Both the position numbers and the translations under genes were made by a program. Positions 1-64,000 of a stretch of 64,000 nucleotides of DNA are shown piece by piece. Within the stretch, counting starts at the first letter, position 1. The number at the start of each line of letters is the position of its first letter. The notes under the pieces are model-generated. The model ran no database searches and was not told the DNA's origin. It was given only the letters and a program-made list of their open reading frames with translations. This stretch comes from Anaerolineales bacterium (lineage in GTDB: Bacteria > Chloroflexota > Anaerolineae > Anaerolineales > Villigracilaceae), in NCBI GenBank assembly GCA_014379595.1, contig JACMLM010000035.1, forward strand, positions 1 to 64,000, read 5' to 3'.

Positions 1-1359
1 CGGTCTACGCCTCACCACCGGACCTTGAGCCTGCGTGCCCATCAATGCGCGTTCATCTACCTTTAGCATTCGCGCCAGCGCCTGACGGTATGTATCGCGT
101 TCCATCGGGCTGGGCAAGTCTTCAATTAACGGAAGCACCTGTGCCGCTATTTGATTCTTCACTTTAGCATCGTTAAGATTTTGCCCCGCTGCCAAAGAAT
201 CCATTACATGTGTGACAATTGGCTTGGCATTCTCGATCAGCCGCTTCCATTCTTCCTTATCACGTGCCACGATTTCATCGGGGTCAAGGTCATCAGGCAT
301 GGATGCCACACGCAAATCTGCTTGCAGACGTGCTTCATTACGGAGTAGCCCACGTGCATCAAAACCCAACTCACCTTCACGATCCATGGCAGAACGTGCT
401 GCATCGAGTCCGCGCAGCACGGCTTTTTGTCCCGCTGTATCAGGGTCAAGCGCGAGCACGATCCTACGAGATGATTTCTTCAACAAACGCAATTGATCTT
501 CAGTTAATGCTGTTCCCATCGGGGAGACAACATTTTCGTACCCTGCTTGATGCAAAGCGATCACATCCAAATAACCTTCAACGATGACAGCCTGGTCATT
601 TGCACGAATAGGTTTTCTGGCTCTATCCAACCCATAAAGCAGGCGGCCTTTGCTAAATATTGGCGTTTCAGGTGAGTTCAAAAATTTGGGAATATCATTC
701 GGGTCAACAATACGCGCGCCGAATCCAGCCATTTTCCCATTTTCATCACGAATGGGAATCATGATGCGGTTACGAAAGCGATCGAAATGTTTTTTATCTT
801 CGTCACGAGCAGAAAGCATGCCAGCATCAATTAATTCTTGTTGGCTGTATCCTTTTGGAGAAAAATGTTTCAGAAGATTATCATAGCCATGAGGCGCATA
901 ACCCAAACCAAAGATTTCAATCGTTGAATCAGTTAATCCGCGTTTTTCACGCAGGTAAGCAAGTATCTCTTTATTATTAAATAAATGTGTTCGATAAAAA
1001 ATAATTGCATCTTCGAGCAGAGTCCGCAAATGTTCATTGGCTTCTTTTGCTTCTGGTTTCTCCGAAACAAAAGATTCCACTTTCACACCGGCACGGTCTG
1101 CCAATTTTTGCAAAGCATCTTTGAAATCCAACCCTTCGCGCTTCATCACGAATTTGAAGATATCTCCACCTTCGTTACATTGACCAAAACAACGCCAGGT
1201 CCCAGACTCAGGCCATACTACAAATGCTGGCGTGTGCTTATTGTCATGGAACGGACAAAACCCCGTATAGTTCTTGCCTGCATGGCGCAGTTTTACGCCA
1301 GCCTCAGATACAAGATCTACGATATCTATTTTATATTTAACTTCATCAATGGTGGACAT
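1..1359 (-). CDS. dnaG: DNA primase DnaG (N-terminal part, runs off the left edge)
   Basis: Primase makes the RNA primers for DNA replication. Reading leftward from the ATG at 1359, the first 453 codons are in the window and the rest lies beyond position 1. The N-terminus holds a CHC2-type zinc finger (CPFH, then CFGQC about 20 residues later). The catalytic core and TOPRIM domain follow, with VEGYLDVIALHQ and ALDPDTAGQKA carrying the acidic metal-binding residues. The C-terminal DnaB-interaction domain is not in view. A terminator for the upstream gene lies at 1426-1451, so dnaG must use its own promoter in the 65 bases before its start. Identification is firm; only the 3' end is missing. 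Confidence 0.96.
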   Translation of the reverse strand, partial: MSTIDEVKYKIDIVDLVSEAGVKLRHAGKNYTGFCPFHDNKHTPAFVVWPESGTWRCFGQCNEGGDIFKFVMKREGLDFKDALQKLADRAGVKVESFVSEKPEAKEANEHLRTLLEDAIIFYRTHLFNNKEILAYLREKRGLTDSTIEIFGLGYAPHGYDNLLKHFSPKGYSQQELIDAGMLSARDEDKKHFDRFRNRIMIPIRDENGKMAGFGARIVDPNDIPKFLNSPETPIFSKGRLLYGLDRARKPIRANDQAVIVEGYLDVIALHQAGYENVVSPMGTALTEDQLRLLKKSSRRIVLALDPDTAGQKAVLRGLDAARSAMDREGELGFDARGLLRNEARLQADLRVASMPDDLDPDEIVARDKEEWKRLIENAKPIVTHVMDSLAAGQNLNDAKVKNQIAAQVLPLIEDLPSPMERDTYRQALARMLKVDERALMGTQAQGPVVRRRP

Positions 1360-1410
1360 GTATTGGTATTATAGACTTGATTGAAAGGAATCGCAAACAA
1401 ACCATAATCA

Positions 1411-1451
1411 CATCATTAAATAAAAACGGAGCAGTCAATTGGCTGCTCCGT
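1411..1451 (-). terminator. Intrinsic terminator of the sigma-DUF5667 fusion gene
   Basis: Two 9-base arms at 1426-1434 and 1443-1451 pair perfectly around an 8-base loop. On the minus strand the stem is followed by TTTTTATTT, a classical Rho-independent terminator. It separates the gene ending at 1472 from dnaG. Confidence 0.85.
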
Positions 1452-1471
1452 AGTGTTATAGAACTTTACTC

Positions 1472-2956
1472 TCAATCAAGCCCATCCGTGGGTGTAGCAT
1501 CAGGGTCAACAGTTGCAGGAGGCTCAGTAGGAACATCCGTTGCTGTTGGCGGAACCTCTGTTGCCGTCGGTGGAACATCCGTTGCTGTTGGTGGAACATC
1601 CGTTGCTGTCGGCGGGATGTCCGTTGCTGTCGGCGGGACATGGGTTGCTGTTGACGGGATATCTGTTGCCGTAGGTGGAATGTCCGTTGCTGTTGGTGGA
1701 ATATCCGTTGCTGTCGCTGGAATCTCGGTAGGTAACACAATCGGCAGAACCGCTAACTCAATTAGATAATCATCCAATTCAGAAGTGGACAAGCCGGCAT
1801 CTTGTAACGTCTGCTGCTGCGCCACTAAAGCAGGCAGGACAATTGTTGTAAGAGTAGCTGCATCATTCGTTTCCAACCTAGCTAGTGCTTCTAAATAGCT
1901 CTGCATAGCAATTGCCATCTGAGCAGGGTCATCCACCACTGCGATCAATTCATCTGCACGGCGTTCCGTAAGAATAATATTAGTTGCCACCGGGTTGAGA
2001 GAGAAGGTGCGCCAGACTTCTTCACTTGCGCGTTTCCAGGAATAAAGTGTCTCACCGGGCAAAGCTGATTGAGCCTGGGCTGTGCCAGTTGCGACAAGAA
2101 GCGCGACCATTACAGTAAAAGCCAACGCCGTTCGTTGGAACGCAGGCGTAATAATAATTCTTGGTTGACGAGGATGAGTCCCTACATATTGAACCAATGC
2201 GGTACGTGTATAAGCATTGAAAGTAGGCATGGGTTTTACATCACGCCCCAGGCTGAGAAGGAGAGCTGTTTTAAGAAGAGGCTTTAGCTGGGCAGCATAC
2301 ATGGGATAACGAGTCAGGCAGTTATCAAGAGTGGATGCGCCGTTCGCGAGTTTCATCAGGCATTCTTCGAGGATTCGCTGAAAGCCTGGCATGTTAATTT
2401 TTATTTCTATTTCATTCAGGGATTCTGTCAGCGTCTGCAAAGCATGCATTTGCAAAACACGGATATCACCCTCACGCCTTGCCATTACGCGACTAATATT
2501 TTTATTGGGCATGCCAGCAACAAATTTCAATATTAAGACTTGCTGCTGTTCTGTTGTTAAAAACTGAAGGCCTTCACGTATGGTCTGGAATTCCCTGCTG
2601 TAGTCACCACCCCGAGCCGCTAATATAAAATCATTTTCTGGAGCAATGGTCTTTTTATGAGTACGGTAATAAGCGGCTACTTGATTTTGCGCAACTGAAT
2701 AAAGCCATGCCACAAAAGATGAGCCAAATACCTGGTAACGATCAAGCTGTTGCCAAGCCTTGAAAAAAGTCTGAAAGGTAAGCCCTTCAGCAACTCTGAT
2801 ATTCGGAACTAAAAAATGAATGTAGCGATAGACACGCTCAACATAAGTATCATAAAGTTGAACAAATGCACTTGTATCACCAGACCTCGCCTGACGCAGC
2901 AGGCGATTTTCTTCCGGGTACAATTCGAGTGAGCGATTGATATAACTAAAATTCAT
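1472..2956 (-). CDS. ECF sigma factor fused to a membrane DUF5667-like domain with a Thr/Pro heptapeptide tail
   Basis: A 494-residue fusion. Residues about 10-190 align with an ECF sigma factor: region 2 (FKAWQQLDRYQ, FVAWLYSVAQNQVAAYYRTH) and region 4 (TTEQQQVLILKFVAGM). Residues about 190-410 match the separate protein at 3129-3848: a Leu-rich N-terminus ending in LKPLLKTA, a membrane segment near 270-290, then ALPGETLYSWKRASEEVWR. The last 80 residues are nine PPTATDI-like heptads and an acidic end. Both parts are paralogous to neighbours 4059-4634 and 3129-3848, so the gene probably arose by duplication and fusion. Sigma region 2 differs from the neighbour at positions expected to contact DNA (for example QNQVAAYY for RNQVIDHY), so activity is uncertain. 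It may be a membrane-tethered sigma factor or a decoy; neither is shown. Confidence 0.8.
   Translation of the reverse strand: MNFSYINRSLELYPEENRLLRQARSGDTSAFVQLYDTYVERVYRYIHFLVPNIRVAEGLTFQTFFKAWQQLDRYQVFGSSFVAWLYSVAQNQVAAYYRTHKKTIAPENDFILAARGGDYSREFQTIREGLQFLTTEQQQVLILKFVAGMPNKNISRVMARREGDIRVLQMHALQTLTESLNEIEIKINMPGFQRILEECLMKLANGASTLDNCLTRYPMYAAQLKPLLKTALLLSLGRDVKPMPTFNAYTRTALVQYVGTHPRQPRIIITPAFQRTALAFTVMVALLVATGTAQAQSALPGETLYSWKRASEEVWRTFSLNPVATNIILTERRADELIAVVDDPAQMAIAMQSYLEALARLETNDAATLTTIVLPALVAQQQTLQDAGLSTSELDDYLIELAVLPIVLPTEIPATATDIPPTATDIPPTATDIPSTATHVPPTATDIPPTATDVPPTATDVPPTATEVPPTATDVPTEPPATVDPDATPTDGLD
1532..1720 (-). repeat. Nine 21-bp tandem repeats encoding Thr/Pro heptapeptides
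   Basis: Nine consecutive 21-bp units in the 3' end of the fusion gene encode variants of PPTATDI (PATATDI, PSTATHV, PPTATEV and others). Third-position differences between units suggest selection for the peptide, a likely extracytoplasmic wall-spanning stalk. Confidence 0.9.
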
Positions 2957-3068
2957 TATTATTGTCCATATACTAAACTAACTTAAAATTGTAATTGTTC
3001 TGTAAAGGACAGACTGTAAGCTTTATCCCCGAATGTCTGATTTGGGTTCAATGTACACTAATTTTACT

Positions 3069-3100
3069 CCTAATTCATAAAAATTACATAGCAATTTAGG
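3069..3100. promoter_or_regulatory. Degenerate inverted repeat upstream of the fusion gene
   Basis: Arms at about 3069-3079 and 3087-3100 flank the 7-base loop AAAATTA. The right arm CATAGCAATTTAGG resembles the arm of the perfect repeat at 3963-3999 (TATAACAAATTTAGC), and the loop is identical. It lies about 113 bases before the start at 2956. A shared operator is an inference. Confidence 0.45.
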
Positions 3101-3128
3101 TATATTTTAGGAGGGCAAAACATTCAAA

Positions 3129-3848
3129 TTATGGCATCACAGGAGGTAATATGATGGAGTCTGGGGCGGTATCCATTTCTTTGCCGCCAGTTTCATTATT
3201 TGAGTTGGGATCTCCGAGACTATGTGCATTATTTGGAGCGGGAACAGCCACACCTGATTCACTTAATAACTTTTGAGTTCTCTCAATAGCCGGCAAAATA
3301 CGCGGCTCGGTATTTTCGTTGACTGCCGACTCGAGGATATCTTCTGCCTGACGATAACTCTCTGATGCTTTATTACTTAGGTCGGGGTTCTTTGAAACTG
3401 CAATCCATTCATTTGCACGGCGGGCCAAAAGCATAATATCAGTGGAGAGAGGGTCCGGGGAAACCGCGCGCCAAACACGTTCGCTCGTGGATTTCCATAC
3501 ATAGAAGGAACTACCCGGTAATGCGTCCTGAGCATAAGCGGTTCCTGCAATTAGAAAAGCAATTATTAAAGCAGAAAAACTGAAAGCCAGTTTCTGAAAC
3601 ACAGAAAGACCCCATTGCTTCGTATGGGGGTGTTTCTGCATGTGGATTGTAAGCTTAGCTCGAGTTCGTGCTTTGAAAGCGGCCGAGGGTCGGATTTCCG
3701 CAGCCAGACCCAAACGTGCGGCAGCTTTTAGAAGCGGCCTGAGGTGTGAAGCATGTTCAGGGTACTGGGCCAGGCATTCGTCGAGGGTCGAAGCGCCACG
3801 TTTGAGATCATCCAGGCAGGCTTCCAGAACCTGATCAAAATCATTCAT
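3129..3848 (-). CDS. Membrane protein of DUF5667 type, partner of the adjacent sigma factor
   Basis: A 239-residue protein. The N-terminal 60 residues (EACLDDLKRGASTLDECLAQ, LRPLLKAAARL) resemble the cytoplasmic part of anti-sigma-like proteins of Chloroflexota and Actinobacteria. A membrane helix spans about residues 87-108 (FSFSALIIAFLIAGTAYAQ). The extracytoplasmic part begins DALPGSSFYVWKSTSERVWRA, a motif typical of DUF5667, and ends in a low-complexity tail. AAGGAGA sits 8 bases before the ATG. It follows the ECF sigma gene on the same strand but after a terminator, so it has its own promoter. An anti-sigma or sensor role is inferred from position and domain; the family function is not settled. 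Confidence 0.75.
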   Translation of the reverse strand: MNDFDQVLEACLDDLKRGASTLDECLAQYPEHASHLRPLLKAAARLGLAAEIRPSAAFKARTRAKLTIHMQKHPHTKQWGLSVFQKLAFSFSALIIAFLIAGTAYAQDALPGSSFYVWKSTSERVWRAVSPDPLSTDIMLLARRANEWIAVSKNPDLSNKASESYRQAEDILESAVNENTEPRILPAIERTQKLLSESGVAVPAPNNAHSLGDPNSNNETGGKEMDTAPDSIILPPVMP

Positions 3849-3962
3849 GATATATCTTTCTCCTTATACTCAGCGATTTAGCTGGAAAATTCTTGAAATT
3901 GACCTGTTTTGGTCGTAAAAGACTAGGTTATTATAACCTTCTAGGATGAATAACGACGAAGT

Positions 3963-3999
3963 GCTAAATTTGTTATAAAAATTATATAACAAATTTAGC
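3963..3999. promoter_or_regulatory. Perfect 15-bp inverted repeat upstream of the DUF5667 gene
   Basis: GCTAAATTTGTTATA at 3963-3977 and its exact reverse complement at 3985-3999 surround the loop AAAATTA. It lies between the sigma gene terminator and the start at 3848. A close relative lies before the sigma gene (4670-4702) and a degraded one before the fusion gene (3069-3100), which suggests a common operator. Confidence 0.6.
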
Positions 4000-4013
4000 C
4001 AGTTTTAAACAAA

Positions 4014-4041
4014 AAACGGGCAGTCCATGGACTGCCCGTTT
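4014..4041 (-). terminator. Terminator of the ECF sigma gene
   Basis: A perfect 28-base palindrome (14-bp arms AAACGGGCAGTCCA and its complement) lies just after the sigma stop codon, followed on the minus strand by a short run of T. Confidence 0.8.
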
Positions 4042-4058
4042 AGTTTGTAAGCTTCTCT

Positions 4059-4634
4059 CTATAAATCATTTTCTTCCAAACACTTCGCGAGAGTTTGCAG
4101 ACCGCGCATCTGTAAGGCACGTACGGCACCTTCTCTTTTATCCAACTGAACAGCAATTTCTTCGGTTGATAACCCACTAACAAATTTTAGAATGATCACT
4201 TGCTGTTGATCTTCTGTAAGCTGATCTAAAGCTTCACGGATCACTTCTACATCAAGATTGGTTTGGACTTCTTCATCGGGCAGTTTACCTTCATCTGCGA
4301 GATGCAGAACTGTATCCAAATGCACAGTTTCTTTACTTGTGCGGTAATGATCGATCACTTGATTTCGAGCGATCGTATAAAGCCAGGCAACAAAAGGTGA
4401 TTTTCCAATTTGATACCGATCCAAATTTTCCCATGCTTTGAGGAAGACTTGGGAGGTTATATCCTCAGCTGTCATCTCATCTGTGACACGAAAGTAAATA
4501 TAGCGATATACGCGCTCAATATAGGTATCATACAATTGAGCAAACGCCTGAGAATCTCCAGCTTTGGCAGCATGGACCAGATTAACATCATCTGCCAGAT
4601 GCGGTTGAGCGTAGGTGTTTTCAAGTGTTATCAT
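4059..4634 (-). CDS. ECF RNA polymerase sigma factor
   Basis: A 191-residue sigma-70 family factor of ECF size, directing RNA polymerase to a specific promoter set. Region 2 shows FAQLYDTYIERVYRYIYFRV, DITSQVFLKAWENLDRYQ and FVAWLYTIARNQVIDHYR; region 4 shows LTEDQQQVIILKFVSGLSTEEIA followed by a recognition helix and REGAVRALQMRGLQTL. The longer reading frame to 4697 would run through the inverted repeat at 4670-4702, so ATG 4634 (MITLENTY) is preferred although its ribosome site is weak. Downstream lie the DUF5667 membrane gene and the fused paralogue. Autoregulation through the dyad 36 bases upstream is plausible but untested. Confidence 0.9.
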   Translation of the reverse strand: MITLENTYAQPHLADDVNLVHAAKAGDSQAFAQLYDTYIERVYRYIYFRVTDEMTAEDITSQVFLKAWENLDRYQIGKSPFVAWLYTIARNQVIDHYRTSKETVHLDTVLHLADEGKLPDEEVQTNLDVEVIREALDQLTEDQQQVIILKFVSGLSTEEIAVQLDKREGAVRALQMRGLQTLAKCLEENDL

Positions 4635-4669
4635 GAGTTCAGTATATCGAAGACTCAACGAAAATACCC

Positions 4670-4702
4670 TAAAATTGTTATAAAAAAAATATAACAATTT
4701 TA
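4670..4702. promoter_or_regulatory. Perfect 13-bp inverted repeat upstream of the sigma gene
   Basis: TAAAATTGTTATA at 4670-4682 and its exact complement at 4690-4702 flank a loop of seven A residues. Core and 7-base spacing match the repeat at 3963-3999. Its position just before the sigma start suggests an operator or promoter element. Confidence 0.6.
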
Positions 4703-4764
4703 TCCACTTCTAAATATATAGTTATAAAAAAATTTAGGGGACGAAGACCGAATATTGTATTAAA

Positions 4765-4796
4765 ACAAAAATGGGGCAGTCTCTAGAGACTGCCCC
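4765..4796 (-). terminator. Terminator of the small secreted-protein gene
   Basis: A perfect palindrome, GGGGCAGTCTCT and its complement at 4773-4796, is followed on the minus strand by ATTTTTGTTTT. It closes the gene ending at 4807. Confidence 0.85.
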
Positions 4797-4806
4797 GCAT
4801 AGTGGG

Positions 4807-5070
4807 CTAACCTTCTGGATCGATCGTGGAATCATGATCGCAGTCGGACTCAAGCTCATCATACGAATCGCTTTGCACATCAAAACTTTCCACTTCCTGA
4901 ACTAACGTTCGATGGTGACCTACACTAAGAATCAAATTGGTGTCAGCTTGCGCTCTTCCACTCTTTGCGCTGGCTTGTAGTGATGCTCCGAGTACACTGG
5001 TGTATATCCCCACAACAAGGGCAAGAGCTATCAGCATAGAAAAAACAATTCGAGCAATTGGCTTGGACAT
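4807..5070 (-). CDS. Small secreted or membrane-anchored hypothetical protein
   Basis: An 87-residue protein with no recognised family. The first 30 residues form a signal peptide or anchor (MSKPIARIVFSMLIALALVV, then a small-residue region). The mature part ends in an acidic stretch rich in Asp, Glu and Ser. The frame opens upstream at 5091, but the codons there contain AAGGAGA placed 7 bases before ATG 5070, so the second Met is taken as the start. It has its own terminator and stands before the sigma gene on the same strand. It could belong to the sigma regulon, which is only a positional guess. Confidence 0.6.
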   Translation of the reverse strand: MSKPIARIVFSMLIALALVVGIYTSVLGASLQASAKSGRAQADTNLILSVGHHRTLVQEVESFDVQSDSYDELESDCDHDSTIDPEG

Positions 5071-5260
5071 AAGACTTTTCTCCTTGTTCATATACTTTGT
5101 GATGAAAGGGACTTCCTGACTCGTATTACATATGAAAGCCCTAGATCTAATATGAGAATCGGCTACGGCTTAAATACCCCACTACATGATAAAAAAATTA
5201 TACCCAGTTACATGTGCATTTACAACAATAATTGCATTCACTAATCTTTTTCTAAAGAAA

Positions 5261-5286
5261 GAAGGCGGCCCGTTTGAGCCGCCTTC
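5261..5286 (-). terminator. Terminator of glyQS
   Basis: GAAGGCGGC at 5261-5269 pairs with GCCGCCTTC at 5278-5286. On the minus strand the stem is followed by TTTCTTTAGAAAAAG. Nothing else was seen between 5071 and 5260. Confidence 0.75.
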
Positions 5287-5290
5287 TGAA

Positions 5291-8200
5291 CTAAAAACCT
5301 TCCAGTTTGGAAAGATCCGCAAATCCACTTGATAACGAAGCAATCTTTTGCAATAAACCCAGCCTGTTTTCTTTGATTTTTTTATCTTCAGCCATTACCA
5401 GCACTTTATCGAAAAAGGCAGTAATGGACGGAATAAGCTTGGCTGCAATTTCAAGAAACTCGTTCACATTGGATGGCTTCGTTTTTGTATTCGCTTGAAG
5501 AGCAGAATACAAATCCTTCTCTTCCTTATCAACAAACAATTTCTCGTTGACTTTGAAGACTTCTTTCTGATCGCGTGTGATGCGGACACAGCGAGCGAAG
5601 CCGTCCAAAATAGTTGACCAATCTTCGCGTCTCACCCAAGCGGATAACTGCTTCACCGCCAGAACAGTTCCCGCAGGGTTAGTCGCTTCGCGTTGCGCCG
5701 CAAGTACAGCTTCGACGATATCATGTTTATAACCGAGGTCACCTAACACAACTTTCAAACGGCCTGTGATGAATTCAAGTATCTGCTTTTGTATCTCAGC
5801 ATTTACTTCAATCGGCTGAGTCTTTGCAGATTTTTTCACGGCTTCAGTTAAATCAAAATCAATATCATGTTCGATCAACGGCTGTACTACACCTATTGCG
5901 GCACGTCGTAAACCAAACGGGTCTTTCGTACCTGTGGGAGCTAAACCAGCTCCAAATAGACCAACTAATGAATCGAGCCTGTCGGCCAGAGCAACGACGA
6001 GACCTGCTTTGGTTTGTGGAACCGCTTGATAGTGCTCACTAATTGCGGCAGCAACATCTTTTTGCTCGCCACTTCGTAAAGCATACTCGCCGCCGATAAT
6101 GCCTTGCAAAGAAGTCATCTCGGTCACCATTTGAGTCACCAAATCTGCTTTGACCACATGCGCGGCACGGCGGGCGAAGATGGCTTCGTCTTTTTCAAGT
6201 TTCAACATCGGAATTAATTCATTGACTAATTTCTCGATGCGCTCAGATTTATCTAACATTGAACCGAGTTTCGTATGAAAGGTTAATGAAGATAGTTTGG
6301 GACGATATTCTTCGAGTTTGAGTTTCACATCTTCGCGGACGAAGAAGTTTGCATCTGCAAAGCGTGCGCCGAGGACGTGTTCGTTCCCCTCGCGGACAGT
6401 ATCAATGTGAATGTCATCACCGTTTCTAATTGCGATGAAATGTGGAAGTAGGGGCGACCCGCTAGGATTTGCAGTGGTACTTGTTTGAGCATGTAGGGTC
6501 GCCCCTACACGTTGGACAGGAAAATAACGTTGATGTTTCCTCATCACTGAGATCAATACATCTCTTGGCAATGAAAGGAACTCTTCATTAAAGCCACCCA
6601 TTACAGCGGTGGGCATTTCAATCAGATTCACAACTTCGTTTAACAAGCCATCTTCAATGATGGCTTCGCCACCTACTAAAGCCGCGGCCTGGTTGACTTG
6701 TTCAAGAATAGAAGCTTTGCGTTCTTCTTTATCTAATGTGATTCCTGCTTCACGAATCGTATCAAAGTATTTATCGGCAGAAGGGATTTTTATTTCAGGA
6801 GAGTCGTAAGGGCGAAGTCCGCGTGATGTGTTGCTTGAGGTTACACCTGCATATTCAAAAGGAATCACCATATCACCTAGCAAGGCCACATACCAGCGGA
6901 TCGGGCGTGAGAACGCTACACCTGAAGAATTCCACTTCATGGATTTATCAAACTTGATACTCTCCACAAGTTTAGGCAATGCTTCTACTAATACTTCTGG
7001 AGTTGGACGCCCCTTTTGTTTGACGACAGCAAAAACATATTTACCACCATCTTGTTCGCGGACTTCAAGGGCTTTGGTATCAACTCCGTTTTTCTTGGCA
7101 AAGCCCATCGCCGCCTGAGTGTAGGTCACGCTTGTAGCGTGACTTTCTTTACCAACGGAATCTGTCACGTTAGAAACGTGACCTACGATTGCTTTATCTG
7201 CGGGCGGACCTTTGACTATATCTTCGCGGTCTGGTTGATTCGGGGAGAGAGAGTCAATGGAAACAACGAGCCGCCTCGGGGTAGTAAAGATGCGAATATC
7301 TCCGTGTTCAAGATAAAGTTCCTTAAGCAGAGTCGGAATCCGCTGAGTGAGTTGTTCATAGGCGGTATCCACATCTGAAGCAGGAAGTTCTTCGACGCCG
7401 ATTTCTAAAATGAAGTTAGCAGGTTGCAGGTTGGAAGGTTTGAACGTTGAAACCTGTGAACTTGCAACTTGTGAACCATTCTCTTTCAACAACGGATATT
7501 CCGCGGCTTTACGCTGTTCGCTATACCCTTCTGCAACACGTTTCGCGAGTTCACGCATTCTGCGAAAGAAAGCTTGACGTTCTGCAACTGAGATCGCACC
7601 GCGCGCGTCGAGGATATTAAATGTGTGCGAAGACTTAAGAACATAATCATGCGCAGGCACAAGCAGCCCTTGCTCAAGACAGGCATCGGCTTCGGCAGAA
7701 TACAGTTCGTACATCTTGCGTGCGCGTTCTACGTCGGCAACTTCATAATAATATTTGGAATGTTCAAACTCTTCCTGACGACGAATTTCACCATAGGTAA
7801 CGCCCGCACCATATTCCTCATCCCAAATTGCTTTGGCATTGTTGAGAGCGATGAGGATACGTTCGAGTCCATAAGTAATTTCAACAGAGACAGGGTCAAG
7901 CGCCACGCCACCCATTTGCTGGAAGTATGTAAACTGCGTGATCTCCTGCCCATCTAGCCAGACTTCCCAACCTAAACCCCAGGCAGAGATGGCAGGCTGT
8001 TCCCAGTTATCTTCCACAAAACGGATATCGTGCTGGCGCGGATCAATACCAAGCGCCTTAAGCGATTCAAGATAAAGCTCCTGCGGATTGCTTGGATCAG
8101 GTTTAAGAATCACCTGAAATTGAGTATGCAATTGAAAACGATTTGGGTTCTCACCGTAACGCCCATCATCGGGGCGGACAGACGGTTCGACATAAGCCAC

Positions 8201-8356
8201 GTTCCATGGCTCGGGTCCAAGCACGCGTAGGAAAGTGGCAGGGTTCATTGTCCCTGCGCCCACTTGGGTGTAGTAAGGCTGGGTGATGAGGCACCCGTGC
8301 GAGGCCCAGAAGTCTTGTAGTTTGAGGATGATTTCTTGAAATGAGGATTTCGACAT
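5291..8356 (-). CDS. glyQS: Glycyl-tRNA synthetase, fused alpha and beta subunits
   Basis: This 1021-residue enzyme charges tRNA-Gly with glycine. Residues 1-290 are the alpha (catalytic) subunit: [40 protein letters not shown] and FTYFQQMGG. The beta subunit begins near 317 ([13 protein letters not shown]) and runs to the end with the tRNA-binding C-terminal part. Most bacteria encode these as separate glyQ and glyS genes; fusions are known, for example in Chlamydia. Three segments absent from E. coli GlyS, at about residues 290-316, 391-412 and 617-637, are encoded by palindrome-like DNA kept in frame (see the repeat entries). The gene is monocistronic, with a terminator at 5261-5286. Confidence 0.97.
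6448..6508. repeat. Palindromic insertion inside glyQS (element 1)
   Basis: GTAGGGGCGACCC at 6448-6460 and its perfect complement at 6496-6508 flank a 35-base spacer. The 61 bases encode about residues 617-637, between QRYFPV and [11 protein letters not shown], where E. coli GlyS has only a few residues. The reading frame stays open. Confidence 0.75.
7121..7186. repeat. Palindromic insertion inside glyQS (element 2)
   Basis: Outer arms GTAGGTCACG (7121-7130) and CGTGACCTAC (7177-7186) pair perfectly. Each end also folds by itself (GTCACGCT/AGCGTGAC at 7125-7143 and GTCACGT/ACGTGAC at 7164-7182). It encodes about residues 391-412, rich in Val, Ser and Thr, between GPPADKAIV and [11 protein letters not shown]. 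Confidence 0.7.
7420..7480. repeat. Repetitive insertion at the alpha-beta junction of glyQS (element 3)
   Basis: Short reiterations of AGGTT and CTTGCAACTT with a partial dyad (CAGGTT at 7427, AACCTG at 7451) encode a Ser/Gln/Asn-rich linker between the alpha and beta parts (about residues 290-316). The dyad is weaker than in elements 1 and 2. Confidence 0.5.
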
Positions 8357-8440
8357 TTATATTAGCAATTCGTTGTTAGGATTTATGGAGCGATGGGATT
8401 ATAACTGATTGAAAATAGAAAATGGATAATCGAGTAAAGA

Positions 8441-8587
8441 TTATTTTATAGTATCCATGCTTAGAATCTTTCCCATTTCCCAAGCATTAAAATCCCACAA
8501 AGCAAAAAATATCCGCACCTCAGCATCTTTATCACTGTGCGCAAGGCAGAGAAAGACTTTGAGAGGGCATTTGTCAATTTCGCGCAT
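8441..8587 (-). pseudogene. Remnant resembling a TIR start joined to a LuxR-type C-terminus
   Basis: A 48-codon frame (MREIDKCPLKVFLC...) matches two neighbouring gene types. PLKVFLC followed by HSDKDAEVR resembles the first strand of the TIR proteins at 8920-10299 and 16173-16622 (PLKVFLCHSSEDKVAVR). IFFALWDFNAWE resembles the end of the LuxR-type protein at 16732-17121 (VFFAGWDFSEWE). It lacks most of either domain and has no clear ribosome site. It is most simply a decayed or recombined relic. A different frame is open over 8461-8796 and shows nothing recognisable. Confidence 0.4.
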
Positions 8588-8722
8588 AATTTCCACGATG
8601 AAATAATTTTACGTCCGAACAGGTCAGGACCAAACCATTTCAAATCATTAATCCGCTCATAACAATATATTAAAGAAGCATCCTTATACTGAAATCTAAT
8701 CCCTATAGAAAGGAGAATTCTC

Positions 8723-8845
8723 ATGAGCAGCATGGTATTTGCCCACCCCGATGACGACGAAGATGAAGTGGAAGAAACCCCAACCGAAGAAACCACTCAA
8801 GAAGAAAGCGCTGAAGAAGCTGGTGAATCTGAAGACGCTGAGTAA
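8723..8845 (+). CDS. Tiny hyperacidic protein (40 residues)
   Basis: A short frame, too small for most gene callers, is supported by AAGGAG placed 7 bases before the ATG and by a hairpin terminator 21 bases after the stop. The peptide begins MSSMVFAHPDDDEDEVEE and is dominated by Glu, Asp, Thr and Ser with almost no basic residues. No family is recognised. It lies between the TIR-like remnant and the transmembrane TIR gene, convergent with the latter. It could be a DNA-mimic or charge-based regulator, but composition alone does not establish that. Confidence 0.5.
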   Translation: MSSMVFAHPDDDEDEVEETPTEETTQEESAEEAGESEDAE

Positions 8846-8866
8846 TCAACTTGTATCTTGAAATTT

Positions 8867-8898
8867 ATGAACGCGCGGAATTTAATCCGCGCGTTCAT
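8867..8898. terminator. Bidirectional terminator between the acidic small gene and the TIR gene
   Basis: ATGAACGCGCGGA at 8867-8879 and its complement at 8886-8898 form a 13-bp stem with a 6-base AT loop, lying between two convergent genes. AT-rich sequence flanks both sides. Confidence 0.75.
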
Positions 8899-8919
8899 CT
8901 TGAATTTCATCCAAACCTA

Positions 8920-10299
8920 TTATTTCAATTCAAAATTAAGAAACGTACCGTCGATTCGATAGCGATTATTCAAACCCTTATAACCTAGAAAGAGCCACTT
9001 TTGTGTTGATGGCATGGAAACTGAATTTATTACAAACACGTGAGGGTTCACTATACTAGTGGCTGAGAGTGCATTGAATCTGAAGGAAATCGAAAAACCA
9101 TTCCCCTGATTAATCCCTTGTGAGCCTTGAAGAGTTTCATAAGTAGAGGGGTCTTTTTGCACAACCGCACGACTATTCACACTACCATTCAAGATGGCCA
9201 TTAACAGACCTGGTGAGTTTATATCAGGTTCGGTAAAAACTCCCATCCAAAGATCAGCATTATTCAATTCTCTCAATCGAGCTGTAAAGGTAACTGTTCC
9301 GCTTTCTGGTAACAGGACGAATAATCCATAGATTTCACTAGGTCCTTTTCCACGTTCGGCAAGAAAATCCAGATCGCCATTCTCAGCAGAAAAAGTATGC
9401 AAGGGTTCCTGCCAACAACCATCCCCTCTATCAGTGGCTGAAACAGTCGAAGGATATATTTCCCACAAAGTACTGATACAACCAGCCAGCCAATCTTGCC
9501 CAAGAGTAACAGGCAGGGGAGTAAAAGTGGGAACAGGTGTATCAGTCGATGGTATGGCAGTTGGTTCATTGGGAGTAGCAGTTTCTGTTGGAACTGATGT
9601 TGGTGTAGTTGTCTCTGTATAAACAACAGCAGTAGCAGGTATAGATGTAGGACTTGGCGTAACCCCGATTCCTAGTCCGCGTGCGCCTATGATTGCAGCC
9701 ACAATCGTTCCAAACACAGTAATCAAAGCTACAATTATGGATGGATGTAATCTATATAAAGGCTTTTTTTGGTCGTCTTCTGAGAGGTTTTCCCCAGCAT
9801 CTTCCAAGACTGTTTCTCGCTCAATAGTGGTCTTTGATATCTGTTCCTGGTTCATCTGCAAAGTCGCATTAATCTTGTCTGCGCGAGTTCGAAAAGCTTT
9901 CATGAGGCTTTGATAGCCATTCTCTTCAAACAAATTCACCCAGTGCCATTTTCTCAGACTTTGGAGAGTATTACATTCCTCCAACCGTGCAGGAATTATA
10001 AAGATATTATCTTCTGGTTGTTTCATTGCAGCATCAAGAGCCCATTTCACCTCTTGTTGTTGAAACCCCTCTTGATTGAATTGCTTTGATAAGCAAACTA
10101 CAACTATGTCTGCTTCGCGAACAGCCTCACGAATTTCCGATTCCCAATCCTGCCCCGGGAGAAGTTTTTCTTTATCGAGCCATGCGTCTATGCCATCTTG
10201 AGTCAGGCGCTTATAAAGCGCGCGCACAGCAACTTTATCTTCTGATGAGTGGCAAAGGAAAACTTTAAGGGGTTGTTTGGGTGTGGTGGTTTGCGGCAT
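8920..10299 (-). CDS. Transmembrane TIR-domain protein with an extracytoplasmic C-terminal domain
   Basis: A 459-residue protein. Residues 11-145 form a TIR domain: LKVFLCHSSEDK, IDAWLDKEKLLPGQDW, ADIVVVCLSKQF and IFIIPARLEECN. E83 in QQQEVKWAL occupies the position of the catalytic glutamate of NAD-cleaving TIR domains. After a charged linker comes one membrane helix (about 186-206), a Thr/Pro stalk (214-265), and a beta-rich C-terminal region (270-459) starting GQDWLAGCISTLWEIYP that I do not recognise. The likely topology is TIR inside and a sensor-like domain outside. It diverges from the STAND/GGDEF operon across a 251-bp gap. Whether the TIR is an NADase, a signal producer or a scaffold is unknown. 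Confidence 0.85.
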   Translation of the reverse strand: MPQTTTPKQPLKVFLCHSSEDKVAVRALYKRLTQDGIDAWLDKEKLLPGQDWESEIREAVREADIVVVCLSKQFNQEGFQQQEVKWALDAAMKQPEDNIFIIPARLEECNTLQSLRKWHWVNLFEENGYQSLMKAFRTRADKINATLQMNQEQISKTTIERETVLEDAGENLSEDDQKKPLYRLHPSIIVALITVFGTIVAAIIGARGLGIGVTPSPTSIPATAVVYTETTTPTSVPTETATPNEPTAIPSTDTPVPTFTPLPVTLGQDWLAGCISTLWEIYPSTVSATDRGDGCWQEPLHTFSAENGDLDFLAERGKGPSEIYGLFVLLPESGTVTFTARLRELNNADLWMGVFTEPDINSPGLLMAILNGSVNSRAVVQKDPSTYETLQGSQGINQGNGFSISFRFNALSATSIVNPHVFVINSVSMPSTQKWLFLGYKGLNNRYRIDGTFLNFELK

Positions 10300-10550
10300 T
10301 TTATATATCCCGCCAAATTAGTGTAATGAAATTATACAACTAAAAACACAATATGCTTCACCAATTCCATTACAGAATTGAATTTGGGTTTGGCGAAGTA
10401 ATATGGAGCTGAATCCGCTACGGGATGTGCAACGCACCACTTGATACTCTCCCCATCAGGTCCCAAATGATTGCCTCAGAAGCAAATTCTGATAACACAC
10501 CCTGATTCTAGACAGTCCGCTTATGCTATACTAAATAAGAAGGAGCATCG
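10300..10550. promoter_or_regulatory. Divergent promoter region between the TIR gene and the STAND operon
   Basis: No gene is seen in these 251 bases. On the plus strand TATACT at about 10528-10533 is a possible -10 box, and AAGGAG lies 5-8 bases before the tandem ATG codons at 10551 and 10554. Shared regulation with the TIR gene is possible because the two units start back to back. Confidence 0.45.
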
Positions 10551-11003
10551 ATGATGATTGATCCTATACAACTCCCGATACTTATAAAGGCTATAGATTT
10601 CGTTTTTGAAGAGGGTCGCAAGATACTGGAAGAACGCCGCGACCGAAGAAAAGCACAGGATACCCCATCCCAAAGTCAAGAGTCAGATCCTGAGGCAGAG
10701 ATTATCATCTCTGAACCCGAAAAAGAAATTGAGATCAAGCAGGATCTGCTTACCTCGCAAATAGATGAGCCTTTGTGGCAAAACCACGAAGAGGAAGTCA
10801 AACATCTGGTGAGGTTATTGGAAACCTATTCCCGTAACTATCATCTCGCTAAAGAACAGTATGCAAAATGGGGCAGTGCGCTTGTGCCTCCAATTATTGT
10901 CCACAATATGACCGATGCAGAAAATTCCATGCTTGAGACCATCAAGCAGCTTGAAGTGATCCTATCAAAAGTTTATAAGAAAGACATCAATCCTGTAAAA
11001 TAG
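10551..11003 (+). CDS. Helical adaptor-like protein, first gene of the STAND operon
   Basis: A 150-residue, highly charged, probably coiled-coil protein without a recognised family. Residues 1-35 form an amphipathic helix (ILIKAIDFVFEEGRKILEER), followed by an acidic disordered stretch. Residues about 90-145 (YSRNYHLAKEQYAKWG, PPIIVHNMTDAENSMLETI) resemble residues 15-60 of the next protein (HKKNLYTLEEMLARYGADQP, LINSATMEREAI). Both follow a helix-YG-Pro-helix pattern that I associate with small effector-associated N-terminal domains of bacterial STAND proteins. A good ribosome site and a 15-base gap to the next gene support an operon. Homotypic docking onto the STAND ATPase is an inference. 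Confidence 0.7.
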   Translation: MMIDPIQLPILIKAIDFVFEEGRKILEERRDRRKAQDTPSQSQESDPEAEIIISEPEKEIEIKQDLLTSQIDEPLWQNHEEEVKHLVRLLETYSRNYHLAKEQYAKWGSALVPPIIVHNMTDAENSMLETIKQLEVILSKVYKKDINPVK

Positions 11004-11018
11004 AAAACTAGGTGGACG

Positions 11019-13253
11019 ATGAACAAGGAAGAAATTCTTCATCTTGAAAAGATGATCTCTTTGCATAAGAAAAACCTCTATACTTTGGAGGAGATGCTGG
11101 CAAGATACGGGGCTGATCAACCTCTGCATCTCATCAATAGTGCCACGATGGAAAGAGAAGCAATCACCAGATATAGCAAACAAATAGAGAGCATCACTGC
11201 CACCGAAAAGGAAATCGAAAAAACAAATGCGTTGTCCGGTTTGCCAAGGCGGCCCTATTTTGTGGGGAGGGAGGACGAACTCAAATCTATTCTTCTATCT
11301 TTACAAACAAACAGCCGCACTTACATCATAGGGATTGAAGGCATCGGAGGTGTGGGGAAATCCGCGCTGGCGATTGAGCTTGGCTATCGCTGTGTTGAAA
11401 ATAATCTCTTTGCAAATGTGATTTGGATTTCAGCCAAGGAATCGGTGTTGACCCTGCATGGCATTGAGCCGATCCTCCCGGAAGCCAAAACTTTATCAGA
11501 CATTCTGATCACCATTGGCACAAGTCTGGGAAATCCCACTATTGGAAATTTATCCATTCAGGATCAGATCAGGCGTGCCTATGTTCTCATTTCGAGACAT
11601 ACCACTCTCCTTGTCCTTGATAATTTCGAGGCGTTATCCAAAAATGAACAGCGGGACATCCTCGATTTTTTAAGAAGATCGCCCATTACACTCAAGGTCG
11701 TTATTACGTCACGCGAGCGGGTTGCAGAGGGCCAGATCATTCGATTACAAGGTTTATCTTTTGAGGAAAGTAATGCCTTGTTAGCGTGGGACGCTCAACA
11801 AAAGAATATCCAACTTACACAAGACCAAAACAAATACCTTGTGGATATCACTGGAGGACTTCCCTTAGCCCTCTTATGGGTTCATGGACAAATTGCGGTG
11901 TTGGGTTATTCAGTTACGCAGGTATTGGATAAATTAAGTCTTGATACAGAGATTCCAATTCTGCAATACTGCTTCAATCACAGTTGGAATTTGCTTCGGC
12001 ACGACAACGAGAAGAAGATACTGTTCCTTCTGGCGTTACAGCCCGAGGCCGTTTCAAGAATCGCTCTCAATGAAATTGCTGGAATCGAAGATAGTGACAG
12101 TTTCGATAATGCGATCAGTGATCTTTTACAGTTGACCTTGATCGAGCCTGAACCCGACCGTGATTATTTCAGCATCCTGCCGCTAACACGAAGATTTATC
12201 CGCACGCAATTTGCAGGAGACAGAAAATTCATCAAACAGGCCGAATTGAAAACTGCTCACTATTATGTGAAATTTCTATCTCAAAAAAGCAGTTTCAAAG
12301 AATGGCGAGGGTACGATGATCTGTTGATGGATCGCAACAATATACTTAGCGCGGCTCAATGGTGTTATAAATCTGTGCAGAAAAAACAATCCAGTTCCAA
12401 GCCCCTGACAAAGGAAGCTCGGAACATCGCTGAAATTCTGATACAGATAGGCATTCAGTTTGGCAGTGTCCTGTGGCAGCGTGCGTTTTGGTATGATCGT
12501 ATGACTTTGGCACACGCTGCCCTAAGCGCTGCAAAATTATTAATGGATTGGAAGTCAGTAAGCACTTTCGCTAGAAATATATCCTGGATATATTTCTATC
12601 AAGGGGATTATTTGAGAGCTTTGCAATGGGCTGAAGAGGCTTTGCTGGCGACTACCAAAACCGAAGACGAACTACTGATCGCCGCAGCAAAAAGATCCCT
12701 GGGAACTGTTGAATTGCGCCTCGGTAATTTTGATCGTTCTGAAAAATTATTAAAAGATGTCCTTAAGACGAGCGAAGTTTTTATCAGCGACGACTATGGA
12801 ATATATAGTAAGGGTTTTGCTCAATATGGTTTGGGCGATCTCGAATATGAGCGTGGAAACATTAAGGAAGCCAGAGAATGGTATCAAAAAGCTTTGGATA
12901 CCTGGCGGGATCCAGTCCGAAAAGACCCTGTTCGACATATTAGTTATGCATTAAACGGACTGGGTTTTGTTGCATTAAAAGGAAAAAATTATGATGATGC
13001 CAGACGCTTCTTCACGGAAGGTATTCAATCTGCGGAAGAGTTTGGAAGAGTGGATGAACTTGCAAAAGGTCAGCTTGGGCTGGCTTCTGTCTGTTTCGAA
13101 ACCGGCGTGGGGTTGAAAACTGCTCTAACCCTGGTTAATGACTCCATCGAGAGTTTTCAACAACAAGGTATGCAATATGAAATTCAAAAAAGCATCACCC
13201 TTCAGGAGAAAATCCTGAAAGCACAACCCCAAACAATCGCACCTCAAGAATAA
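11019..13253 (+). CDS. STAND/NB-ARC ATPase with TPR repeats
   Basis: A 744-residue signal-transduction ATPase of the kind that oligomerises after sensing a ligand. Residues 1-70 form a helical N-terminal domain. The NB-ARC core follows, with FVGRE at 81, P-loop GIGGVGKS at 108-115, Walker B LLVLDNFE at 197-204, VITSRER at 228-234 and GGLPLAL at 279-285. A winged-helix region and a helical linker follow. From about residue 510 there are TPR-like repeats (YFYQGDYLRALQWAEEALLA, YERGNIKEAREWYQKALDTW, KNYDDARRFFTEGIQSAEEF), probably the sensor. No effector domain is seen on the protein itself, so output may pass through neighbours. The stop codon is one base from the start of the next gene, indicating coupled translation. 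Confidence 0.92.
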   Translation: MNKEEILHLEKMISLHKKNLYTLEEMLARYGADQPLHLINSATMEREAITRYSKQIESITATEKEIEKTNALSGLPRRPYFVGREDELKSILLSLQTNSRTYIIGIEGIGGVGKSALAIELGYRCVENNLFANVIWISAKESVLTLHGIEPILPEAKTLSDILITIGTSLGNPTIGNLSIQDQIRRAYVLISRHTTLLVLDNFEALSKNEQRDILDFLRRSPITLKVVITSRERVAEGQIIRLQGLSFEESNALLAWDAQQKNIQLTQDQNKYLVDITGGLPLALLWVHGQIAVLGYSVTQVLDKLSLDTEIPILQYCFNHSWNLLRHDNEKKILFLLALQPEAVSRIALNEIAGIEDSDSFDNAISDLLQLTLIEPEPDRDYFSILPLTRRFIRTQFAGDRKFIKQAELKTAHYYVKFLSQKSSFKEWRGYDDLLMDRNNILSAAQWCYKSVQKKQSSSKPLTKEARNIAEILIQIGIQFGSVLWQRAFWYDRMTLAHAALSAAKLLMDWKSVSTFARNISWIYFYQGDYLRALQWAEEALLATTKTEDELLIAAAKRSLGTVELRLGNFDRSEKLLKDVLKTSEVFISDDYGIYSKGFAQYGLGDLEYERGNIKEAREWYQKALDTWRDPVRKDPVRHISYALNGLGFVALKGKNYDDARRFFTEGIQSAEEFGRVDELAKGQLGLASVCFETGVGLKTALTLVNDSIESFQQQGMQYEIQKSITLQEKILKAQPQTIAPQE

Positions 13254-13254
13254 A

Positions 13255-14964
13255 ATGGATAATGAGCTAAAGATTTTCCTGCAATCATTTAAAGAACTGG
13301 AGAATCTCTTTCAGGCACTGCCGATCAGTGAAAGACAAATTCAAGGGTTGATTGGGCTTCTCTCAGGCATTCAAAAGAATGCGAAAAACCTGGCGGTCTA
13401 TGATTCCATTACTCATGCTCTTAATACACGCGCAGGAAAGTGGCTGCTGCCTGAAGAACATATTATAGGAATGGCAAAGATCGACATCTATGACTTGCGA
13501 CAAGCTAACAAAGTGTATGGAGCCTTGGTAGTCGATTCAGAATTACACAAACTGGCATTTCAATTAATGTCCATTTTCACTCTCGAGATCGGCGATTTTG
13601 TTCGCAGGTCCCCGGGCAGTGATGAATTTAGGATATTTTCCACTTCGAAAACACCTAAGGACATTAAGAGTCTGTTATCAAAGCTGTACCGTGACCAGGA
13701 AGTGGACTCTCTTCTGACATGGGATTTTGGCGTGGGCCTTACAGAAACTGAGGCCGAAAAGAAACTTCAAAAGCAGCGAAAGACCTTCAGGCCCGTAGTA
13801 ATTAGACAAACTATTCTCGAGAGCCACTCGGAGATTCCGAGGCCCATTGAGGAAAATAACAACTTTCAAAGTTGGCATGAGTTTAATATTCCCTATGAAA
13901 GATTTATAGATAAAATCCATACATTAGCATTGCCCGCTACATTAGAGCAACAGGCCATTGAACAGGTTAGGATCACCAAAGATATAGTGGAAAGTATAGT
14001 AACCAAAGACGCTTTAACAGGTATGCTCAATGGTCTTGGGGCAAATTGGTACCTGGATAATACGCTTATCCAAGCTGTAGCGCTCACAGACATGCTTAAT
14101 ATGCATGAAGGAAATGCACGTTATGGAAGCGCTGCCATAGACCAGGATCTCAGACGGTTTTCAAACATGCTTTTAAAGCATTTCCCGAAAAATGAAGGCT
14201 ATCTATTGTTACGATCTGAGCGTGCAGGCGATGAATTCAAAATAACATCAGTGAAAAGTAGTATGGCGGAACTGGAAGACAGGCTTCGCACGGTCTGGCA
14301 AAAGGATTTACATCACGGACTACTTGCATGGAATTATGGCGTGGGAAGGAATGATGGCGAAGCCCATGTTGAGCTTTATAGAAACAGAGTAAAGGAAACA
14401 GAAATCATGGAAGCTTCAACATTAAACGGTAAATCAACATTTATTATTGTCAGGCCGGATAGCGAAGATTACCCCAACCTATTTAAGCTTTCAGAAGAAA
14501 AAGCTCGAATTGTTGATGGAACGCCGATTATTGATTTGCATTTAACCATCCAGGCCATTCGAAATGTTGAAGATTTTACTTCTTTGAAAAAACGTCTGCA
14601 AGAGTATGCTTTAAATTTGTGTCCCTTTGAAATCAAAGTTGCAAATATTGCCAGAATGAATGTCAACAATCAACAAGGCAGGTTGTGGCTGTTGGCAGAA
14701 AAAACTCCAGCGCTTGAAAATATGTATAACGATCTGGGCAGAATCGCAGAAGAAATGGGATATAAAAGTTATCCCTATAAATCCGAAAACTGGCTGCCAC
14801 ATATAAAAATTGTTGATTTACCGGAAAACTCAACAACTCAGATAAAAGATCCGACCTTTGGTCTTGGCACGGGGATGACTTTCACAGTCAGAGACTTGGA
14901 ATGGACGGTACAACAAGGCCCGGAAAATTGGAATCTTTTGGATAAATTCTCGTTTCCAGAGTAA
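13255..14964 (+). CDS. Tandem GGDEF-like nucleotide cyclase domains fused to a 2H-phosphoesterase-like domain
   Basis: A 569-residue protein. GGDEF-like domain 1 (about 45-180) has DSITHALNTR, Asp77 in KIDIYDLRQANKVYG and the variant signature GSDEF at 121-125. Domain 2 (about 245-385) has DALTGMLNG, Asp279 and AGDEF at 324-328, closer to an active consensus. Residues about 425-569 resemble a 2H phosphoesterase: HLTI at 429-432 and HIKI at 516-519 in the spaced His-x-Thr/Ser-x arrangement, the second with Lys instead of Thr/Ser. No membrane or receiver domain is present. Synthesis and breakdown of a nucleotide messenger in one polypeptide is one reading; degenerate domains acting as binders is another. 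It starts one base after the STAND stop codon. Confidence 0.8.
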   Translation: MDNELKIFLQSFKELENLFQALPISERQIQGLIGLLSGIQKNAKNLAVYDSITHALNTRAGKWLLPEEHIIGMAKIDIYDLRQANKVYGALVVDSELHKLAFQLMSIFTLEIGDFVRRSPGSDEFRIFSTSKTPKDIKSLLSKLYRDQEVDSLLTWDFGVGLTETEAEKKLQKQRKTFRPVVIRQTILESHSEIPRPIEENNNFQSWHEFNIPYERFIDKIHTLALPATLEQQAIEQVRITKDIVESIVTKDALTGMLNGLGANWYLDNTLIQAVALTDMLNMHEGNARYGSAAIDQDLRRFSNMLLKHFPKNEGYLLLRSERAGDEFKITSVKSSMAELEDRLRTVWQKDLHHGLLAWNYGVGRNDGEAHVELYRNRVKETEIMEASTLNGKSTFIIVRPDSEDYPNLFKLSEEKARIVDGTPIIDLHLTIQAIRNVEDFTSLKKRLQEYALNLCPFEIKVANIARMNVNNQQGRLWLLAEKTPALENMYNDLGRIAEEMGYKSYPYKSENWLPHIKIVDLPENSTTQIKDPTFGLGTGMTFTVRDLEWTVQQGPENWNLLDKFSFPE

Positions 14965-15013
14965 TTATCATTGTAGGCTCCCACTTCGTAATCCAATTTA
15001 TCTTTTCGCACAG

Positions 15014-15047
15014 CCTTCTTTCCAGACATAAAGAAGGTTTTTTTTAT
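15014..15047 (+). terminator. Terminator of the STAND/GGDEF operon
   Basis: CCTTCTTT (15014-15021) pairs with AAAGAAGG (15030-15037) and is followed by a run of eight T. This marks the end of the three-gene operon. Confidence 0.9.
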
Positions 15048-15162
15048 TAAGCCAAGCCCACTTAAAAGCTGATCTCTTCACTATTACCAGCTGGAATTGT
15101 GCTATTATCCAATGGCATACTTATTAGGACTTTTGTTATGCCCATCTAAAAAGGTAACCGTA

Positions 15163-16134
15163 ATGGCAACCATCCTCATCGTAGACACCCGTCCAGCAGA
15201 CCGGCAGCTTTATATCACGCTGCTGAGCTCTTTTGGGTATCGCCTGTTGGAAGCCAGTGACGGTGCTGAGGCGTTGGAATTAGCACGCACTGAAATCCCC
15301 GACCTGGTCATCACCGATATCGTCATGCCAAATATGGATGGATTCACTCTTGCCCGACGTCTGCGTGCCGAACCTTTGCTTTCGGGCGTGCCGGTCATTT
15401 TCCAAACCGCTCAGTATCTTGAACCAGAGGTACGCAAACTGGCAACGGCTAGCGGCGTTCAGCATATCCTTGGCAAGCCCGCTCAGCCGCAGGATGTACT
15501 ACATGCAGTCCAGGAAACCCTCAAAAAGCCAGTTGCGCCGGCTAGACTTCCTCAAACTGGACAACTGCAGCGTGAACACCTTCAATTGCTGGCAGACAAA
15601 CTGTATGAAAAAAACCTGGAGCTGGAGAAAACCAATGAACGCCTGCGCAGTCTCTCACTGACCGATGAAATGACCGGTTTAAACAATCGACGCGGCTTCA
15701 TGATCATGGCCAATGGGCTGTTGAAATTTGCACGGCGCGCCAACCATCCTTTATGTTTGCTATATATAGATATGGATAGTCTGAAGCAAATCAACGACAC
15801 CTTCGGCCACGCTCAAGGCGATACGGCATTGACTCATTTTTCCCATATTTTAACTGAGACTTTTCGTGATTCAGATGTTATTGCGCGCATGGGCGGTGAC
15901 GAATTTGCAGCCCTAACCATTGATGCGACAGAAGGTAGTCTTATCGCTATTCAGGCGCGCTTGCAAAGCAATGTAGATTCTCACAACCTTTTATCTGTAC
16001 AGGGTTATACCTTATCCTTCAGCTTGGGAGTCATCCGGGTCGACTTAAATTCCACCCTTACTGTAGATGCATTGCTCTCTCAGGCTGACGAAGCAATGTA
16101 TGCTCATAAAAAGGGAAAAAAGAGGAAAACATAA
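15163..16134 (+). CDS. Response regulator with receiver and GGDEF domains (diguanylate cyclase)
   Basis: A 323-residue protein. The receiver domain (about 1-125) has ILIVDTRPADRQ, phospho-acceptor Asp in DLVITDIVMPNMDG and the conserved Lys in LGKPAQP. A coiled-coil linker leads into a GGDEF domain (about 165-320) with DEMTGLNNRRGF, YIDMDSLKQINDTFGHAQGD and MGGDEF. RDSD lies five residues before GGDEF, matching an RxxD inhibitory site, so the enzyme should be active and product-inhibited. The frame is open from 15097, but AAGGT before ATG 15163 and the start of the receiver fold favour the later start. It lies after the STAND operon terminator and so is a separate unit. Confidence 0.93.
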   Translation: MATILIVDTRPADRQLYITLLSSFGYRLLEASDGAEALELARTEIPDLVITDIVMPNMDGFTLARRLRAEPLLSGVPVIFQTAQYLEPEVRKLATASGVQHILGKPAQPQDVLHAVQETLKKPVAPARLPQTGQLQREHLQLLADKLYEKNLELEKTNERLRSLSLTDEMTGLNNRRGFMIMANGLLKFARRANHPLCLLYIDMDSLKQINDTFGHAQGDTALTHFSHILTETFRDSDVIARMGGDEFAALTIDATEGSLIAIQARLQSNVDSHNLLSVQGYTLSFSLGVIRVDLNSTLTVDALLSQADEAMYAHKKGKKRKT

Positions 16135-16172
16135 ACTTCATGCAATTATATATTTAAACAGAATCACGAATT

Positions 16173-16622
16173 TTAATCAAAGAGATTTAACTTACTCTCC
16201 ACGGCGCGGACCAATTTTTTATATCCTCCTATTTCAAACAAGTCCACGCGGTGCAAATGGCATAAAGATTCGGGCATGTCACATTTTTCCAATCGAACAG
16301 GGATGATAAAGATATCTTCATTGAGAAGCCACTTCGCTTTTTCAAGCGCGATTTTTAATTCCTCGTGTCGAAATCCTTCCTGTTTATTGAATCCACGTGA
16401 AAGGCAGGTGATGACCACATCACTCCTAAGAATCGCCTTACGGATTTCGCGCTCCCAATCCTGCCCGGGCTGCAGGTTTTCCCTGTCCAACCATACATCC
16501 ACCCCATATTTTTTTAAACGAGAGTATAAAGTGCGAACAGTATCACGGTCAACGTGGGAGTGGCAAAGGAATACCTTCAGAAGCCGTTTTCTCAGGATCA
16601 GTTTTTTTGAAAATTCATTCAT
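16173..16622 (-). CDS. Stand-alone TIR-domain protein
   Basis: A 149-residue protein that is almost entirely one TIR domain: LLKVFLCHSHVDRDTVRTLY, VDVWLDRENLQPGQDW, SDVVITCLSRGF, FRHEELKIAL with the candidate catalytic Glu, and IFIIPVRLEKCD. It is clearly related to the TIR domain of 8920-10299. It has no membrane segment or partner domain. ATG 16622 (MNEFSKKL) is chosen because the upstream 15 codons are low complexity. It lies downstream of a LuxR-type gene on the same strand and convergent with the receiver-GGDEF gene. It may act as a soluble NADase or signalling module; no known Thoeris ThsA-like partner is seen. Confidence 0.85.
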   Translation of the reverse strand: MNEFSKKLILRKRLLKVFLCHSHVDRDTVRTLYSRLKKYGVDVWLDRENLQPGQDWEREIRKAILRSDVVITCLSRGFNKQEGFRHEELKIALEKAKWLLNEDIFIIPVRLEKCDMPESLCHLHRVDLFEIGGYKKLVRAVESKLNLFD

Positions 16623-16731
16623 CCCACTAGAGTAGCCCAAACTCAAAAAATTAAAAACCCCTTTCAAGGGACATCAATTGGGGGACGCCTTAAAAGGGGA
16701 AGCAAATATAGGGGAAGAAATTTAGATCAGG

Positions 16732-17121
16732 CTAGCTATAGGGGCTTCTACGTTCCCATTCGCTAAAATCCCATCCGGCAAAGAAAACACGTAAATCTGC
16801 TTTCGTTTCCAACCCCAGCTTGTGCAAAACTTTTAGCATATAGCTACGAACTGTGTCAGTTGATATTCCCAAACGAGCAGCAATTTGTCTGTTTGTATAT
16901 TTAAGACAGGTGAATGCGGTCACATCCTGCTCGCGACGCGAGAGCAGAATCCAAATTTGATGCCGTTGATCTTCACTCAAGGCATGAGACTGTTGAGAAT
17001 CAGAAGCACGCCTCTTTTGTTTATGTTGCTCTTGAAGTGTTACAACATAAGCGTATTTCTTCTTTTTCTTTCGGCCTGAGTTTGGCTGCAAATATTTTTT
17101 GATAAACTGCCAAATAGACAT
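16732..17121 (-). CDS. Small LuxR-type HTH protein
   Basis: A 129-residue DNA-binding protein. A basic N-terminus (GRKKKKKYAYV) precedes a LuxR/GerE helix-turn-helix: LSRREQDVTAFTCLKYTNRQ, IAARLGISTDTVRSYM and KVLHKLGL. It ends in ADLRVFFAGWDFSEWE, a tail I associate with LuxR proteins of Chloroflexota. There is no receiver or ligand-binding domain. It precedes the solo TIR gene on the same strand with a 109-base gap holding only a weak hairpin and T run around 16645-16670, so partial readthrough is possible. A role in controlling the TIR gene is a positional inference. Confidence 0.85.
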   Translation of the reverse strand: MSIWQFIKKYLQPNSGRKKKKKYAYVVTLQEQHKQKRRASDSQQSHALSEDQRHQIWILLSRREQDVTAFTCLKYTNRQIAARLGISTDTVRSYMLKVLHKLGLETKADLRVFFAGWDFSEWERRSPYS

Positions 17122-17256
17122 GGCATGAAGTGTAATAGAACATCCGTTCTAAGTCAAGAAGTTAATGAGATGAACGTCTGCAATGATATTCACATTATGT
17201 TCACAAATGAACTTATGGTTAAATAGGTTTATGGAAAGAGAGATGGAAGGTAGGAT

Positions 17257-18423
17257 ATGCTAAAACAAGACATTCTCATCCTCGGTGGCGGCCCCAGCGG
17301 ACTCTCCACTGCGCTGCACCTTGCAAAAGACTTTCCGCATCTTACCCACCGAATCCTGATTCTTGAAAAAGCACATTACCCTCGCTTCAAGCTTTGTGCG
17401 GGCGGCCTAGTTGCAGATGCAGAAATTATTCTCGAACGCCTCGGCCTGGATGTAACCGAAATTCCGCATGTGGATGTAGACAAAGCTCATTTTGATTTCG
17501 CAGGCAAAGGCCTCAGCTTAAGTATGCCAAAGCGACATACCATCCGCGTGATCCGCCGTAATGAATTTGATGCCTGGTTGGCTAAAAAAGTAAAAGAAAA
17601 GGGAATCGAGATTCGCGAAGGTATCACAGTTAAAGATGTGCAAGCTTATGATGACTATGTAAACGTCGGAACAGATGCGGATATATTCACTGCACAAATT
17701 GTCGTTGGTGCAGACGGCTCAAACGGAGTGACACGGCGCTGCGTCCTGCCCCATGCTCCCGTCTACACGGCACGGGCATTGGAAGTACTTATGTCATCTT
17801 TTGACTATGCTGAATCTCCGCACAAAATAGATCATAAAGAAAATCACGCCTACTTTGATTTTTTCCCCGTGCCAAATAATGTAGCAGGCTATACATGGGA
17901 CTTTCCCACACAGGTCAACGGTCAACCTATGCGTTGTTGGGGAATATGCGATACAAACCTGCTTGCCAATGATTCACGACCTGCGCTAAAAGAATTACTT
18001 GCACAGGAATTGGCAAGGCATGGATTTAATCTGGATGCTGTTGAATTAAAGGGACACCCCATCCGCTGGTTTAGCCCTGAAAATAAAATGTCCGTCCCTC
18101 GTATCTTATTGGTTGGAGATACTGTCGGTGCCGATCCAATTTTCGGCGAAGGCATCAGCATTGCATTAGGGTATGGTGCAGTGGCAGCCCTCGAAATTGG
18201 GGTGTCATTTCAGCGCAACGACTTTTCGTTCCAAGGATACAAAAAGAGGGTAATGAGAAGTGCACTGGGTCAAACTTTATTAGCCCGCTGGTTTCTCACA
18301 CGGACCATTTACCCACTCAAATGGAGTTGGTTCCAAATTCTCCTATGGCGCTTTTCTAAACCGTTTGTGGTCATCGTCTCATGGGTATTCGTTTTGAATT
18401 GGGGTAAACGACTCAAATCATAA
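17257..18423 (+). CDS. FAD-dependent oxidoreductase, geranylgeranyl reductase family
   Basis: A 388-residue flavoprotein. The N-terminal dinucleotide-binding fold reads DILILGGGPSGLSTALHLAK; LCAGGL and the late FAD motif ILLVGDTVGADPIFGEGISI are typical of the geranylgeranyl reductase/halogenase-like group. Such enzymes reduce isoprenoid chains of lipids or pigments or act on related substrates; the substrate here cannot be read from sequence. The gene diverges from the LuxR-type gene and converges on 18430-19230 with only six bases between stops. Confidence 0.85.
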   Translation: MLKQDILILGGGPSGLSTALHLAKDFPHLTHRILILEKAHYPRFKLCAGGLVADAEIILERLGLDVTEIPHVDVDKAHFDFAGKGLSLSMPKRHTIRVIRRNEFDAWLAKKVKEKGIEIREGITVKDVQAYDDYVNVGTDADIFTAQIVVGADGSNGVTRRCVLPHAPVYTARALEVLMSSFDYAESPHKIDHKENHAYFDFFPVPNNVAGYTWDFPTQVNGQPMRCWGICDTNLLANDSRPALKELLAQELARHGFNLDAVELKGHPIRWFSPENKMSVPRILLVGDTVGADPIFGEGISIALGYGAVAALEIGVSFQRNDFSFQGYKKRVMRSALGQTLLARWFLTRTIYPLKWSWFQILLWRFSKPFVVIVSWVFVLNWGKRLKS

Positions 18424-18429
18424 ATTGGT

Positions 18430-19230
18430 CTAGGACTTCCTCAACAGATCCAATGGGTTCTCCCCTGCTTTGATACCCAATCCATGTAAAAACAAACCAA
18501 ATTGAGAAAACGCAAACCAGATCAGGAAGATCGTCAAATAGATCGAAGCACGGTCGATCCAAACGGGTAGCGACTCGATTAAAGATTTAATCTGAGTGCG
18601 CCACTCAGTTACTTTCAAGTCGTAATCGCCTAACACCTGAAGAAGTTCCTGAAGATGTTGTTTCGTCTCATTAAAATCGCCGCCCAGCAGATACGAGTTA
18701 TCACTGATAAATGTGGAGGCTCTTTGAGCCAGATCCTGAATGTTGACGATCTCTGCATCCAGCGAGTCAATATCTGAAATAATACCGGCTAGCAATTCAG
18801 AGCCAGGCAGGTTCAAATTCACAAATGGAAGTTGATTGATCTGTTCAAGCGTACCGCGCAAATCTTCAACCGTTTTTCGCACCCCATTAATTTGCTCACG
18901 CGTCGCTGCCAGGCCGGGGATGAGTTCTTCATCCAGCGTATCATTTAAATTCTCCAATAATTGCTTTGCATCGGTACTTTGTTGTGTTAATGACTCTAAT
19001 GCCTGCTCTGCTGATTCAATAATTCGCAGGGCACGTTCCACTTCCAGTGTGGCATTTTGCAGCTCTTTTTGTATCTGGGCAAGCTCACTATCAATTTCAT
19101 CCAAGCGGCTAGTTGATTCGAGTGTTAGAGGCTCATTATAGATCCACGCCATGCAAATTCCAACAATGCTCAAGATCAGGAAAATCGAACTTAGACCAAT
19201 TAGTGCACCAGCAAAGATTTTTCGTCCCAT
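18430..19230 (-). CDS. Coiled-coil protein with membrane helices at both ends
   Basis: A 266-residue hypothetical protein. An N-terminal membrane helix (about 8-30, LIGLSSIFLILSIVGICMAW) precedes a long coiled coil (about 38-180, rich in Glu, Leu and Gln), and a second helix lies near 225-250 (ASIYLTIFLIWFAFSQFGLF). The coiled coil is probably extracytoplasmic between two anchors. No family is recognised. Same strand as the following stalk protein gene (19390-20412), 159 bases apart. Confidence 0.7.
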   Translation of the reverse strand: MGRKIFAGALIGLSSIFLILSIVGICMAWIYNEPLTLESTSRLDEIDSELAQIQKELQNATLEVERALRIIESAEQALESLTQQSTDAKQLLENLNDTLDEELIPGLAATREQINGVRKTVEDLRGTLEQINQLPFVNLNLPGSELLAGIISDIDSLDAEIVNIQDLAQRASTFISDNSYLLGGDFNETKQHLQELLQVLGDYDLKVTEWRTQIKSLIESLPVWIDRASIYLTIFLIWFAFSQFGLFLHGLGIKAGENPLDLLRKS

Positions 19231-19330
19231 GTTATGTCCTTCCCAATAAAAGCTTGATAATGGATTTCGGTTTGTTTGGTTGCTAAAGAGAGAGAAACCT
19301 GCATTCTAAAAATTATACAGCTAAAACACA

Positions 19331-19358
19331 ACATCCGAAACCAATCGGTTTCGGATGT
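19331..19358 (-). terminator. Terminator of the Thr/Pro/Asp-tail protein gene
   Basis: ACATCCGAAACC (19331-19342) pairs perfectly with GGTTTCGGATGT (19347-19358) around AATC. On the minus strand TGTGTTTTAG follows. Confidence 0.75.
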
Positions 19359-19389
19359 CAAAAGATATCATATATTCACTAGTGAAATT

Positions 19390-20412
19390 TTACAGTCCAA
19401 GAAGGTCAAGTATCTCAGGGAGATCAATTACGGGAGGTTCCGTTGGCTGCGCAGGGGGTTCAGTTGGATCAGGATCAGGAGGTTCAGTCGGATCAGGTTC
19501 GTTGGTCGGATCAGGTTCATTAGTTGGATCGGGTTCGTTAGTTGGATCAGGTTGATTGGTCGGCGGGATGTCTGTTGGCGGGACATCAGTTGCCGTTGGC
19601 TCAGGAACATCAGTTGCGGTTGGTGGAATATGAGTTGCTGTTGGAGGTATATTAGTAGACGTTAATGGAATATCTGTTGCAGTCAAGGCAACAGATGTAG
19701 CTGTTAATGCAGCCTGAGTAGAGACAGGAGTTGCTGCTATATTATCGTTAGAGCGAGTAGGTGATGCTATTGGATTAAATGCTCCACCGGGGGTAGGAGA
19801 AAGGGAACCAGCTGGCTGCGGCGTCAAACTGCCGCCAGTGACAGGAATCTCTTCGATGAACTGTAACTTTACTGCCAGCGCAAATACTGAGAGATGATCA
19901 GTCTGACCACACAACTCGTAACGGTCCGGGTGTGTTGATAGTGGCAGCGCAACCCAAACTGGTGGGGATTGCTCTTCATCATAATATTGAACCTGATATT
20001 CATCAGGGTTTTGTATGTAGTGAGGCCATTGTTTTTTAGCTAGTTGGAAACATATTAACGCAGGCTCGGAGAAATTAACATTGATGTACGGGGTTCCATC
20101 CGCATCTAAATATTCAACACTTACCACTTGCGACCTATACCAGTCCGATGCATCCGGATAGAGGTTAGATGCCAGTGATAAAATGTTAATAACCCCTGCT
20201 TTCGTAATTGCGTTTTTGGGAATATAAAGCGTTGCACTATCAACCCCAATAATTAATTCCTGACCCGTAACAACTTCCTGTGAAGTACCCGGCTTTGACA
20301 TCATAAAAATAACCATGGCAACCACACTCGCCACAAGAATGACAATGCCCGCTATTGCTAATTTTGGGGCATGAACCTCTTTTAAAATTTCTATCTGATT
20401 GTCAATTGACAT
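19390..20412 (-). CDS. Single-pass membrane protein with repetitive Pro/Thr/Asp tail
   Basis: A 340-residue protein. A membrane helix at about 19-40 (LAIAGIVILVASVVAMVIFM) anchors a beta-rich domain (about 55-195, with LIIGVDSATLYIPKNAI and ALPLSTHPDRYELCGQTDHL), followed by a long low-complexity tail with PPTATDI-like units and repeated PDPTNE hexapeptides. The domain is not recognised; the pattern is of a surface protein on a wall-spanning stalk. The repeat DNA lies at roughly 19450-19690. A terminator follows at 19331-19358. Confidence 0.7.
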   Translation of the reverse strand: MSIDNQIEILKEVHAPKLAIAGIVILVASVVAMVIFMMSKPGTSQEVVTGQELIIGVDSATLYIPKNAITKAGVINILSLASNLYPDASDWYRSQVVSVEYLDADGTPYINVNFSEPALICFQLAKKQWPHYIQNPDEYQVQYYDEEQSPPVWVALPLSTHPDRYELCGQTDHLSVFALAVKLQFIEEIPVTGGSLTPQPAGSLSPTPGGAFNPIASPTRSNDNIAATPVSTQAALTATSVALTATDIPLTSTNIPPTATHIPPTATDVPEPTATDVPPTDIPPTNQPDPTNEPDPTNEPDPTNEPDPTEPPDPDPTEPPAQPTEPPVIDLPEILDLLGL

Positions 20413-20611
20413 AGCAACATCCTATCTTTAAACCTCTGCAAGTGCTTTTCTATTACCTGAATTATACAACCGAATGCTCAAGATCCTTAAGGCGATTCGG
20501 CGTAGAAAAATTCCATCTTTTAGCTTCAAGCATTAGCTACTCTGAAGTGGATTTGGTCCAAGCCTGAGTCGCTAAACCCGTTTATAATGAAATTGTCAGG
20601 AACAACACACC

Positions 20612-21373
20612 ATGGGCACCGCAGACCTGCACATCCATAGTACCTACTCTTACGACGCCACCACCACAGTACGCGCCATTCTGAAGCACGCCTCAGATGT
20701 CGGGCTGGATGTGATCGCAGTTACAGATCACGACGACATTCGCGGCTCTTTGGAAGCGCGCGATCTTGCTTCAGCATACGGGATCGAATCCATCCCTGGC
20801 GTTGAAGTCTCTACAAAAGATGGTCACCTGGTTGCATTATTTGTTGAAGCGGCTCCGCCTGCCGGGCTTTCGCTTGCAGATACATTAATTCTAATCGGCG
20901 AATTGGGCGGTATTGCCTTTGCTCCTCATTCGTTCAACAACCTACCCAACAGCCTTTCCATGGAAGCTGTTATTGGCGCGCTTACCAATCCTCGTGCAAA
21001 GAATATATTAAAAGGGATTGAAACACACAACATGGGCACACAGTCATTTGACAGCATTGTTCAAAAGCTTTCAATATATTTGCCGCTTGCAAAGATCGCC
21101 GCCAGTGATGCTCATGTTTATTGGGCCATTGGCGCGGCCCGTACAGAATTCCCCGGCAAGACATCACAAGATTTGCGAAAAGCAATTGAACTAAATACTA
21201 CTGTTCCAATTCCATACGAGGAAGAATTCTCAGCCACGGCCATTCTCCGCTGGGCGCGCCGCATGGCTCTGCGCAGGTTCGGGTACGCATCTGATAGCAC
21301 GTCAGCTTCAGAACCTATTAATACCCAAAAGCTTACACAGACGTTTATTCGCAGGATCAAGAAAAAACAATAA
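20612..21373 (+). CDS. PHP-domain metal-dependent phosphoesterase
   Basis: A 253-residue PHP-fold protein. Metal-binding motifs are visible: DLHIHSTYSYDA near the start, VIAVTDHDDIRGSLEA around 37-52, and ASDAHVYWAIG near 168. Related proteins hydrolyse phosphoesters such as 3',5'-nucleoside bisphosphates or nucleotides; the substrate is not clear. TATAAT at about 20581-20586 is a likely -10 box 25 bases before the ATG. The stop abuts the recO stop on the opposite strand with no gap. Confidence 0.85.
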   Translation: MGTADLHIHSTYSYDATTTVRAILKHASDVGLDVIAVTDHDDIRGSLEARDLASAYGIESIPGVEVSTKDGHLVALFVEAAPPAGLSLADTLILIGELGGIAFAPHSFNNLPNSLSMEAVIGALTNPRAKNILKGIETHNMGTQSFDSIVQKLSIYLPLAKIAASDAHVYWAIGAARTEFPGKTSQDLRKAIELNTTVPIPYEEEFSATAILRWARRMALRRFGYASDSTSASEPINTQKLTQTFIRRIKKKQ

Positions 21374-22138
21374 TTAATTTCCTGATTTGACTCGCTTAAT
21401 AAATCCCGGCGTGTTTAATTCGCGTTCCAACACATAAGTAAAGAATCCCTGCATCAGAATTTCCGCTTCTTTCTGGACCTCAAGGCTGGGCTGTGCACGA
21501 GATGCATCGCGGTAGCTCGATCTTTGGAAGTGGCGCAGATATTTAAGTGTTTCAATGGATATTTTCGTAAGATTAGGTAAACCTTGTCCACAACGGGGGC
21601 AGATCGCTCCGCCTACAGTGTATGAGAAATACTGTTCTTCAGCCACGATCTCGTTGCCGCAATTTGCACACTCAAACAACTGGGGACGAAAGCCTGTGTA
21701 ATCCAACAGGCGCATCTCATAATATCGGACTGCAACCCACGCATCCGATTCTTTTTCCAAGCGATCCAGTGTTTCAACAAGAAGTTTAAATATAGATGAA
21801 TGCCCGCCTTCTTCTTCATACGTAAAACGATCCAACAACTCGATCACATAAGATGCATAACCTGTCTTCACCAGGTCTTCGCCAATCGCCAGGAATGCGT
21901 TGACCGTTTCAGCTTGCGTGACAATAAACAGGTCACGTCCTTTTGCGAGTTGTAATGTCACATAAGTAAATGGCTGAAGATGTCCCGCTTTACGCGATGT
22001 GATTTTACGCGCCCCTTTTGCCAACGCGCGAACCTTGCCCTGCTCAAGCGTATAGAGAGTAAGCAAACGGTCAGCTTCGCCCCAATCTTTATGGCGAAGC
22101 ACAACTGATTGAGCACGAAAAGAACGAAATTCAGTCAT
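21374..22138 (-). CDS. recO: DNA repair protein RecO
   Basis: A 254-residue RecO, which with RecF and RecR loads RecA on SSB-coated single strands. The OB-fold N-terminus has SVVLRHKDWGEADRLLTLYT and GARKITSRKAGHLQPFT, and a zinc site is formed by CANC and CPRC near residues 160-188. Length is typical. It is the last gene of the leftward group glmU-cdd-recO, 86 bases after cdd. Confidence 0.95.
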   Translation of the reverse strand: MTEFRSFRAQSVVLRHKDWGEADRLLTLYTLEQGKVRALAKGARKITSRKAGHLQPFTYVTLQLAKGRDLFIVTQAETVNAFLAIGEDLVKTGYASYVIELLDRFTYEEEGGHSSIFKLLVETLDRLEKESDAWVAVRYYEMRLLDYTGFRPQLFECANCGNEIVAEEQYFSYTVGGAICPRCGQGLPNLTKISIETLKYLRHFQRSSYRDASRAQPSLEVQKEAEILMQGFFTYVLERELNTPGFIKRVKSGN

Positions 22139-22224
22139 AGGATGATGCCATACACACGTACAAAAGTAGACAAATAAAAGACCATAAAGTGTATACCTGT
22201 ATACATATTTACGCTTTTATCCAC

Positions 22225-22632
22225 CTACTGCAAATGATCTGGTGTAAAGGCTTCGGGCAATAATTCTGCTACTGTCATTTCTTTTTTTAAATTTCCAGTC
22301 CCATCTGCAATTAAGACAATCGTATCCAAACCAAATTCAGCCATCACCTGCCTGCATCCGCCGCAGGGAGAACCGGCATTATTTGTAACTACGGCAATCG
22401 CATCAAATTCACTTTCCCCATCTGACACAGCTTTGAAGATTGCCACACGTTCCGCACACATTGTATGAGGATAGGCAGCATTTTCTATATTCACACCGGT
22501 ATAGATGCGGCCCGTCTTTGTACGCAAAGCAGAACCAACAGGATAATTTGAATATGGCACATAAGCGCGTTGACGAGCTTCGTTCGCAAGATCAACGAGC
22601 GACTGACTTTCTTCTTTTGTAAGTTTCACCAT
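22225..22632 (-). CDS. cdd: Cytidine deaminase
   Basis: A 135-residue homotetramer-type enzyme that converts cytidine and deoxycytidine to uridine forms for pyrimidine salvage. The zinc and catalytic motifs are HTMCAERVAI (Cys plus catalytic Glu) and SPCGGCRQVMAEF. VPYSNYPVGSAL is the substrate-pocket segment. AAAGGAAATATT precedes the ATG. It lies 29 bases after glmU in the same orientation. Confidence 0.97.
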   Translation of the reverse strand: MVKLTKEESQSLVDLANEARQRAYVPYSNYPVGSALRTKTGRIYTGVNIENAAYPHTMCAERVAIFKAVSDGESEFDAIAVVTNNAGSPCGGCRQVMAEFGLDTIVLIADGTGNLKKEMTVAELLPEAFTPDHLQ

Positions 22633-22661
22633 AATATTTCCTTTGAGAATAACAACTTAAT

Positions 22662-24020
22662 TTATTTTTTCTTTTTTTCCAATTTTCGAATTGCACGTGC
22701 GGGCATGCCCACTACAAGTGTATCCTCTGCCACGTTTTTCGTCACCACCGCGCCTGCTCCTGTTCTCGCTCCTGCGCCGATCTTTAGTGGAGCGACTAGC
22801 ATTGTATCTGAACCAATAAAAACATCACTGCCGATTTCAGTAGCGTGTTTCTTTTCTCCATCATAATTGCATGTGATCGTCCCTGCTCCGATGTTTGTAT
22901 TTGCGCCGATCTGCGCGTTGCCAATGTAAGAGAAATGCCCCATCTTCACGCCTTCAGCAAGGTGCGAATCTTTCACTTCGCCGAAATTTCCCATATGAAC
23001 ATGATTTCCCAAATGCGCACCTTTTCGCAAACGGGCAAACGGACCTATATCCACGTGATCTTCCAACAATGCACTCTCCATAACAGAAGCAAGCACTTTG
23101 CAATGATTTCCGATCTTAGAATCATGAATGATCGTGTTCGGCCCAAGGACATTACCTTCACCGATTTCCGTTTTTCCATGAATAAATGTATTCGGCATAA
23201 CAATAGTATCTTTGCCAATGCTCACGCCAATTTCAATATATGCAGAATTCGGGTCGATCATTGTTACACCATTTAACATGTGGTGTTGATTAATACGCCT
23301 GCGCATGGCAGCTTCTACTTCTGAAAGATGCACACGAGTATTAATGCCGATAGTCTCTTCAACATCATCCATTACAGTTGCCTGAACGGGCAAACCGGCT
23401 TTGGATGCCAATTCGACAGCATCGGTTAAATAATATTCACCTTTTTTAGGATTCTTTGGGATGCGATGCAATGCATCCCATAACCAATTTGCCTCGAAAC
23501 AATATCCGCCCACGTTCAATTCCTTGACCTGTAACTGCTCAGCCGTCGCGACATATTCCTCCACGACAGATTCTACTGTCCCATCTGCCTTGCGGATGAC
23601 TCGGCCAAACCCGCGAGGGTCATTTGCAATAACTGTTAACATGGAAATCGGCCCTTTGTTATTCATCTGTGTTTCGACGAGTTTCTTCAGCGTCTCACCA
23701 CGCAATAATGGCATGTCGCTATAGCAAACGACGATCAAGTCTGTTTTCCCTTTTAGTAAAGATTCTGCCTGCATTACTGCATGACCTGTACCTAATTGCG
23801 GTTCTTGTAAAACAGTTTCTGCAGAATCACCAAGATAACTTATTACCTCGCCCGCACCATGGCCTACAACCACAATAGGCTTTTCGGTTGTGGATTGTTT
23901 AATGGCTTCCAAAGCGTGCCAGATCATGGGCTTGCCTGCAATTGGATGCAAAACTTTTGGCAAGTTGGATTTCATACGTGTGCCTTGCCCAGCTGCAAGA
24001 AGAATTGCGGTTATTTTCAT
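22662..24020 (-). CDS. glmU: Bifunctional UDP-GlcNAc pyrophosphorylase / glucosamine-1-phosphate acetyltransferase
   Basis: A 452-residue enzyme making UDP-GlcNAc for the cell envelope. The N-terminal uridyltransferase has ILLAAGQGTRMKSNLPKVLH, GTGHAVMQAE and VCYSDMPLLRG; the C-terminal left-handed beta helix has the hexapeptide repeats, GPFARLRKGAHL, HFSYIGNAQIG and TITCNYDGEKKH. GAGGTGAAATT precedes the ATG. It heads the glmU-cdd-recO group. An inverted repeat at 24057-24105 lies upstream. Confidence 0.97.
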   Translation of the reverse strand: MKITAILLAAGQGTRMKSNLPKVLHPIAGKPMIWHALEAIKQSTTEKPIVVVGHGAGEVISYLGDSAETVLQEPQLGTGHAVMQAESLLKGKTDLIVVCYSDMPLLRGETLKKLVETQMNNKGPISMLTVIANDPRGFGRVIRKADGTVESVVEEYVATAEQLQVKELNVGGYCFEANWLWDALHRIPKNPKKGEYYLTDAVELASKAGLPVQATVMDDVEETIGINTRVHLSEVEAAMRRRINQHHMLNGVTMIDPNSAYIEIGVSIGKDTIVMPNTFIHGKTEIGEGNVLGPNTIIHDSKIGNHCKVLASVMESALLEDHVDIGPFARLRKGAHLGNHVHMGNFGEVKDSHLAEGVKMGHFSYIGNAQIGANTNIGAGTITCNYDGEKKHATEIGSDVFIGSDTMLVAPLKIGAGARTGAGAVVTKNVAEDTLVVGMPARAIRKLEKKKK

Positions 24021-24056
24021 AATTTCACCTCAATAACAATACCAAAGGAATATAAC

Positions 24057-24105
24057 AAAACAGGATTTGTGCGGCTATGCATTGCTCCGCTACAAATCCT
24101 GTTTT
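24057..24105. repeat. Long inverted repeat between tRNA-Gln and glmU
   Basis: AAAACAGGATTTGT (24057-24070) and ACAAATCCTGTTTT (24092-24105) pair perfectly, with an inner GCGG/CCGC stem. Both sides end in T runs on the relevant strand, so it could terminate in either direction. It also looks like a dispersed REP-type element. Confidence 0.65.
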
Positions 24106-24108
24106 TGA

Positions 24109-24129
24109 AAAGAAACCCGCCTGAGCGGG
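24109..24129 (-). terminator. Terminator of tRNA-Gln
   Basis: CCCGC and GCGGG (24116-24129) form a short GC stem just after the tRNA, followed on the minus strand by TTTCTTTT. Confidence 0.75.
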
Positions 24130-24139
24130 ATGTGTCAGG

Positions 24140-24210
24140 CTGGGGCACCTGGATTCGAACCAAGATCCACAGCTCCAAAGGCTGGTGTGCTGCCATTGCA
24201 CCATGCCCCA
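24140..24210 (-). tRNA. tRNA-Gln (anticodon UUG)
   Basis: The 71-base cloverleaf folds with acceptor TGGGGCA/TGCCCCA, D stem GTGC/GCAC, anticodon loop CTTTGGA giving TTG, and T arm CTTGG TTCGAAT CCAGG. The discriminator base is G, as expected for glutamine. The 3' CCA is not encoded. One mismatch lies at the top of the anticodon stem. Confidence 0.95.
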
Positions 24211-24245
24211 GTGCGGCCAAAATTGTATCACAATTTTTTTAATTT

Positions 24246-25343
24246 TTATTTTCCATCACTCGGAATAAGCCCAAGTTTTCGTGCTTCTTCGAGAGACATC
24301 ACTTCTGAATTCACTGGTTTACTGCCATGCTTTTCTGCAGCCTGACTCCAGAAATCATCGGTGTCATTTGCCTGGGCTTTTTTACTGGCGGCATCTTTCA
24401 AAAGCGCTTCCATTTCCGGTGAGGGAGGTGCATCAGCTGGCTTAACTGCTGCTGGAATGGTAGCAGGCGTGAGATCCGAAGGTGAATCGGGGGTTGTTGT
24501 ATTATCAGAAGGTAATCGCAGTTTTCCAGTCACACCCATTGATTTTAGTGATTTTTCTACTTGAGTCCGCAATGCGAGCAATCCGTTGACAGTTTCCAAA
24601 ATACGCTCTTCAGTAGCAAGCCCATTACCTGCGACAAGTAATGCATACATGGGAGTAACAGGGATGAAGAGCAGATCGTGATCACCACCTCTAAAGACAT
24701 GATATGAGTCAAATGATTCTTGATGGTTATGACGTGCGATCTTTAAGCTGGCACTGTGAATGGACATCAACGTGGAAATAAGCGAAACTTCCATGCTGGC
24801 ATCATGTAATTTTCCGGTGCGAGCCTGTACGAGACCACGATCATTAAGCATAAAAACTGCTTCAGCTTTAATATCCTGACGGAAGTTGGCAAGCAGGTCT
24901 GAAAGCCTGGAATGACGTTCTTCCACGACTGGTCCACCCCCATCCATTTTTTCCGGTGGGAAAATAGTTTGCACAAGGCCGAGGCCGCGTTCTACAACAT
25001 CCAAAAAATCTGCTAATGGAATGGGTTTATCAAAAGTAGCAAGCGCGCCCGCGTTAAGCATTTCTTCGCGCACCTTGCGGTCATTCGTACCCGTGATGAA
25101 GATCACCTTTGCTTCCGGATGACGCGCACGAACTTTATGCATAAGTTCCACACCACTCATGCCGGGAAGTTTGTAATCAGTGATCAGCAGGTCCACTTTA
25201 TTGCGCGAAGATTCCAATAAAGCCTCTTCGCCCGATGGAGCTTCGAATATCTTGATTTCAGTATTCTTTAACGTATCGAGTGTGGAATGTAGTAATCGCA
25301 GAATATCGCGCTGGTCATCAACAATTAAAATATTGCGATCCAT
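24246..25343 (-). CDS. Response regulator with a roadblock/LC7-like domain
   Basis: A 365-residue protein. The receiver domain (1-125) has ILIVDDQRDILRLL, phospho-acceptor Asp in LLITDYKLPGMSG and Lys in FDKPIPL. Residues about 150-275 resemble a roadblock/LC7 fold (LLANFRQDIKAEAVFMLNDR followed by a central sheet), a domain often found with bacterial small GTPases. The rest is Pro/Ala-rich and ends in SEVMSLEEARKLGLIPSDGK. No DNA-binding or catalytic output is seen, so it may work by protein interaction. It lies six bases after the OppF-type ATPase gene's end in the same direction and may be cotranscribed with it. Confidence 0.85.
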   Translation of the reverse strand: MDRNILIVDDQRDILRLLHSTLDTLKNTEIKIFEAPSGEEALLESSRNKVDLLITDYKLPGMSGVELMHKVRARHPEAKVIFITGTNDRKVREEMLNAGALATFDKPIPLADFLDVVERGLGLVQTIFPPEKMDGGGPVVEERHSRLSDLLANFRQDIKAEAVFMLNDRGLVQARTGKLHDASMEVSLISTLMSIHSASLKIARHNHQESFDSYHVFRGGDHDLLFIPVTPMYALLVAGNGLATEERILETVNGLLALRTQVEKSLKSMGVTGKLRLPSDNTTTPDSPSDLTPATIPAAVKPADAPPSPEMEALLKDAASKKAQANDTDDFWSQAAEKHGSKPVNSEVMSLEEARKLGLIPSDGK

Positions 25344-25349
25344 ATAAAC

Positions 25350-26348
25350 CTACTTTACCATCCAGCAGGCCACCCAGTGCATGGGTGCTGCTTCACGAAA
25401 CTCAGGTTCCTGCTCGGAGCAGATCTTTTCTGCAATGGGGCAGCGCGGATGAAAACGGCAGCCACGCGGCGGATTAAGCGGACTGGGCACATCGCCTTTA
25501 AGTACTTCACGTTCACGCTTGAGTCTTGGGTCTGGAATGGGAATGGCCGTCATTAAGGCTTTTGTATATGGATGTAAAGGTTGTCGAAAAAGATCTTCGC
25601 GCCCGGCCAATTCAACCATTTTACCGAGATACATAACAGCCACACGGTCTGAGATATGTTCCACCACGCTCAAGTTGTGTGCAATGAAAAGATAGGTAAG
25701 ACCGAATTCTTTTTGCAAATCCTTTAAGATATTAAGCACCTGTGATTGAATGGAGACATCCAATGCAGAGACGGGTTCGTCACAAATAATAAAGTCAGGG
25801 CGTAATGCAAGCGCTCGGGCAATGCCAATACGCTGGCGTTGTCCGCCGGAGAATTCATGCGGATAACGACGGGCGTGATAATCTTCCAAACCGACTTTTT
25901 TAAGCGTGTCGATCATCAGATCGTAACGTTCCTGCCGCGTACCAATATTATGAATGTGCAACCCCTCCATTACAGATTCGCCAATTGGCACACGCGGATC
26001 AAGCGAAGCATACGGGTCTTGAAAGATGATCTGCATGTTACGGCGTACATCCTTCAAATCACTGCCGCGCAATTTCAAAACATCTTTGCCGTCATAATGC
26101 ACGGACCCGGAAGTTGGTTCCACCAATCGAAGCATGGACCGTCCGATGGTTGTTTTTCCACAACCAGATTCACCCACCATCCCAAGCGTTTCACCTTTTT
26201 TTACGGTAAACGAAACATCGTCCACGGCTTTTACCCAATTTACCACGCGCTGCATTAACCCGGCGCGCACCGGAAAATATTTGACCAAATGTTGGACTTC
26301 AACCAAATTTTCTGTTTTGCTTGGTTCTGTTATTTGACTCATGCTCAT
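25350..26348 (-). CDS. Peptide ABC transporter ATPase, OppF/DppF type
   Basis: A 332-residue ATPase that would power uptake through the permease pair at 29528-31516. Walker A is [12 protein letters not shown], the signature is [15 protein letters not shown] and Walker B is [12 protein letters not shown]. The C-terminal oligopeptide motif with [13 protein letters not shown] and later cysteines is typical of Opp/Dpp ATPases. The start is either ATG 26348 or 26342; CGGAG lies close upstream of both. It is the last gene of this transporter set. Confidence 0.95.
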
Positions 26349-26382
26349 TGGCTCCGAGACAATTGATAATTTATTTCAAAAA

Positions 26383-27408
26383 CTAATTTGCTTTCAGGGG
26401 TGCCTGGTGGCCTTCTGCATTCTGATACAACCAGCAGCGCACAAGATGCCCAGGAGCGGCTTCCATAAGATCAGGTTTTACATCTGTGCAGATCTTCAAG
26501 CCAAATTTTTCACGTGCCGTGCAACGGGGTGCAAAGCGGCAGCCCTCAGGTAGATTCACCAGATTCGGTACCGAACCGGGGATCACATCCAACCGTTCTT
26601 TCAGTTTACCCAAAACAGGGATGGAACCGATCAAGCCTTGTGTATATGGATGTAAAGGCTGTTCAAAAAGCGAATTCACATCAGATTGTTCAACGATCTC
26701 ACCAGCGTACATCACGGCCACACGTTCAGCCATTTCTGCCACTACGCCAAGATCATGTGTGATCAAAATAACAGACGTACCCATCTTTGCACTTAAATCG
26801 CGCATTAGATCGAGTATCTGCGCCTGAATAGTTACATCTAAAGCAGTGGTAGGCTCGTCTGCGATCAATAATTCAGGGACGCAAGCCAGCGCCATCGCGA
26901 TCATCACACGCTGTGCCATGCCGCCAGATAACTCATGTGGATAAGCCTGGGCGCGACGTTCTGGGTCAGGAATACCGACCATCTTCAATAATTCAACAGC
27001 ACGTTTTTTCCCAGCATCCTTACCAAAATCTTTGTGAATGTTCAATACTTCTGCGATCTGATTATCTACTTGAAAAACAGGGTTCAAGGCAGTTTGCGGT
27101 TGTTGAAATATCATTGAAATCTTGTTGCCGCGCACTTTGGTCATTTCGTTTTCAGAAAGATCCAGAAGATTTTTGCCGTCGAATAATATTTCCCCAGCGG
27201 ATATTTTACCGGGCGGTGCGATCAAACGCATGATCGAAAGCGACGTGACACTCTTGCCGCAGCCTGATTCGCCTACGATGCCCAATACTTCACCGGGATA
27301 TACTTCAAAATTCACACCATCCACGGCACGCACAGTACCATCTTCTGTAGAAAAATAAGTTTTAAGATTGCGTACTTCCAATAAAGGCTTTTGATCGGTT
27401 TTTGCCAC
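26383..27408 (-). CDS. Peptide ABC transporter ATPase, OppD/DppD type
   Basis: A 341-residue partner of the preceding OppF-type ATPase. Walker A is [12 protein letters not shown], the signature is [15 protein letters not shown], Walker B is [12 protein letters not shown], and [18 protein letters not shown] is the C-terminal motif. The frame extends upstream to 27477, but AGGAG lies six bases before GTG 27408 and a TATAAT-like box near 27437 lies inside the extension, so GTG 27408 is preferred. Confidence 0.92.
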
Positions 27409-27491
27409 ATCCGACTCCTGAAGTTTGAATGGAAGCATTATACTGCTTCTCGTATTAATCTCCACTGCCTTGCTCATAAATCAATATTTAC

Positions 27492-29426
27492 TCAATTCTG
27501 GCAGGCCTCGCCTATATCAATCGATTCGATATTCCAGAGCGGGTTAGCAGTTGGGTCAAAATCAAAGTGACAGAGATCGGGGCGTGTTACGGCAACGCGC
27601 AAACGATAATAGAGTGGAATGGCGGGCAGTTCAGTGGAAAATAGCACTTGTGTTTCGCGATACGAATCTGTATATATTTGCTCTTCAGGCAGAGATTGCT
27701 GGGCAGAGTGACAAGCTTCATCATATTCAGGGTTCTTATAACCAGTTACATTTGTGCCTATCCATAAGTTGGATTGAGAAGGAATCTCAGCACTTGTAAA
27801 CCAACCACATGGAGGTTCTATACTATTGACACCCATTGCATATTCAATCAAGTCAAAACTGCGGCCAAAGAGTAATCCATTGGGACCGGGGGCATAAAGA
27901 TCGTTTTGTGAAAAGTATTCCACATTGAGTCCAACGCCGCATTCAGACAGTGATTGCGCCAGAATTTCCACCACCTGCCTACGTTGGGTGGCAGTCGTGG
28001 TGTAATAATTAAGTTGCAAAGGCGTGCCTGCTGTAACATTGTCTACACCCGATGCAAGGCGCGGCGTGGCAGGGTTGCCATCCAGATCTTTCCAGCCAGC
28101 TTGTTCAAGCAATGAGATTCCAACTGCGGGGTCGTACGGAGTGGCTTCAATATTAGGGTCATATAAAGGATGTTCAATGGGGATATATGTAGTAGGTACA
28201 GTGGTAAGCCCAAACAAAACATTATCTACAATAGATTGACGATCAAGACAATAGGCAATTCCCTGTCGCGTGTGGGCATCGCCAAAAATATCTTTCCTAT
28301 CTTTTGCTGGATCATAACCATCATCATAGGATGCAGGCGCGACACCAAGCCCAAGCCATTCAATGCTCATACCTGGCATGAAATATGCTTTGGCTTGTTC
28401 AGCCGCTTGCATTTCCTGTAATAAGCCAGCTTGACCATCCAGGTTTATGGTTGGGTCGAGAATGTCACAGCGGCCAGCCACTAATTCGCTCAGAGCCATG
28501 TTCGGGTCAGGAATGAAGCGAAATGAAAGACTGTCGAATTTTGGATTCCCATCCCCAACACCAAAGTAATATGGATTCTTCGTAAGCAGAATTTGATCGC
28601 CCGGAACCCAATCTTGAATCATGTAAGGTCCCCAACCAAGTGGTGAACGAGAGGCAATGTCAATCGTTGATAATTGATCAGCAGGAAACTGACTCCATAA
28701 ATGTTTCGGTGCAGGCGGCCAAAAGTTTGTAAAATAAGCAGGCTCAATAAAACCAGGTTTGCCCCACCATTGAATGGTATAGGCATCAGCAGCTTCATAA
28801 GTTTGCGTGCGTTCTATCAAATAAGTGTTTGCAACTGCACTCGGGTCAGATGCAAGTTCAAATGCATAGATCGAGTCATCTGCAGTGAGAGGCGTGCCAT
28901 CTGCCCATGTTAGATCTTTCCGCAAACGAAATGTAACAACCATTTGATCCATTTCAAGCGCGGTCGTGCCATCATAAGTGATGACGCAATCGTCACCGCG
29001 ACATTCAGCAGGACGGACTCTTATGCCTTCTTTCAGCAAAACAAGATTTCCATCCGCATCTACAATCTGACCTCCGGCCGGTATTGGCGTTCTGACAATT
29101 TCAGCATCCCCGTTTTCAAGCGACGGCAATTGCGTAAGAATAACAGATTGGTATTCATAACCGATCATGTCAATCGGGCCATCATTAACCGCGGCTAATA
29201 TGCTGCGTGCTGCGGCATTAGGTCCACCGAATGGATATAACGTATTCGGCTCCTCACCCAAACATACCGTCAACATACGCGGCTCGGAGACTGCTGTTGG
29301 AATAAAGATCGGCGCTTCAGATGGAGTGGGAGTTACATCAGGCTGTGGAGATGAAAATCCACAAGCAGTGATTACAAGAAGGAATATGAAGGCAATGAAT
29401 ATGGCAGCACGGTTTGAAGGCAACAT
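27492..29426 (-). CDS. Peptide-binding lipoprotein, SBP family 5
   Basis: A 644-residue extracytoplasmic binding protein for a peptide or other nutrient. The signal peptide ends in lipobox VITAC. The domain order is the usual one: EEPNTLYPFGGPNAAARS, then FRLRKDLTWADGTPLTADD, GWGPYMIQDWVPGDQILLTK and YCLDRQSIVDNVLFG. ATG 29426 is preferred over 29453 because AAGGA precedes it. It sits between the permease pair and the ATPase pair, giving this set a second binding protein besides 31615-33444. Confidence 0.93.
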   Translation of the reverse strand: MLPSNRAAIFIAFIFLLVITACGFSSPQPDVTPTPSEAPIFIPTAVSEPRMLTVCLGEEPNTLYPFGGPNAAARSILAAVNDGPIDMIGYEYQSVILTQLPSLENGDAEIVRTPIPAGGQIVDADGNLVLLKEGIRVRPAECRGDDCVITYDGTTALEMDQMVVTFRLRKDLTWADGTPLTADDSIYAFELASDPSAVANTYLIERTQTYEAADAYTIQWWGKPGFIEPAYFTNFWPPAPKHLWSQFPADQLSTIDIASRSPLGWGPYMIQDWVPGDQILLTKNPYYFGVGDGNPKFDSLSFRFIPDPNMALSELVAGRCDILDPTINLDGQAGLLQEMQAAEQAKAYFMPGMSIEWLGLGVAPASYDDGYDPAKDRKDIFGDAHTRQGIAYCLDRQSIVDNVLFGLTTVPTTYIPIEHPLYDPNIEATPYDPAVGISLLEQAGWKDLDGNPATPRLASGVDNVTAGTPLQLNYYTTTATQRRQVVEILAQSLSECGVGLNVEYFSQNDLYAPGPNGLLFGRSFDLIEYAMGVNSIEPPCGWFTSAEIPSQSNLWIGTNVTGYKNPEYDEACHSAQQSLPEEQIYTDSYRETQVLFSTELPAIPLYYRLRVAVTRPDLCHFDFDPTANPLWNIESIDIGEACQN

Positions 29427-29464
29427 GGCAAAATCCTTTTTTGAGGAAAGCATTTGTCAATTAT

Positions 29465-29498
29465 ACAAGCAAGCCGCCCATATGGGCGGCTTGCTTGT
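29465..29498. terminator. Long hairpin between permease and binding-protein genes
   Basis: A perfect 17-bp palindrome (ACAAGCAAGCCGCCCAT and complement). No clear T run follows on the minus strand, so it may stabilise or partially terminate the transcript rather than end it. Confidence 0.6.
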
Positions 29499-29527
29499 AA
29501 TTAGTTTGATTTTCAATCGTATAAATT

Positions 29528-30502
29528 TTATTGTACACCGCGCATACGAGGATCAAGCGCATCGCGCAAACCATCACCCAGGAAGGTGAATGAAAGAACA
29601 ATGACCGCTATACATAGCGCTGGAGGAAGCAGGATGAAAGGTTGAGAATTGATCGCGCCATACCCATCAAGTAAAAGTGAGCCCCAGCTTGTTATAAAGT
29701 AATTGCCTTCCAGTTGAGTTGCGGGGCGTAATCCCAGTCCAAGAAAACCCAAAATGGCTTCTGAAATAATAAGGCCGGGAACAGTAAAGGCAGCGCTTAC
29801 AGTCAGCGGGCCAAGACAATTTGGAAGGATATGGCGAAACATAATGCGTGAATCTTTCACACCAATACAACGGGCGGCCTCAACAAATTCTTTTTGTTTG
29901 AGGGAAAGTACCTGTCCGCGCACAAGGCGTGCCACACCTACCCAGTTCACAATAGCCAAAGCCATGAACAGTAGAAATAACCCATTCATGAATTGACCAA
30001 CCGGTTCTTCGCGCAGAGCAACCATTACAATAATAAAGAAGAGCAGATCAGGGAATGCATAGATCACATCCGTGATGCGCATCAAAACAATATCCCAGTT
30101 ACCGCCAAAGTAACCCGAGACCATACCAATCAATGTACCGATCAATAAAATCACGGTTGTAGGAATCAGACCCACGACGATGGAAACACGTGTTCCATAG
30201 ATCAAGCGGCTTAGAACATCACGTCCAATAGAATCGGTTCCAAAGAAGAAATTAGGGTCACCGTCTTTTAAATCACTCTCATACCATGGGGGAGGAAGAT
30301 AACTCTTTCCTGGAAAGATTTGCAAAGGATTATGAGGAGAAAAGACTGGTGCGAATATGGATATGAGCGTAAAGATAGAGATCACGATCATCCCCGCCAC
30401 AGCGGCTTTATTCTTAATCAGCCGGGACCATGCTTCTGCGCCAAGACTGCGCCCGCGTTTAACCTCTACTGTACCAAGTTGTGCAACATTTTCAGCAGCC
30501 AT
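29528..30502 (-). CDS. Peptide ABC transporter permease, OppC/DppC type
   Basis: A 324-residue permease with about six membrane helices. RNMFRHILPNCLGPLTV-like sequence (RIMFRHILPNCLGP), the EAA loop EFVEAARCIGVKDSRI and the FFGTDSIGRDVLSRLIYGTR segment identify the OppC family. TAGGAGATAAAT precedes the ATG. It pairs with the OppB-type permease just upstream (9-base gap). Confidence 0.95.
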   Translation of the reverse strand: MAAENVAQLGTVEVKRGRSLGAEAWSRLIKNKAAVAGMIVISIFTLISIFAPVFSPHNPLQIFPGKSYLPPPWYESDLKDGDPNFFFGTDSIGRDVLSRLIYGTRVSIVVGLIPTTVILLIGTLIGMVSGYFGGNWDIVLMRITDVIYAFPDLLFFIIVMVALREEPVGQFMNGLFLLFMALAIVNWVGVARLVRGQVLSLKQKEFVEAARCIGVKDSRIMFRHILPNCLGPLTVSAAFTVPGLIISEAILGFLGLGLRPATQLEGNYFITSWGSLLLDGYGAINSQPFILLPPALCIAVIVLSFTFLGDGLRDALDPRMRGVQ

Positions 30503-30511
30503 ATTTATCTC

Positions 30512-31516
30512 CTACTTTTCAAGGCGAATGCGCGGGTCAATGAAAACATACACAAAGTCCACGCTCACATTGGCAAGTGCAACGAGCAGAGCATAGATCA
30601 GGGTCGTCCCCATGATCATGGAATAATCACGCTGGCCAATGGATTGAATGTAGGCACGTCCCATTCCCGGGAAGCTGAACAACGTCTCCACAATAAATGA
30701 ACCTGTTACCAGGCCTGCAAGTGCGGGGCCAAGAATGGTGACCACCGGGATCAGAGCATTTTTCAACATATGGCCAACAACAACCACACGTTCAGCAAGC
30801 CCTTTGGCACGCGCAGTACGAACATAATCCTGACGCATCACTTCCAGCATCGCAGCGCGTGTAAGCCTGGCAGTAAAGGAACTGGTATTGAAGCCCAATA
30901 CAATTGAGGGTAGTATCCAATACTTTAATTCATTCCATGTTTTAGGAATTACGTTGATCCAATGCAACATTGATGCGAATATGATGATAAGAAATAGACC
31001 AAGCACAAAGCTTGGGACAGATACGCCCGCTGTTGTTGTAAACAAGCCAAGGTAATCGACCCAGGTATTCTGTTTGAGAGCCGCGATCATTCCCACTGGG
31101 ATACCAATAATAATGGCAATTGCCAGAGCAAACAAGCCCAGACGCAGAGAATAACCAAAACGGCTATACCAGAACGAATCATTATCACCAAATGGCACAA
31201 ATAATATCTGTTGGATGGTCAGGCCTTTCTGACGATAGGAAGGGCCAAGGTTCCCACACATGGCACCGCAGACAAATTTTTTGTCGTCGTCAAAATCTCC
31301 AAAAGTATAGGCAAGGAACTGACGCCATACTGGTTTATCCAGGCCATAAAATTTTTCAAGAGCCTTTTGCGTAGCCGGGTCCAGCGAACGTCTATTTTCC
31401 GCTGCCCCATCCCACGGACTTCCAGGCGCGCTACGCATGATAAAAAAAGTAACCAATGATACCGTGAACATTACCGGGATCAACCAAAGCAGGCGTCGTA
31501 AAAAGTAATTTATCAT
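30512..31516 (-). CDS. Peptide ABC transporter permease, OppB/DppB type
   Basis: A 334-residue permease. MINYFLRRLLWLIPVMFTV is the usual N-terminal helix, followed by FFIMRSAPGSPWDG, then the ATPase-contact loop DYVRTARAKGLAERVV and a C-terminal FVYVFIDPRIRLEK. ATG 31516 is chosen because AGGAGAACTAAA lies just before it; the frame itself opens at 31573. Confidence 0.95.
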   Translation of the reverse strand: MINYFLRRLLWLIPVMFTVSLVTFFIMRSAPGSPWDGAAENRRSLDPATQKALEKFYGLDKPVWRQFLAYTFGDFDDDKKFVCGAMCGNLGPSYRQKGLTIQQILFVPFGDNDSFWYSRFGYSLRLGLFALAIAIIIGIPVGMIAALKQNTWVDYLGLFTTTAGVSVPSFVLGLFLIIIFASMLHWINVIPKTWNELKYWILPSIVLGFNTSSFTARLTRAAMLEVMRQDYVRTARAKGLAERVVVVGHMLKNALIPVVTILGPALAGLVTGSFIVETLFSFPGMGRAYIQSIGQRDYSMIMGTTLIYALLVALANVSVDFVYVFIDPRIRLEK

Positions 31517-31553
31517 TTTAGTTCTCCTCGCCAATATAAATGGAGGGTGTGGA

Positions 31554-31584
31554 GGCTGGACGGGTCTTATCAACCCGTCCAGCC
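31554..31584. terminator. Hairpin after the binding-protein gene
   Basis: GGCTGGACGGGT (31554-31565) pairs with ACCCGTCCAGCC (31573-31584) around a 7-base loop. The T-rich flank is on the plus-strand side, so for the leftward operon it more likely protects the binding-protein mRNA or attenuates expression of the permeases. Confidence 0.6.
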
Positions 31585-31614
31585 TTTATTTTATTTCAAA
31601 CTGCAAAGCAGTTT

Positions 31615-33444
31615 TTAGTTAGCCATCTTGGTGTCGACCGAAATCGTCCAAGGTGTCCAGTCGCCTGGGAAGGTATTGTCTTGTGGGGTGGTAATGAAAC
31701 CAGTGATCCACGGCTTCACCAGGAAGGTATGTGAAGTGTTGTAACCGAAGACGGAAGGAATGTCAGCCAATAACAGATCCTGAGCCTGTTCGTAAAGAGC
31801 AGCGGCAGCGGCGGGATCAACAGTGCCATCAGCCTGGTCGATCAAGGCATCAAACTCTGGGTTAGAGTAACCCTGATCAGAAGCGAAATCAGAGGAAGAC
31901 TTCCAGTAAACGCTCAACCAGTTCTGCTGATGAGGATAATCTGCGCACCAACCCTGGCGAGCCAGTAATGGGAATGTAGCAGGATCCTTGGTCAAAGCAG
32001 TAAAGGTGGTTGCATCAACGGGGTCTAGAGCAATGTCAACACCAAGATTATTCTTGTAGTTGGCAACGATCCATTCGCTGCGGGCACGGTTGCGAGCTGT
32101 ATCGCCGAAGGTCAATTTCAAACCAAGGGCATTGAGTGCATCAGGACCAGCATAGGTGGATTCAGCCAAAGCAGCCTTGGCGCGTTCTGGATCAAAGGCC
32201 AATGGGGATTCTTCCTTGTAACCAGGATAACCACGTGGGATCCAGGTCCAGGTTGAGAGGGAAAGGCCAGAATCTACATCACGAGCCCAACCATCGGCAT
32301 CAAAGGCGAAGGCAAAAGCTTCGCGAACTTTGACATCCTTGAAAGGTGTCTCATAGGATGAGCCATCGGGAGCGGTAAATGTGCCCTGTAAGCTGAAGCG
32401 AAGAAGAATTGTGCAGGAACCAGCATATTGGAAATTCTGGGCAGCCAATTCAGAGTCAGCAGCGATTGCGGCTACATCTTCACCACCATAGCCGATCACA
32501 TCCAATTCATCATTCTTATAAGCTTCGAACTGAACAGCACCATCGGTGATGTAGCGGTATTCGACGCTATAGGTAGGAATTTCGTTGACTGTGAAGTTAG
32601 GATTGGGGACGAATAAAGCGCGAACAAAAGGTTCAGCTTCCTGCCACATGAATGGGCCATTGCCGACCTGGAACTTGGTGGATGTCCACCAAAGATCGCC
32701 ACCTTCTTCAACCAATTCCTGTCTAACGGGGTAAGTAACCCAGAGACCCAAAACTGTAGCGAAGTAAGGAGCAGGCTTGCTCATGGTAACCACAAGGGTA
32801 TTGCAGTCAGCATCATCATAGGCGTTGCCAGTATCAGCATTGATAACACAATCTGAACCGTCAGCATGTGTGGATTTGATACCCAACGCAGCTTCGAGAG
32901 CAACGCCTTCTTCCTCAGTACAAGCGGCAGGATCTGCACAACCACTGCTAGTGCGCCATTCAGGAGCACCAACAATTTCGTCGGTGATAAATGCATATTC
33001 ACCAGCGGTGGCAGGATTGATATTGCGGTGAAGGGCATATTCGTAGCGGGCAGCATTCAAAGGAACGCCATCGCTATAGGTCATGCCTTCACGAATGTGG
33101 AATGTCAATTGTGTAGCATCTTCATTGAATTCCCATGATTCAGCACCACCAGGTACTGTTTCAAGTTTTTCGTTCAATGAGGTCAAACCAACATAGATCA
33201 TCTTGAGGTGACCAATTTCATTGACGAAGGAAGACTTCTGGGGATCGATCGTGTCTGGGTAAGTACCCGAGTTAACACGCAGAACAGCGGCACGAACATC
33301 ACCCTCAACTACGGGGGGCTCAGTGGCAGCAGGTTCTTCAGGTGCTGCAGGGGCATCAGTGCTGGGAGCAGCCGTAGGACCGCAGGCAGCAAGAGCCATG
33401 CTAGCGATCACAAGAAGGCTCAGTAAAGCAAATAGTTTACGCAT
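31615..33444 (-). CDS. Peptide-binding lipoprotein, SBP family 5
   Basis: A 609-residue binding protein anchored by lipobox LAAC after MRKLFALLSLLVIASMA. The order is canonical: VNSGTYPDTIDPQKSSFVNE, TFHIREGMTYSDGVPLNAAR, FAFAFDADGWARDV near the middle and GWCADYPHQQNWLSVYW late. ATG 33444 is used because GAGGAGAAGA overlaps the upstream codons. A hairpin follows the stop. Expression is expected to exceed that of the permeases. Confidence 0.94.
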   Translation of the reverse strand: MRKLFALLSLLVIASMALAACGPTAAPSTDAPAAPEEPAATEPPVVEGDVRAAVLRVNSGTYPDTIDPQKSSFVNEIGHLKMIYVGLTSLNEKLETVPGGAESWEFNEDATQLTFHIREGMTYSDGVPLNAARYEYALHRNINPATAGEYAFITDEIVGAPEWRTSSGCADPAACTEEEGVALEAALGIKSTHADGSDCVINADTGNAYDDADCNTLVVTMSKPAPYFATVLGLWVTYPVRQELVEEGGDLWWTSTKFQVGNGPFMWQEAEPFVRALFVPNPNFTVNEIPTYSVEYRYITDGAVQFEAYKNDELDVIGYGGEDVAAIAADSELAAQNFQYAGSCTILLRFSLQGTFTAPDGSSYETPFKDVKVREAFAFAFDADGWARDVDSGLSLSTWTWIPRGYPGYKEESPLAFDPERAKAALAESTYAGPDALNALGLKLTFGDTARNRARSEWIVANYKNNLGVDIALDPVDATTFTALTKDPATFPLLARQGWCADYPHQQNWLSVYWKSSSDFASDQGYSNPEFDALIDQADGTVDPAAAAALYEQAQDLLLADIPSVFGYNTSHTFLVKPWITGFITTPQDNTFPGDWTPWTISVDTKMAN

Positions 33445-33566
33445 TTTTCTTCTCCTCACAAAATATTAGTGAAATGTTTTAACGAACGTACGGTCAGGTG
33501 ATACAAAATATTTTACTAGCCGAGCAACAACCACCTCCTTTATAAGAATATAAGAATTTATCCTGC

Positions 33567-34559
33567 TTATATAAAACGTTCTGCAAAGTGACAAGCCACG
33601 AAATGGCCGGGTTTTAACTCACGGAATTCCGGGCGTTGTTCTGAACATATAGTTTCTGCAATCGGGCAACGAGTGCGGAAACGACAACCTGAAGGCGGGT
33701 TGACCGGTGAAGGAACATCACCTTCCAAGAGTGTACGAGTACGTTTCGCTTCGAGTATCGGGTCAGGAATCGGCACGGCTGAAAGCAAAGCCTGCGAGTA
33801 TGGGTGCAAAGGATTTGTATATAAACTATTGCTATCGGTCAGTTCCACCATGATGCCTAAATACATTACCGCCACGCGATCACTAATATGTCTCACCATG
33901 GACAGGTCATGTGCAATAAATAGGTAAGTAAGGTTAAACTGCTCCTGCAATTCCTGCAATAAATTCACAACCTGCGACTGGATCGAAACATCCAAAGCAG
34001 AAATTGGTTCATCACAAACGATAAAAGACGGCTGCAACGCCAAAGCACGTGCAATACCAATACGCTGGCGTTGTCCGCCGGAAAACTCATGTGGATAACG
34101 GCTGGCAAATGCAGGATTAAGCCTCACCAATTCGAGAAGATGCGCAACTCGATCTTGAACTTCTCTGCCAGTGGCAATATTATGAACGATAAGAGGTTCA
34201 CCAACAATTTCCCCGATCGACATACGTGGATTCAAACTTGCATAAGGATCCTGAAAGATCATCTGCATTTTACGGCGCATATGGCGCAGCTCTTCACCTT
34301 GTAGTTCAATCAAATTTGAGCCGTCAAAATTTACATTCCCAGATGTCGGCTTATATAATTGAAGAATAGCACGCCCCGTAGTAGATTTTCCGCACCCAGA
34401 CTCACCCACCAAACCAAGCGTTTCTCCGCGATGCACATCAAAAGAAATACCATCTACAGCATGAATAGCACCTACCTGGCGTCTAAGCAAACCACGATAG
34501 ATCGGGAAATGCATCTTTAAATCTTCTACATTTAGTAACACTTCAGTACTGGCGGTCAT
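33567..34559 (-). CDS. Peptide ABC transporter ATPase, OppF/DppF type
   Basis: A 330-residue ATPase with Walker [13 protein letters not shown], signature [15 protein letters not shown], Walker [13 protein letters not shown] and C-terminal [13 protein letters not shown]. Its ATG overlaps the stop of the preceding OppD-type gene by four bases (ATGA), so the two are translationally coupled. The pair lies upstream of the binding protein at 31615-33444. Confidence 0.95.
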
Positions 34560-35548
34560 GAGCGCGGTCTCCCAGTCTTGGTATCTACCCAGCAGGCAAC
34601 ACGATGTTCCGGGCCCACTGTCTCAAGCGTTGGATTTTCTTTCCAGCAGCGCTCCATCACCCACTTACAACGCGGCGCGAAAGGACAGAAATGAGGCTTT
34701 TGATATAAAACGGGAGGCAGCCCTTCAATGGAAGTTAACTTCTTGTTTATCTTTTGATCCAGACGCGGCAAACTGCCAAGTAATCCAATAGTATATGGAT
34801 GTTCCGGATTGGTGTATAGATCAGCCACTGGAGATTCTTCGATAATAAACCCGCCATACATTACAGCTACACGTTGAGCCAGACCAGCTACGATTCCCAG
34901 ATCATGTGTGATCCAGACAATTGCCATACCGATCTCATCACGCAAACGCTTAACCAGTTCAATGATCTGCGCCTGGATGGTTACATCCAAAGCGGTGGTT
35001 GGTTCGTCTGCGATCAAAACCTGTGGACTGCAGGATAACGCCATCGCGATCATTACGCGCTGACGCATACCACCCGAAAATTGATGAGGATAATCTTTTA
35101 ATCTATCTTTAGGCTTTGGAATACCCACCATACCCAATAATTCTGCTGCACGCTCACTTGCCTGATTTCTGGACATGCCCACATGTAACATGAGCGGTTC
35201 TTCCAATTGATGGCCGACCGTCAACACTGGGTTGAGCGATGTCATCGGATCCTGAAAAACCATGCTAAGTTGCGCACCACGCACATGGCGGATCTCTTCA
35301 CTTGACATCTTAAGAAGATCCTGGCCCATGAAAAAGGCCTCTCCTGCAATGATTTTCCCCGGAGGCGAAGGAATAAGCCCTAATACAGAAAGCATGGTTA
35401 CACTTTTACCGCAACCGCTTTCCCCTACAACACCAAGCGTTTCTCCTTCCTTCAACACAAAAGAAACACCATTTACTGCATGAATAATCCCATCTGGAGT
35501 CTTGAATTGTGTTTCAAGCCCTTTAACATCTAGTAAAAGATCTGGCAT
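34556..35548 (-). CDS. Peptide ABC transporter ATPase, OppD/DppD type
   Basis: A 330-residue ATPase with Walker [13 protein letters not shown], signature [15 protein letters not shown], Walker [13 protein letters not shown] and [16 protein letters not shown] at the end. It opens this transporter set after the terminator at 35774-35800; the promoter should lie within 35549-35770. Confidence 0.95.
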
Positions 35549-35853
35549 CCGCGAGGTCCTTTGTACGTTGGGATAATTGCTACTTACCTAATACTTCAAT
35601 ACCAATCCAACAGGAAGCGGACTGAATTATACCTAATTCTTTAGGGGCGTCAACACAACAAATCATCAAGATGGTTTGTCTAATCATATCAGGTTGAAAA
35701 ATACCTTTAAAATGATTATTAAGCACCCCTCCAGAGAACTGTTTTTAAAATACACCCGTTTAATTCGACAAAAACCGCCTCCGACTCAGCCGAAAGCGGT
35801 CACAACTGGTGAAAATTTTCCAAGCTCAAGCACGATCACACAAAAACTTGAAC
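35549..35853. other. 305-base gap between two transporter sets
   Basis: Contains the terminator of the upstream operon (35774-35800) and presumably the promoter of the downstream operon. No convincing gene is seen; the plus-strand open frame across 35676-35915 has no recognisable protein and overlaps the small membrane gene. Confidence 0.6.
35770..35800 (-). terminator. Terminator of the upstream peptide-transporter operon
   Basis: ACCGCCTCCGAC (35774-35785) pairs with GCCGAAAGCGGT (35789-35800) with three G-T pairs, followed on the minus strand by TTTTTGTCG. Confidence 0.8.
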
Positions 35854-36072
35854 TTATCGATCCCTATCATTATCTCTTCGCTTTTCCTTGGTACGAGAAA
35901 GAGCCATCCCAATGAACCCAAGAAAAAAACCAAAAGTGGATGAGATAAACGAGATAAAATTTAAGAAGAAAGTAGATTCAAGAATATGTAAAACCATTAG
36001 GAAAGGAATCGCCACACCCAACAACATCATTCCTATGGCTATCGCCAATAAACGTTTGGGGTGATTTAACAT
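35854..36072 (-). CDS. Small two-helix membrane protein at the operon end
   Basis: A 72-residue hypothetical protein with two membrane helices (about 8-30 and 36-60) and a charged tail (SRTKEKRRDNDRDR). Its ATG overlaps the stop of the ATPase gene in TAATG, so translation is probably coupled. It may be an accessory subunit of the transporter; no family is recognised. Confidence 0.65.
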   Translation of the reverse strand: MLNHPKRLLAIAIGMMLLGVAIPFLMVLHILESTFFLNFISFISSTFGFFLGFIGMALSRTKEKRRDNDRDR

Positions 36073-37109
36073 TATTTATAAAGCCAGCAAGCCGCGTGAT
36101 GACCCGCAGAAATCTCAAATTCAGGCGGCTCTTCTACATCACACAGGTTATCTATTTTTCTGGAACAGCGCGGATGAAATCTGCATCCAGTCGGAGGCGA
36201 AACAAGACTCGGCGGCTCCCCAGGCGGGATCTCCTTAAAGGTTTCCGCATTGCGAGAATCAGGGTCTGAAGTAGCCGTAAGCAATGCAGCTGTATATGGA
36301 TGAGAGGGGTTATTGAGCAATTCCTTAACAGGCGATTTCTCAACTATATTACCCGCATACATAACAAATATTCGCTCCGAAAAATAACGCACAGTCGAAA
36401 GATCATGAGTAATATAGATCATCGCTAGGTTATGTGATTCCTGCAAACCGCGCAGCAACTTAAGAATTTCCACACGTACAGAAGCATCCAGCATAGACAC
36501 AGGTTCATCTGCAACGATCAGTTTCGGTTCCATCACCATCGCGCGCGCAATCACCACACGTTGTTGCTGCCCGCCGCTTAGCATATGCGGGTATTTTGAA
36601 AGAAAATCATCCGCCGGGGATAATTTAACTTCATCCATTACCTTTCGCACCCTTTGCTCGCGTTCATCGGCGTTCTTGACTCCATGCACGATCAAAGGTT
36701 CTTCCAAAATACGCTGCACCGTCATAAAAGGAGCTAGTGCGCCATACGGATCCTGCTGGACATAACCTACCTTGCGGCGATACCAGTGCCAATTCTGTGT
36801 ATCAAAAGTATTAATATCTTTCCCCTCGAAAAGGATATTTCCCTTGGTGGGCTTGTTCAACCCCAAAATGGATTTCATTAAACTGGATTTGCCGCATCCG
36901 CTCTCACCGACAACTGCCACCGCTTCGCCGTAGTGCAAATCAAAGGAAACATTATCCACCGCACGGACGTAGCCTGCATGACCAAACCCGAAACGCCTGA
37001 GTTCAAACCACACGCGCAGGTCACGCACAGAAAGAAGTACATCACCTTTTACGTTGGCTTCAGAAACGCCTGTTATTTTTTCTTCTGCTGATTTTGCAAT
37101 CATAACCAT
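36072..37109 (-). CDS. Peptide ABC transporter ATPase, OppF/DppF type
   Basis: A 345-residue ATPase with Walker [13 protein letters not shown], signature LSGGQQQRVVIARAM, Walker B LIVADEPVSMLD and [13 protein letters not shown] near the end. The frame opens at 37136 inside the preceding gene, but TAGGAGAAGCC lies before ATG 37109 (MVMIAKSAEE), which is taken as the start. It differs from the other F-type paralogues, including Met for Ala in the D-loop. Confidence 0.93.
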   Translation of the reverse strand: MVMIAKSAEEKITGVSEANVKGDVLLSVRDLRVWFELRRFGFGHAGYVRAVDNVSFDLHYGEAVAVVGESGCGKSSLMKSILGLNKPTKGNILFEGKDINTFDTQNWHWYRRKVGYVQQDPYGALAPFMTVQRILEEPLIVHGVKNADEREQRVRKVMDEVKLSPADDFLSKYPHMLSGGQQQRVVIARAMVMEPKLIVADEPVSMLDASVRVEILKLLRGLQESHNLAMIYITHDLSTVRYFSERIFVMYAGNIVEKSPVKELLNNPSHPYTAALLTATSDPDSRNAETFKEIPPGEPPSLVSPPTGCRFHPRCSRKIDNLCDVEEPPEFEISAGHHAACWLYK

Positions 37110-37117
37110 GGCTTCTC

Positions 37118-38077
37118 CTAATTGTATAACCAGCACTTAACCAATCGTTGATCCTTAACAATGACTGGTGGATCTTCTGAGCACTTACCAAACGCAGCCG
37201 GGCAGCGATCTCTAAATCGGCACCCACTTGGCAAATTCAGCAGGCTTGGAGGACGTCCGGTAATAAATTCAGGCTCCTCATCGCCGCGTAAACGAGGCAC
37301 GCTTGCCATCAGCTTCTGAGAATATGGATGTAAAGGTGCTGTGAAAAAATTCTTTGCATCACTAACTTCCACGATCTGACCAGCATACATTACAGCAACA
37401 CGGTCTGCCAATTCACTGGAAGTAGCAATATCATGTGTGATCAAAATAAAACTTGTTTCAAGCTCACCTTTAAGACGCTTTAATACATTGAAAATATTGG
37501 CTTGTGTAAGAACATCCAAAGCGGATGTTGGTTCATCTAATACAACCAGGGCTGGCGAAGTGACGAGCGCCATGGCAATTGCAACACGCTGCCTCATTCC
37601 TCCGCTTAACTCAAAAGCATAACGATCTAAAAAAGCGCCTGGCACGCCAACATGTTGAAACATGGCGAGCGCAGTTTTTAATGCTTCGTCCTTTTTTACG
37701 CCGTGATGCACCATCAATGGTTCAGCTATTTGATCACCAACCTTTAAGACTGGATTCAATGAATTCATAGCGGCTTGAGGCACAAGTGACATCATTATCC
37801 AGCGCACATTACGACGAAATTCTTCATCATCCAAAGTCATCACATCTGAACCATTGAGAAAAACTTTGCCGGAGTATTCCGCGGTATTGCGAGGTAACAA
37901 CCGCAATATGGCTTTTGCAAGAGAACTCTTACCACAACCCGATTCGCCAAGTACAACCACGGCTTCATTATAGCCAAGAGAAAAATTCACTCCATCCACT
38001 GCCTGTACAATCCCACTCGTAGTTCGAAAATGAAGTTTCAGGTCTTCCAAACGCAATAATGTATTTGAATTCATCAT
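37118..38077 (-). CDS. Peptide ABC transporter ATPase, OppD/DppD type
   Basis: A 319-residue ATPase with Walker [13 protein letters not shown], signature [15 protein letters not shown], Walker B LVVLDEPTSALD and LPSGCRFRDRCP. It directly follows the permease gene (stop and start adjacent) and is followed by the F-type ATPase after eight bases. Confidence 0.95.
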   Translation of the reverse strand: MMNSNTLLRLEDLKLHFRTTSGIVQAVDGVNFSLGYNEAVVVLGESGCGKSSLAKAILRLLPRNTAEYSGKVFLNGSDVMTLDDEEFRRNVRWIMMSLVPQAAMNSLNPVLKVGDQIAEPLMVHHGVKKDEALKTALAMFQHVGVPGAFLDRYAFELSGGMRQRVAIAMALVTSPALVVLDEPTSALDVLTQANIFNVLKRLKGELETSFILITHDIATSSELADRVAVMYAGQIVEVSDAKNFFTAPLHPYSQKLMASVPRLRGDEEPEFITGRPPSLLNLPSGCRFRDRCPAAFGKCSEDPPVIVKDQRLVKCWLYN

Positions 38078-39415
38078 TTATATATCTCGCAATTTCGGAT
38101 TGAAAACTCGGTCGAGAGCAAACCCGAGCATGGCAAACCCGAGGCCGGATAACATTAACAAAATGGAAGGCGCCATGATCCAGTAATACAAGCCCTTATA
38201 GAGTGCACCATTCGTAAATGCGTCATTGATAAGTCTGCCCCATGTAGGTAGAACAGGGTCACCCAGGCCAAGTACGGCCAGTGTTGCCTCAAGGAATACA
38301 AAAGCAGGCACTGATGAAACCACGCCGGGGATCAACAACGGAATCATGCGCGGGATCATATATACAAAAATAATTCTGCTTGCACTTGTTCCATAAGCGC
38401 GTGCCGCTTCAATATAAGTTGATTCCTTAACTTGCATAAAAATAGACCGATAGACTTTGATGCCCCCAGTAAAAATACTTAACAACACTGTCGTTCCCAA
38501 AATGACCCAGGTACTTCGTGAATAAAAAGTGCCCACCATGATCAAAATGGAAAAGAAAGGCAAAACCAGATTCACCTCTGTGATGCGCTGAATTAACGCG
38601 TCCACCCAGCCACCATACCAGGCACCTAAAGCAGCAATAATCATTGTCAACACAGATGTGCCCAGTGAGGCGATCAACCCAAAAGCAAGTGCGACAGGTG
38701 CGCCCCATAACATGGGAACAACCAGGTCACGACGCTGATGATCCGTACCAAACAAACCATAAACAGTTCCATGGAAAACAAACTCTGCATTGATGTCAGA
38801 GCCTTCTTCAAACGTAATGCCTTCAATTACAAGTTTATATATGCCTTTTAGCGGCGTCTTGCCATCCTCTCCTACAAACAAACCCTGCATAGGCTCCAGG
38901 CCCGAGAGTCGCCTGACCAATTTCTCGTCCTGTGAGATGCGAAAAGTTTGACGAGAGTCAACTCCAAAATCGGAAATACGAATCTTTCGCTCATCTGGAG
39001 TAAGCCAATAAATTGAAACGAATGGTTGTTTCTCTTTATAATTTGCATCAAAATAAAGCAGGATTTCCTGCGGAAATGCATCGTAGGAAAAGTCAAATGT
39101 ATAAGTAATGTTGATGCGGCTTGTATTTTGTTCTCCGACTTCAACAACTTTTTCCGCGCCAGCACTGGTTTCATCCATTACAAATGAGACCGGCTGCTTC
39201 ACTTTGGCAAAGTAGTTAAACCAGGAGGGTGCCGCAAATTTTGGGTTTTGATACCAAACATCTTCACCGCCGCGCCATAAGAGGAGCGCTTGAGAATATG
39301 GAATGGCGATCATGGCATACGCGGCCAGAGCAAACAAAAGAAAGACGCTCACCAAACCTGCTATTGCAGATGGATAGCGTACCAATTCCTGAAAAGCTTT
39401 TTTAACTGAGTTCAT
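38078..39415 (-). CDS. Peptide ABC transporter permease, OppC type with a large extracytoplasmic insertion
   Basis: A 445-residue permease, over 100 residues longer than usual. After the first helix (IAGLVSVFLLFALAAYAMIA) lies a loop of about 170 residues (about 40-215), predicted outside and containing beta-type segments such as INITYTFDFSYDAFPQEILL. The canonical core follows with GTDHQRRDLVVPMLWGAPVA and the EAA loop TYIEAARAYGTSASRI. The loop may contact the unusual binding protein of the same operon (40621-43164). Confidence 0.92.
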   Translation of the reverse strand: MNSVKKAFQELVRYPSAIAGLVSVFLLFALAAYAMIAIPYSQALLLWRGGEDVWYQNPKFAAPSWFNYFAKVKQPVSFVMDETSAGAEKVVEVGEQNTSRINITYTFDFSYDAFPQEILLYFDANYKEKQPFVSIYWLTPDERKIRISDFGVDSRQTFRISQDEKLVRRLSGLEPMQGLFVGEDGKTPLKGIYKLVIEGITFEEGSDINAEFVFHGTVYGLFGTDHQRRDLVVPMLWGAPVALAFGLIASLGTSVLTMIIAALGAWYGGWVDALIQRITEVNLVLPFFSILIMVGTFYSRSTWVILGTTVLLSIFTGGIKVYRSIFMQVKESTYIEAARAYGTSASRIIFVYMIPRMIPLLIPGVVSSVPAFVFLEATLAVLGLGDPVLPTWGRLINDAFTNGALYKGLYYWIMAPSILLMLSGLGFAMLGFALDRVFNPKLRDI

Positions 39416-39420
39416 ATTTT

Positions 39421-40545
39421 TTATCCGCCTACTTTCACTCGCGGGTCAACAAGCGCATACACAAAGTCCAGCAGAAACACTGTAATTGCAAGCAAATATG
39501 CAAAGATGATCGTAGAGCCGACAATAACAGGGATATCAAACAGACCAACAGCCTTATATAATGTAATACCCAGACCGGGCCACAAAAAGATAGTCTCTGT
39601 AACGATAGCGCCAGTCCAAAGACTGATCAGTAAAAGTGCAAAGTTTGTAACGATATTTGGCAGCGTAGGGCGCAAAATATATTGGCGTTCAATATCACGT
39701 GCAGAGAGACCTTTTGCCTTCGCCATCTCCACATAATCTTCACTGGAATATATAAGGAAGAACGTGCGCCAATTGTAGATACTAATGAAGAAGGCGCTGA
39801 TCACAAGCGCTGAAACGGGGAGAATCAAATGTTTAATGAGACTCATACTGTATCCCCATTTTGTTTCGGGCGGAGGTGCATCCACCATTCCGCCAAAGGG
39901 AAGTATTTTTAACACCGCCGCAAATATAAGAATAAAGAAGACACCATAAAACCATGAAGGAGCTGCAGATGTTGGAGATAAGGCAATGACAAGCCTATCG
40001 ATCCAACTTCCATAATTACGAGAAAGAGAAAGAGCAAAATAGACAGATGCAAAGAAAAGAAAAAGTTGGGATGTCCCCATTAATAACAACGTAGCCGGCA
40101 GACGTTCCAAAAGGATCAGGCGAACTGTCCTTGAGCCATTGTCACTGGTCATGTTCTGCGCGCGCCCAAGCTCAAGTTTTAAGGCGCTAGTTAAATAATT
40201 GAGACTGCGAACTGCAACCGGAACGTCCAACCGAAGGCGTTTCTCCTCCACTAGGATCAAATCTTGAGCAATTTTTTTGCGCGTTTCAGGAGCCATATCC
40301 TGATAGGCTTTGTTAGTTAACACAGACTGTGTAATACGCTCGCGAATTTCATTACGCATAATCGTATCAACATATCCACCCATGTTTGCGATCATGATCG
40401 TTAAATAAATACCGATGACAACTGTAATAAACAAGGTGATCAAGCGTGACAACCCATAACGCATAATACGCGCAAAGGTACTTGTTGAAGTCTTCTTGAG
40501 AAAAGCTCCAAGATTACTATCTGTAGTTTCAGTAATATCGGCCAT
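39421..40545 (-). CDS. Peptide ABC transporter permease, OppB type
   Basis: A 374-residue permease. The N-terminal helix FARIMRYGLSRLITLFITVV is followed by an extended extracytoplasmic region (about 55-130), then the core with the EAA-like loop DYVEMAKAKGLSARDIERQ and DFVYALVDPRVKVGG. GGAGG lies eight bases before ATG 40545, preferred over GTG 40551. It lies between the hairpin following the binding-protein gene and the OppC-type gene. Confidence 0.93.
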   Translation of the reverse strand: MADITETTDSNLGAFLKKTSTSTFARIMRYGLSRLITLFITVVIGIYLTIMIANMGGYVDTIMRNEIRERITQSVLTNKAYQDMAPETRKKIAQDLILVEEKRLRLDVPVAVRSLNYLTSALKLELGRAQNMTSDNGSRTVRLILLERLPATLLLMGTSQLFLFFASVYFALSLSRNYGSWIDRLVIALSPTSAAPSWFYGVFFILIFAAVLKILPFGGMVDAPPPETKWGYSMSLIKHLILPVSALVISAFFISIYNWRTFFLIYSSEDYVEMAKAKGLSARDIERQYILRPTLPNIVTNFALLLISLWTGAIVTETIFLWPGLGITLYKAVGLFDIPVIVGSTIIFAYLLAITVFLLDFVYALVDPRVKVGG

Positions 40546-40565
40546 GTTCACGTCCTCCAGTTACG

Positions 40566-40597
40566 AATAGGGGCAAGGCCTAGGCCTTGCCCCTATT
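40566..40597. terminator. Perfect palindrome after the long binding-protein gene
   Basis: Sixteen-base arms AATAGGGGCAAGGCCT and complement with no loop bases. No long T run follows on the minus strand, so partial termination or mRNA protection between the binding protein and its permeases is more likely than a full stop. Confidence 0.65.
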
Positions 40598-40620
40598 CTT
40601 CTTACTTTACATATAACAGC

Positions 40621-43164
40621 TTATGGGGCTGTTACGAATTCAATACTGGTGAAAGTTGGGATGGCCACTGTGAGAGGCGCAACTGCAACTTCCAGTTTGT
40701 TCGAACCAGCTTCAAGCTTGGCTGTAACGTCGGCAGGGAGAACGATCTGATATTGACCATCTGCAACTACTGCAGCTTCACCAACGGTCACAACTTCGCC
40801 ATTGGCATTATAGAGCAGGTACTTCACAAACTTGATCTCATCCTGCGGGTAAGCGGCATCATTAAAGGTCACGAAGAGATCAAACGTAGCTTCTTCACCG
40901 ATCACAACCTGTCCGGGGCCATCCAACTCAGCAAGAGCGAGTTTCGGTTCAGTAAAGTTGCTCCAACGATCAGCGAGATCGGGATAATCCTCGAAGCGCT
41001 TCAAGGTCAGGGTCTTCTCGGTTGGGAAAGCCTTGTCTAACATATAAGGACCAGTACCTTGCCAGAAATGACCATGCTCAGTATAGAAAGCTTTCAGCGA
41101 TTCATAACGGCCTGCAGCTTCTTCAGGAGTAATGTATTGGCTCAACATTGGTTCAAACGGAATGTAAGAATCAGCAGCAGCCTGATCCAGATACTTGGAA
41201 AGGATATCAAGGCTTGGGCCGCCTACATAGTTGAGCTGTTCAACCTGAGTAACATCAGCTTTATCAATTGAGTATGCCAATTCACCGTTTTCTTCAGCCA
41301 GGTTACCGATTGCGATCTGGGCAAAGTTACCCTCACCAAGACCATAATTTGGCCACGCGCCACCCACATTCAACTCAGCATCAGCGCTGAATGTATCACT
41401 ATAAACTTCAAAAACGAGCGGATCTGTGGAAGCAACACGGAAGCCCTTAAACGTGGTCATGAACGCCTCAAAACCAGCAACATATACTTCGTCATACAGG
41501 GCGCTTTCGGGTTTACCACGATCAAAGGTCATGGCCCAGGCGAGCATAATATCAGCCAGGGAGAAGTTTGAACCATCATGCCATTTGATCGTATCAAACA
41601 GGTCGGCAGGATAGTAGGCAACGCTCATACGTTTGGCAGTTTGGCCTTCAGGGAACTTCTCAGCTGAAGTGATGAACTGCTGTGTTGTTGCATCCCAATC
41701 AACAAAGGCATCTTCAGGAACTGCGATCTCAGGCGCGAAGGACAAGTCCACCCAATCGTGAGTAGCGCCAACAGGCAAACCTTCGACCACGGTTACTTCG
41801 GCACGCTCAAGGCGCAAAGGCCAAACAAGACCAGTAAATGGATCGTTCATGGTGTCGCCGCTGGTGGTCGCGCGGATCACACCCTGATCCCAGGCCCAGT
41901 TACTGCCTGCGATCGGATTCCATGGCTCGGTAAATACATCACTTGTGGCCCACTTAAGTTGACCACCTTCTTCACCAGCAAAGCGGACGGTATAGGGCCA
42001 GATCTGTGCGCCTTCAACACCAGCAGCAAGATCAAAACTGAGATTAACCGCCGGGCTGTATGGAGCATAATTCTTACCGTCGATCAACCATACTTGCAGG
42101 GAATCTTCGAGAGAAAGTTCGAGAGCGCGTATCATCATCTCGCGGCGCTCTGCAAGGGTATTGTATTCAGCATTCGCCAGCTTATCACCTAATTCAAGGA
42201 ATTCGGGATCAGACTGGTTCGCAACCATTAGATCAAGGCCCTGTGCACTGGATGGGAGGTACATTTCCTGGAATGAATTGCGTTGATCACGGTCAATGAT
42301 CGTGGCGCTCCATGCAGCAGTGTAGATGTGCCAGCCGCCATCAGCTGCGGTACCCTGCCATATTGGGCCGACCTCGGAAGAGGTTCCATATTGGCGATCT
42401 ACAGTAAAGCCAACTGTTTCCAATTGACTTGCGAAATAATCACCAATTGGGAGGCGTGTTCCATCGCTGTCATTGCGAATTAAGAAAACCACTACAACAG
42501 GCGCGTCACCTATTGCAAATTTGCCATCGGCATTGAGCGTGGCCCCCATGGCTTCCATTTCAGCAGTGATCACTTCTTTGGCTTTATCAGGATTGTACGC
42601 ATACTTGGCTTCGAGTTCACGAGCCACATCAGCGAGATCAGCATAATCAGGGAACTGGGTTGTGATGGGCAGATACTTCGCCAAACCACCGCCTGAGTAA
42701 ATTTCTTGATTGATGTAATCACGGTCAACCAGCCAGTTGGTCGCTTCGCGAATCTTACGATTTGTGAAGGGATTAAATTCACCGGAAGTGAATTCAGCGG
42801 GGTTATACATAATGTCATAATACAAACCATTCTGGCTGGTATAGCTCAAACCAGCATCTTGAATGGAAGGAAGATCAGCACTGGACAAACCAGAGGCATA
42901 GACATCAATTGCACCGGCTCCAATTTGGGTCACTGCGGAGTCTTTGGCAACAACAGATACAACGATCTCATCCAACCAGCCGCCCGTGCGAGTTGAAACA
43001 GGTTCTTCAGTTGCAGGGGGTTCCGTAGCTGGTGGTTCAGTTGCAACAGGAACTTCGGTGGTAGGTTCATCAGTGGCAGGAGCGGCAGTGCCGCCGCAGG
43101 CAGAAAGGATCATGCTGAAAATAATCAGCAGACCAAAAACAGACATTAAACGGTTTCGTGACAT
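40621..43164 (-). CDS. Long peptide-binding lipoprotein with apparently permuted SBP5 fold and C-terminal beta domain
   Basis: An 847-residue binding protein, about 250 longer than its relatives. The signal peptide ends in lipobox LSAC and is followed by a Thr/Pro/Glu linker. Segments usual for the second half of SBP family 5 come first (KIREATNWLVDRDYINQEIY at about 137-156), while segments usual for the first half come later (FTEPWNPIAG near 410, TIKWHDGSNFSLADIMLAW near 525) and GTGPYMLDK near 703. This order suggests a circular permutation. Residues about 755-847 look like an added Ig-type beta domain (VTFNDAAYPQDEIKFVKYLL). GAGGAGA precedes the ATG. It heads the operon with the enlarged permeases. 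Confidence 0.88.
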   Translation of the reverse strand: MSRNRLMSVFGLLIIFSMILSACGGTAAPATDEPTTEVPVATEPPATEPPATEEPVSTRTGGWLDEIVVSVVAKDSAVTQIGAGAIDVYASGLSSADLPSIQDAGLSYTSQNGLYYDIMYNPAEFTSGEFNPFTNRKIREATNWLVDRDYINQEIYSGGGLAKYLPITTQFPDYADLADVARELEAKYAYNPDKAKEVITAEMEAMGATLNADGKFAIGDAPVVVVFLIRNDSDGTRLPIGDYFASQLETVGFTVDRQYGTSSEVGPIWQGTAADGGWHIYTAAWSATIIDRDQRNSFQEMYLPSSAQGLDLMVANQSDPEFLELGDKLANAEYNTLAERREMMIRALELSLEDSLQVWLIDGKNYAPYSPAVNLSFDLAAGVEGAQIWPYTVRFAGEEGGQLKWATSDVFTEPWNPIAGSNWAWDQGVIRATTSGDTMNDPFTGLVWPLRLERAEVTVVEGLPVGATHDWVDLSFAPEIAVPEDAFVDWDATTQQFITSAEKFPEGQTAKRMSVAYYPADLFDTIKWHDGSNFSLADIMLAWAMTFDRGKPESALYDEVYVAGFEAFMTTFKGFRVASTDPLVFEVYSDTFSADAELNVGGAWPNYGLGEGNFAQIAIGNLAEENGELAYSIDKADVTQVEQLNYVGGPSLDILSKYLDQAAADSYIPFEPMLSQYITPEEAAGRYESLKAFYTEHGHFWQGTGPYMLDKAFPTEKTLTLKRFEDYPDLADRWSNFTEPKLALAELDGPGQVVIGEEATFDLFVTFNDAAYPQDEIKFVKYLLYNANGEVVTVGEAAVVADGQYQIVLPADVTAKLEAGSNKLEVAVAPLTVAIPTFTSIEFVTAP

Positions 43165-43588
43165 TTTTTCTCCTCACAGAAATAATGGGTAGGTTAAAAC
43201 GAACTTTCGCATATTTTGAGATAGCGTGCCCTCAAATTTGTTCTTGTTCTACTGCCACCTCCTTTTAGGATCAACTCATAATGAAACAGTTAGCTTACTT
43301 AACTTCTGTAATTCTGCTAAATTCTTCAGCATATCAATTTCCACCCAATACTCCAGCAGATATGAATATGCTGATTGTCTGAAAATTATACTAGATAATG
43401 GGGATATACAATCTTAGAGTAGCCTAATGAACAGCTATATAGGATTAGTTGACCCCATTCGCCAGAATCGTACAACTCTCTGCCTGTTACCAAAAAAATG
43501 GCACTTTCTCCCTTATTCTCTTTCCTTGTTGACAAGCCTTACCTCCTAACATAAAATCCAAACGCAATCAGCATCAATAGGAGAAATT
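43165..43588. other. 424-base gap before mscL
   Basis: Between two divergent genes. The ribosome site TAGGAG for mscL is at about 43578. The promoter of the leftward peptide-transport operon should be here. No supported gene or RNA was seen; short open frames show nothing recognisable. Confidence 0.5.
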
Positions 43589-43993
43589 ATGATCAAAGAA
43601 TTCCGGGAATTCGCAATGCGCGGCAATGTAGTAGATCTTGCCGTAGGTGTGATCATTGGCGGGGCTTTTGGCAAGATCATCACATCCCTTGTTAATGATG
43701 TTCTCACCCCATTATTCGGGCTATTCATTGGCGGAGTAAACTTTAGCGAACAAACCTTTATATTTGGAGAGGCTGTTATCAAATGGGGTGCCTTTGTACA
43801 AGCAATTATCGACTTTGTTATTATCGCCTTTGTTATTTTCCTCTTCATTAAATTTTCAAATAAATTAAAGAAAGCTCCTCCGCCCGCAGACCCGACTACA
43901 AAGGACTGTCCGCATTGTTTTAGCATGATCCCGATCAAGGCCACGCGCTGCCCTCACTGTACATCTGAACTAAATAACAATAAAATAAGTTGA
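43589..43993 (+). CDS. mscL: Large-conductance mechanosensitive channel with C-terminal zinc ribbon
   Basis: A 134-residue MscL, which opens under membrane tension to release solutes during osmotic downshock. [20 protein letters not shown] and [19 protein letters not shown] form the first helix and pore; the second helix is [20 protein letters not shown]. The C-terminus replaces the usual helical bundle with CPHC, ten residues later CPHC, forming a probable zinc ribbon (residues about 107-124). AGGAGAAATT precedes the ATG. A strong terminator follows. Confidence 0.95.
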
Positions 43994-43997
43994 AACT

Positions 43998-44025
43998 GGG
44001 CGGGTTACACCCGCCCTTATTATTT
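43998..44025 (+). terminator. Terminator of mscL
   Basis: GGGCGGG (43998-44004) and CCCGCCC (44010-44016) form a GC stem followed by TTATTATTTAT. Confidence 0.85.
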
Positions 44026-44036
44026 ATAGCGACGTT

Positions 44037-44042
44037 TATAAT
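44037..44042 (+). promoter_or_regulatory. -10 box placed for a leaderless helicase mRNA
   Basis: A consensus TATAAT ends six bases before the ATG at 44049, and no ribosome site is present. Transcription would begin at or very near the start codon, giving a leaderless transcript. Confidence 0.55.
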
Positions 44043-44048
44043 AGCAGC

Positions 44049-46256
44049 ATGGACTTCCTCGATAAACTCAACCCCGCACAACGTAAAGCAGTCACAGCCG
44101 CCGACGGACCCGTTTTAGTAGTAGCAGGCCCGGGCTCAGGAAAGACGCGTGTACTCACACAGCGCATTGCATATCTAATTGCATCTGAAGGAGTCCGCCC
44201 GTGGCAGATCATCGCAGTCACATTTACAAATAAGGCTGCAAAAGAAATGGATCATCGTGTCAAAGCGATGTTAAATGACCAGACTACCGAAGGCATTATG
44301 CTGGGCACATTCCATTCGATTTGTGCCCGCATTTTGAGACGCGAAACTGAACATCTTCCGCTTGAACCTAATTTTGTGATCTTTGATTCAGATGATCAGG
44401 AAAGAATTGTAAAAAGCATCATCAAAGAATTAAACTTGAACGACAAGTTATATCGCGCAGCAAGTATTCATGGCGCGATCTCGCGTGCAAAGAACGAACT
44501 GATCGGACCTGATGATTATCCGATCAACACGTATCGTGACGAAGTGGTCAAGCGCGTATATGCTGAATATCAAAAGAGATTGATCGCCAGCAATGCAGTA
44601 GACTTTGATGACTTGCTTGTTTACACTGCAAAATTATTGGAAGATGTACCATCGGTGCGCGATAAATATGCACAAAGATTCAGACATGTATTAGTGGATG
44701 AGTTTCAGGACACCAACCTCGCACAATATGCCTTGGTTAGGCACCTCGCTTCATATTATAAGAATATTTTTTGCGTCGGCGACCCGGACCAAAGTGTGTA
44801 TGCCTGGCGCGGCGCAGACTGGCGCAACGTCCATCGCTTTGAACAAGACTTTCCTGATTCGCAAGTGATCTTGCTCGAGCAAAATTATCGCTCGCATCAA
44901 AACATTCTCGATACCGCTATGAGCGTTATTGACAAAGCGAAAAATCGCCGCAAGAAAAAATTGTTTAGTGATCGCGGCGCTGGTGACAAAATATTCTTTT
45001 ATGAATCACGTGATGATTATGGCGAAGCCGCATTTGTTGTAGATACCATTGCACAGCTTGTGCTAAGCAGACAGTTTGAACCTGGTGATTGTGCAGTGAT
45101 GTATCGTACCAATGCCATGTCTCGTTTAATTGAAGAAGCATTTTTACAAGCGCGGCTTCCCTATCGGCTTGTCGGCGCACAACGATTTTATGGACGCCGC
45201 GAAGTTAAAGATGCAATCGCTTTCATTCGGCTCGTGCATAACCCAGCGGACGAAGCCAGCCTCGGGCGCATCATCAATGTTCCGCCGCGCGGAATTGGCG
45301 ACAAGACATTAACCACGCTTCATCTGGTTGCACGTCAAAATGGGATCACTCCAGCTGCAGTTCTGCTTGATCTTGCACGCGGAGCTGAGTCACCTTTCTA
45401 TAAATCCTTCACCGGTCGCGCTGCGCTTCCGCTCGCAGACTTTGGCGGAATGCTTGCTAACTGGCGCGCTGCAGCTCCCACATCAACAACGATAGAACTT
45501 TTTGACCGCATCTTAAAAGATATTAACTATAAAGAATTCATTACTGAAGATGACACAGAAGAAAGTGCAGACCGTTGGGAAAATGTGCAAGAGTTAAAAC
45601 GTCTCGCGCTTGAATTCTCCAACCGCACACTGGATGAATTCCTTGAGAACATTGCGCTTGTTGCAGACCAAGACACCATCACAGATACGAATGCGCCTAC
45701 GCTTCTCACTCTCCACGCGGCCAAGGGACTTGAATTCGGAGCTGTCTTCATCGTTGGTCTTGATGACGGCATCATTCCACACAGCCGTTCGTTCGATGAA
45801 CCTGAACAAATGGAGGAAGAACGCCGCCTATTTTATGTTGGCATCACGCGCGCCAAAGATAAACTTTATTTATTGCGCGCCATTCAACGCGGCGGGCGCG
45901 GCATGTCTGAAGAAACATATCCATCGCGTTTTCTCGAAGACCTTCCTGCAGAATTGCTTGTTGGAAAAACACGCACGGGACGTCCCACCTCTTCATTTTC
46001 CTCATCTCGAAATTCTTATGGAAGCTCAAGCACATCCGACACAAAGTGGACGCTTCCTTCGCCACTGAAATCTGCTCCTGTCGCACAGCGGACCAACCTA
46101 TTCCGCGCTGGGACTCGCATCAAGCATCAACTATGGGGCGAAGGCATCGTGTTGGATAGCAGAATGCAAGATGGTGACGAAATCGTGGATGTGGTATTTG
46201 AATCAGTTGGAATAAAAAGACTCGCTGCAAGTCTGGCAAATTTAACGATTATTTAG
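44049..46256 (+). CDS. pcrA: UvrD/PcrA-type DNA helicase
   Basis: A 735-residue superfamily 1 helicase acting in repair and plasmid or fork processing. Motif I is AGPGSGKTRVLTQRI, motif II VDEFQDTN, with GDPDQSVYAWRGAD (motif III), LEQNYRSH (IV), LTLHAAKGLEF (V) and ERRLFYVGITRAK (VI). The C-terminal 70 residues contain a Ser-rich linker and a Tudor-like segment (GTRIKHQLWGEGIVLD) typical of PcrA. The start is unusual in lacking a ribosome site. UvrD and PcrA are hard to separate by eye; length and tail favour PcrA. Confidence 0.95.
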   Translation: MDFLDKLNPAQRKAVTAADGPVLVVAGPGSGKTRVLTQRIAYLIASEGVRPWQIIAVTFTNKAAKEMDHRVKAMLNDQTTEGIMLGTFHSICARILRRETEHLPLEPNFVIFDSDDQERIVKSIIKELNLNDKLYRAASIHGAISRAKNELIGPDDYPINTYRDEVVKRVYAEYQKRLIASNAVDFDDLLVYTAKLLEDVPSVRDKYAQRFRHVLVDEFQDTNLAQYALVRHLASYYKNIFCVGDPDQSVYAWRGADWRNVHRFEQDFPDSQVILLEQNYRSHQNILDTAMSVIDKAKNRRKKKLFSDRGAGDKIFFYESRDDYGEAAFVVDTIAQLVLSRQFEPGDCAVMYRTNAMSRLIEEAFLQARLPYRLVGAQRFYGRREVKDAIAFIRLVHNPADEASLGRIINVPPRGIGDKTLTTLHLVARQNGITPAAVLLDLARGAESPFYKSFTGRAALPLADFGGMLANWRAAAPTSTTIELFDRILKDINYKEFITEDDTEESADRWENVQELKRLALEFSNRTLDEFLENIALVADQDTITDTNAPTLLTLHAAKGLEFGAVFIVGLDDGIIPHSRSFDEPEQMEEERRLFYVGITRAKDKLYLLRAIQRGGRGMSEETYPSRFLEDLPAELLVGKTRTGRPTSSFSSSRNSYGSSSTSDTKWTLPSPLKSAPVAQRTNLFRAGTRIKHQLWGEGIVLDSRMQDGDEIVDVVFESVGIKRLAASLANLTII

Positions 46257-46265
46257 TATGAAGTG

Positions 46266-46281
46266 CAGGAGCTTGCTCCTG
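46266..46281 (+). terminator. Short hairpin after the helicase gene
   Basis: CAGGAGC and GCTCCTG with a two-base centre, located ten bases after the stop. Weak T content follows; it may be a terminator or a short dispersed palindrome. Confidence 0.4.
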
Positions 46282-46322
46282 TACTTGCAACACCAAGCTG
46301 TTGCATTCCAAAAGGAGTACTC

Positions 46323-47306
46323 ATGCAATATGTTAACCTCGGCAAAACTGGATTAAAAGTCTCACGCTTATGTTTGGGGATGATGACTTACGGATCAAAG
46401 AAATGGCGTGAATGGGTATTGGAAGAGAAAGAAGCGAAGCCATTTGTAAAGCATGCTTTGGATAAAGGAATCAATTTTTTCGATACAGCGGATGTATATT
46501 CCGTTGGAGAAAGTGAACGCGTTACGGGAAATCTATTAAAAGATATTGGTGTGAAGCGAGAGAATGTTGTCGTCGCCACAAAAGTATTCAACCCTATGAG
46601 TGATGAAGTTAATGACCGCGGACTCTCACGCAAACATATTTTGGATTCGATTGACAATTCACTGAAACGCTTGCAAATGGATCATGTCGATCTTTATCAA
46701 ATTCATCGTTGGGATAACAACACACCCATTGAAGAAACCATGGAAGCTTTGAATGATATCGTCCGCTCGGGGAAGGCACGCTATATTGGTGCTTCTTCAA
46801 TGTATGCATGGCAATTCATGAAAGCCTTGCATACATCCGAGTTAAATGGCTGGGCGAAATTTATATCCATGCAGAATCACTATAATTTGGTGTATCGCGA
46901 AGAGGAGCGTGAGATGATTCCGCTTTGCATAGATCAAGGGATTGGATTAATCCCATGGAGCCCGATGGCGCGAGGGTTTTTTGCGGGCAATCGTAAACGC
47001 GGCGGAGGAGGCGAAACAACACGCGCAAACAGCGATCCGTTTGCAAATGAAATGTATTTCCGTGAGGATGATTTCACCGTTGCTGACCGTGCCGCAGAAG
47101 TAGCAAAGGAACGCAATATCACAGCATCACAGATCGCATTGGCTTGGGTATTGAACAAACCTCATATCGCCTCACCCATTATCGGGTCCAGTAAGATCGA
47201 GCATTTGGATCAAGCCATTGCCGCTTTGGATATTAAATTATTAGAAGATGAAATCAAGCGTCTTGAGGAGCCATATCAACCGCACCCGATCCTGGGTCAT
47301 TCATAA
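46323..47306 (+). CDS. Aldo/keto reductase
   Basis: A 327-residue NADPH-dependent oxidoreductase with a TIM-barrel fold. Catalytic residues are in FFDTADVYSVGESE (Asp and Tyr), the Lys in VVATKVF and the His in VDLYQIHRWD; the cofactor site includes SPMARGFFAG and PIIGSSKIEHLDQA. AAGGAG stands seven bases before ATG 46323; the upstream part of the frame overlaps a palindrome. The substrate is not evident. It is followed immediately by the Nudix gene. Confidence 0.95.
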   Translation: MQYVNLGKTGLKVSRLCLGMMTYGSKKWREWVLEEKEAKPFVKHALDKGINFFDTADVYSVGESERVTGNLLKDIGVKRENVVVATKVFNPMSDEVNDRGLSRKHILDSIDNSLKRLQMDHVDLYQIHRWDNNTPIEETMEALNDIVRSGKARYIGASSMYAWQFMKALHTSELNGWAKFISMQNHYNLVYREEEREMIPLCIDQGIGLIPWSPMARGFFAGNRKRGGGGETTRANSDPFANEMYFREDDFTVADRAAEVAKERNITASQIALAWVLNKPHIASPIIGSSKIEHLDQAIAALDIKLLEDEIKRLEEPYQPHPILGHS

Positions 47307-47759
47307 ATGTTCATTCGTTTACTCTATATCGGTTTTCGCATCTATTGTTTTTTCTTTCGTCCAATTCGAATCGGTGTGCGCACGATGATGATACAAGATG
47401 ATAAAGTGTGGCTTGTGCGGCATACATACATTCCAGGTTGGTTCATGCCTGGCGGCGGATTGAAGCGCGGTGAAACTCTCGAACAAGCCGCAAGGCGTGA
47501 AGCATTTGAAGAGACAGGCGCAAAATTAAATGACGTATCTTTAATGGGCGCATATACGAGCTTTGCAGATTGGAAGACCGATCACGGAATTGTTTTTATA
47601 TGTAAAGACTTTACAATAACAGGTAAGCCAGATGGCGAGATCGCAGAAGTACGTGCCTTCTCAATCAATGAGTTGCCTACTGATCTATGGCCTTCTCATC
47701 AACTGCGCCTGAATGAATATGCGGCGGGCGCTTCGCAACCACAATTTGGAGAATGGTAA
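47307..47759 (+). CDS. Nudix hydrolase
   Basis: A 150-residue pyrophosphohydrolase. The Nudix box reads GGLKRGETLEQAARREAFEE then TGAKL, matching GX5EX7REUXEEXGU. The N-terminal 25 residues are hydrophobic and basic. The ATG directly follows the stop of the aldo/keto reductase gene, indicating an operon. The substrate is not predictable. Confidence 0.95.
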   Translation: MFIRLLYIGFRIYCFFFRPIRIGVRTMMIQDDKVWLVRHTYIPGWFMPGGGLKRGETLEQAARREAFEETGAKLNDVSLMGAYTSFADWKTDHGIVFICKDFTITGKPDGEIAEVRAFSINELPTDLWPSHQLRLNEYAAGASQPQFGEW

Positions 47760-48322
47760 TCAACATGAACGTCCTGTGGAGTTTGTTCCTTGTGTTCTCA
47801 CGAGTTGCATTATTTTCATGGGGCGGGGGCCCTGCATCCATGGGATTAATGCAACGTGAAGCCGTTGATATGGGCTGGGTTACGGTTGAAGAGTTTGGAG
47901 ATGCACTCGCGATTGGAAATGCATTGCCTGGCCCCATCGCGCCGCAAGTTTCTGCTTATATTGGTTATAAAATGGCGGGCACATGGGGTGCTATTGCGGC
48001 TGTATCCGGCACCATCGTTCCAACAACTATTTTGATGCTGGTGATGATCATCTTCTTTTTTGGTATCAAGGACAGCCCAACAGTTGCGGCCATGTTGAAA
48101 GCCGTGCGTCCTGTTATTGTAGGCTTGCTATTATGGACAACCTACGTGATGGCTTATTCAGTTTTTAGCGTAAGTAAACTAGGTTGGGGAAATGGACTCG
48201 TACAAAATTGGGACAAGGTCATCATTGCCATTATCGCTTTTGCATTGCTTACATTAACAGAAGTCAATCCCGTATGGCTGGTGATCGCCGGGGCGGTTTT
48301 GGGGTACTTCCTCTACCGTTGA
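47753..48322 (+). CDS. Half-size chromate transporter family (CHR) protein
   Basis: A 189-residue membrane protein with five or six helices. FSRVALFSWGGGPASMGLMQ and GNALPGPIAPQVSAYIGYKM are hallmark CHR motifs. Full chromate transporters contain two such domains, and half-size forms usually occur as adjacent pairs; only one copy is present here. The start overlaps the Nudix stop by seven bases; ATG 47765 is an alternative. Transported anion unknown. Confidence 0.9.
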   Translation: MVINMNVLWSLFLVFSRVALFSWGGGPASMGLMQREAVDMGWVTVEEFGDALAIGNALPGPIAPQVSAYIGYKMAGTWGAIAAVSGTIVPTTILMLVMIIFFFGIKDSPTVAAMLKAVRPVIVGLLLWTTYVMAYSVFSVSKLGWGNGLVQNWDKVIIAIIAFALLTLTEVNPVWLVIAGAVLGYFLYR

Positions 48323-48375
48323 CGCGCTATAATACGCATGGAAATAAAATCTAACATCGCTGGTGCTTACATACA

Positions 48376-49404
48376 ATGAAAACTGACACTCTCAAAATCG
48401 TAATTCCCATGGCTGGTTGGGGCACACGCATGCGCCCGCATACCTGGAGCAAACCCAAACCGCTGGTAAGTGTAGCAGGCAAAACTTCTCTGGAACATTT
48501 ACTGGATATGTTCAACACTTTGCCAGACCCGGAGAACACAGAATATATTTTTATTCTGGGTCCATATTTGGGAGAGATGCAAATTCCTGTTTTTATTACA
48601 GAACGTTATCCACATCTAAAAGCTACTTATGTTGTACAACATGAAATGAAAGGACAATCTCATGCGCTGGCATTGTCACGTGAGCATTTACATGGGCCAA
48701 TGATGATCTGTTTCTCAGATACTTTGATGGAAACAGATTTCTCTTTTCTAGCTAAAGAAGAATCCGATGGCGTGGCATGGGTAATGCCCGTCGAAGACCC
48801 TCGTCGCTTTGGGGTGGCAGAAGTTGGCGAAGACGGCTGGGTTAAGCGTTTCATTGAAAAACCTCAAAGTATGGACAATAACCTTGTGGTAGTTGGGTGT
48901 TACTATTTAAAGAGTGCAGAGAGATTACTTACCGCAATTGACGATCAAATCCAGCGCGGCATGATGCTCAAGAACGAGTACTTCCTGACCGATGCCATTA
49001 GTATTATGATCGAAGGAGGCGCGAGGATCCGTACCCATGAGATTAGTACATGGCTCGATACAGGAACCATCCAGGCAACCCTTGATACGAATAAGATATT
49101 ACTGGCGAAGATGGGTAAGCAAGTAAATACATATACAGGTACACAGGTGAAAGTGATTGAGCCATCTTTCATTCACTCATCTGCTCAGATCTCAAACTCA
49201 ACCATTGGGCCATATGCATCCATTGGACAAAATTGTAAGATAGAGAACAGTCAGATCACAGAAAGCATTCTCGAAGGAGATTGCGAGATCAAGGATGCGG
49301 TGCTGAATCGCTCATTGATCGGCAAACAGGCTGTAGTTAAAGCACGAGGCGATGGTCACGTCATGCAGTTAAATATTGGTGACAATAGTTCGATCATCTT
49401 ATAA
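48376..49404 (+). CDS. Sugar-phosphate nucleotidyltransferase with left-handed beta helix
   Basis: A 342-residue enzyme that would form an NDP-sugar. The N-terminal Rossmann domain has VIPMAGWGTRMRPHTWSKPK followed by PLV, and CFSDTLMETD is the metal site. From about residue 245 hexapeptide repeats (SAQISNSTIGPYASIGQNC) form a beta helix, as in glucose-1-phosphate thymidylyl- or uridylyltransferase-like proteins. A TATAAT box lies near 48329. The specific sugar and nucleotide cannot be read. Confidence 0.9.
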   Translation: MKTDTLKIVIPMAGWGTRMRPHTWSKPKPLVSVAGKTSLEHLLDMFNTLPDPENTEYIFILGPYLGEMQIPVFITERYPHLKATYVVQHEMKGQSHALALSREHLHGPMMICFSDTLMETDFSFLAKEESDGVAWVMPVEDPRRFGVAEVGEDGWVKRFIEKPQSMDNNLVVVGCYYLKSAERLLTAIDDQIQRGMMLKNEYFLTDAISIMIEGGARIRTHEISTWLDTGTIQATLDTNKILLAKMGKQVNTYTGTQVKVIEPSFIHSSAQISNSTIGPYASIGQNCKIENSQITESILEGDCEIKDAVLNRSLIGKQAVVKARGDGHVMQLNIGDNSSIIL

Positions 49405-49416
49405 AAAGGAGTTTCA

Positions 49417-50595
49417 ATGTTAGAAGTATCAGACGCGCAACGCCTTTCCAAAAAAGTAGCCGGGTTAAAGCCTTCGGGCATCCGTAAATTTTTTGATATC
49501 GCCGCGACAATGAAGGACGTCATCTCGCTTGGGATCGGCGAACCTGATTTCACCACGCCCAAACCAATTCTGGATGCGGGTATTCGTTCGCTGCAAAACG
49601 GCGAAACGCATTACACATCCAATCATGGCAAGATCGAATTACGCCAGGGAATTGCAGATAATTTGCAAAAGTTATATAAAGTGAAATATGACTCCGCAAA
49701 TGAAGTGATCGCAACGGTTGGCGTTTCAGAAGCGTTGTATCTCACCTTCACTGCCATCCTTGAACCAGGTGACGAAGTCATCATTCCCACACCTTGTTTT
49801 GTTTCTTATCAAGCTGAGGTGATCCTTGCAGGCGGTGTGCCCATTGAAATTCCCGCGCGCCTTGAAAATAATTTTTCAATTGACCCCGCTGATATTAGCA
49901 AGGCGATCACGCCGCGCACAAAAGTTATCTTTATTGGTTATCCATCGAATCCAACCGGTGCAGTGGCAACCCGTGAAGTTATGCTTGAGATCGCAAAGCT
50001 CGCAGAAAAACATGATCTCATTGTTGTCTCCGATGAAATTTACGACCGTCTTGTATATGACTTTGAACATGTTTGTTTCCCCGCATTGGATGAAAGTTTA
50101 AAACGACGCACCATTTTACTTGGTGGTTTTTCAAAAGATTATGCAATGACCGGCTGGCGTATTGGTTATGCATGCGGCCCTTCCGATATTATTCAAGGAT
50201 TGGTTCGCATTCATCAATACACAATTATGTCCGCGCCAACCACTGCACAAGATGCAGCTATTGAAGCCTTAAAAACAGGCGAACCATATGTGCAGGAAAT
50301 GGTGACTGAATATGACCGCCGCCGCAGACTCTTGGTTGCTGGATTAAATCGCCTCGGTCTTTTGACCTTTGAGCCGCGCGGCGCTTTTTATGCATTTCCT
50401 AACATCCAGGCATCCGGCATGGACGATGAAGCCTTCGCCGAAGCACTTCTGCGTGAAGAAGGCGTGGCTGTAGTTCCGGGCAATGCTTTTGGCCCCGGCG
50501 GAGAGGGTTTCGTACGTGCCTGTTATGCAACAGCTTATGAAAAGATAGAAGAAGCTCTGCATCGTATGGAAAAATTCATGAGCAGACATGGATAA
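49417..50595 (+). CDS. Class I/II aminotransferase (PLP-dependent)
   Basis: A 392-residue fold type I aminotransferase, resembling aspartate/aromatic aminotransferases of the AspC/PatA group. SLGIGEPDFTTPKPI opens the protein; NPTGAV and VVSDEIYDRLVYD bind cofactor, and FSKDYAMTGWRIGY carries the Schiff-base Lys. GGAG precedes the start by about eight bases and the gene follows the nucleotidyltransferase after 12 bases. A strong terminator follows. Confidence 0.94.
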   Translation: MLEVSDAQRLSKKVAGLKPSGIRKFFDIAATMKDVISLGIGEPDFTTPKPILDAGIRSLQNGETHYTSNHGKIELRQGIADNLQKLYKVKYDSANEVIATVGVSEALYLTFTAILEPGDEVIIPTPCFVSYQAEVILAGGVPIEIPARLENNFSIDPADISKAITPRTKVIFIGYPSNPTGAVATREVMLEIAKLAEKHDLIVVSDEIYDRLVYDFEHVCFPALDESLKRRTILLGGFSKDYAMTGWRIGYACGPSDIIQGLVRIHQYTIMSAPTTAQDAAIEALKTGEPYVQEMVTEYDRRRRLLVAGLNRLGLLTFEPRGAFYAFPNIQASGMDDEAFAEALLREEGVAVVPGNAFGPGGEGFVRACYATAYEKIEEALHRMEKFMSRHG

Positions 50596-50620
50596 AACTA
50601 GAGAATAGAGAGCAGAGAAT

Positions 50621-50662
50621 AAAAAGGGACGGGCCGCTTCACAAAGTAGTCCGTCCCTTTTT
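50621..50662 (+). terminator. Terminator of the aminotransferase gene
   Basis: AAAAAGGGACGG (50621-50632) pairs with CCGTCCCTTTTT (50651-50662) around an 18-base loop. Confidence 0.85.
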
Positions 50663-50749
50663 GACTATGACTGTGTTTTATATTAGGAATACAGTTTACA
50701 ATACTGCACAACAAATTAATGGCAAGGTGTAAAAGGGATACAATTCACC

Positions 50750-51523
50750 ATGATGTTCAAAGGGTTTTTTGAGATCTTTGAAGGGAAACGGCCTACAATC
50801 CGCATCATGTTGCGGCGTTATGGGGTATTAAAGGTTATATTTGGGATAACGATATTATCCATTATCACTTCCACGCTCATTACAATAGGAATCATGCTGC
50901 TCACAGATGGGGTTATTTCAGGAACAGGCCTCCTTATTTCAATTCTCATTCCTGCCTTGCTTGCTCCATTGTTTGAATATCGCGCTTTAAGCACTTTGTT
51001 ACAACTGGATCTGGCAGAGGAAAAACTTAAGATCACATCCACGACAGATGAATTAACTCAGGCATACAATCGCAGACATTTCTTCGAGGTTGCCAGCCAG
51101 GAACTGGCCAGAGCACAAAGATACGGGGGAAAATTCTCAGTCGCTATCATGGATATTGACCATTTTAAAAGCATCAATGATATGCACGGTCATCTGGCTG
51201 GCGATCAGATTCTCAGAGAATTAAGCAACATATGCGCCAAAAATATCCGCCTGCCTGATATTTTTGGCAGATACGGCGGAGATGAATTTATTTTCCTTTT
51301 CCCTGAAACTGGCAGGGAAAAAGCTAAAGAATGTATGGAGCGCATCGATGCCAGTATTTCAGCAAGCCCCATTCAATATGAAAACCTGGAGATCAAAACA
51401 CGAATCAGTATTGGTTTGGCTGAGTTTTCGAATGAAATACATTCTATTATTGATGAGGTTCTAAAAGAAGCAGATCAGGCGCTCTATCGCGCAAAACGCG
51501 AGGGCGGAAATAAAGTTTTGTAG
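50750..51523 (+). CDS. Membrane-anchored diguanylate cyclase
   Basis: A 257-residue protein with two N-terminal membrane helices (about 28-50 and 58-78) and a cytoplasmic GGDEF domain (about 95-255): TTDELTQAYNRRHFF, IMDIDHFKSINDMHGHLAGD and YGGDEF. RLPD stands five residues before GGDEF, matching an inhibitory RxxD site. No sensory domain beyond the short membrane part. Confidence 0.94.
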   Translation: MMFKGFFEIFEGKRPTIRIMLRRYGVLKVIFGITILSIITSTLITIGIMLLTDGVISGTGLLISILIPALLAPLFEYRALSTLLQLDLAEEKLKITSTTDELTQAYNRRHFFEVASQELARAQRYGGKFSVAIMDIDHFKSINDMHGHLAGDQILRELSNICAKNIRLPDIFGRYGGDEFIFLFPETGREKAKECMERIDASISASPIQYENLEIKTRISIGLAEFSNEIHSIIDEVLKEADQALYRAKREGGNKVL

Positions 51524-51561
51524 ATATATTTGGTTTACTAACTTTATAAACAGGTGAAATC

Positions 51562-52413
51562 ATGTCCAATATAAAAATCACTTCTCCACTGGTATCTGTC
51601 CAATGGCTGGCGGATCATTTAGATGCAGATAACCTTGTCATTCTCGATGCAAGCATGAAGCCTGTAAATAATGACTCGTTACATGAAGAAACTGCTTATA
51701 TCATAGGCGCGAGACGTTTCGATTTTGACAAGGATATTCGCGATAAAAATACAAACCTGCCTCATATGATGCCATCTGCGGATGTGTTTACAGATGAAGT
51801 TCAAAAACTGGGAATTAATAAAGACAGCGCGATCGTAGTTTATGACTATGTGGGGGTGTATTCAAGTCCGCGTGCATGGTGGATGTTCCGCGCTATGGGG
51901 CATAGTCAAGTAGCTGTGTTGGACGGCGGCTTGCCAGCATGGAAGAAAGCTGACTTTGCGCTCGGAGATCAACTAGAAAAAATAGTGGCGCAGCGTGGAG
52001 ACTTTATTGCACAACCGCAAGATGGATGGTTTTGTGATTCGACCCATGTACTTGATGCCATATCTGATCCAGAATTTGCTGTACTCGATGCAAGATCAAA
52101 TGGGCGTTTCAAAGGAACAGCACCTGAACCTCGAGCAGGACTCAGGCCCGGGCATATTCCGAACTCGATCAATTTACCCTATACCGATATAGTTGTAGAC
52201 GGTTTTATATTGCCTACAACACAACTTGATTCTATTTTCCCAAAACTTGTGAAGAAAGATCAAAAGTTAATATTTAGCTGCGGCTCTGGAGCCACAGCTT
52301 GTATTCTTGCGTTGGCTGCAGACTTAACAGGGCATCCAAATATTTCTGTTTATGACGGCTCATGGGCAGAATGGGGTTTGCCATCATCTGGATTGCCCGT
52401 TGAGACAAACTAG
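51562..52413 (+). CDS. Thiosulfate/3-mercaptopyruvate sulfurtransferase (two rhodanese domains)
   Basis: A 283-residue sulfurtransferase. Domain 1 (about 10-135) has VVYDYVGVYSSPRAWWMF; domain 2 (about 155-280) has FSCGSGATACI with the catalytic Cys in the CGSGxTA loop. The loop resembles mercaptopyruvate sulfurtransferase more than thiosulfate types, but substrate preference is uncertain. AGGTGAAATC precedes the ATG. Confidence 0.94.
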   Translation: MSNIKITSPLVSVQWLADHLDADNLVILDASMKPVNNDSLHEETAYIIGARRFDFDKDIRDKNTNLPHMMPSADVFTDEVQKLGINKDSAIVVYDYVGVYSSPRAWWMFRAMGHSQVAVLDGGLPAWKKADFALGDQLEKIVAQRGDFIAQPQDGWFCDSTHVLDAISDPEFAVLDARSNGRFKGTAPEPRAGLRPGHIPNSINLPYTDIVVDGFILPTTQLDSIFPKLVKKDQKLIFSCGSGATACILALAADLTGHPNISVYDGSWAEWGLPSSGLPVETN

Positions 52414-52570
52414 ATTGGACGCTGATAAAAAGAAAATCAGACATCCGATTCGATGACATCAGATTCCGACAACAAATTTTCCGCAGCTTCTTATTTTAAA
52501 TAAGAATAAATTCACAGGGTTATACCTTAATAAGTCCGTATCTCTTAAGTAAAGGGTAAAAGCATAAAAT

Positions 52571-53032
52571 ATGAAACAAAATCGAAATGGAATTTTGGTA
52601 TTTCTCTTAATCGCATTGACTGCATGTCAGAGCGCGACTCCCCTGCCTCGCGTGTTAATCACTGACAATACAGAATTTACTCTTGCTCCAAATCAAGAAG
52701 CCACGATTGTAAGTACAGGTTTAGTTGTTACACTTCTTGGGGTCACCAGTGATGGGCGTTGCCCTAGTGAAATAGAATGCGCAGAGAGCGGGCCTGTCTC
52801 TCTTTCTCTATTAGTTCAAATTGGGAATGGAGAAGCAAACGAAATATATCTGCAAACGTTTACGGATTATGAGGGACGTGCTCCTTCCATGCAATTTGAA
52901 GGGATCGAAAACCGTATAGTTTATGAAGGATATGTATTTCAGGTGGCTGGCGTATCACCATATCCCACTAATTTAGAGGAACCAATCAAGGACTCTGAAT
53001 ATCGCGTTACACTGATCGTAACTCAGGAATAA
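52571..53032 (+). CDS. Hypothetical lipoprotein
   Basis: A 153-residue exported protein. The signal peptide ends in lipobox LTAC (Cys about 19). The mature part is beta-rich, with CPSEIECAESG perhaps forming a disulfide, and resembles small single-domain surface lipoproteins I cannot name. No partner gene is evident. Confidence 0.75.
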   Translation: MKQNRNGILVFLLIALTACQSATPLPRVLITDNTEFTLAPNQEATIVSTGLVVTLLGVTSDGRCPSEIECAESGPVSLSLLVQIGNGEANEIYLQTFTDYEGRAPSMQFEGIENRIVYEGYVFQVAGVSPYPTNLEEPIKDSEYRVTLIVTQE

Positions 53033-53116
53033 TGAAAGACTCTTTTCATATTGTCCGTATCAAATATATGTGATTAAATCTCTTTCTCTCATCAAACCCA
53101 AACTTAGGAACATACC

Positions 53117-53854
53117 ATGCACATTCTCGGAATTGATATAGGCGGATCAGGCATAAAAGGCGCGCCAGTAGACATAGAAACAGGTGAGCTTCTTGCAGAG
53201 CGGCTTCGCATCAAGACGCCGAAAAAAGGCGAGCCTGAACCTATTGCAGAAGTAGTGAACCAGATCGCACAATCTTTTAAGTGGGATGGTCCGATCGGTA
53301 TTGGCTTTCCTGCACCGATCAAAGCTGGGGTCACGTTGATGGCGGCCAACGTCTCAGAGAAATGGGTTGGCACAAATGCGGATGCGCTTTTTACAAAGAT
53401 CACCGGCTGTGATTGCACCATGATCAACGATGCAGATGCAGCGGGACTTGCCGAAATGGCATTCGGTGCAGGGCGCGGACAACCCGGGACAGTCATCATG
53501 GTCACGCTTGGCACAGGCATTGGCTCTGCGATCTTCCACCGCGGACAACTGCTCCCCAACACTGAGCTTGGTCATTTGGAAATAGATGGCGAAGACGCAG
53601 AATTTCGTGCTTCGGCTGTAGCCCGTGAACGCGAAAAACTTTCATGGAGTAAATACGCCAAACGGCTGAATAAATATTTGAAGACATTGGAAAAACTTTT
53701 CTGGCCCAACCTATTCATTATCGGCGGCGGTATTAGCAAAGACTCTGAAAAATTTTTACCGTTGCTCACTATTGAAACACACGTTATTCCTGCAAAATTG
53801 TTGAATGAAGCTGGCATCGTCGGCGCTGCGTTGGGAGCAAAAGGAATACATTAG
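53117..53854 (+). CDS. ppgK: Polyphosphate glucokinase (ROK family)
   Basis: A 245-residue kinase that phosphorylates glucose using polyphosphate or ATP. The phosphate loop is [54 protein letters not shown] and [11 protein letters not shown] carry the catalytic and sugar-binding residues. The absence of the CxCGxxGC zinc motif of other ROK glucokinases and the overall size point to PpgK. It precedes methylglyoxal synthase by 59 bases, both linked to upper glycolysis. Confidence 0.9.
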
Positions 53855-53913
53855 CGCATTGAAATTATAAAGAGATCAAAGTATTGCGTTACTTAAAAGG
53901 AGCAAAATAGATT

Positions 53914-54390
53914 ATGGCTCATAAAAAAATTCCCATGGAACATGACAAGAAGATCGCCCTTGTGGCGCACGATAATAAAAAGCGCGACCTGGTGGAATGG
54001 GCTAAGTACAATCGTGATCTCCTGGCCCATCATCAGGTATTTGCAACAGGTACAACTGGGAAAATTTTGGAACAGGAACTTGGTTTCAAGATCATCAGAC
54101 TTAAAAGCGGACCTCTGGGAGGCGACCAGCAGATCGGTGCCAAGATTGTAGATAACAAAATTGATTTCCTGATCTTCTTTTGGGACCCGTTGGAACCTCA
54201 GCCACATGACCCCGATGTAAAGGCACTATTGCGTATGGCAGTTGTGTGGAATATTCCCATTGCATGCAATCGCGCCTCAGCTGACTTCATGATCTCTTCC
54301 CCGCTCATGGATGGTGAATATGACCGCCTTGTCCCTGATTATGAAAATTACACGACCCGTAAAATAGACTTGAGTGAAAAATCGGGATAG
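53914..54390 (+). CDS. mgsA: Methylglyoxal synthase
   Basis: A 158-residue enzyme converting dihydroxyacetone phosphate to methylglyoxal, a bypass when phosphate is scarce. IALVAHDNKKRDLVEWAKYN, FATGTTGKILE, SGPLGGDQQIGAKI and LIFFWDPLEPQPHDPDVKAL contain the catalytic Asp/His and substrate residues. AAGGAGCAAAA lies before the start. Length matches the family. Confidence 0.96.
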   Translation: MAHKKIPMEHDKKIALVAHDNKKRDLVEWAKYNRDLLAHHQVFATGTTGKILEQELGFKIIRLKSGPLGGDQQIGAKIVDNKIDFLIFFWDPLEPQPHDPDVKALLRMAVVWNIPIACNRASADFMISSPLMDGEYDRLVPDYENYTTRKIDLSEKSG

Positions 54391-54516
54391 ATAGGCTGGT
54401 CAGTTTGACAGGGTATACTTAACTTATTGAATATGACTATCCACAGCATCCCCCAAATCGGCAGTATTTTACGAAATGCTGTCACCTTCAACTTCAAGAA
54501 TAATTCTGAGGCCATT

Positions 54517-55089
54517 ATGAACGCAGACTCCTTATTAGCTCAGGTTGAGCAACTATTTAACCTGCTTGAATCTCGCAAAGTGGACTACGTTTTGGTCGGT
54601 GGTATTGCCCTGTTGACCTATGTTGAAGGACGCAACACTCAGGATATTGATCTCATCATGGCACTCCCTTCTCTCACAAAATTGTCTGAGATCAAAATTG
54701 AAAGTCAGGATATGTACTTTGCACACGGAAAATTTGAGGATTTGCAAATTGACATTCTGTTTACAAAGAATCCGTTGTTTGCAATCGTGGAAGAGAAATA
54801 CACAACGACCAAACAATTCATGGATCGCAGTATCCGCTGTGCCACAGTCGAAGGATTGATCTTATTAAAATTATTTGCGTTGCCCTCGCTTTATCGTCAG
54901 GGAAGCTTCGAGCGCGTGGGGATTTACGAAAATGACATTGCCACTCTGATGAATGCGTTCAACCCCAATATGACTTCTCTATTCAAGGAATTAAGCAATC
55001 ATTTGAATGAAACAGATATGAATGAGGCACGTAGAATCATTACAGACATTGAAGCACGTATTCAAAAATTTAGAAAAGCAAGCAAATGA
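54517..55089 (+). CDS. Nucleotidyltransferase-fold protein
   Basis: A 190-residue nucleotidyltransferase-like protein. DYVLVGGIALLTYVEGRNTQ then DIDLIM carries the GG and DxD-type motif; DLQIDILFTKNPLF supplies the third acidic residue. It resembles AbiEii/MNT-type proteins of toxin-antitoxin or defence loci, but no antitoxin gene adjoins it. An in-frame start at 54433 adds 28 residues; GAGG five bases before ATG 54517 favours the shorter form. Substrate unknown. Confidence 0.75.
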   Translation: MNADSLLAQVEQLFNLLESRKVDYVLVGGIALLTYVEGRNTQDIDLIMALPSLTKLSEIKIESQDMYFAHGKFEDLQIDILFTKNPLFAIVEEKYTTTKQFMDRSIRCATVEGLILLKLFALPSLYRQGSFERVGIYENDIATLMNAFNPNMTSLFKELSNHLNETDMNEARRIITDIEARIQKFRKASK

Positions 55090-55142
55090 TTGTGAACCAG
55101 ATTGCAGTTGCCTACATAATTAACAATAATGATGTGTGATCG

Positions 55143-56171
55143 CTACACAAGCAAACGCCGCGATGTTTTTGATAAGAGAAAATACAGCCCAGCCAAAAAC
55201 ACAGCGAAAACTACAATATTCCATCCACTTGTAAATGCATCACCAACTGCTAAACGTGACATGACTGTGATCGGTGAAAGATTAAGCAATGTACTGATAG
55301 CAGCGGCAGCCAACAACATAAGTGAATAAATAAATTGAGAGCGTTCGCGATCTTTCAATAGAACTGCACCTAACGCCGCAGAAGTGGATGTGATGCCTGC
55401 AACAATCAATGCCAATAATAGAATCCATCCAACATTTTGAATGGCGGTTCCATTCAACTGTAACAAGGTTAACCAGGCGATACATTGCAAAATGGCCAGG
55501 ATGATCGATGCAACGATCTTCGCTCCGATCATGCCATTGAGCGTTAACGGTGCGGACAGAAGTGTTTGCAGTGTGTTATTTTCTACTTCTTCGGTAATCG
55601 AGTCAACGGACATACTGCCCGCAACAAAGGCTGGGAAGAACATCAACATGGGGATCAATACTGAATAAACAAATTCAAAAGATGTTGCAGGTTTGCCTTT
55701 TAGGTCTGTGTAACGTACATCGATTCCCTTTTCTTCACGTAGATAATTTTCGTACTGCTTGAGTGGTTCTTGAATCACCATGCGGATCAACGAGCTGGCA
55801 GTATCTGATTCAGGCAGATATAACTTGATCTCGGTTAATCCATTTGCATCTTGAGGAGTATCTACAATCGCAAGCACTTCGCCTCGATAGTATGCAGCGT
55901 TTGCCTCAGTTAATGTGGGATATTGAATGGTCGTCAAGCCACGTTCTTTCATCAATGAACCGAGCATATTGTCGGATGAAACCACTCCAATTCTTATGCC
56001 CGCGCCGCTGAATTGCAAAATTGTATCTGAGTCATATAGAGATAGCATTCCCAACAATAACGCAGATGAGAAAGATGCAATGAATAACTGAATCAGGATC
56101 GAGATCACGATAGTTCGGTCACGAATGACCGAAGCCAGTTCTTTTTTGACAACAGCCAGGAACGGAATCAA
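55143..56171 (-). CDS. ABC-2 type transporter permease
   Basis: A 342-residue membrane protein. One N-terminal helix (IVISILIQLFIASFSSALLL) is followed by a soluble extracytoplasmic part (about 55-170) and five more helices with the ABC-2 motif SITEEVENNTLQTLLSAPLT. It resembles NatB-like exporter subunits. Its start overlaps the stop of 56168-57775 by four bases, so the two permeases are coupled; their ATPase is the divergent gene at 57861. Confidence 0.9.
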   Translation of the reverse strand: MIPFLAVVKKELASVIRDRTIVISILIQLFIASFSSALLLGMLSLYDSDTILQFSGAGIRIGVVSSDNMLGSLMKERGLTTIQYPTLTEANAAYYRGEVLAIVDTPQDANGLTEIKLYLPESDTASSLIRMVIQEPLKQYENYLREEKGIDVRYTDLKGKPATSFEFVYSVLIPMLMFFPAFVAGSMSVDSITEEVENNTLQTLLSAPLTLNGMIGAKIVASIILAILQCIAWLTLLQLNGTAIQNVGWILLLALIVAGITSTSAALGAVLLKDRERSQFIYSLMLLAAAAISTLLNLSPITVMSRLAVGDAFTSGWNIVVFAVFLAGLYFLLSKTSRRLLV

Positions 56172-57775
56172 AACCCACCTCTCAATATATAAACGTTATA
56201 GAAAAAGTGAATGATGGTTCCAATGCCCAATGCGATGATGTAGGGGAATTTCAATTTTATTCTCAGTAAAGTGATAATGGCTGTGAAAATAAAATGAGAG
56301 ATGAGCGGAACGAATAAAAGCAAACCTGCGCCGAATAACGCGCCCGCAACGCGAGCTTCAGAAACCATGCTGATCGAAAGCACAAGCAGAAGTTTCTCAC
56401 CAATTAGAAATCCGAGTCCTGAGAGGAATGACAACCCAAGAATTTCACGGAAAGATTTCACTACACCACGTTCAGCCAGCACAACAATGCCAACTGTTTT
56501 AACGATCTCCTCAAGCATGGCAGAGCCAAGCAACGTAAAACCAAGTATCAAGCGGACAGGCAGGTTGGTTGCGAACGCCAATAAAATGATCTGGGTTAGG
56601 TAGATGACCGGTACTACCAGTAAACTCCACAACGGCACAGAGATATATGGTTTGGAATGAGCAAGCATCAGGTAGATAGCATCGTTGACCTTGCGTGTGA
56701 GCGGCTTGTAGCCCATCAAAAATTCTTCGTTGAGCATGCGTGTGCCCGCAAACATCGCAAATCCAAAAATTGCAGCCATGGGTAATGACGGGAATAAATA
56801 TTCGCGCCATCCAAACGGCTCGCCGCGATACATTTTTACAGCCAACGTCAGCGGTGAGATATAGGAGAGGTCATTGACGTTGGTGAACATCGCGGGGAAG
56901 ATCAGATAAGCAGTCGTCAGCGTGGTGACAAGCATCGCGATAAAAGTTGTGTCTTTAAACGTGCGATAGAACAATGGAACCATCAGATAAATTGCAAAAA
57001 TAAAAAACATTGTGGGCGCAAAGATGGCAAGCGCAAGAGGCACACTTACATTTGTGACCCAGGCAATTATTGCAGTAGTGGACAATGCAAAAATTGTATA
57101 TGGCAGCATCTTCCCCAAAATAATTTGGAACGGCGTGATCGGCGCGGATAATAAAATCGTTAGGCGGCGATTAACTTTTTCATCCATAAAACTGCTGGTG
57201 AAAAAGATGCTGATGAAGGTGATTGGCATGATATAGATGAGAGTGATGAGGACTTGAGCGAACGGCGCAGGAGGAGGAGTGATGGATGGGATGATGATCT
57301 CTTCGGGCTTTGCCGCTTCACTTCCCGCTGATGCCTGCTCTGCGCCGAGATAGTTGACTCCCACTCGGAGAGGGAACGCATCAGCCTCCGCATAGGAGTT
57401 GCCAACTCGAATCAATTCCGCTCTCTCCATATATTGCTTGAGAGCACGGACTGCAAATTGCGATTTATCGTCTGCACGGGATATTACATCTGAGCCATTA
57501 ATGAATACATCAATTGTATGATCATCAAGAAATGCTTTCCCCTCTTCTGCATCCACTTCCATCACGGCAAAGCGACTGTCGTTAATAGGCGGGACATCGC
57601 CTGAAACGCCAACGCGATATAAGCCGCTGCCAAGCGAAACCGTATCGCGCAGGTAATATGCGGACAAGCCAAGCACAGCCAACAATAACAACACAGCCAG
57701 CGGACTCGCTCCGCCGCCAAAACGTTTACGCAGGCGCGTCACTTCACGCCAGGCAATGACAAGAATTTGATTCAT
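56168..57775 (-). CDS. ABC-2 permease fused to a PrsW/CPBP-like intramembrane protease domain
   Basis: A 535-residue protein. Residues 1-370 form an ABC-2 permease similar to 55143-56171, with SSFMDEKVNRRLTILLSAPI as the exporter motif. Residues about 385-535 form a second multi-helix domain with AMLEEIVKTVG (EExxK, Glu422-423), FLIGEKL (Glu460), ISHFIFTAI (His494) and IIHFFYNVY (His523). This spacing resembles PrsW or CPBP membrane proteases. The fusion would place a protease-like domain on an exporter subunit. The permease assignment is firm; protease activity is inferred. Confidence 0.8.
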   Translation of the reverse strand: MNQILVIAWREVTRLRKRFGGGASPLAVLLLLAVLGLSAYYLRDTVSLGSGLYRVGVSGDVPPINDSRFAVMEVDAEEGKAFLDDHTIDVFINGSDVISRADDKSQFAVRALKQYMERAELIRVGNSYAEADAFPLRVGVNYLGAEQASAGSEAAKPEEIIIPSITPPPAPFAQVLITLIYIMPITFISIFFTSSFMDEKVNRRLTILLSAPITPFQIILGKMLPYTIFALSTTAIIAWVTNVSVPLALAIFAPTMFFIFAIYLMVPLFYRTFKDTTFIAMLVTTLTTAYLIFPAMFTNVNDLSYISPLTLAVKMYRGEPFGWREYLFPSLPMAAIFGFAMFAGTRMLNEEFLMGYKPLTRKVNDAIYLMLAHSKPYISVPLWSLLVVPVIYLTQIILLAFATNLPVRLILGFTLLGSAMLEEIVKTVGIVVLAERGVVKSFREILGLSFLSGLGFLIGEKLLLVLSISMVSEARVAGALFGAGLLLFVPLISHFIFTAIITLLRIKLKFPYIIALGIGTIIHFFYNVYILRGGF

Positions 57776-57860
57776 CGGGGCGATAATACTACACTCGTGG
57801 ATGGTTTGAACTTACAGAATTGAGAATTATTTATATGGTACTTTGAGATAAAATCGCCGC

Positions 57861-58739
57861 ATGATTCAACTTGAAAATGTTATTAAACGTTACGATAATA
57901 CAACTGTCGTCCATGATCTGAACTTACAGATCAACGAAGGCGAGATCGTTGGCATCATTGGTCATAATGGCGCAGGAAAAAGCACCACGATGAAAATGAT
58001 CGCGGGACTGATCGAGCCAACTTCGGGGACTGTTCGGGTGATGGGATATGACATTCAAAAAGGAAGCAGCACAAAGGTCAAGCAAAGAATCGGGTATCTG
58101 CCTGAGGAGAGTCCGCTTTATGAGGCGATGACTGCTCAACAGTATTTATTATTCTTCTCCGAGCTTTATCAAATGCCGCGTCAAAAAGCGTTGAAGAGAA
58201 TTGACGAGCTGCTTACGTCGCTTGACCTGTTTGATAAGAATAAATTGACTGGCGAATTTTCCAAAGGGATGAAGCGCAAGACCGCCATCGCGCGGACTCT
58301 GCTGCACGATCCCGACCTGCTCATCCTCGATGAACCCAACTCAGGGCTTGACCCGCTGACTTCGTTCTTCATCATCAATTATCTAAAGACCCTGCGGCGC
58401 GAAGGGAAGACGATCGTGCTCAGCGCGCACAATCTCTTTCATGTGGAAACGATCTGTGACCGCGTGGGAATCATCAAGAATGGAAAGTTGTTGGTCTTCG
58501 ATACCATGGATGCGATTCGCTCCAGGCTGGGCAAGCGCGAATATCAAGTCATCTTTCACGCTGACCAGAAACTCGATTACGAACAAGTGAACGGAAACTA
58601 TATCTTCCGCACCGCCGAAGTGGATGCGATTGCAGGCATGCTGGAAACTGTCTCTGCCAACAAGTGGACTTTGATGGATCTATCCATGCGCGAATCGGCG
58701 CTGGAGGAGATCTATGTCAAGTTGATGACGAGTGAGTGA
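57861..58739 (+). CDS. ABC exporter ATPase
   Basis: A 292-residue ATPase serving the two divergent permeases. Walker A is GHNGAGKSTTMK, the signature is FSKGMKRKTAIARTL (unusual, Lys for Gly), Walker B LLILDEPNSGLD, and the switch His lies in VLSAHNLFHVE. The C-terminal 45 codons (58605-58739) are repeated at 59523-59657 beyond the toxin-antitoxin genes. The start lies 86 bases from the opposing permease gene; TAAAAT near 57850 is a possible -10 box close to the ATG. Confidence 0.93.
   Translation: MIQLENVIKRYDNTTVVHDLNLQINEGEIVGIIGHNGAGKSTTMKMIAGLIEPTSGTVRVMGYDIQKGSSTKVKQRIGYLPEESPLYEAMTAQQYLLFFSELYQMPRQKALKRIDELLTSLDLFDKNKLTGEFSKGMKRKTAIARTLLHDPDLLILDEPNSGLDPLTSFFIINYLKTLRREGKTIVLSAHNLFHVETICDRVGIIKNGKLLVFDTMDAIRSRLGKREYQVIFHADQKLDYEQVNGNYIFRTAEVDAIAGMLETVSANKWTLMDLSMRESALEEIYVKLMTSE
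58605..58739 (+). repeat. 135-bp direct repeat, copy 1 (end of the ABC ATPase gene)
   Basis: The last 45 codons of the ATPase gene. Copy 2 at 59523-59657 differs at six positions without any gap; five changes are synonymous and one is Ser to Asn. Confidence 0.95.
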
Positions 58740-58744
58740 GGTCT

Positions 58745-58840
58745 GAAAAAACCTTTCACCACTGAGCGCACAGCGAGCACAGAGATTTTTAAAGGGTTTT
58801 CTCAGTGAACTTTGTGGTCTCTGTGGTAAAAAATGAGCAA
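58745..58840. repeat. Intergenic boilerplate-like element after the ABC ATPase stop
   Basis: Contains nested short dyads CACTGAG/CTCAGTG (58760, 58801) and CACAGAG/CTCTGTG (58778, 58819). Strings of this kind recur between genes in some bacterial genomes; only one copy is in this window. Confidence 0.45.
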
Positions 58841-58885
58841 GCCCATTGCTTAAGATGCATAATCAGGGTGTAAAATAAAGGCAAT

Positions 58886-59179
58886 ATGGCTACGACATAT
58901 CCTTTCAGTGTTCCTCGATTGATTGACCTTTGCCGCCAAAACGATGTTTCGATGGTGGGTATTTTTGGCTCGATGGTACGCGGGGAAGCAAAGAAAACAA
59001 GCGACATTGATCTGATCGTACGTTTCTCAAAAAGAAAAAGTTTACTGGCAATGGTGCGGCTGGAACGCGAACTCACCGAGGCTTTGGGCCGTAAAGTGGA
59101 CTTGCTCACAGAGGCCGCAATCAGCCCTTACATGCGCGAGAGGGTTTTGAAGGAAATGCAGGTGGTCTATGGCTCGTGA
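58886..59179 (+). CDS. mntA: MntA-type nucleotidyltransferase antitoxin
   Basis: A 97-residue minimal nucleotidyltransferase. FGSMVRGEAKKTSDIDLIV is the GSxxRGExxxxSDxDL motif and VDLLTEAAI supplies the third Asp. Such proteins neutralise the HEPN toxin HepT by adding AMP groups to it. The gene overlaps hepT by 11 bases. The module lies between the two copies of the ABC ATPase gene tail. Confidence 0.92.
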   Translation: MATTYPFSVPRLIDLCRQNDVSMVGIFGSMVRGEAKKTSDIDLIVRFSKRKSLLAMVRLERELTEALGRKVDLLTEAAISPYMRERVLKEMQVVYGS

Positions 59180-59519
59180 TGAACTGGTTTACTTACTTCA
59201 CATCTTGGACGCAATAAATACGGTAGCAGAATATCTGCAAGGAGTGGATGAAGAAAAATTCAAAGCCACCCGCCTGCTTCAGGATGGGACAATTCGACAG
59301 ATCGAGATCATTGGCGAAGCAGTAAGGCATATTTCAAAAGATATTCGCAAATCATATCCAGAAGTTCCCTGGCAGGATGTCGCAGGCATGCGCGACAAAC
59401 TCATCCATGGTTATTTCGGCGTTGACATTGAAAAAGTTTGGGACACAGCACAGGAAGATTTACCCTTATTAAAACAACAAGTGATCGGAATTCTAAAAGA
59501 TTTCGGCCAGAAGTCTTGA
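59169..59519 (+). CDS. hepT: HepT-type HEPN ribonuclease toxin
   Basis: A 116-residue all-helical HEPN protein. RDKLIHGYFG contains the RX4HXY active-site motif of RNA-cutting HEPN toxins, and VPWQDVAGM precedes it as usual. It overlaps mntA, and its stop lies three bases before copy 2 of the ATPase tail. Target RNA unknown. Confidence 0.93.
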   Translation: MARDELVYLLHILDAINTVAEYLQGVDEEKFKATRLLQDGTIRQIEIIGEAVRHISKDIRKSYPEVPWQDVAGMRDKLIHGYFGVDIEKVWDTAQEDLPLLKQQVIGILKDFGQKS

Positions 59520-59522
59520 TAA

Positions 59523-59657
59523 TTCCGCACCGCCGAAGTGGATGCGATTGCAGGCATGCTGGAAACCGTCTCTGCTAACAAGTGGACTTTGATGGACCTA
59601 TCCATGCGTGAATCGGCACTGGAGGAGATCTATGTCAAGTTGATGACGAATGAGTGA
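59523..59657 (+). repeat. 135-bp direct repeat, copy 2 (orphan ATPase gene tail)
   Basis: Matches 58605-58739 at 129 of 135 positions with no gap, including the TGA stop. It is not attached to a gene body. Only one of six differences alters the amino acid, so the copies seem to have diverged while coding. Confidence 0.95.
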
Positions 59658-59779
59658 TTTCATTCATGACCGTTTGACATAGAGGAGGATGAGAAAGAAA
59701 TTTAACCAGACATAAACACAACGTTGTTTGAAAGAGATGGTTCTTTCTATTATTTTGAATAAATTGAAATCAAGCGATA

Positions 59780-61321
59780 TCAATTTATTTTAACAATAAA
59801 CTTTTTACTCATAGCTACACATGTTTCTTCTTTTATTACAAAACACTGTATCCAATGCACGCCTTTGTATCTGGTGCTTTCAGTGCGCTTATGATCCTCA
59901 TCTTCATAAAACCCTCCTCGTAAACCATTATCAATAATTGCATCCTGACCAGTGTTCACGACCTGCCAATGGATTTTATATGGTCGTTGAATATTATTAA
60001 CCCTAGCCTGAAAGACCAGGCCTAATCCCTTCCGTACAGGCCTTCCATTTATAAGAGGGATAGTTTTAACCTGAGTAGTAGTAGGGGTATTACTTTTCAT
60101 CGTAATATGACCAACAATATCAACAGATCCCATGATTTCCATCGGCCATGTTGGCGATACTGTATGGGAATAATCACCTAATTGGAATTTCTCGTTATTT
60201 GATTTTGTTAACCCTTGAGTGCTAAATCCCATAAGCTCAGAAACACTATCAACAGCTTTATCTCCCATAAATGGCTTTAAAGCTTCACTAAATTCAAGAG
60301 TCTTTTTAAGCTCAAAAGCAAGGAGAAAGTCAGTCTTGACTTGATAAAGCCATCTTTTAAAATTTTCTTTTTTCTTTGGATTCTTGTGCCATTTATCAGC
60401 GAAATTTTCCATTGGGTTGACCGGATTTGGTATCCAGTCAACTCCATCTCTCTGCAATATATGACCTGGCATCTTTTGTACAATATTTATGATCGCATCT
60501 ACTAAATTTGCCTCATTGTCATAGGACAGAGCCGCTAAAGTAGTAATGATTATAGATATTGGTTTGTCATCGGTCTCATCAGCAAACATGATATCCCTAT
60601 GACGTTTTAAAATTTGAACTGCTCGTTGGAGTGGTGTCCTAATTTTGCTATCCAAAATATCGATATTTTCAACGCGCCCCTTCTTTACCAATTCCGTCAA
60701 CGCAAAGCCATATTGCACTTTCATTCTTTGTTGAAACCACAAAGCATATCCTTTAGGATTACTTTGTGACCAGTCTTGACTAATCTGCTCATAAAACGGA
60801 TTCGTATTATCAGTTATAGCAATTGCTTCTTGCGACCAATCGCTTGAATAATTATTTTTAGCTAAATTTCTTCCAAAATAAAACCCATCCGGGACTGCGG
60901 GTAAAATATCAGCATGAAAGTTTTCTGACTCAGAATATTTTAATGTCCAGCATCTACAACCTTCTCCAACAGGCTTCTTCATATTGTTAGCTATAGCATA
61001 GCCTTTTATCTCATTCCCAACTAAGTCTTTCAAATATTTTTGAGTAGTTTTCTCTTTAGTAATTTGCAATTCACAAACTAAATCAACATCATATTCGTCT
61101 TCATCATTAACGGGTTTTATAACTGTGCCTAATCGAATCGAACCTTGAGGGTAAATTACAGGGCTGTATATATCTATTCTTGATTGCTCTCTATTAAGCC
61201 ATTCGCCAATTGAACGATATCTATCTTCGATTTTTTGATATAGACTTTCAGAAATATCCAAAGATTCTGATAATTTTTGCAAAAATAAGTTGTGCGCATT
61301 TTTTTGTTCAAGTGTAATCAT
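59780..61321 (-). CDS. CBASS CD-NTase with fused AGS-C sensor domain
   Basis: A 513-residue cGAS/DncV-like nucleotidyltransferase that makes a cyclic oligonucleotide alarm after phage infection. YPQGSIRLGTVIKP has the Gly-Ser motif (60-61), DEYDVDLV the catalytic Asp pair (78, 80) and NFHADILP the third Asp (138). The C-terminal part (about 385-513) has IHWQVVNTGQDAI, GLRGGF and GVHWIQCFVI, characteristic of the AGS-C domain that may sense the trigger. ATG 61321 follows GGAGGA; the frame itself opens at 61336. It is downstream of and coupled to the Cap5 gene. Confidence 0.93.
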   Translation of the reverse strand: MITLEQKNAHNLFLQKLSESLDISESLYQKIEDRYRSIGEWLNREQSRIDIYSPVIYPQGSIRLGTVIKPVNDEDEYDVDLVCELQITKEKTTQKYLKDLVGNEIKGYAIANNMKKPVGEGCRCWTLKYSESENFHADILPAVPDGFYFGRNLAKNNYSSDWSQEAIAITDNTNPFYEQISQDWSQSNPKGYALWFQQRMKVQYGFALTELVKKGRVENIDILDSKIRTPLQRAVQILKRHRDIMFADETDDKPISIIITTLAALSYDNEANLVDAIINIVQKMPGHILQRDGVDWIPNPVNPMENFADKWHKNPKKKENFKRWLYQVKTDFLLAFELKKTLEFSEALKPFMGDKAVDSVSELMGFSTQGLTKSNNEKFQLGDYSHTVSPTWPMEIMGSVDIVGHITMKSNTPTTTQVKTIPLINGRPVRKGLGLVFQARVNNIQRPYKIHWQVVNTGQDAIIDNGLRGGFYEDEDHKRTESTRYKGVHWIQCFVIKEETCVAMSKKFIVKIN

Positions 61322-61332
61322 CTCTCCTCCCA

Positions 61333-62451
61333 TCAATCAATAGTTAGCACTAACGAAAACCCGCGATTCTCGTCATAAATCAAAAGCGGAAGATCGGCTT
61401 TAGGCATCCAAACTCGACCAATCTCAACGGCTATTGCAACTGGAACTGCGGGAAACACATGGAGAACATTTCCATGACCATGCTTTGCTTTAATCTCATC
61501 AAACAGTTTTCTGAGAAGTTCCCTGAATTTCACTAGTTGCTCTCGACTCTTCAAGAAATCATTATTAGGGTTATCAACAGTTACAGTCCAGATCGACACA
61601 TCTTCACCAACCACATCTGTTATTCTTTTTTCATCAATGGTTGCACTCAAAGAGAGAATTATTGCAACTTTAGAATGATCAGAATTTGGTTTTTTAATTA
61701 TGTAATCAAAACTTACAGGTGATTCTTGCCAATTCCAATTTTGCTTTGGCTCACGATGGAGCTGATAGACATCAGCAGCTGGAATATCTGAAAGTAATCG
61801 TCCTAATTCAATAAGCAAAGGCTGAGGGGCAAAGGCAAATATAGAAAAATGTCCAACATTTCCTAACTGAAGGTTTGGTTTTACTTTTTGATCAAATTGT
61901 CTTTGAAGATTCTCTCTCTCCAACCTCCAATACTTTTCCTCATTATCTTGGAAAGTATTATTTGTAAGTCCCAATTCAAAAGCTTCTCTTCGCGCTGGAT
62001 ATCTATCTGGCGTCATTGCTAATGCAGCTTCAATCCAACTTACTTTTGCGTTATGTTTGCCTATATTTGCACCGTAAAGTAATATATGGCTTCTTTTTTC
62101 AGGCATTATAGAAGTCAATATATCAATTCTTTCTTCATGATCCCTTTTCATACCCCGAAGACGCTCAACTGAATGGCCAGAGATATCTTCAACATCTATC
62201 AAGCGATGGTGAACATCACAAAGCAGCATTAAATTGGAGATATCATTTTTCAATTTCTCAGAAAGTACAGAATCGCCACGTGGACCGGTAGACTTATCCG
62301 CTATGATATGTGCTATGTAAGAAGTATTCAGTTCGACTTTGGTTAATAAATCTAGCCAAAGGGGTTGGTTACAACCTTCATATTCACATCTCCCAGCAGC
62401 TTTTCCCCAAAGAATAAACTTGTTTTTTGGTTTGATAGAAGTATCAGACAT
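61333..62451 (-). CDS. cap5: CBASS effector Cap5 (HNH nuclease fused to SAVED domain)
   Basis: A 372-residue effector. The HNH domain has CEYEGC (22-27), the His in SYIAHIIA (48) and NLMLLCDVHHRLID (73-86). The C-terminal SAVED domain (about 140-372) binds cyclic nucleotides (SIFAFAPQPLLIELGRLLSD, VLHVFPAVPVAIAVEIGRVW). Binding of the CD-NTase product would activate DNA degradation and cell death. ATG 62451 is chosen over GTG 62466. The two genes form a minimal CBASS without ancillary Cap2/Cap3. Confidence 0.93.
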   Translation of the reverse strand: MSDTSIKPKNKFILWGKAAGRCEYEGCNQPLWLDLLTKVELNTSYIAHIIADKSTGPRGDSVLSEKLKNDISNLMLLCDVHHRLIDVEDISGHSVERLRGMKRDHEERIDILTSIMPEKRSHILLYGANIGKHNAKVSWIEAALAMTPDRYPARREAFELGLTNNTFQDNEEKYWRLERENLQRQFDQKVKPNLQLGNVGHFSIFAFAPQPLLIELGRLLSDIPAADVYQLHREPKQNWNWQESPVSFDYIIKKPNSDHSKVAIILSLSATIDEKRITDVVGEDVSIWTVTVDNPNNDFLKSREQLVKFRELLRKLFDEIKAKHGHGNVLHVFPAVPVAIAVEIGRVWMPKADLPLLIYDENRGFSLVLTID

Positions 62452-62796
62452 AATTATTATTCCCACAGTTACACGATAACAAAAAGTTGCAAATTGGCAG
62501 AATTTATATCCCCAATTATTTATTTTGGTCAGTATAGCATTAAGGTTGATTTCTGTACACTTGTTCTATATATGAATCTTATAAGAGTTTTTAGGTCTGC
62601 TCTTCTCTTTAACACCCATAAAATTCCTCTTGAAACTATTCAACCATAATTTTGAAAGAAGTATTTCCTTTCAAATGCCCAAGGATTTTGTCACTGTGGA
62701 TGGGCTGCGAAGAATTTAGGAAATACAAACTCACTACTCAAGTATGGCAGGGGTTTGGACAATCTCAGTTAAACTCTCCACAAGGAGAATTTGAAC
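62452..62796. other. 345-base gap between CBASS and a small membrane gene
   Basis: AT-rich. It should hold the CBASS promoter. The ribosome site AAGGAG for the next small gene is at about 62782. No further gene or RNA is supported. Confidence 0.5.
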
Positions 62797-62907
62797 ATGG
62801 ATGATCTATTTATAGTTTTCTGGTGGTCTGGTCCAATTGGGCTGGGTATTTTCTTTATGGGTGTAGGTATTCTATTGTGGGGCATTAGCAAGTTTCGAAA
62901 TAAATAA
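62797..62907 (+). CDS. Single-helix membrane microprotein (36 residues)
   Basis: A very short frame with AAGGAG nine bases before the ATG and a terminator soon after the stop. The peptide is one membrane helix (FWWSGPIGLGIFFMGVGILL) with the basic end SKFRNK. No family is recognised. It lies beside the CBASS on the opposite strand; a link to defence is not shown. Confidence 0.55.
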   Translation: MDDLFIVFWWSGPIGLGIFFMGVGILLWGISKFRNK

Positions 62908-62931
62908 AGACGTATAAAAATATAAGAAATT

Positions 62932-62962
62932 AAAAAGGGATAGCCAAAAGCTATCCCTTTTT
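62932..62962 (+). terminator. Terminator of the membrane microprotein gene
   Basis: AAAAAGGGATAGC and GCTATCCCTTTTT (13-bp arms) around CAAAA, with a T run on either strand. Confidence 0.85.
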
Positions 62963-63036
62963 GCTTGTCATACAGGCAGATTTCTTCTACAATATTCCCA
63001 GATCGAGTCAGTCAATCTCCGCATTACAGAGGCAAT

Positions 63037-64000
63037 ATGTTAAACGAGATCAAACAGGATTTACAGCCACGCAGATTGCTGACCATCTTAACCATTAGTC
63101 TTGTCATCGGGGCGATCTATCTACTTCAAGTCATTTCACTTTCGGTATTGGTCTATTCAGGCGGCCTCGCAGAATATGCACAGCTTGGCATCGGCATTGG
63201 CATTTTCGGCGGCATCATCACGCAACTCATCGTCTTGCTGACCAGTTCAACAGGCGGCGTCACCGCTGGCCCGCAGGATAGTCCCGCCGCGATTCTAAGT
63301 ATTGTGGCTGCATCCATCAGTGCAGGCATGATTGCGGCTTCACAGGAAGCACGCTTCGCCACCGTTTTGATGACCGTCATGCTGACAACATTTTTCACAG
63401 GCGTGCTCTTTTTATTGGTAGGCTGGTTCAACCTCAGCCGCTTCATTCGCTTCATCCCCTACCCTGTAATCGGTGGATTCATCGCTGGGACTGGTCTGCT
63501 GATTGTGATCGGCGGATTCAGCATCATGTCTGATACAACCGACCTCGCGCTTCTTTTTCAAAGCTCGAGCCTGATTCGTTGGGTCCCGGGCGTTCTCCTC
63601 GCTGTAACACTCTTGATCGCGTCACGCCGCTTACAACATTTTCTTGTCACGCCTTTATTGCTCGCGCTCTCCATTATTTTATTTTACGTTGTGGCTTTTG
63701 CATCTGGCTCTTCGATCAACGAACTGCAAGCATCAGGATGGTTATTGGGTCCATTCGAAAGCGGTTCATTATGGAAACCGTTTGACCTTTCATTATTAAC
63801 GCAAGTGGATTGGGGCGTAATCGCCTCACAAGCGACCAACCTATTTGCAGCAGGGATGATCAGCATCGTGGCATTGTTGCTAAGTGTCAGCGCATTGGAA
63901 TTGATCGCACACAAAGATATTGATCCGCGCCGCGAACTGACCATCATGGGCACAGCCAATCTCCTTTCAAGCTTTGTCGGAGGCGGAGTCTCCTATCATT
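63037..64000 (+). CDS. SulP family anion transporter (partial, runs off the right edge)
   Basis: The first 321 codons of a SulP/SLC26-type membrane transporter. Several helices are visible; STGGVTAGPQDSPAAILSIV and FIPYPVIGGFIAGTGLLIVI match the transmembrane core, and the fragment ends in FVGGGVSYH. A C-terminal STAS domain, if present, lies beyond the window. GAGG precedes the ATG by five bases. The anion carried is unknown. Confidence 0.9.
   Translation, partial: MLNEIKQDLQPRRLLTILTISLVIGAIYLLQVISLSVLVYSGGLAEYAQLGIGIGIFGGIITQLIVLLTSSTGGVTAGPQDSPAAILSIVAASISAGMIAASQEARFATVLMTVMLTTFFTGVLFLLVGWFNLSRFIRFIPYPVIGGFIAGTGLLIVIGGFSIMSDTTDLALLFQSSSLIRWVPGVLLAVTLLIASRRLQHFLVTPLLLALSIILFYVVAFASGSSINELQASGWLLGPFESGSLWKPFDLSLLTQVDWGVIASQATNLFAAGMISIVALLLSVSALELIAHKDIDPRRELTIMGTANLLSSFVGGGVSYH

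Follow-up and report, generated by a model that had tools for sequence, protein, structure and literature searches.

The OppA/DppA family of binding proteins is as a rule taken to have a single chain order, in reading, modelling and engineering alike. The gene at 40621-43164 (minus strand) of an Anaerolineales contig raises the question whether a natural member of this family carries the familiar segments in rotated order. The gene lies in a window of 64,000 nucleotides (contig JACMLM010000035.1, positions 1 to 64,000), encodes a lipoprotein of 847 aa and is the first gene of an operon reaching to 36072. We are confident that it encodes an SBP family 5 lipoprotein of the OppA/DppA type (cluster C) whose chain is circularly permuted, most likely by duplication, fusion and truncation, and that the permuted protein was cut again in one Chloroflexota family.

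Segment order and predicted fold of the 847-aa protein

All parts of the protein are encoded on the minus strand. The signal peptide (aa 1-23, 43096-43164) carries a lipobox read by eye, LSAC at aa 20-23 with Cys23, as in bacterial lipoproteins, and is followed by a Pro/Thr/Glu-rich linker (aa 24-60, 42985-43095) delimited by its sequence and by low model confidence. The canonical C-terminal part comes next (aa 61-394, 41983-42984), then the join of the old C-terminus to the old N-terminus (aa 395-399, 41968-41982, from half-profile boundaries), the canonical N-terminal part (aa 400-743, 40936-41967) and an Ig/macroglobulin-like beta domain (aa 746-847, 40624-40929), found where a first-pass annotation had already placed an added domain. 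In domain names, aa 61-394 would comprise the end of domain I, lobe 2 and the last domain I segment. WLDEIVV starts at aa 63, REATNW at 139, WHDGSN at 528, GTGPYM at 703 and FTEPKLALAEL at 737. These positions agree with the order claimed in the first-pass annotation, late motifs first and early motifs last, followed by GTGPYM, and the break between the FTEPKLALAEL and WLDEIVV ends of the canonical chain sits where it had been put.

The Pfam profile SBP_bac_5 (PF00496) matched the protein at E 1.8e-27, with 96.9 bits against a curated cut-off of 32.4, in two stretches, the best of which pairs aa 64-293 with profile 148-354. Like the ordinary members of SBP family 5 (OppA, DppA, NikA, AppA), the protein scores above the Pfam cut-off and is encoded in an operon with OppB, OppC, OppD and OppF; unlike them, it has lost the canonical N-to-C profile order, the C part preceding the N part, and NCBIfam equivalogs stay far below their cut-offs. 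We filed it as a permuted variant of the family and not as an ordinary member.

The nearest solved relative, OppA of Thermococcus kodakarensis (7FI3), matches in both halves, including the stretch around VPEDA, but its own order is canonical, whereas that of the 847-aa protein is swapped. Searched with phmmer, query 458-727 corresponded to residues 49-306 of 7FI3 chain A and query 74-287 to residues 333-568. A profile from eight permuted proteins found the same structure at E 1.2e-41, both stretches swapped, the next chain following at 1.7e-08. Half-profiles, built from both halves of 74 permuted ORFs, occurred once each on the 847-aa protein, the C profile (1-333) at aa 61-394 and the N profile (1-336) at aa 400-743. 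Every segment is present once and rotated relative to the homologue, which is the definition of a circular permutant.

A six-frame Pfam search of the organism's own genome returned nine ordinary SBPs, with one match each over most of the profile, and a tenth place matching profile 2-55 only. The same search gave profile 148-354 for the 40621-43164 gene; for a paralogue (G000:C15), colinear with the 847-aa protein at 57% identity, it gave profile 148-349 ahead of a stretch at 23-141 that scored below the cut-off (26.6 bits).

Structure prediction, proposed in the first-pass annotation as a check, supported the order in part. The AlphaFold2 model of the whole protein, computed from 8 sequences, was weak (pLDDT 55.5), but its aa 61-399 aligned with the C-terminal parts of canonical SBPs (7FI3 347-756, 1xoc 230-520), reaching the chain ends or stopping close to them, with Z 17-19 in the best 50 rows; for 7FI3 the alignment had Z 19.4 and rmsd 4.3 over 319 residues. 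Modelled alone from 9 sequences, the second half reached pLDDT 72.5; its N part matched 7FI3 weakly (Z 9.9, rmsd 5.6), and it ended in an Ig/macroglobulin-like sandwich (model blocks with pLDDT 75-96; Z 12.0 over 96 residues to 4u48), a domain also supported by relatives and given only a weak Big_4 match by Pfam (E 0.089). Foldseek and structural alignment lists for this second model consist mostly of Ig-like domain matches, and one domain can fill such a list. The protein may have a two-lobed fold with a third subdomain: aa 61-399 give the Z 17-19 alignments, the remainder of the models being weak.

Published descriptions of ordinary members allow the cut to be placed approximately. For oligopeptide-binding proteins, a section of PMC10924461 places both chain termini near each other, next to strands of the domain I sheet, and one of PMC11192437 puts the hinge between a helix and the strand after it. 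Judged by the order of elements, the hinge would here fall at about aa 104-107, in a low-confidence stretch of the model, and because of this position the first cut would lie in domain I with both hinge crossings kept. The old termini, adjacent in domain I of ordinary members, would have been joined by a short linker, and the chain would have been opened anew within domain I, some 40 residues ahead of the hinge. Since both hinge crossings would be kept, the protein should still act as a Venus flytrap that hands its ligand to OppBCDF. We also considered a single-hinge layout, with the cut in the hinge and each lobe contiguous with one crossing; it was rejected because the published hinge follows a helix (modelled aa 95-103, low confidence), which leaves the cut within domain I, some 40 residues ahead of the hinge.

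Distribution of the permuted order and a second cut

The half-profiles were run on the ORFs of 74 loci (the 40621-43164 window, L038-L045, L077-L111 and L144-L173). Among 84 matching ORFs of at least 600 aa (one ORF below 600 aa was omitted), 74 read C-then-N, one was permuted a second time, one read N-then-C, and in 8 only the C part matched, lying at position 250 or beyond as in canonical proteins; these 8 count as ordinary by position alone. The 74 C-then-N ORFs are also the training set of the profiles and had been selected after BLAST had shown C before N; an ORF with the opposite order would have surfaced among the untrained rows. The order that the first-pass annotation had read from one protein is backed by Pfam, by the canonical 7FI3, by this survey of homologues, which it had suggested, and by a second permutation of the same segment ring.

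At 1e-10, 38 of 400 Chloroflexota genomes matched the permuted protein, and the genes read by halves, from 31 of these 38, were all C-then-N except L077. The archaeal phylum of the Bathyarchaeota genome G400 was sampled as well; 155 of its 250 genomes matched at 1e-8, and most of the matches listed cover both halves in permuted order. Thirty archaeal regions and L044, which has a C-terminal membrane helix and no lipobox (by eye), all read C-then-N. No match was found in plasmids at 1e-8 or in viral contigs.

With queries de-permuted to the canonical order, the Chloroflexota genomes hit were again those 38 of 400, archaeal matches came from 95 of 151 genomes, and the matches listed almost all ended at the artificial junction; no close canonical-order relatives appeared among the matches listed from these 400 and 151 genomes. 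Two matches ran far across the junction. One (G393:C19, 8-498) is a gene permuted a second time, and the other (G516:C3, 271-668, with a stop inside) was taken to run into upstream sequence. All others overshot by at most about 14 residues.

In an unrooted OppB tree of 71 rows (70 different, one L043 permease being present twice), the 62 rows beside permuted SBPs lay on one side of a branch (SH-aLRT 100) and the 9 ordinary-operon rows on the other, several of the latter being long branches of unsure placement. ORFs that were cut, longer than 420 aa or more than 1.5 kb away were left out. Of the Chloroflexota rows, 36 clustered together among archaeal rows, and 5 more distant ones made up a second cluster, likewise nested among archaeal rows. 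An SBP tree of 85 rows, which omitted exact duplicates and rows with fewer than 450 filled columns, likewise placed both Chloroflexota groups beside archaeal rows. This picture agrees with a single ancient origin and two or more transfers between archaea and Chloroflexota, with archaea the likelier source. Tandem duplication followed by in-frame fusion and truncation is the most likely route, taken once and long ago, and the permuted gene would since have been passed between the two groups at least twice.

Single members of the sample show further changes. Two permuted SBPs (L090 7351-10248, plus strand; L091 7512-10406, minus strand) carry an insert of about 100 residues within the N half, and a third (L043 145-2644, from a draft genome) is broken by a frameshift.

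The exception among the Chloroflexota, L077, belongs to the family f52 and reads C 162-333, then N 3-332, then C 1-159 in half-profile positions. Matches were found in 6 of the 52 f52 genomes searched. By HMM reading, the third order C2-N-C1 is present in 4 of the 52, in five genes (L077, L185, L190, L186 and L188), while the remaining full-length f52 copies read were C-then-N; in a broader set of 100 genomes from the class, only G393 had the third order. Four of the five genes extend to the cut and have it at profile 159-162; the other, L190, is truncated at a contig end. The equivalent site in the 847-aa protein, aa 218-221 (42502-42513, minus strand), is uncut. Pfam crosses the restored link in the re-permuted genes (L077, profile 115-278; L185, 100-274). 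Three of the five stand directly before OppBCDF (L077, L185 = L200, L190 = L201), one follows OppF (L186 = L202) and one has no Opp genes in 10 kb (L188 = L205). The permuted protein was thus cut again in one Chloroflexota family, the second cut lying, as we map it, in lobe 2, by which the tether would have moved from lobe 1 to lobe 2. Two in-frame TAG codons met in G737 proved to be the genes' own terminators.

Both permuted forms coexist in some genomes (G393, G739), and permuted genes also stand in pairs (L079, L082), so duplicates suited to the duplication route exist. A family with two cut sites, some of whose genomes carry both forms, amounts to a natural experiment on receptor opening and tethering, and the paired copies are possible raw material for that route.

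Whether the second cut was made once is less clear-cut. Several independent origins at the same site, as opposed to one origin followed by gene conversion between paralogues, are plausible though not our favoured account. A one-clade test on 19-row trees, which omitted L143 as a second reading of L141, rejected a single group (p-AU 2.3e-05 for the whole protein, 7.9e-06 for N, 0.004 for C1, 1.6e-46 for C2). In all three segment trees L186 pairs with one standard copy (L079 136) and L188 groups with two others (L078 and L196); L188 also lacks the end motif of the other four re-permuted genes. Against this, the re-permuted group had been noticed before the test was named, and conversion between paralogues could mimic such a tree, L077 and its genome-mate L141 pairing in C2 (95/90). 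L077, L185, L186 and L190 have GV(T/S)R near the C-terminus in common, and L185, L186 and L190 a PAHTG join, both found in 0 of 10 distinct standard f52 genes. The common end motif (4 of 5) and the common join (3 of 5) speak for fewer origins plus gene conversion.

The operon and its large-loop OppC

Binding protein, two permeases and two ATPases stand together at 36072-43164, the composition of an Opp/Dpp importer, all on the minus strand. Behind the SBP gene follow an OppB-type permease of 376 aa (39421-40551, BPD_transp_1), an OppC-type permease of 445 aa (38078-39415, BPD_transp_1; NCBIfam Opp4C is the best match but below its cut-off), an OppD-type ATPase (37118-38077, ABC_tran and oligo_HPY) and an OppF-type ATPase (36072-37136), an ORF that shares 44% identity with another ATPase ORF of the window (33567-34559). 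Ordinary opp-type genes lie directly behind this operon on the same strand (25350-35548), with two canonical SBPs, two permeases and four ATPases.

The unusually large outside loop of OppC that the first-pass annotation had described was borne out by hydropathy estimates, which put TM1 at aa 18-36 and TM2 at 231-249, against 33-51 and 108-126 in an ordinary OppC of the window. The loop (about aa 37-230, 38726-39307) gave no Pfam family, the best match, for 38750-39280, having E 0.18. An OppB-type ORF lies at most 1.5 kb behind 62 of 75 permuted ORFs (the 74 and L077); the other 13 include genes at contig ends and scattered genes, mostly archaeal. With OppC ORFs cut by a locus end or longer than 700 aa left out, each of the 59 OppC proteins whose partner is a permuted SBP encoded upstream (58 of the first type and L077) has a TM1-TM2 gap of 193-380 residues, compared with 45-76 in 8 of 9 assigned to ordinary SBPs, the ninth (L181) having 309. 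Ten further OppC proteins have no assigned SBP, and 7 of these have gaps of 218-310.

One candidate large-loop case was rejected: the 649-aa ORF of L177 (2576-4525, minus strand), in the organism's own genome, is by eye a fusion of OppC and OppD whose first TM gap is 52, and it is counted among the 8 of 9. In another operon type, the OppC-type proteins are 584-596 aa long and their first TM gap is 309-310 (L181 817-2574, minus; L090 1945-3735, plus; L107 2577-4331, plus), and the SBPs, of 863-874 aa, have an ordinary-looking start. The large loop is a constant companion of permuted SBPs in this sample, but it is not specific to them because it is also present in this other operon type.

The companionship suggests that the permutation might be an adaptation to the large-loop OppC, the new termini and the beta domain docking on the loop, which we regard as rather doubtful. 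The gap figures favour it, and so does the pneumococcal Ami system, likewise an oligopeptide importer, for which a section of PMC11192437 proposes that the large outside portion of one permease clamps the binding protein; unlike here, where an OppC-type loop accompanies a permuted binding protein, the larger permease there is AmiC (498 residues). The L181 operon, however, combines its 309-residue gap with an 866-aa SBP whose start looks ordinary and whose order was judged by eye, and the f52 copies L077-L080 give no beta-domain match, although L077 and L079 keep the loop. Shared descent alone would explain the co-occurrence.

More speculative, and in our estimate unlikely, is an extension of the permutation reading in which an ancient permuted OppA branch has termini that are still moving round a closed ring of segments, re-docking the receptor while its pocket stays unchanged. 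The ring would have opened first in lobe 1 and reopened in lobe 2 in Chloroflexota with multiple paralogues, perhaps repeatedly at one site. With the lipid anchor at the new N-terminus, each move would change the tethered lobe and the presentation to the large-loop OppC.

Remaining alternatives, known systems and ligand

A fusion of two incomplete binding domains, each of which would need a partner molecule to complete it (as in a swapped dimer), is very improbable as an explanation of the swapped order. The order alone would be compatible with it, and a section of PMC11192437 reports a domain-swapped dimer for the ordinary member AliC. The 847-aa protein nevertheless holds each segment once, the Pfam stretches of the paralogue G000:C15 are complementary, and the half-profile boundaries are separated by 6 in 35 of 74 ORFs and by no more than 25 in 72 of them. 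In the re-permuted proteins each segment likewise occurs a single time, now in a third arrangement, as expected of a closed ring and unlike a random fusion. Two tandem partial domains, one of the findings by which the first-pass annotation would have given up its claim, are for the same reason a poor fit, each segment occurring once and the sets being complementary. An artefact of assembly or gene calling that wrongly joined two genes has a negligible chance: many of the genomes are draft or metagenome assemblies, but the idea is refuted by independent genomes (38 of 400 and 155 of 250 with matches, some single-contig, such as G005, G112 and G332), by open frames and by OppB close behind 62 of 75 ORFs.

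Circular permutation is known from other binding proteins, a section of PMC2395249 describing natural cases in glycine betaine-binding and molybdate-binding proteins and CysB, identified from structures. The present case resembles these in relating two-lobed binding folds by circular permutation; it differs in that theirs, as described there, are structural relations below 24% identity between different families, whereas the permutation reported here lies within family 5, was detected from sequence, occurs in both bacteria and archaea and was followed by a second cut in one lineage. In the literature searched, of which subscription journals are mostly outside the coverage, we found no earlier report of a naturally permuted OppA/DppA-type protein and no paper on 7FI3. 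A search aimed at the Sulfolobus oligopeptide-binding protein gave no result, and in PMC2588589, the one paper listed that combines SBP_bac_5 and circular permutation as terms, the latter occurs only in a reference. Annotation and model building may mishandle such a permuted form of a common transporter component, of which Pfam matched pieces only, and the cut sites suggest where the OppA/DppA fold might be permuted in the design of biosensors.

Operon, family and nearest solved relative point to an Opp-type importer. The entry title of 7FI3 names a bound pentapeptide, and structure titles of other family 5 members name sugars or metal chelates; the putative ligand of the 847-aa protein may be a peptide or an oligosaccharide. 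In E. coli DppABCDF, a scoop of DppB enters the cleft between the lobes, according to a section of PMC12136057, and nothing that we saw in the permuted order would seem to forbid a DppB-like scoop from entering.

In f52, one permuted gene (L080 4977-8204, minus strand; G393:C37) encodes 1075 aa, with about 370 N-terminal residues that carry an HEIGHTLGLDD zinc motif fused to the permuted binding protein. The N-terminal stretch matched a matrixin-like Peptidase_M10 (8.2e-06, 26.2 bits against a cut-off of 24), and a protease fusion of this kind fits peptide uptake in that member. Two further permuted SBPs (L191 1489-4041 and L195 1447-4065, both minus strand; G737:C103) have an extra N-terminal stretch, which in L195 holds an InlB B-repeat (PF18998).
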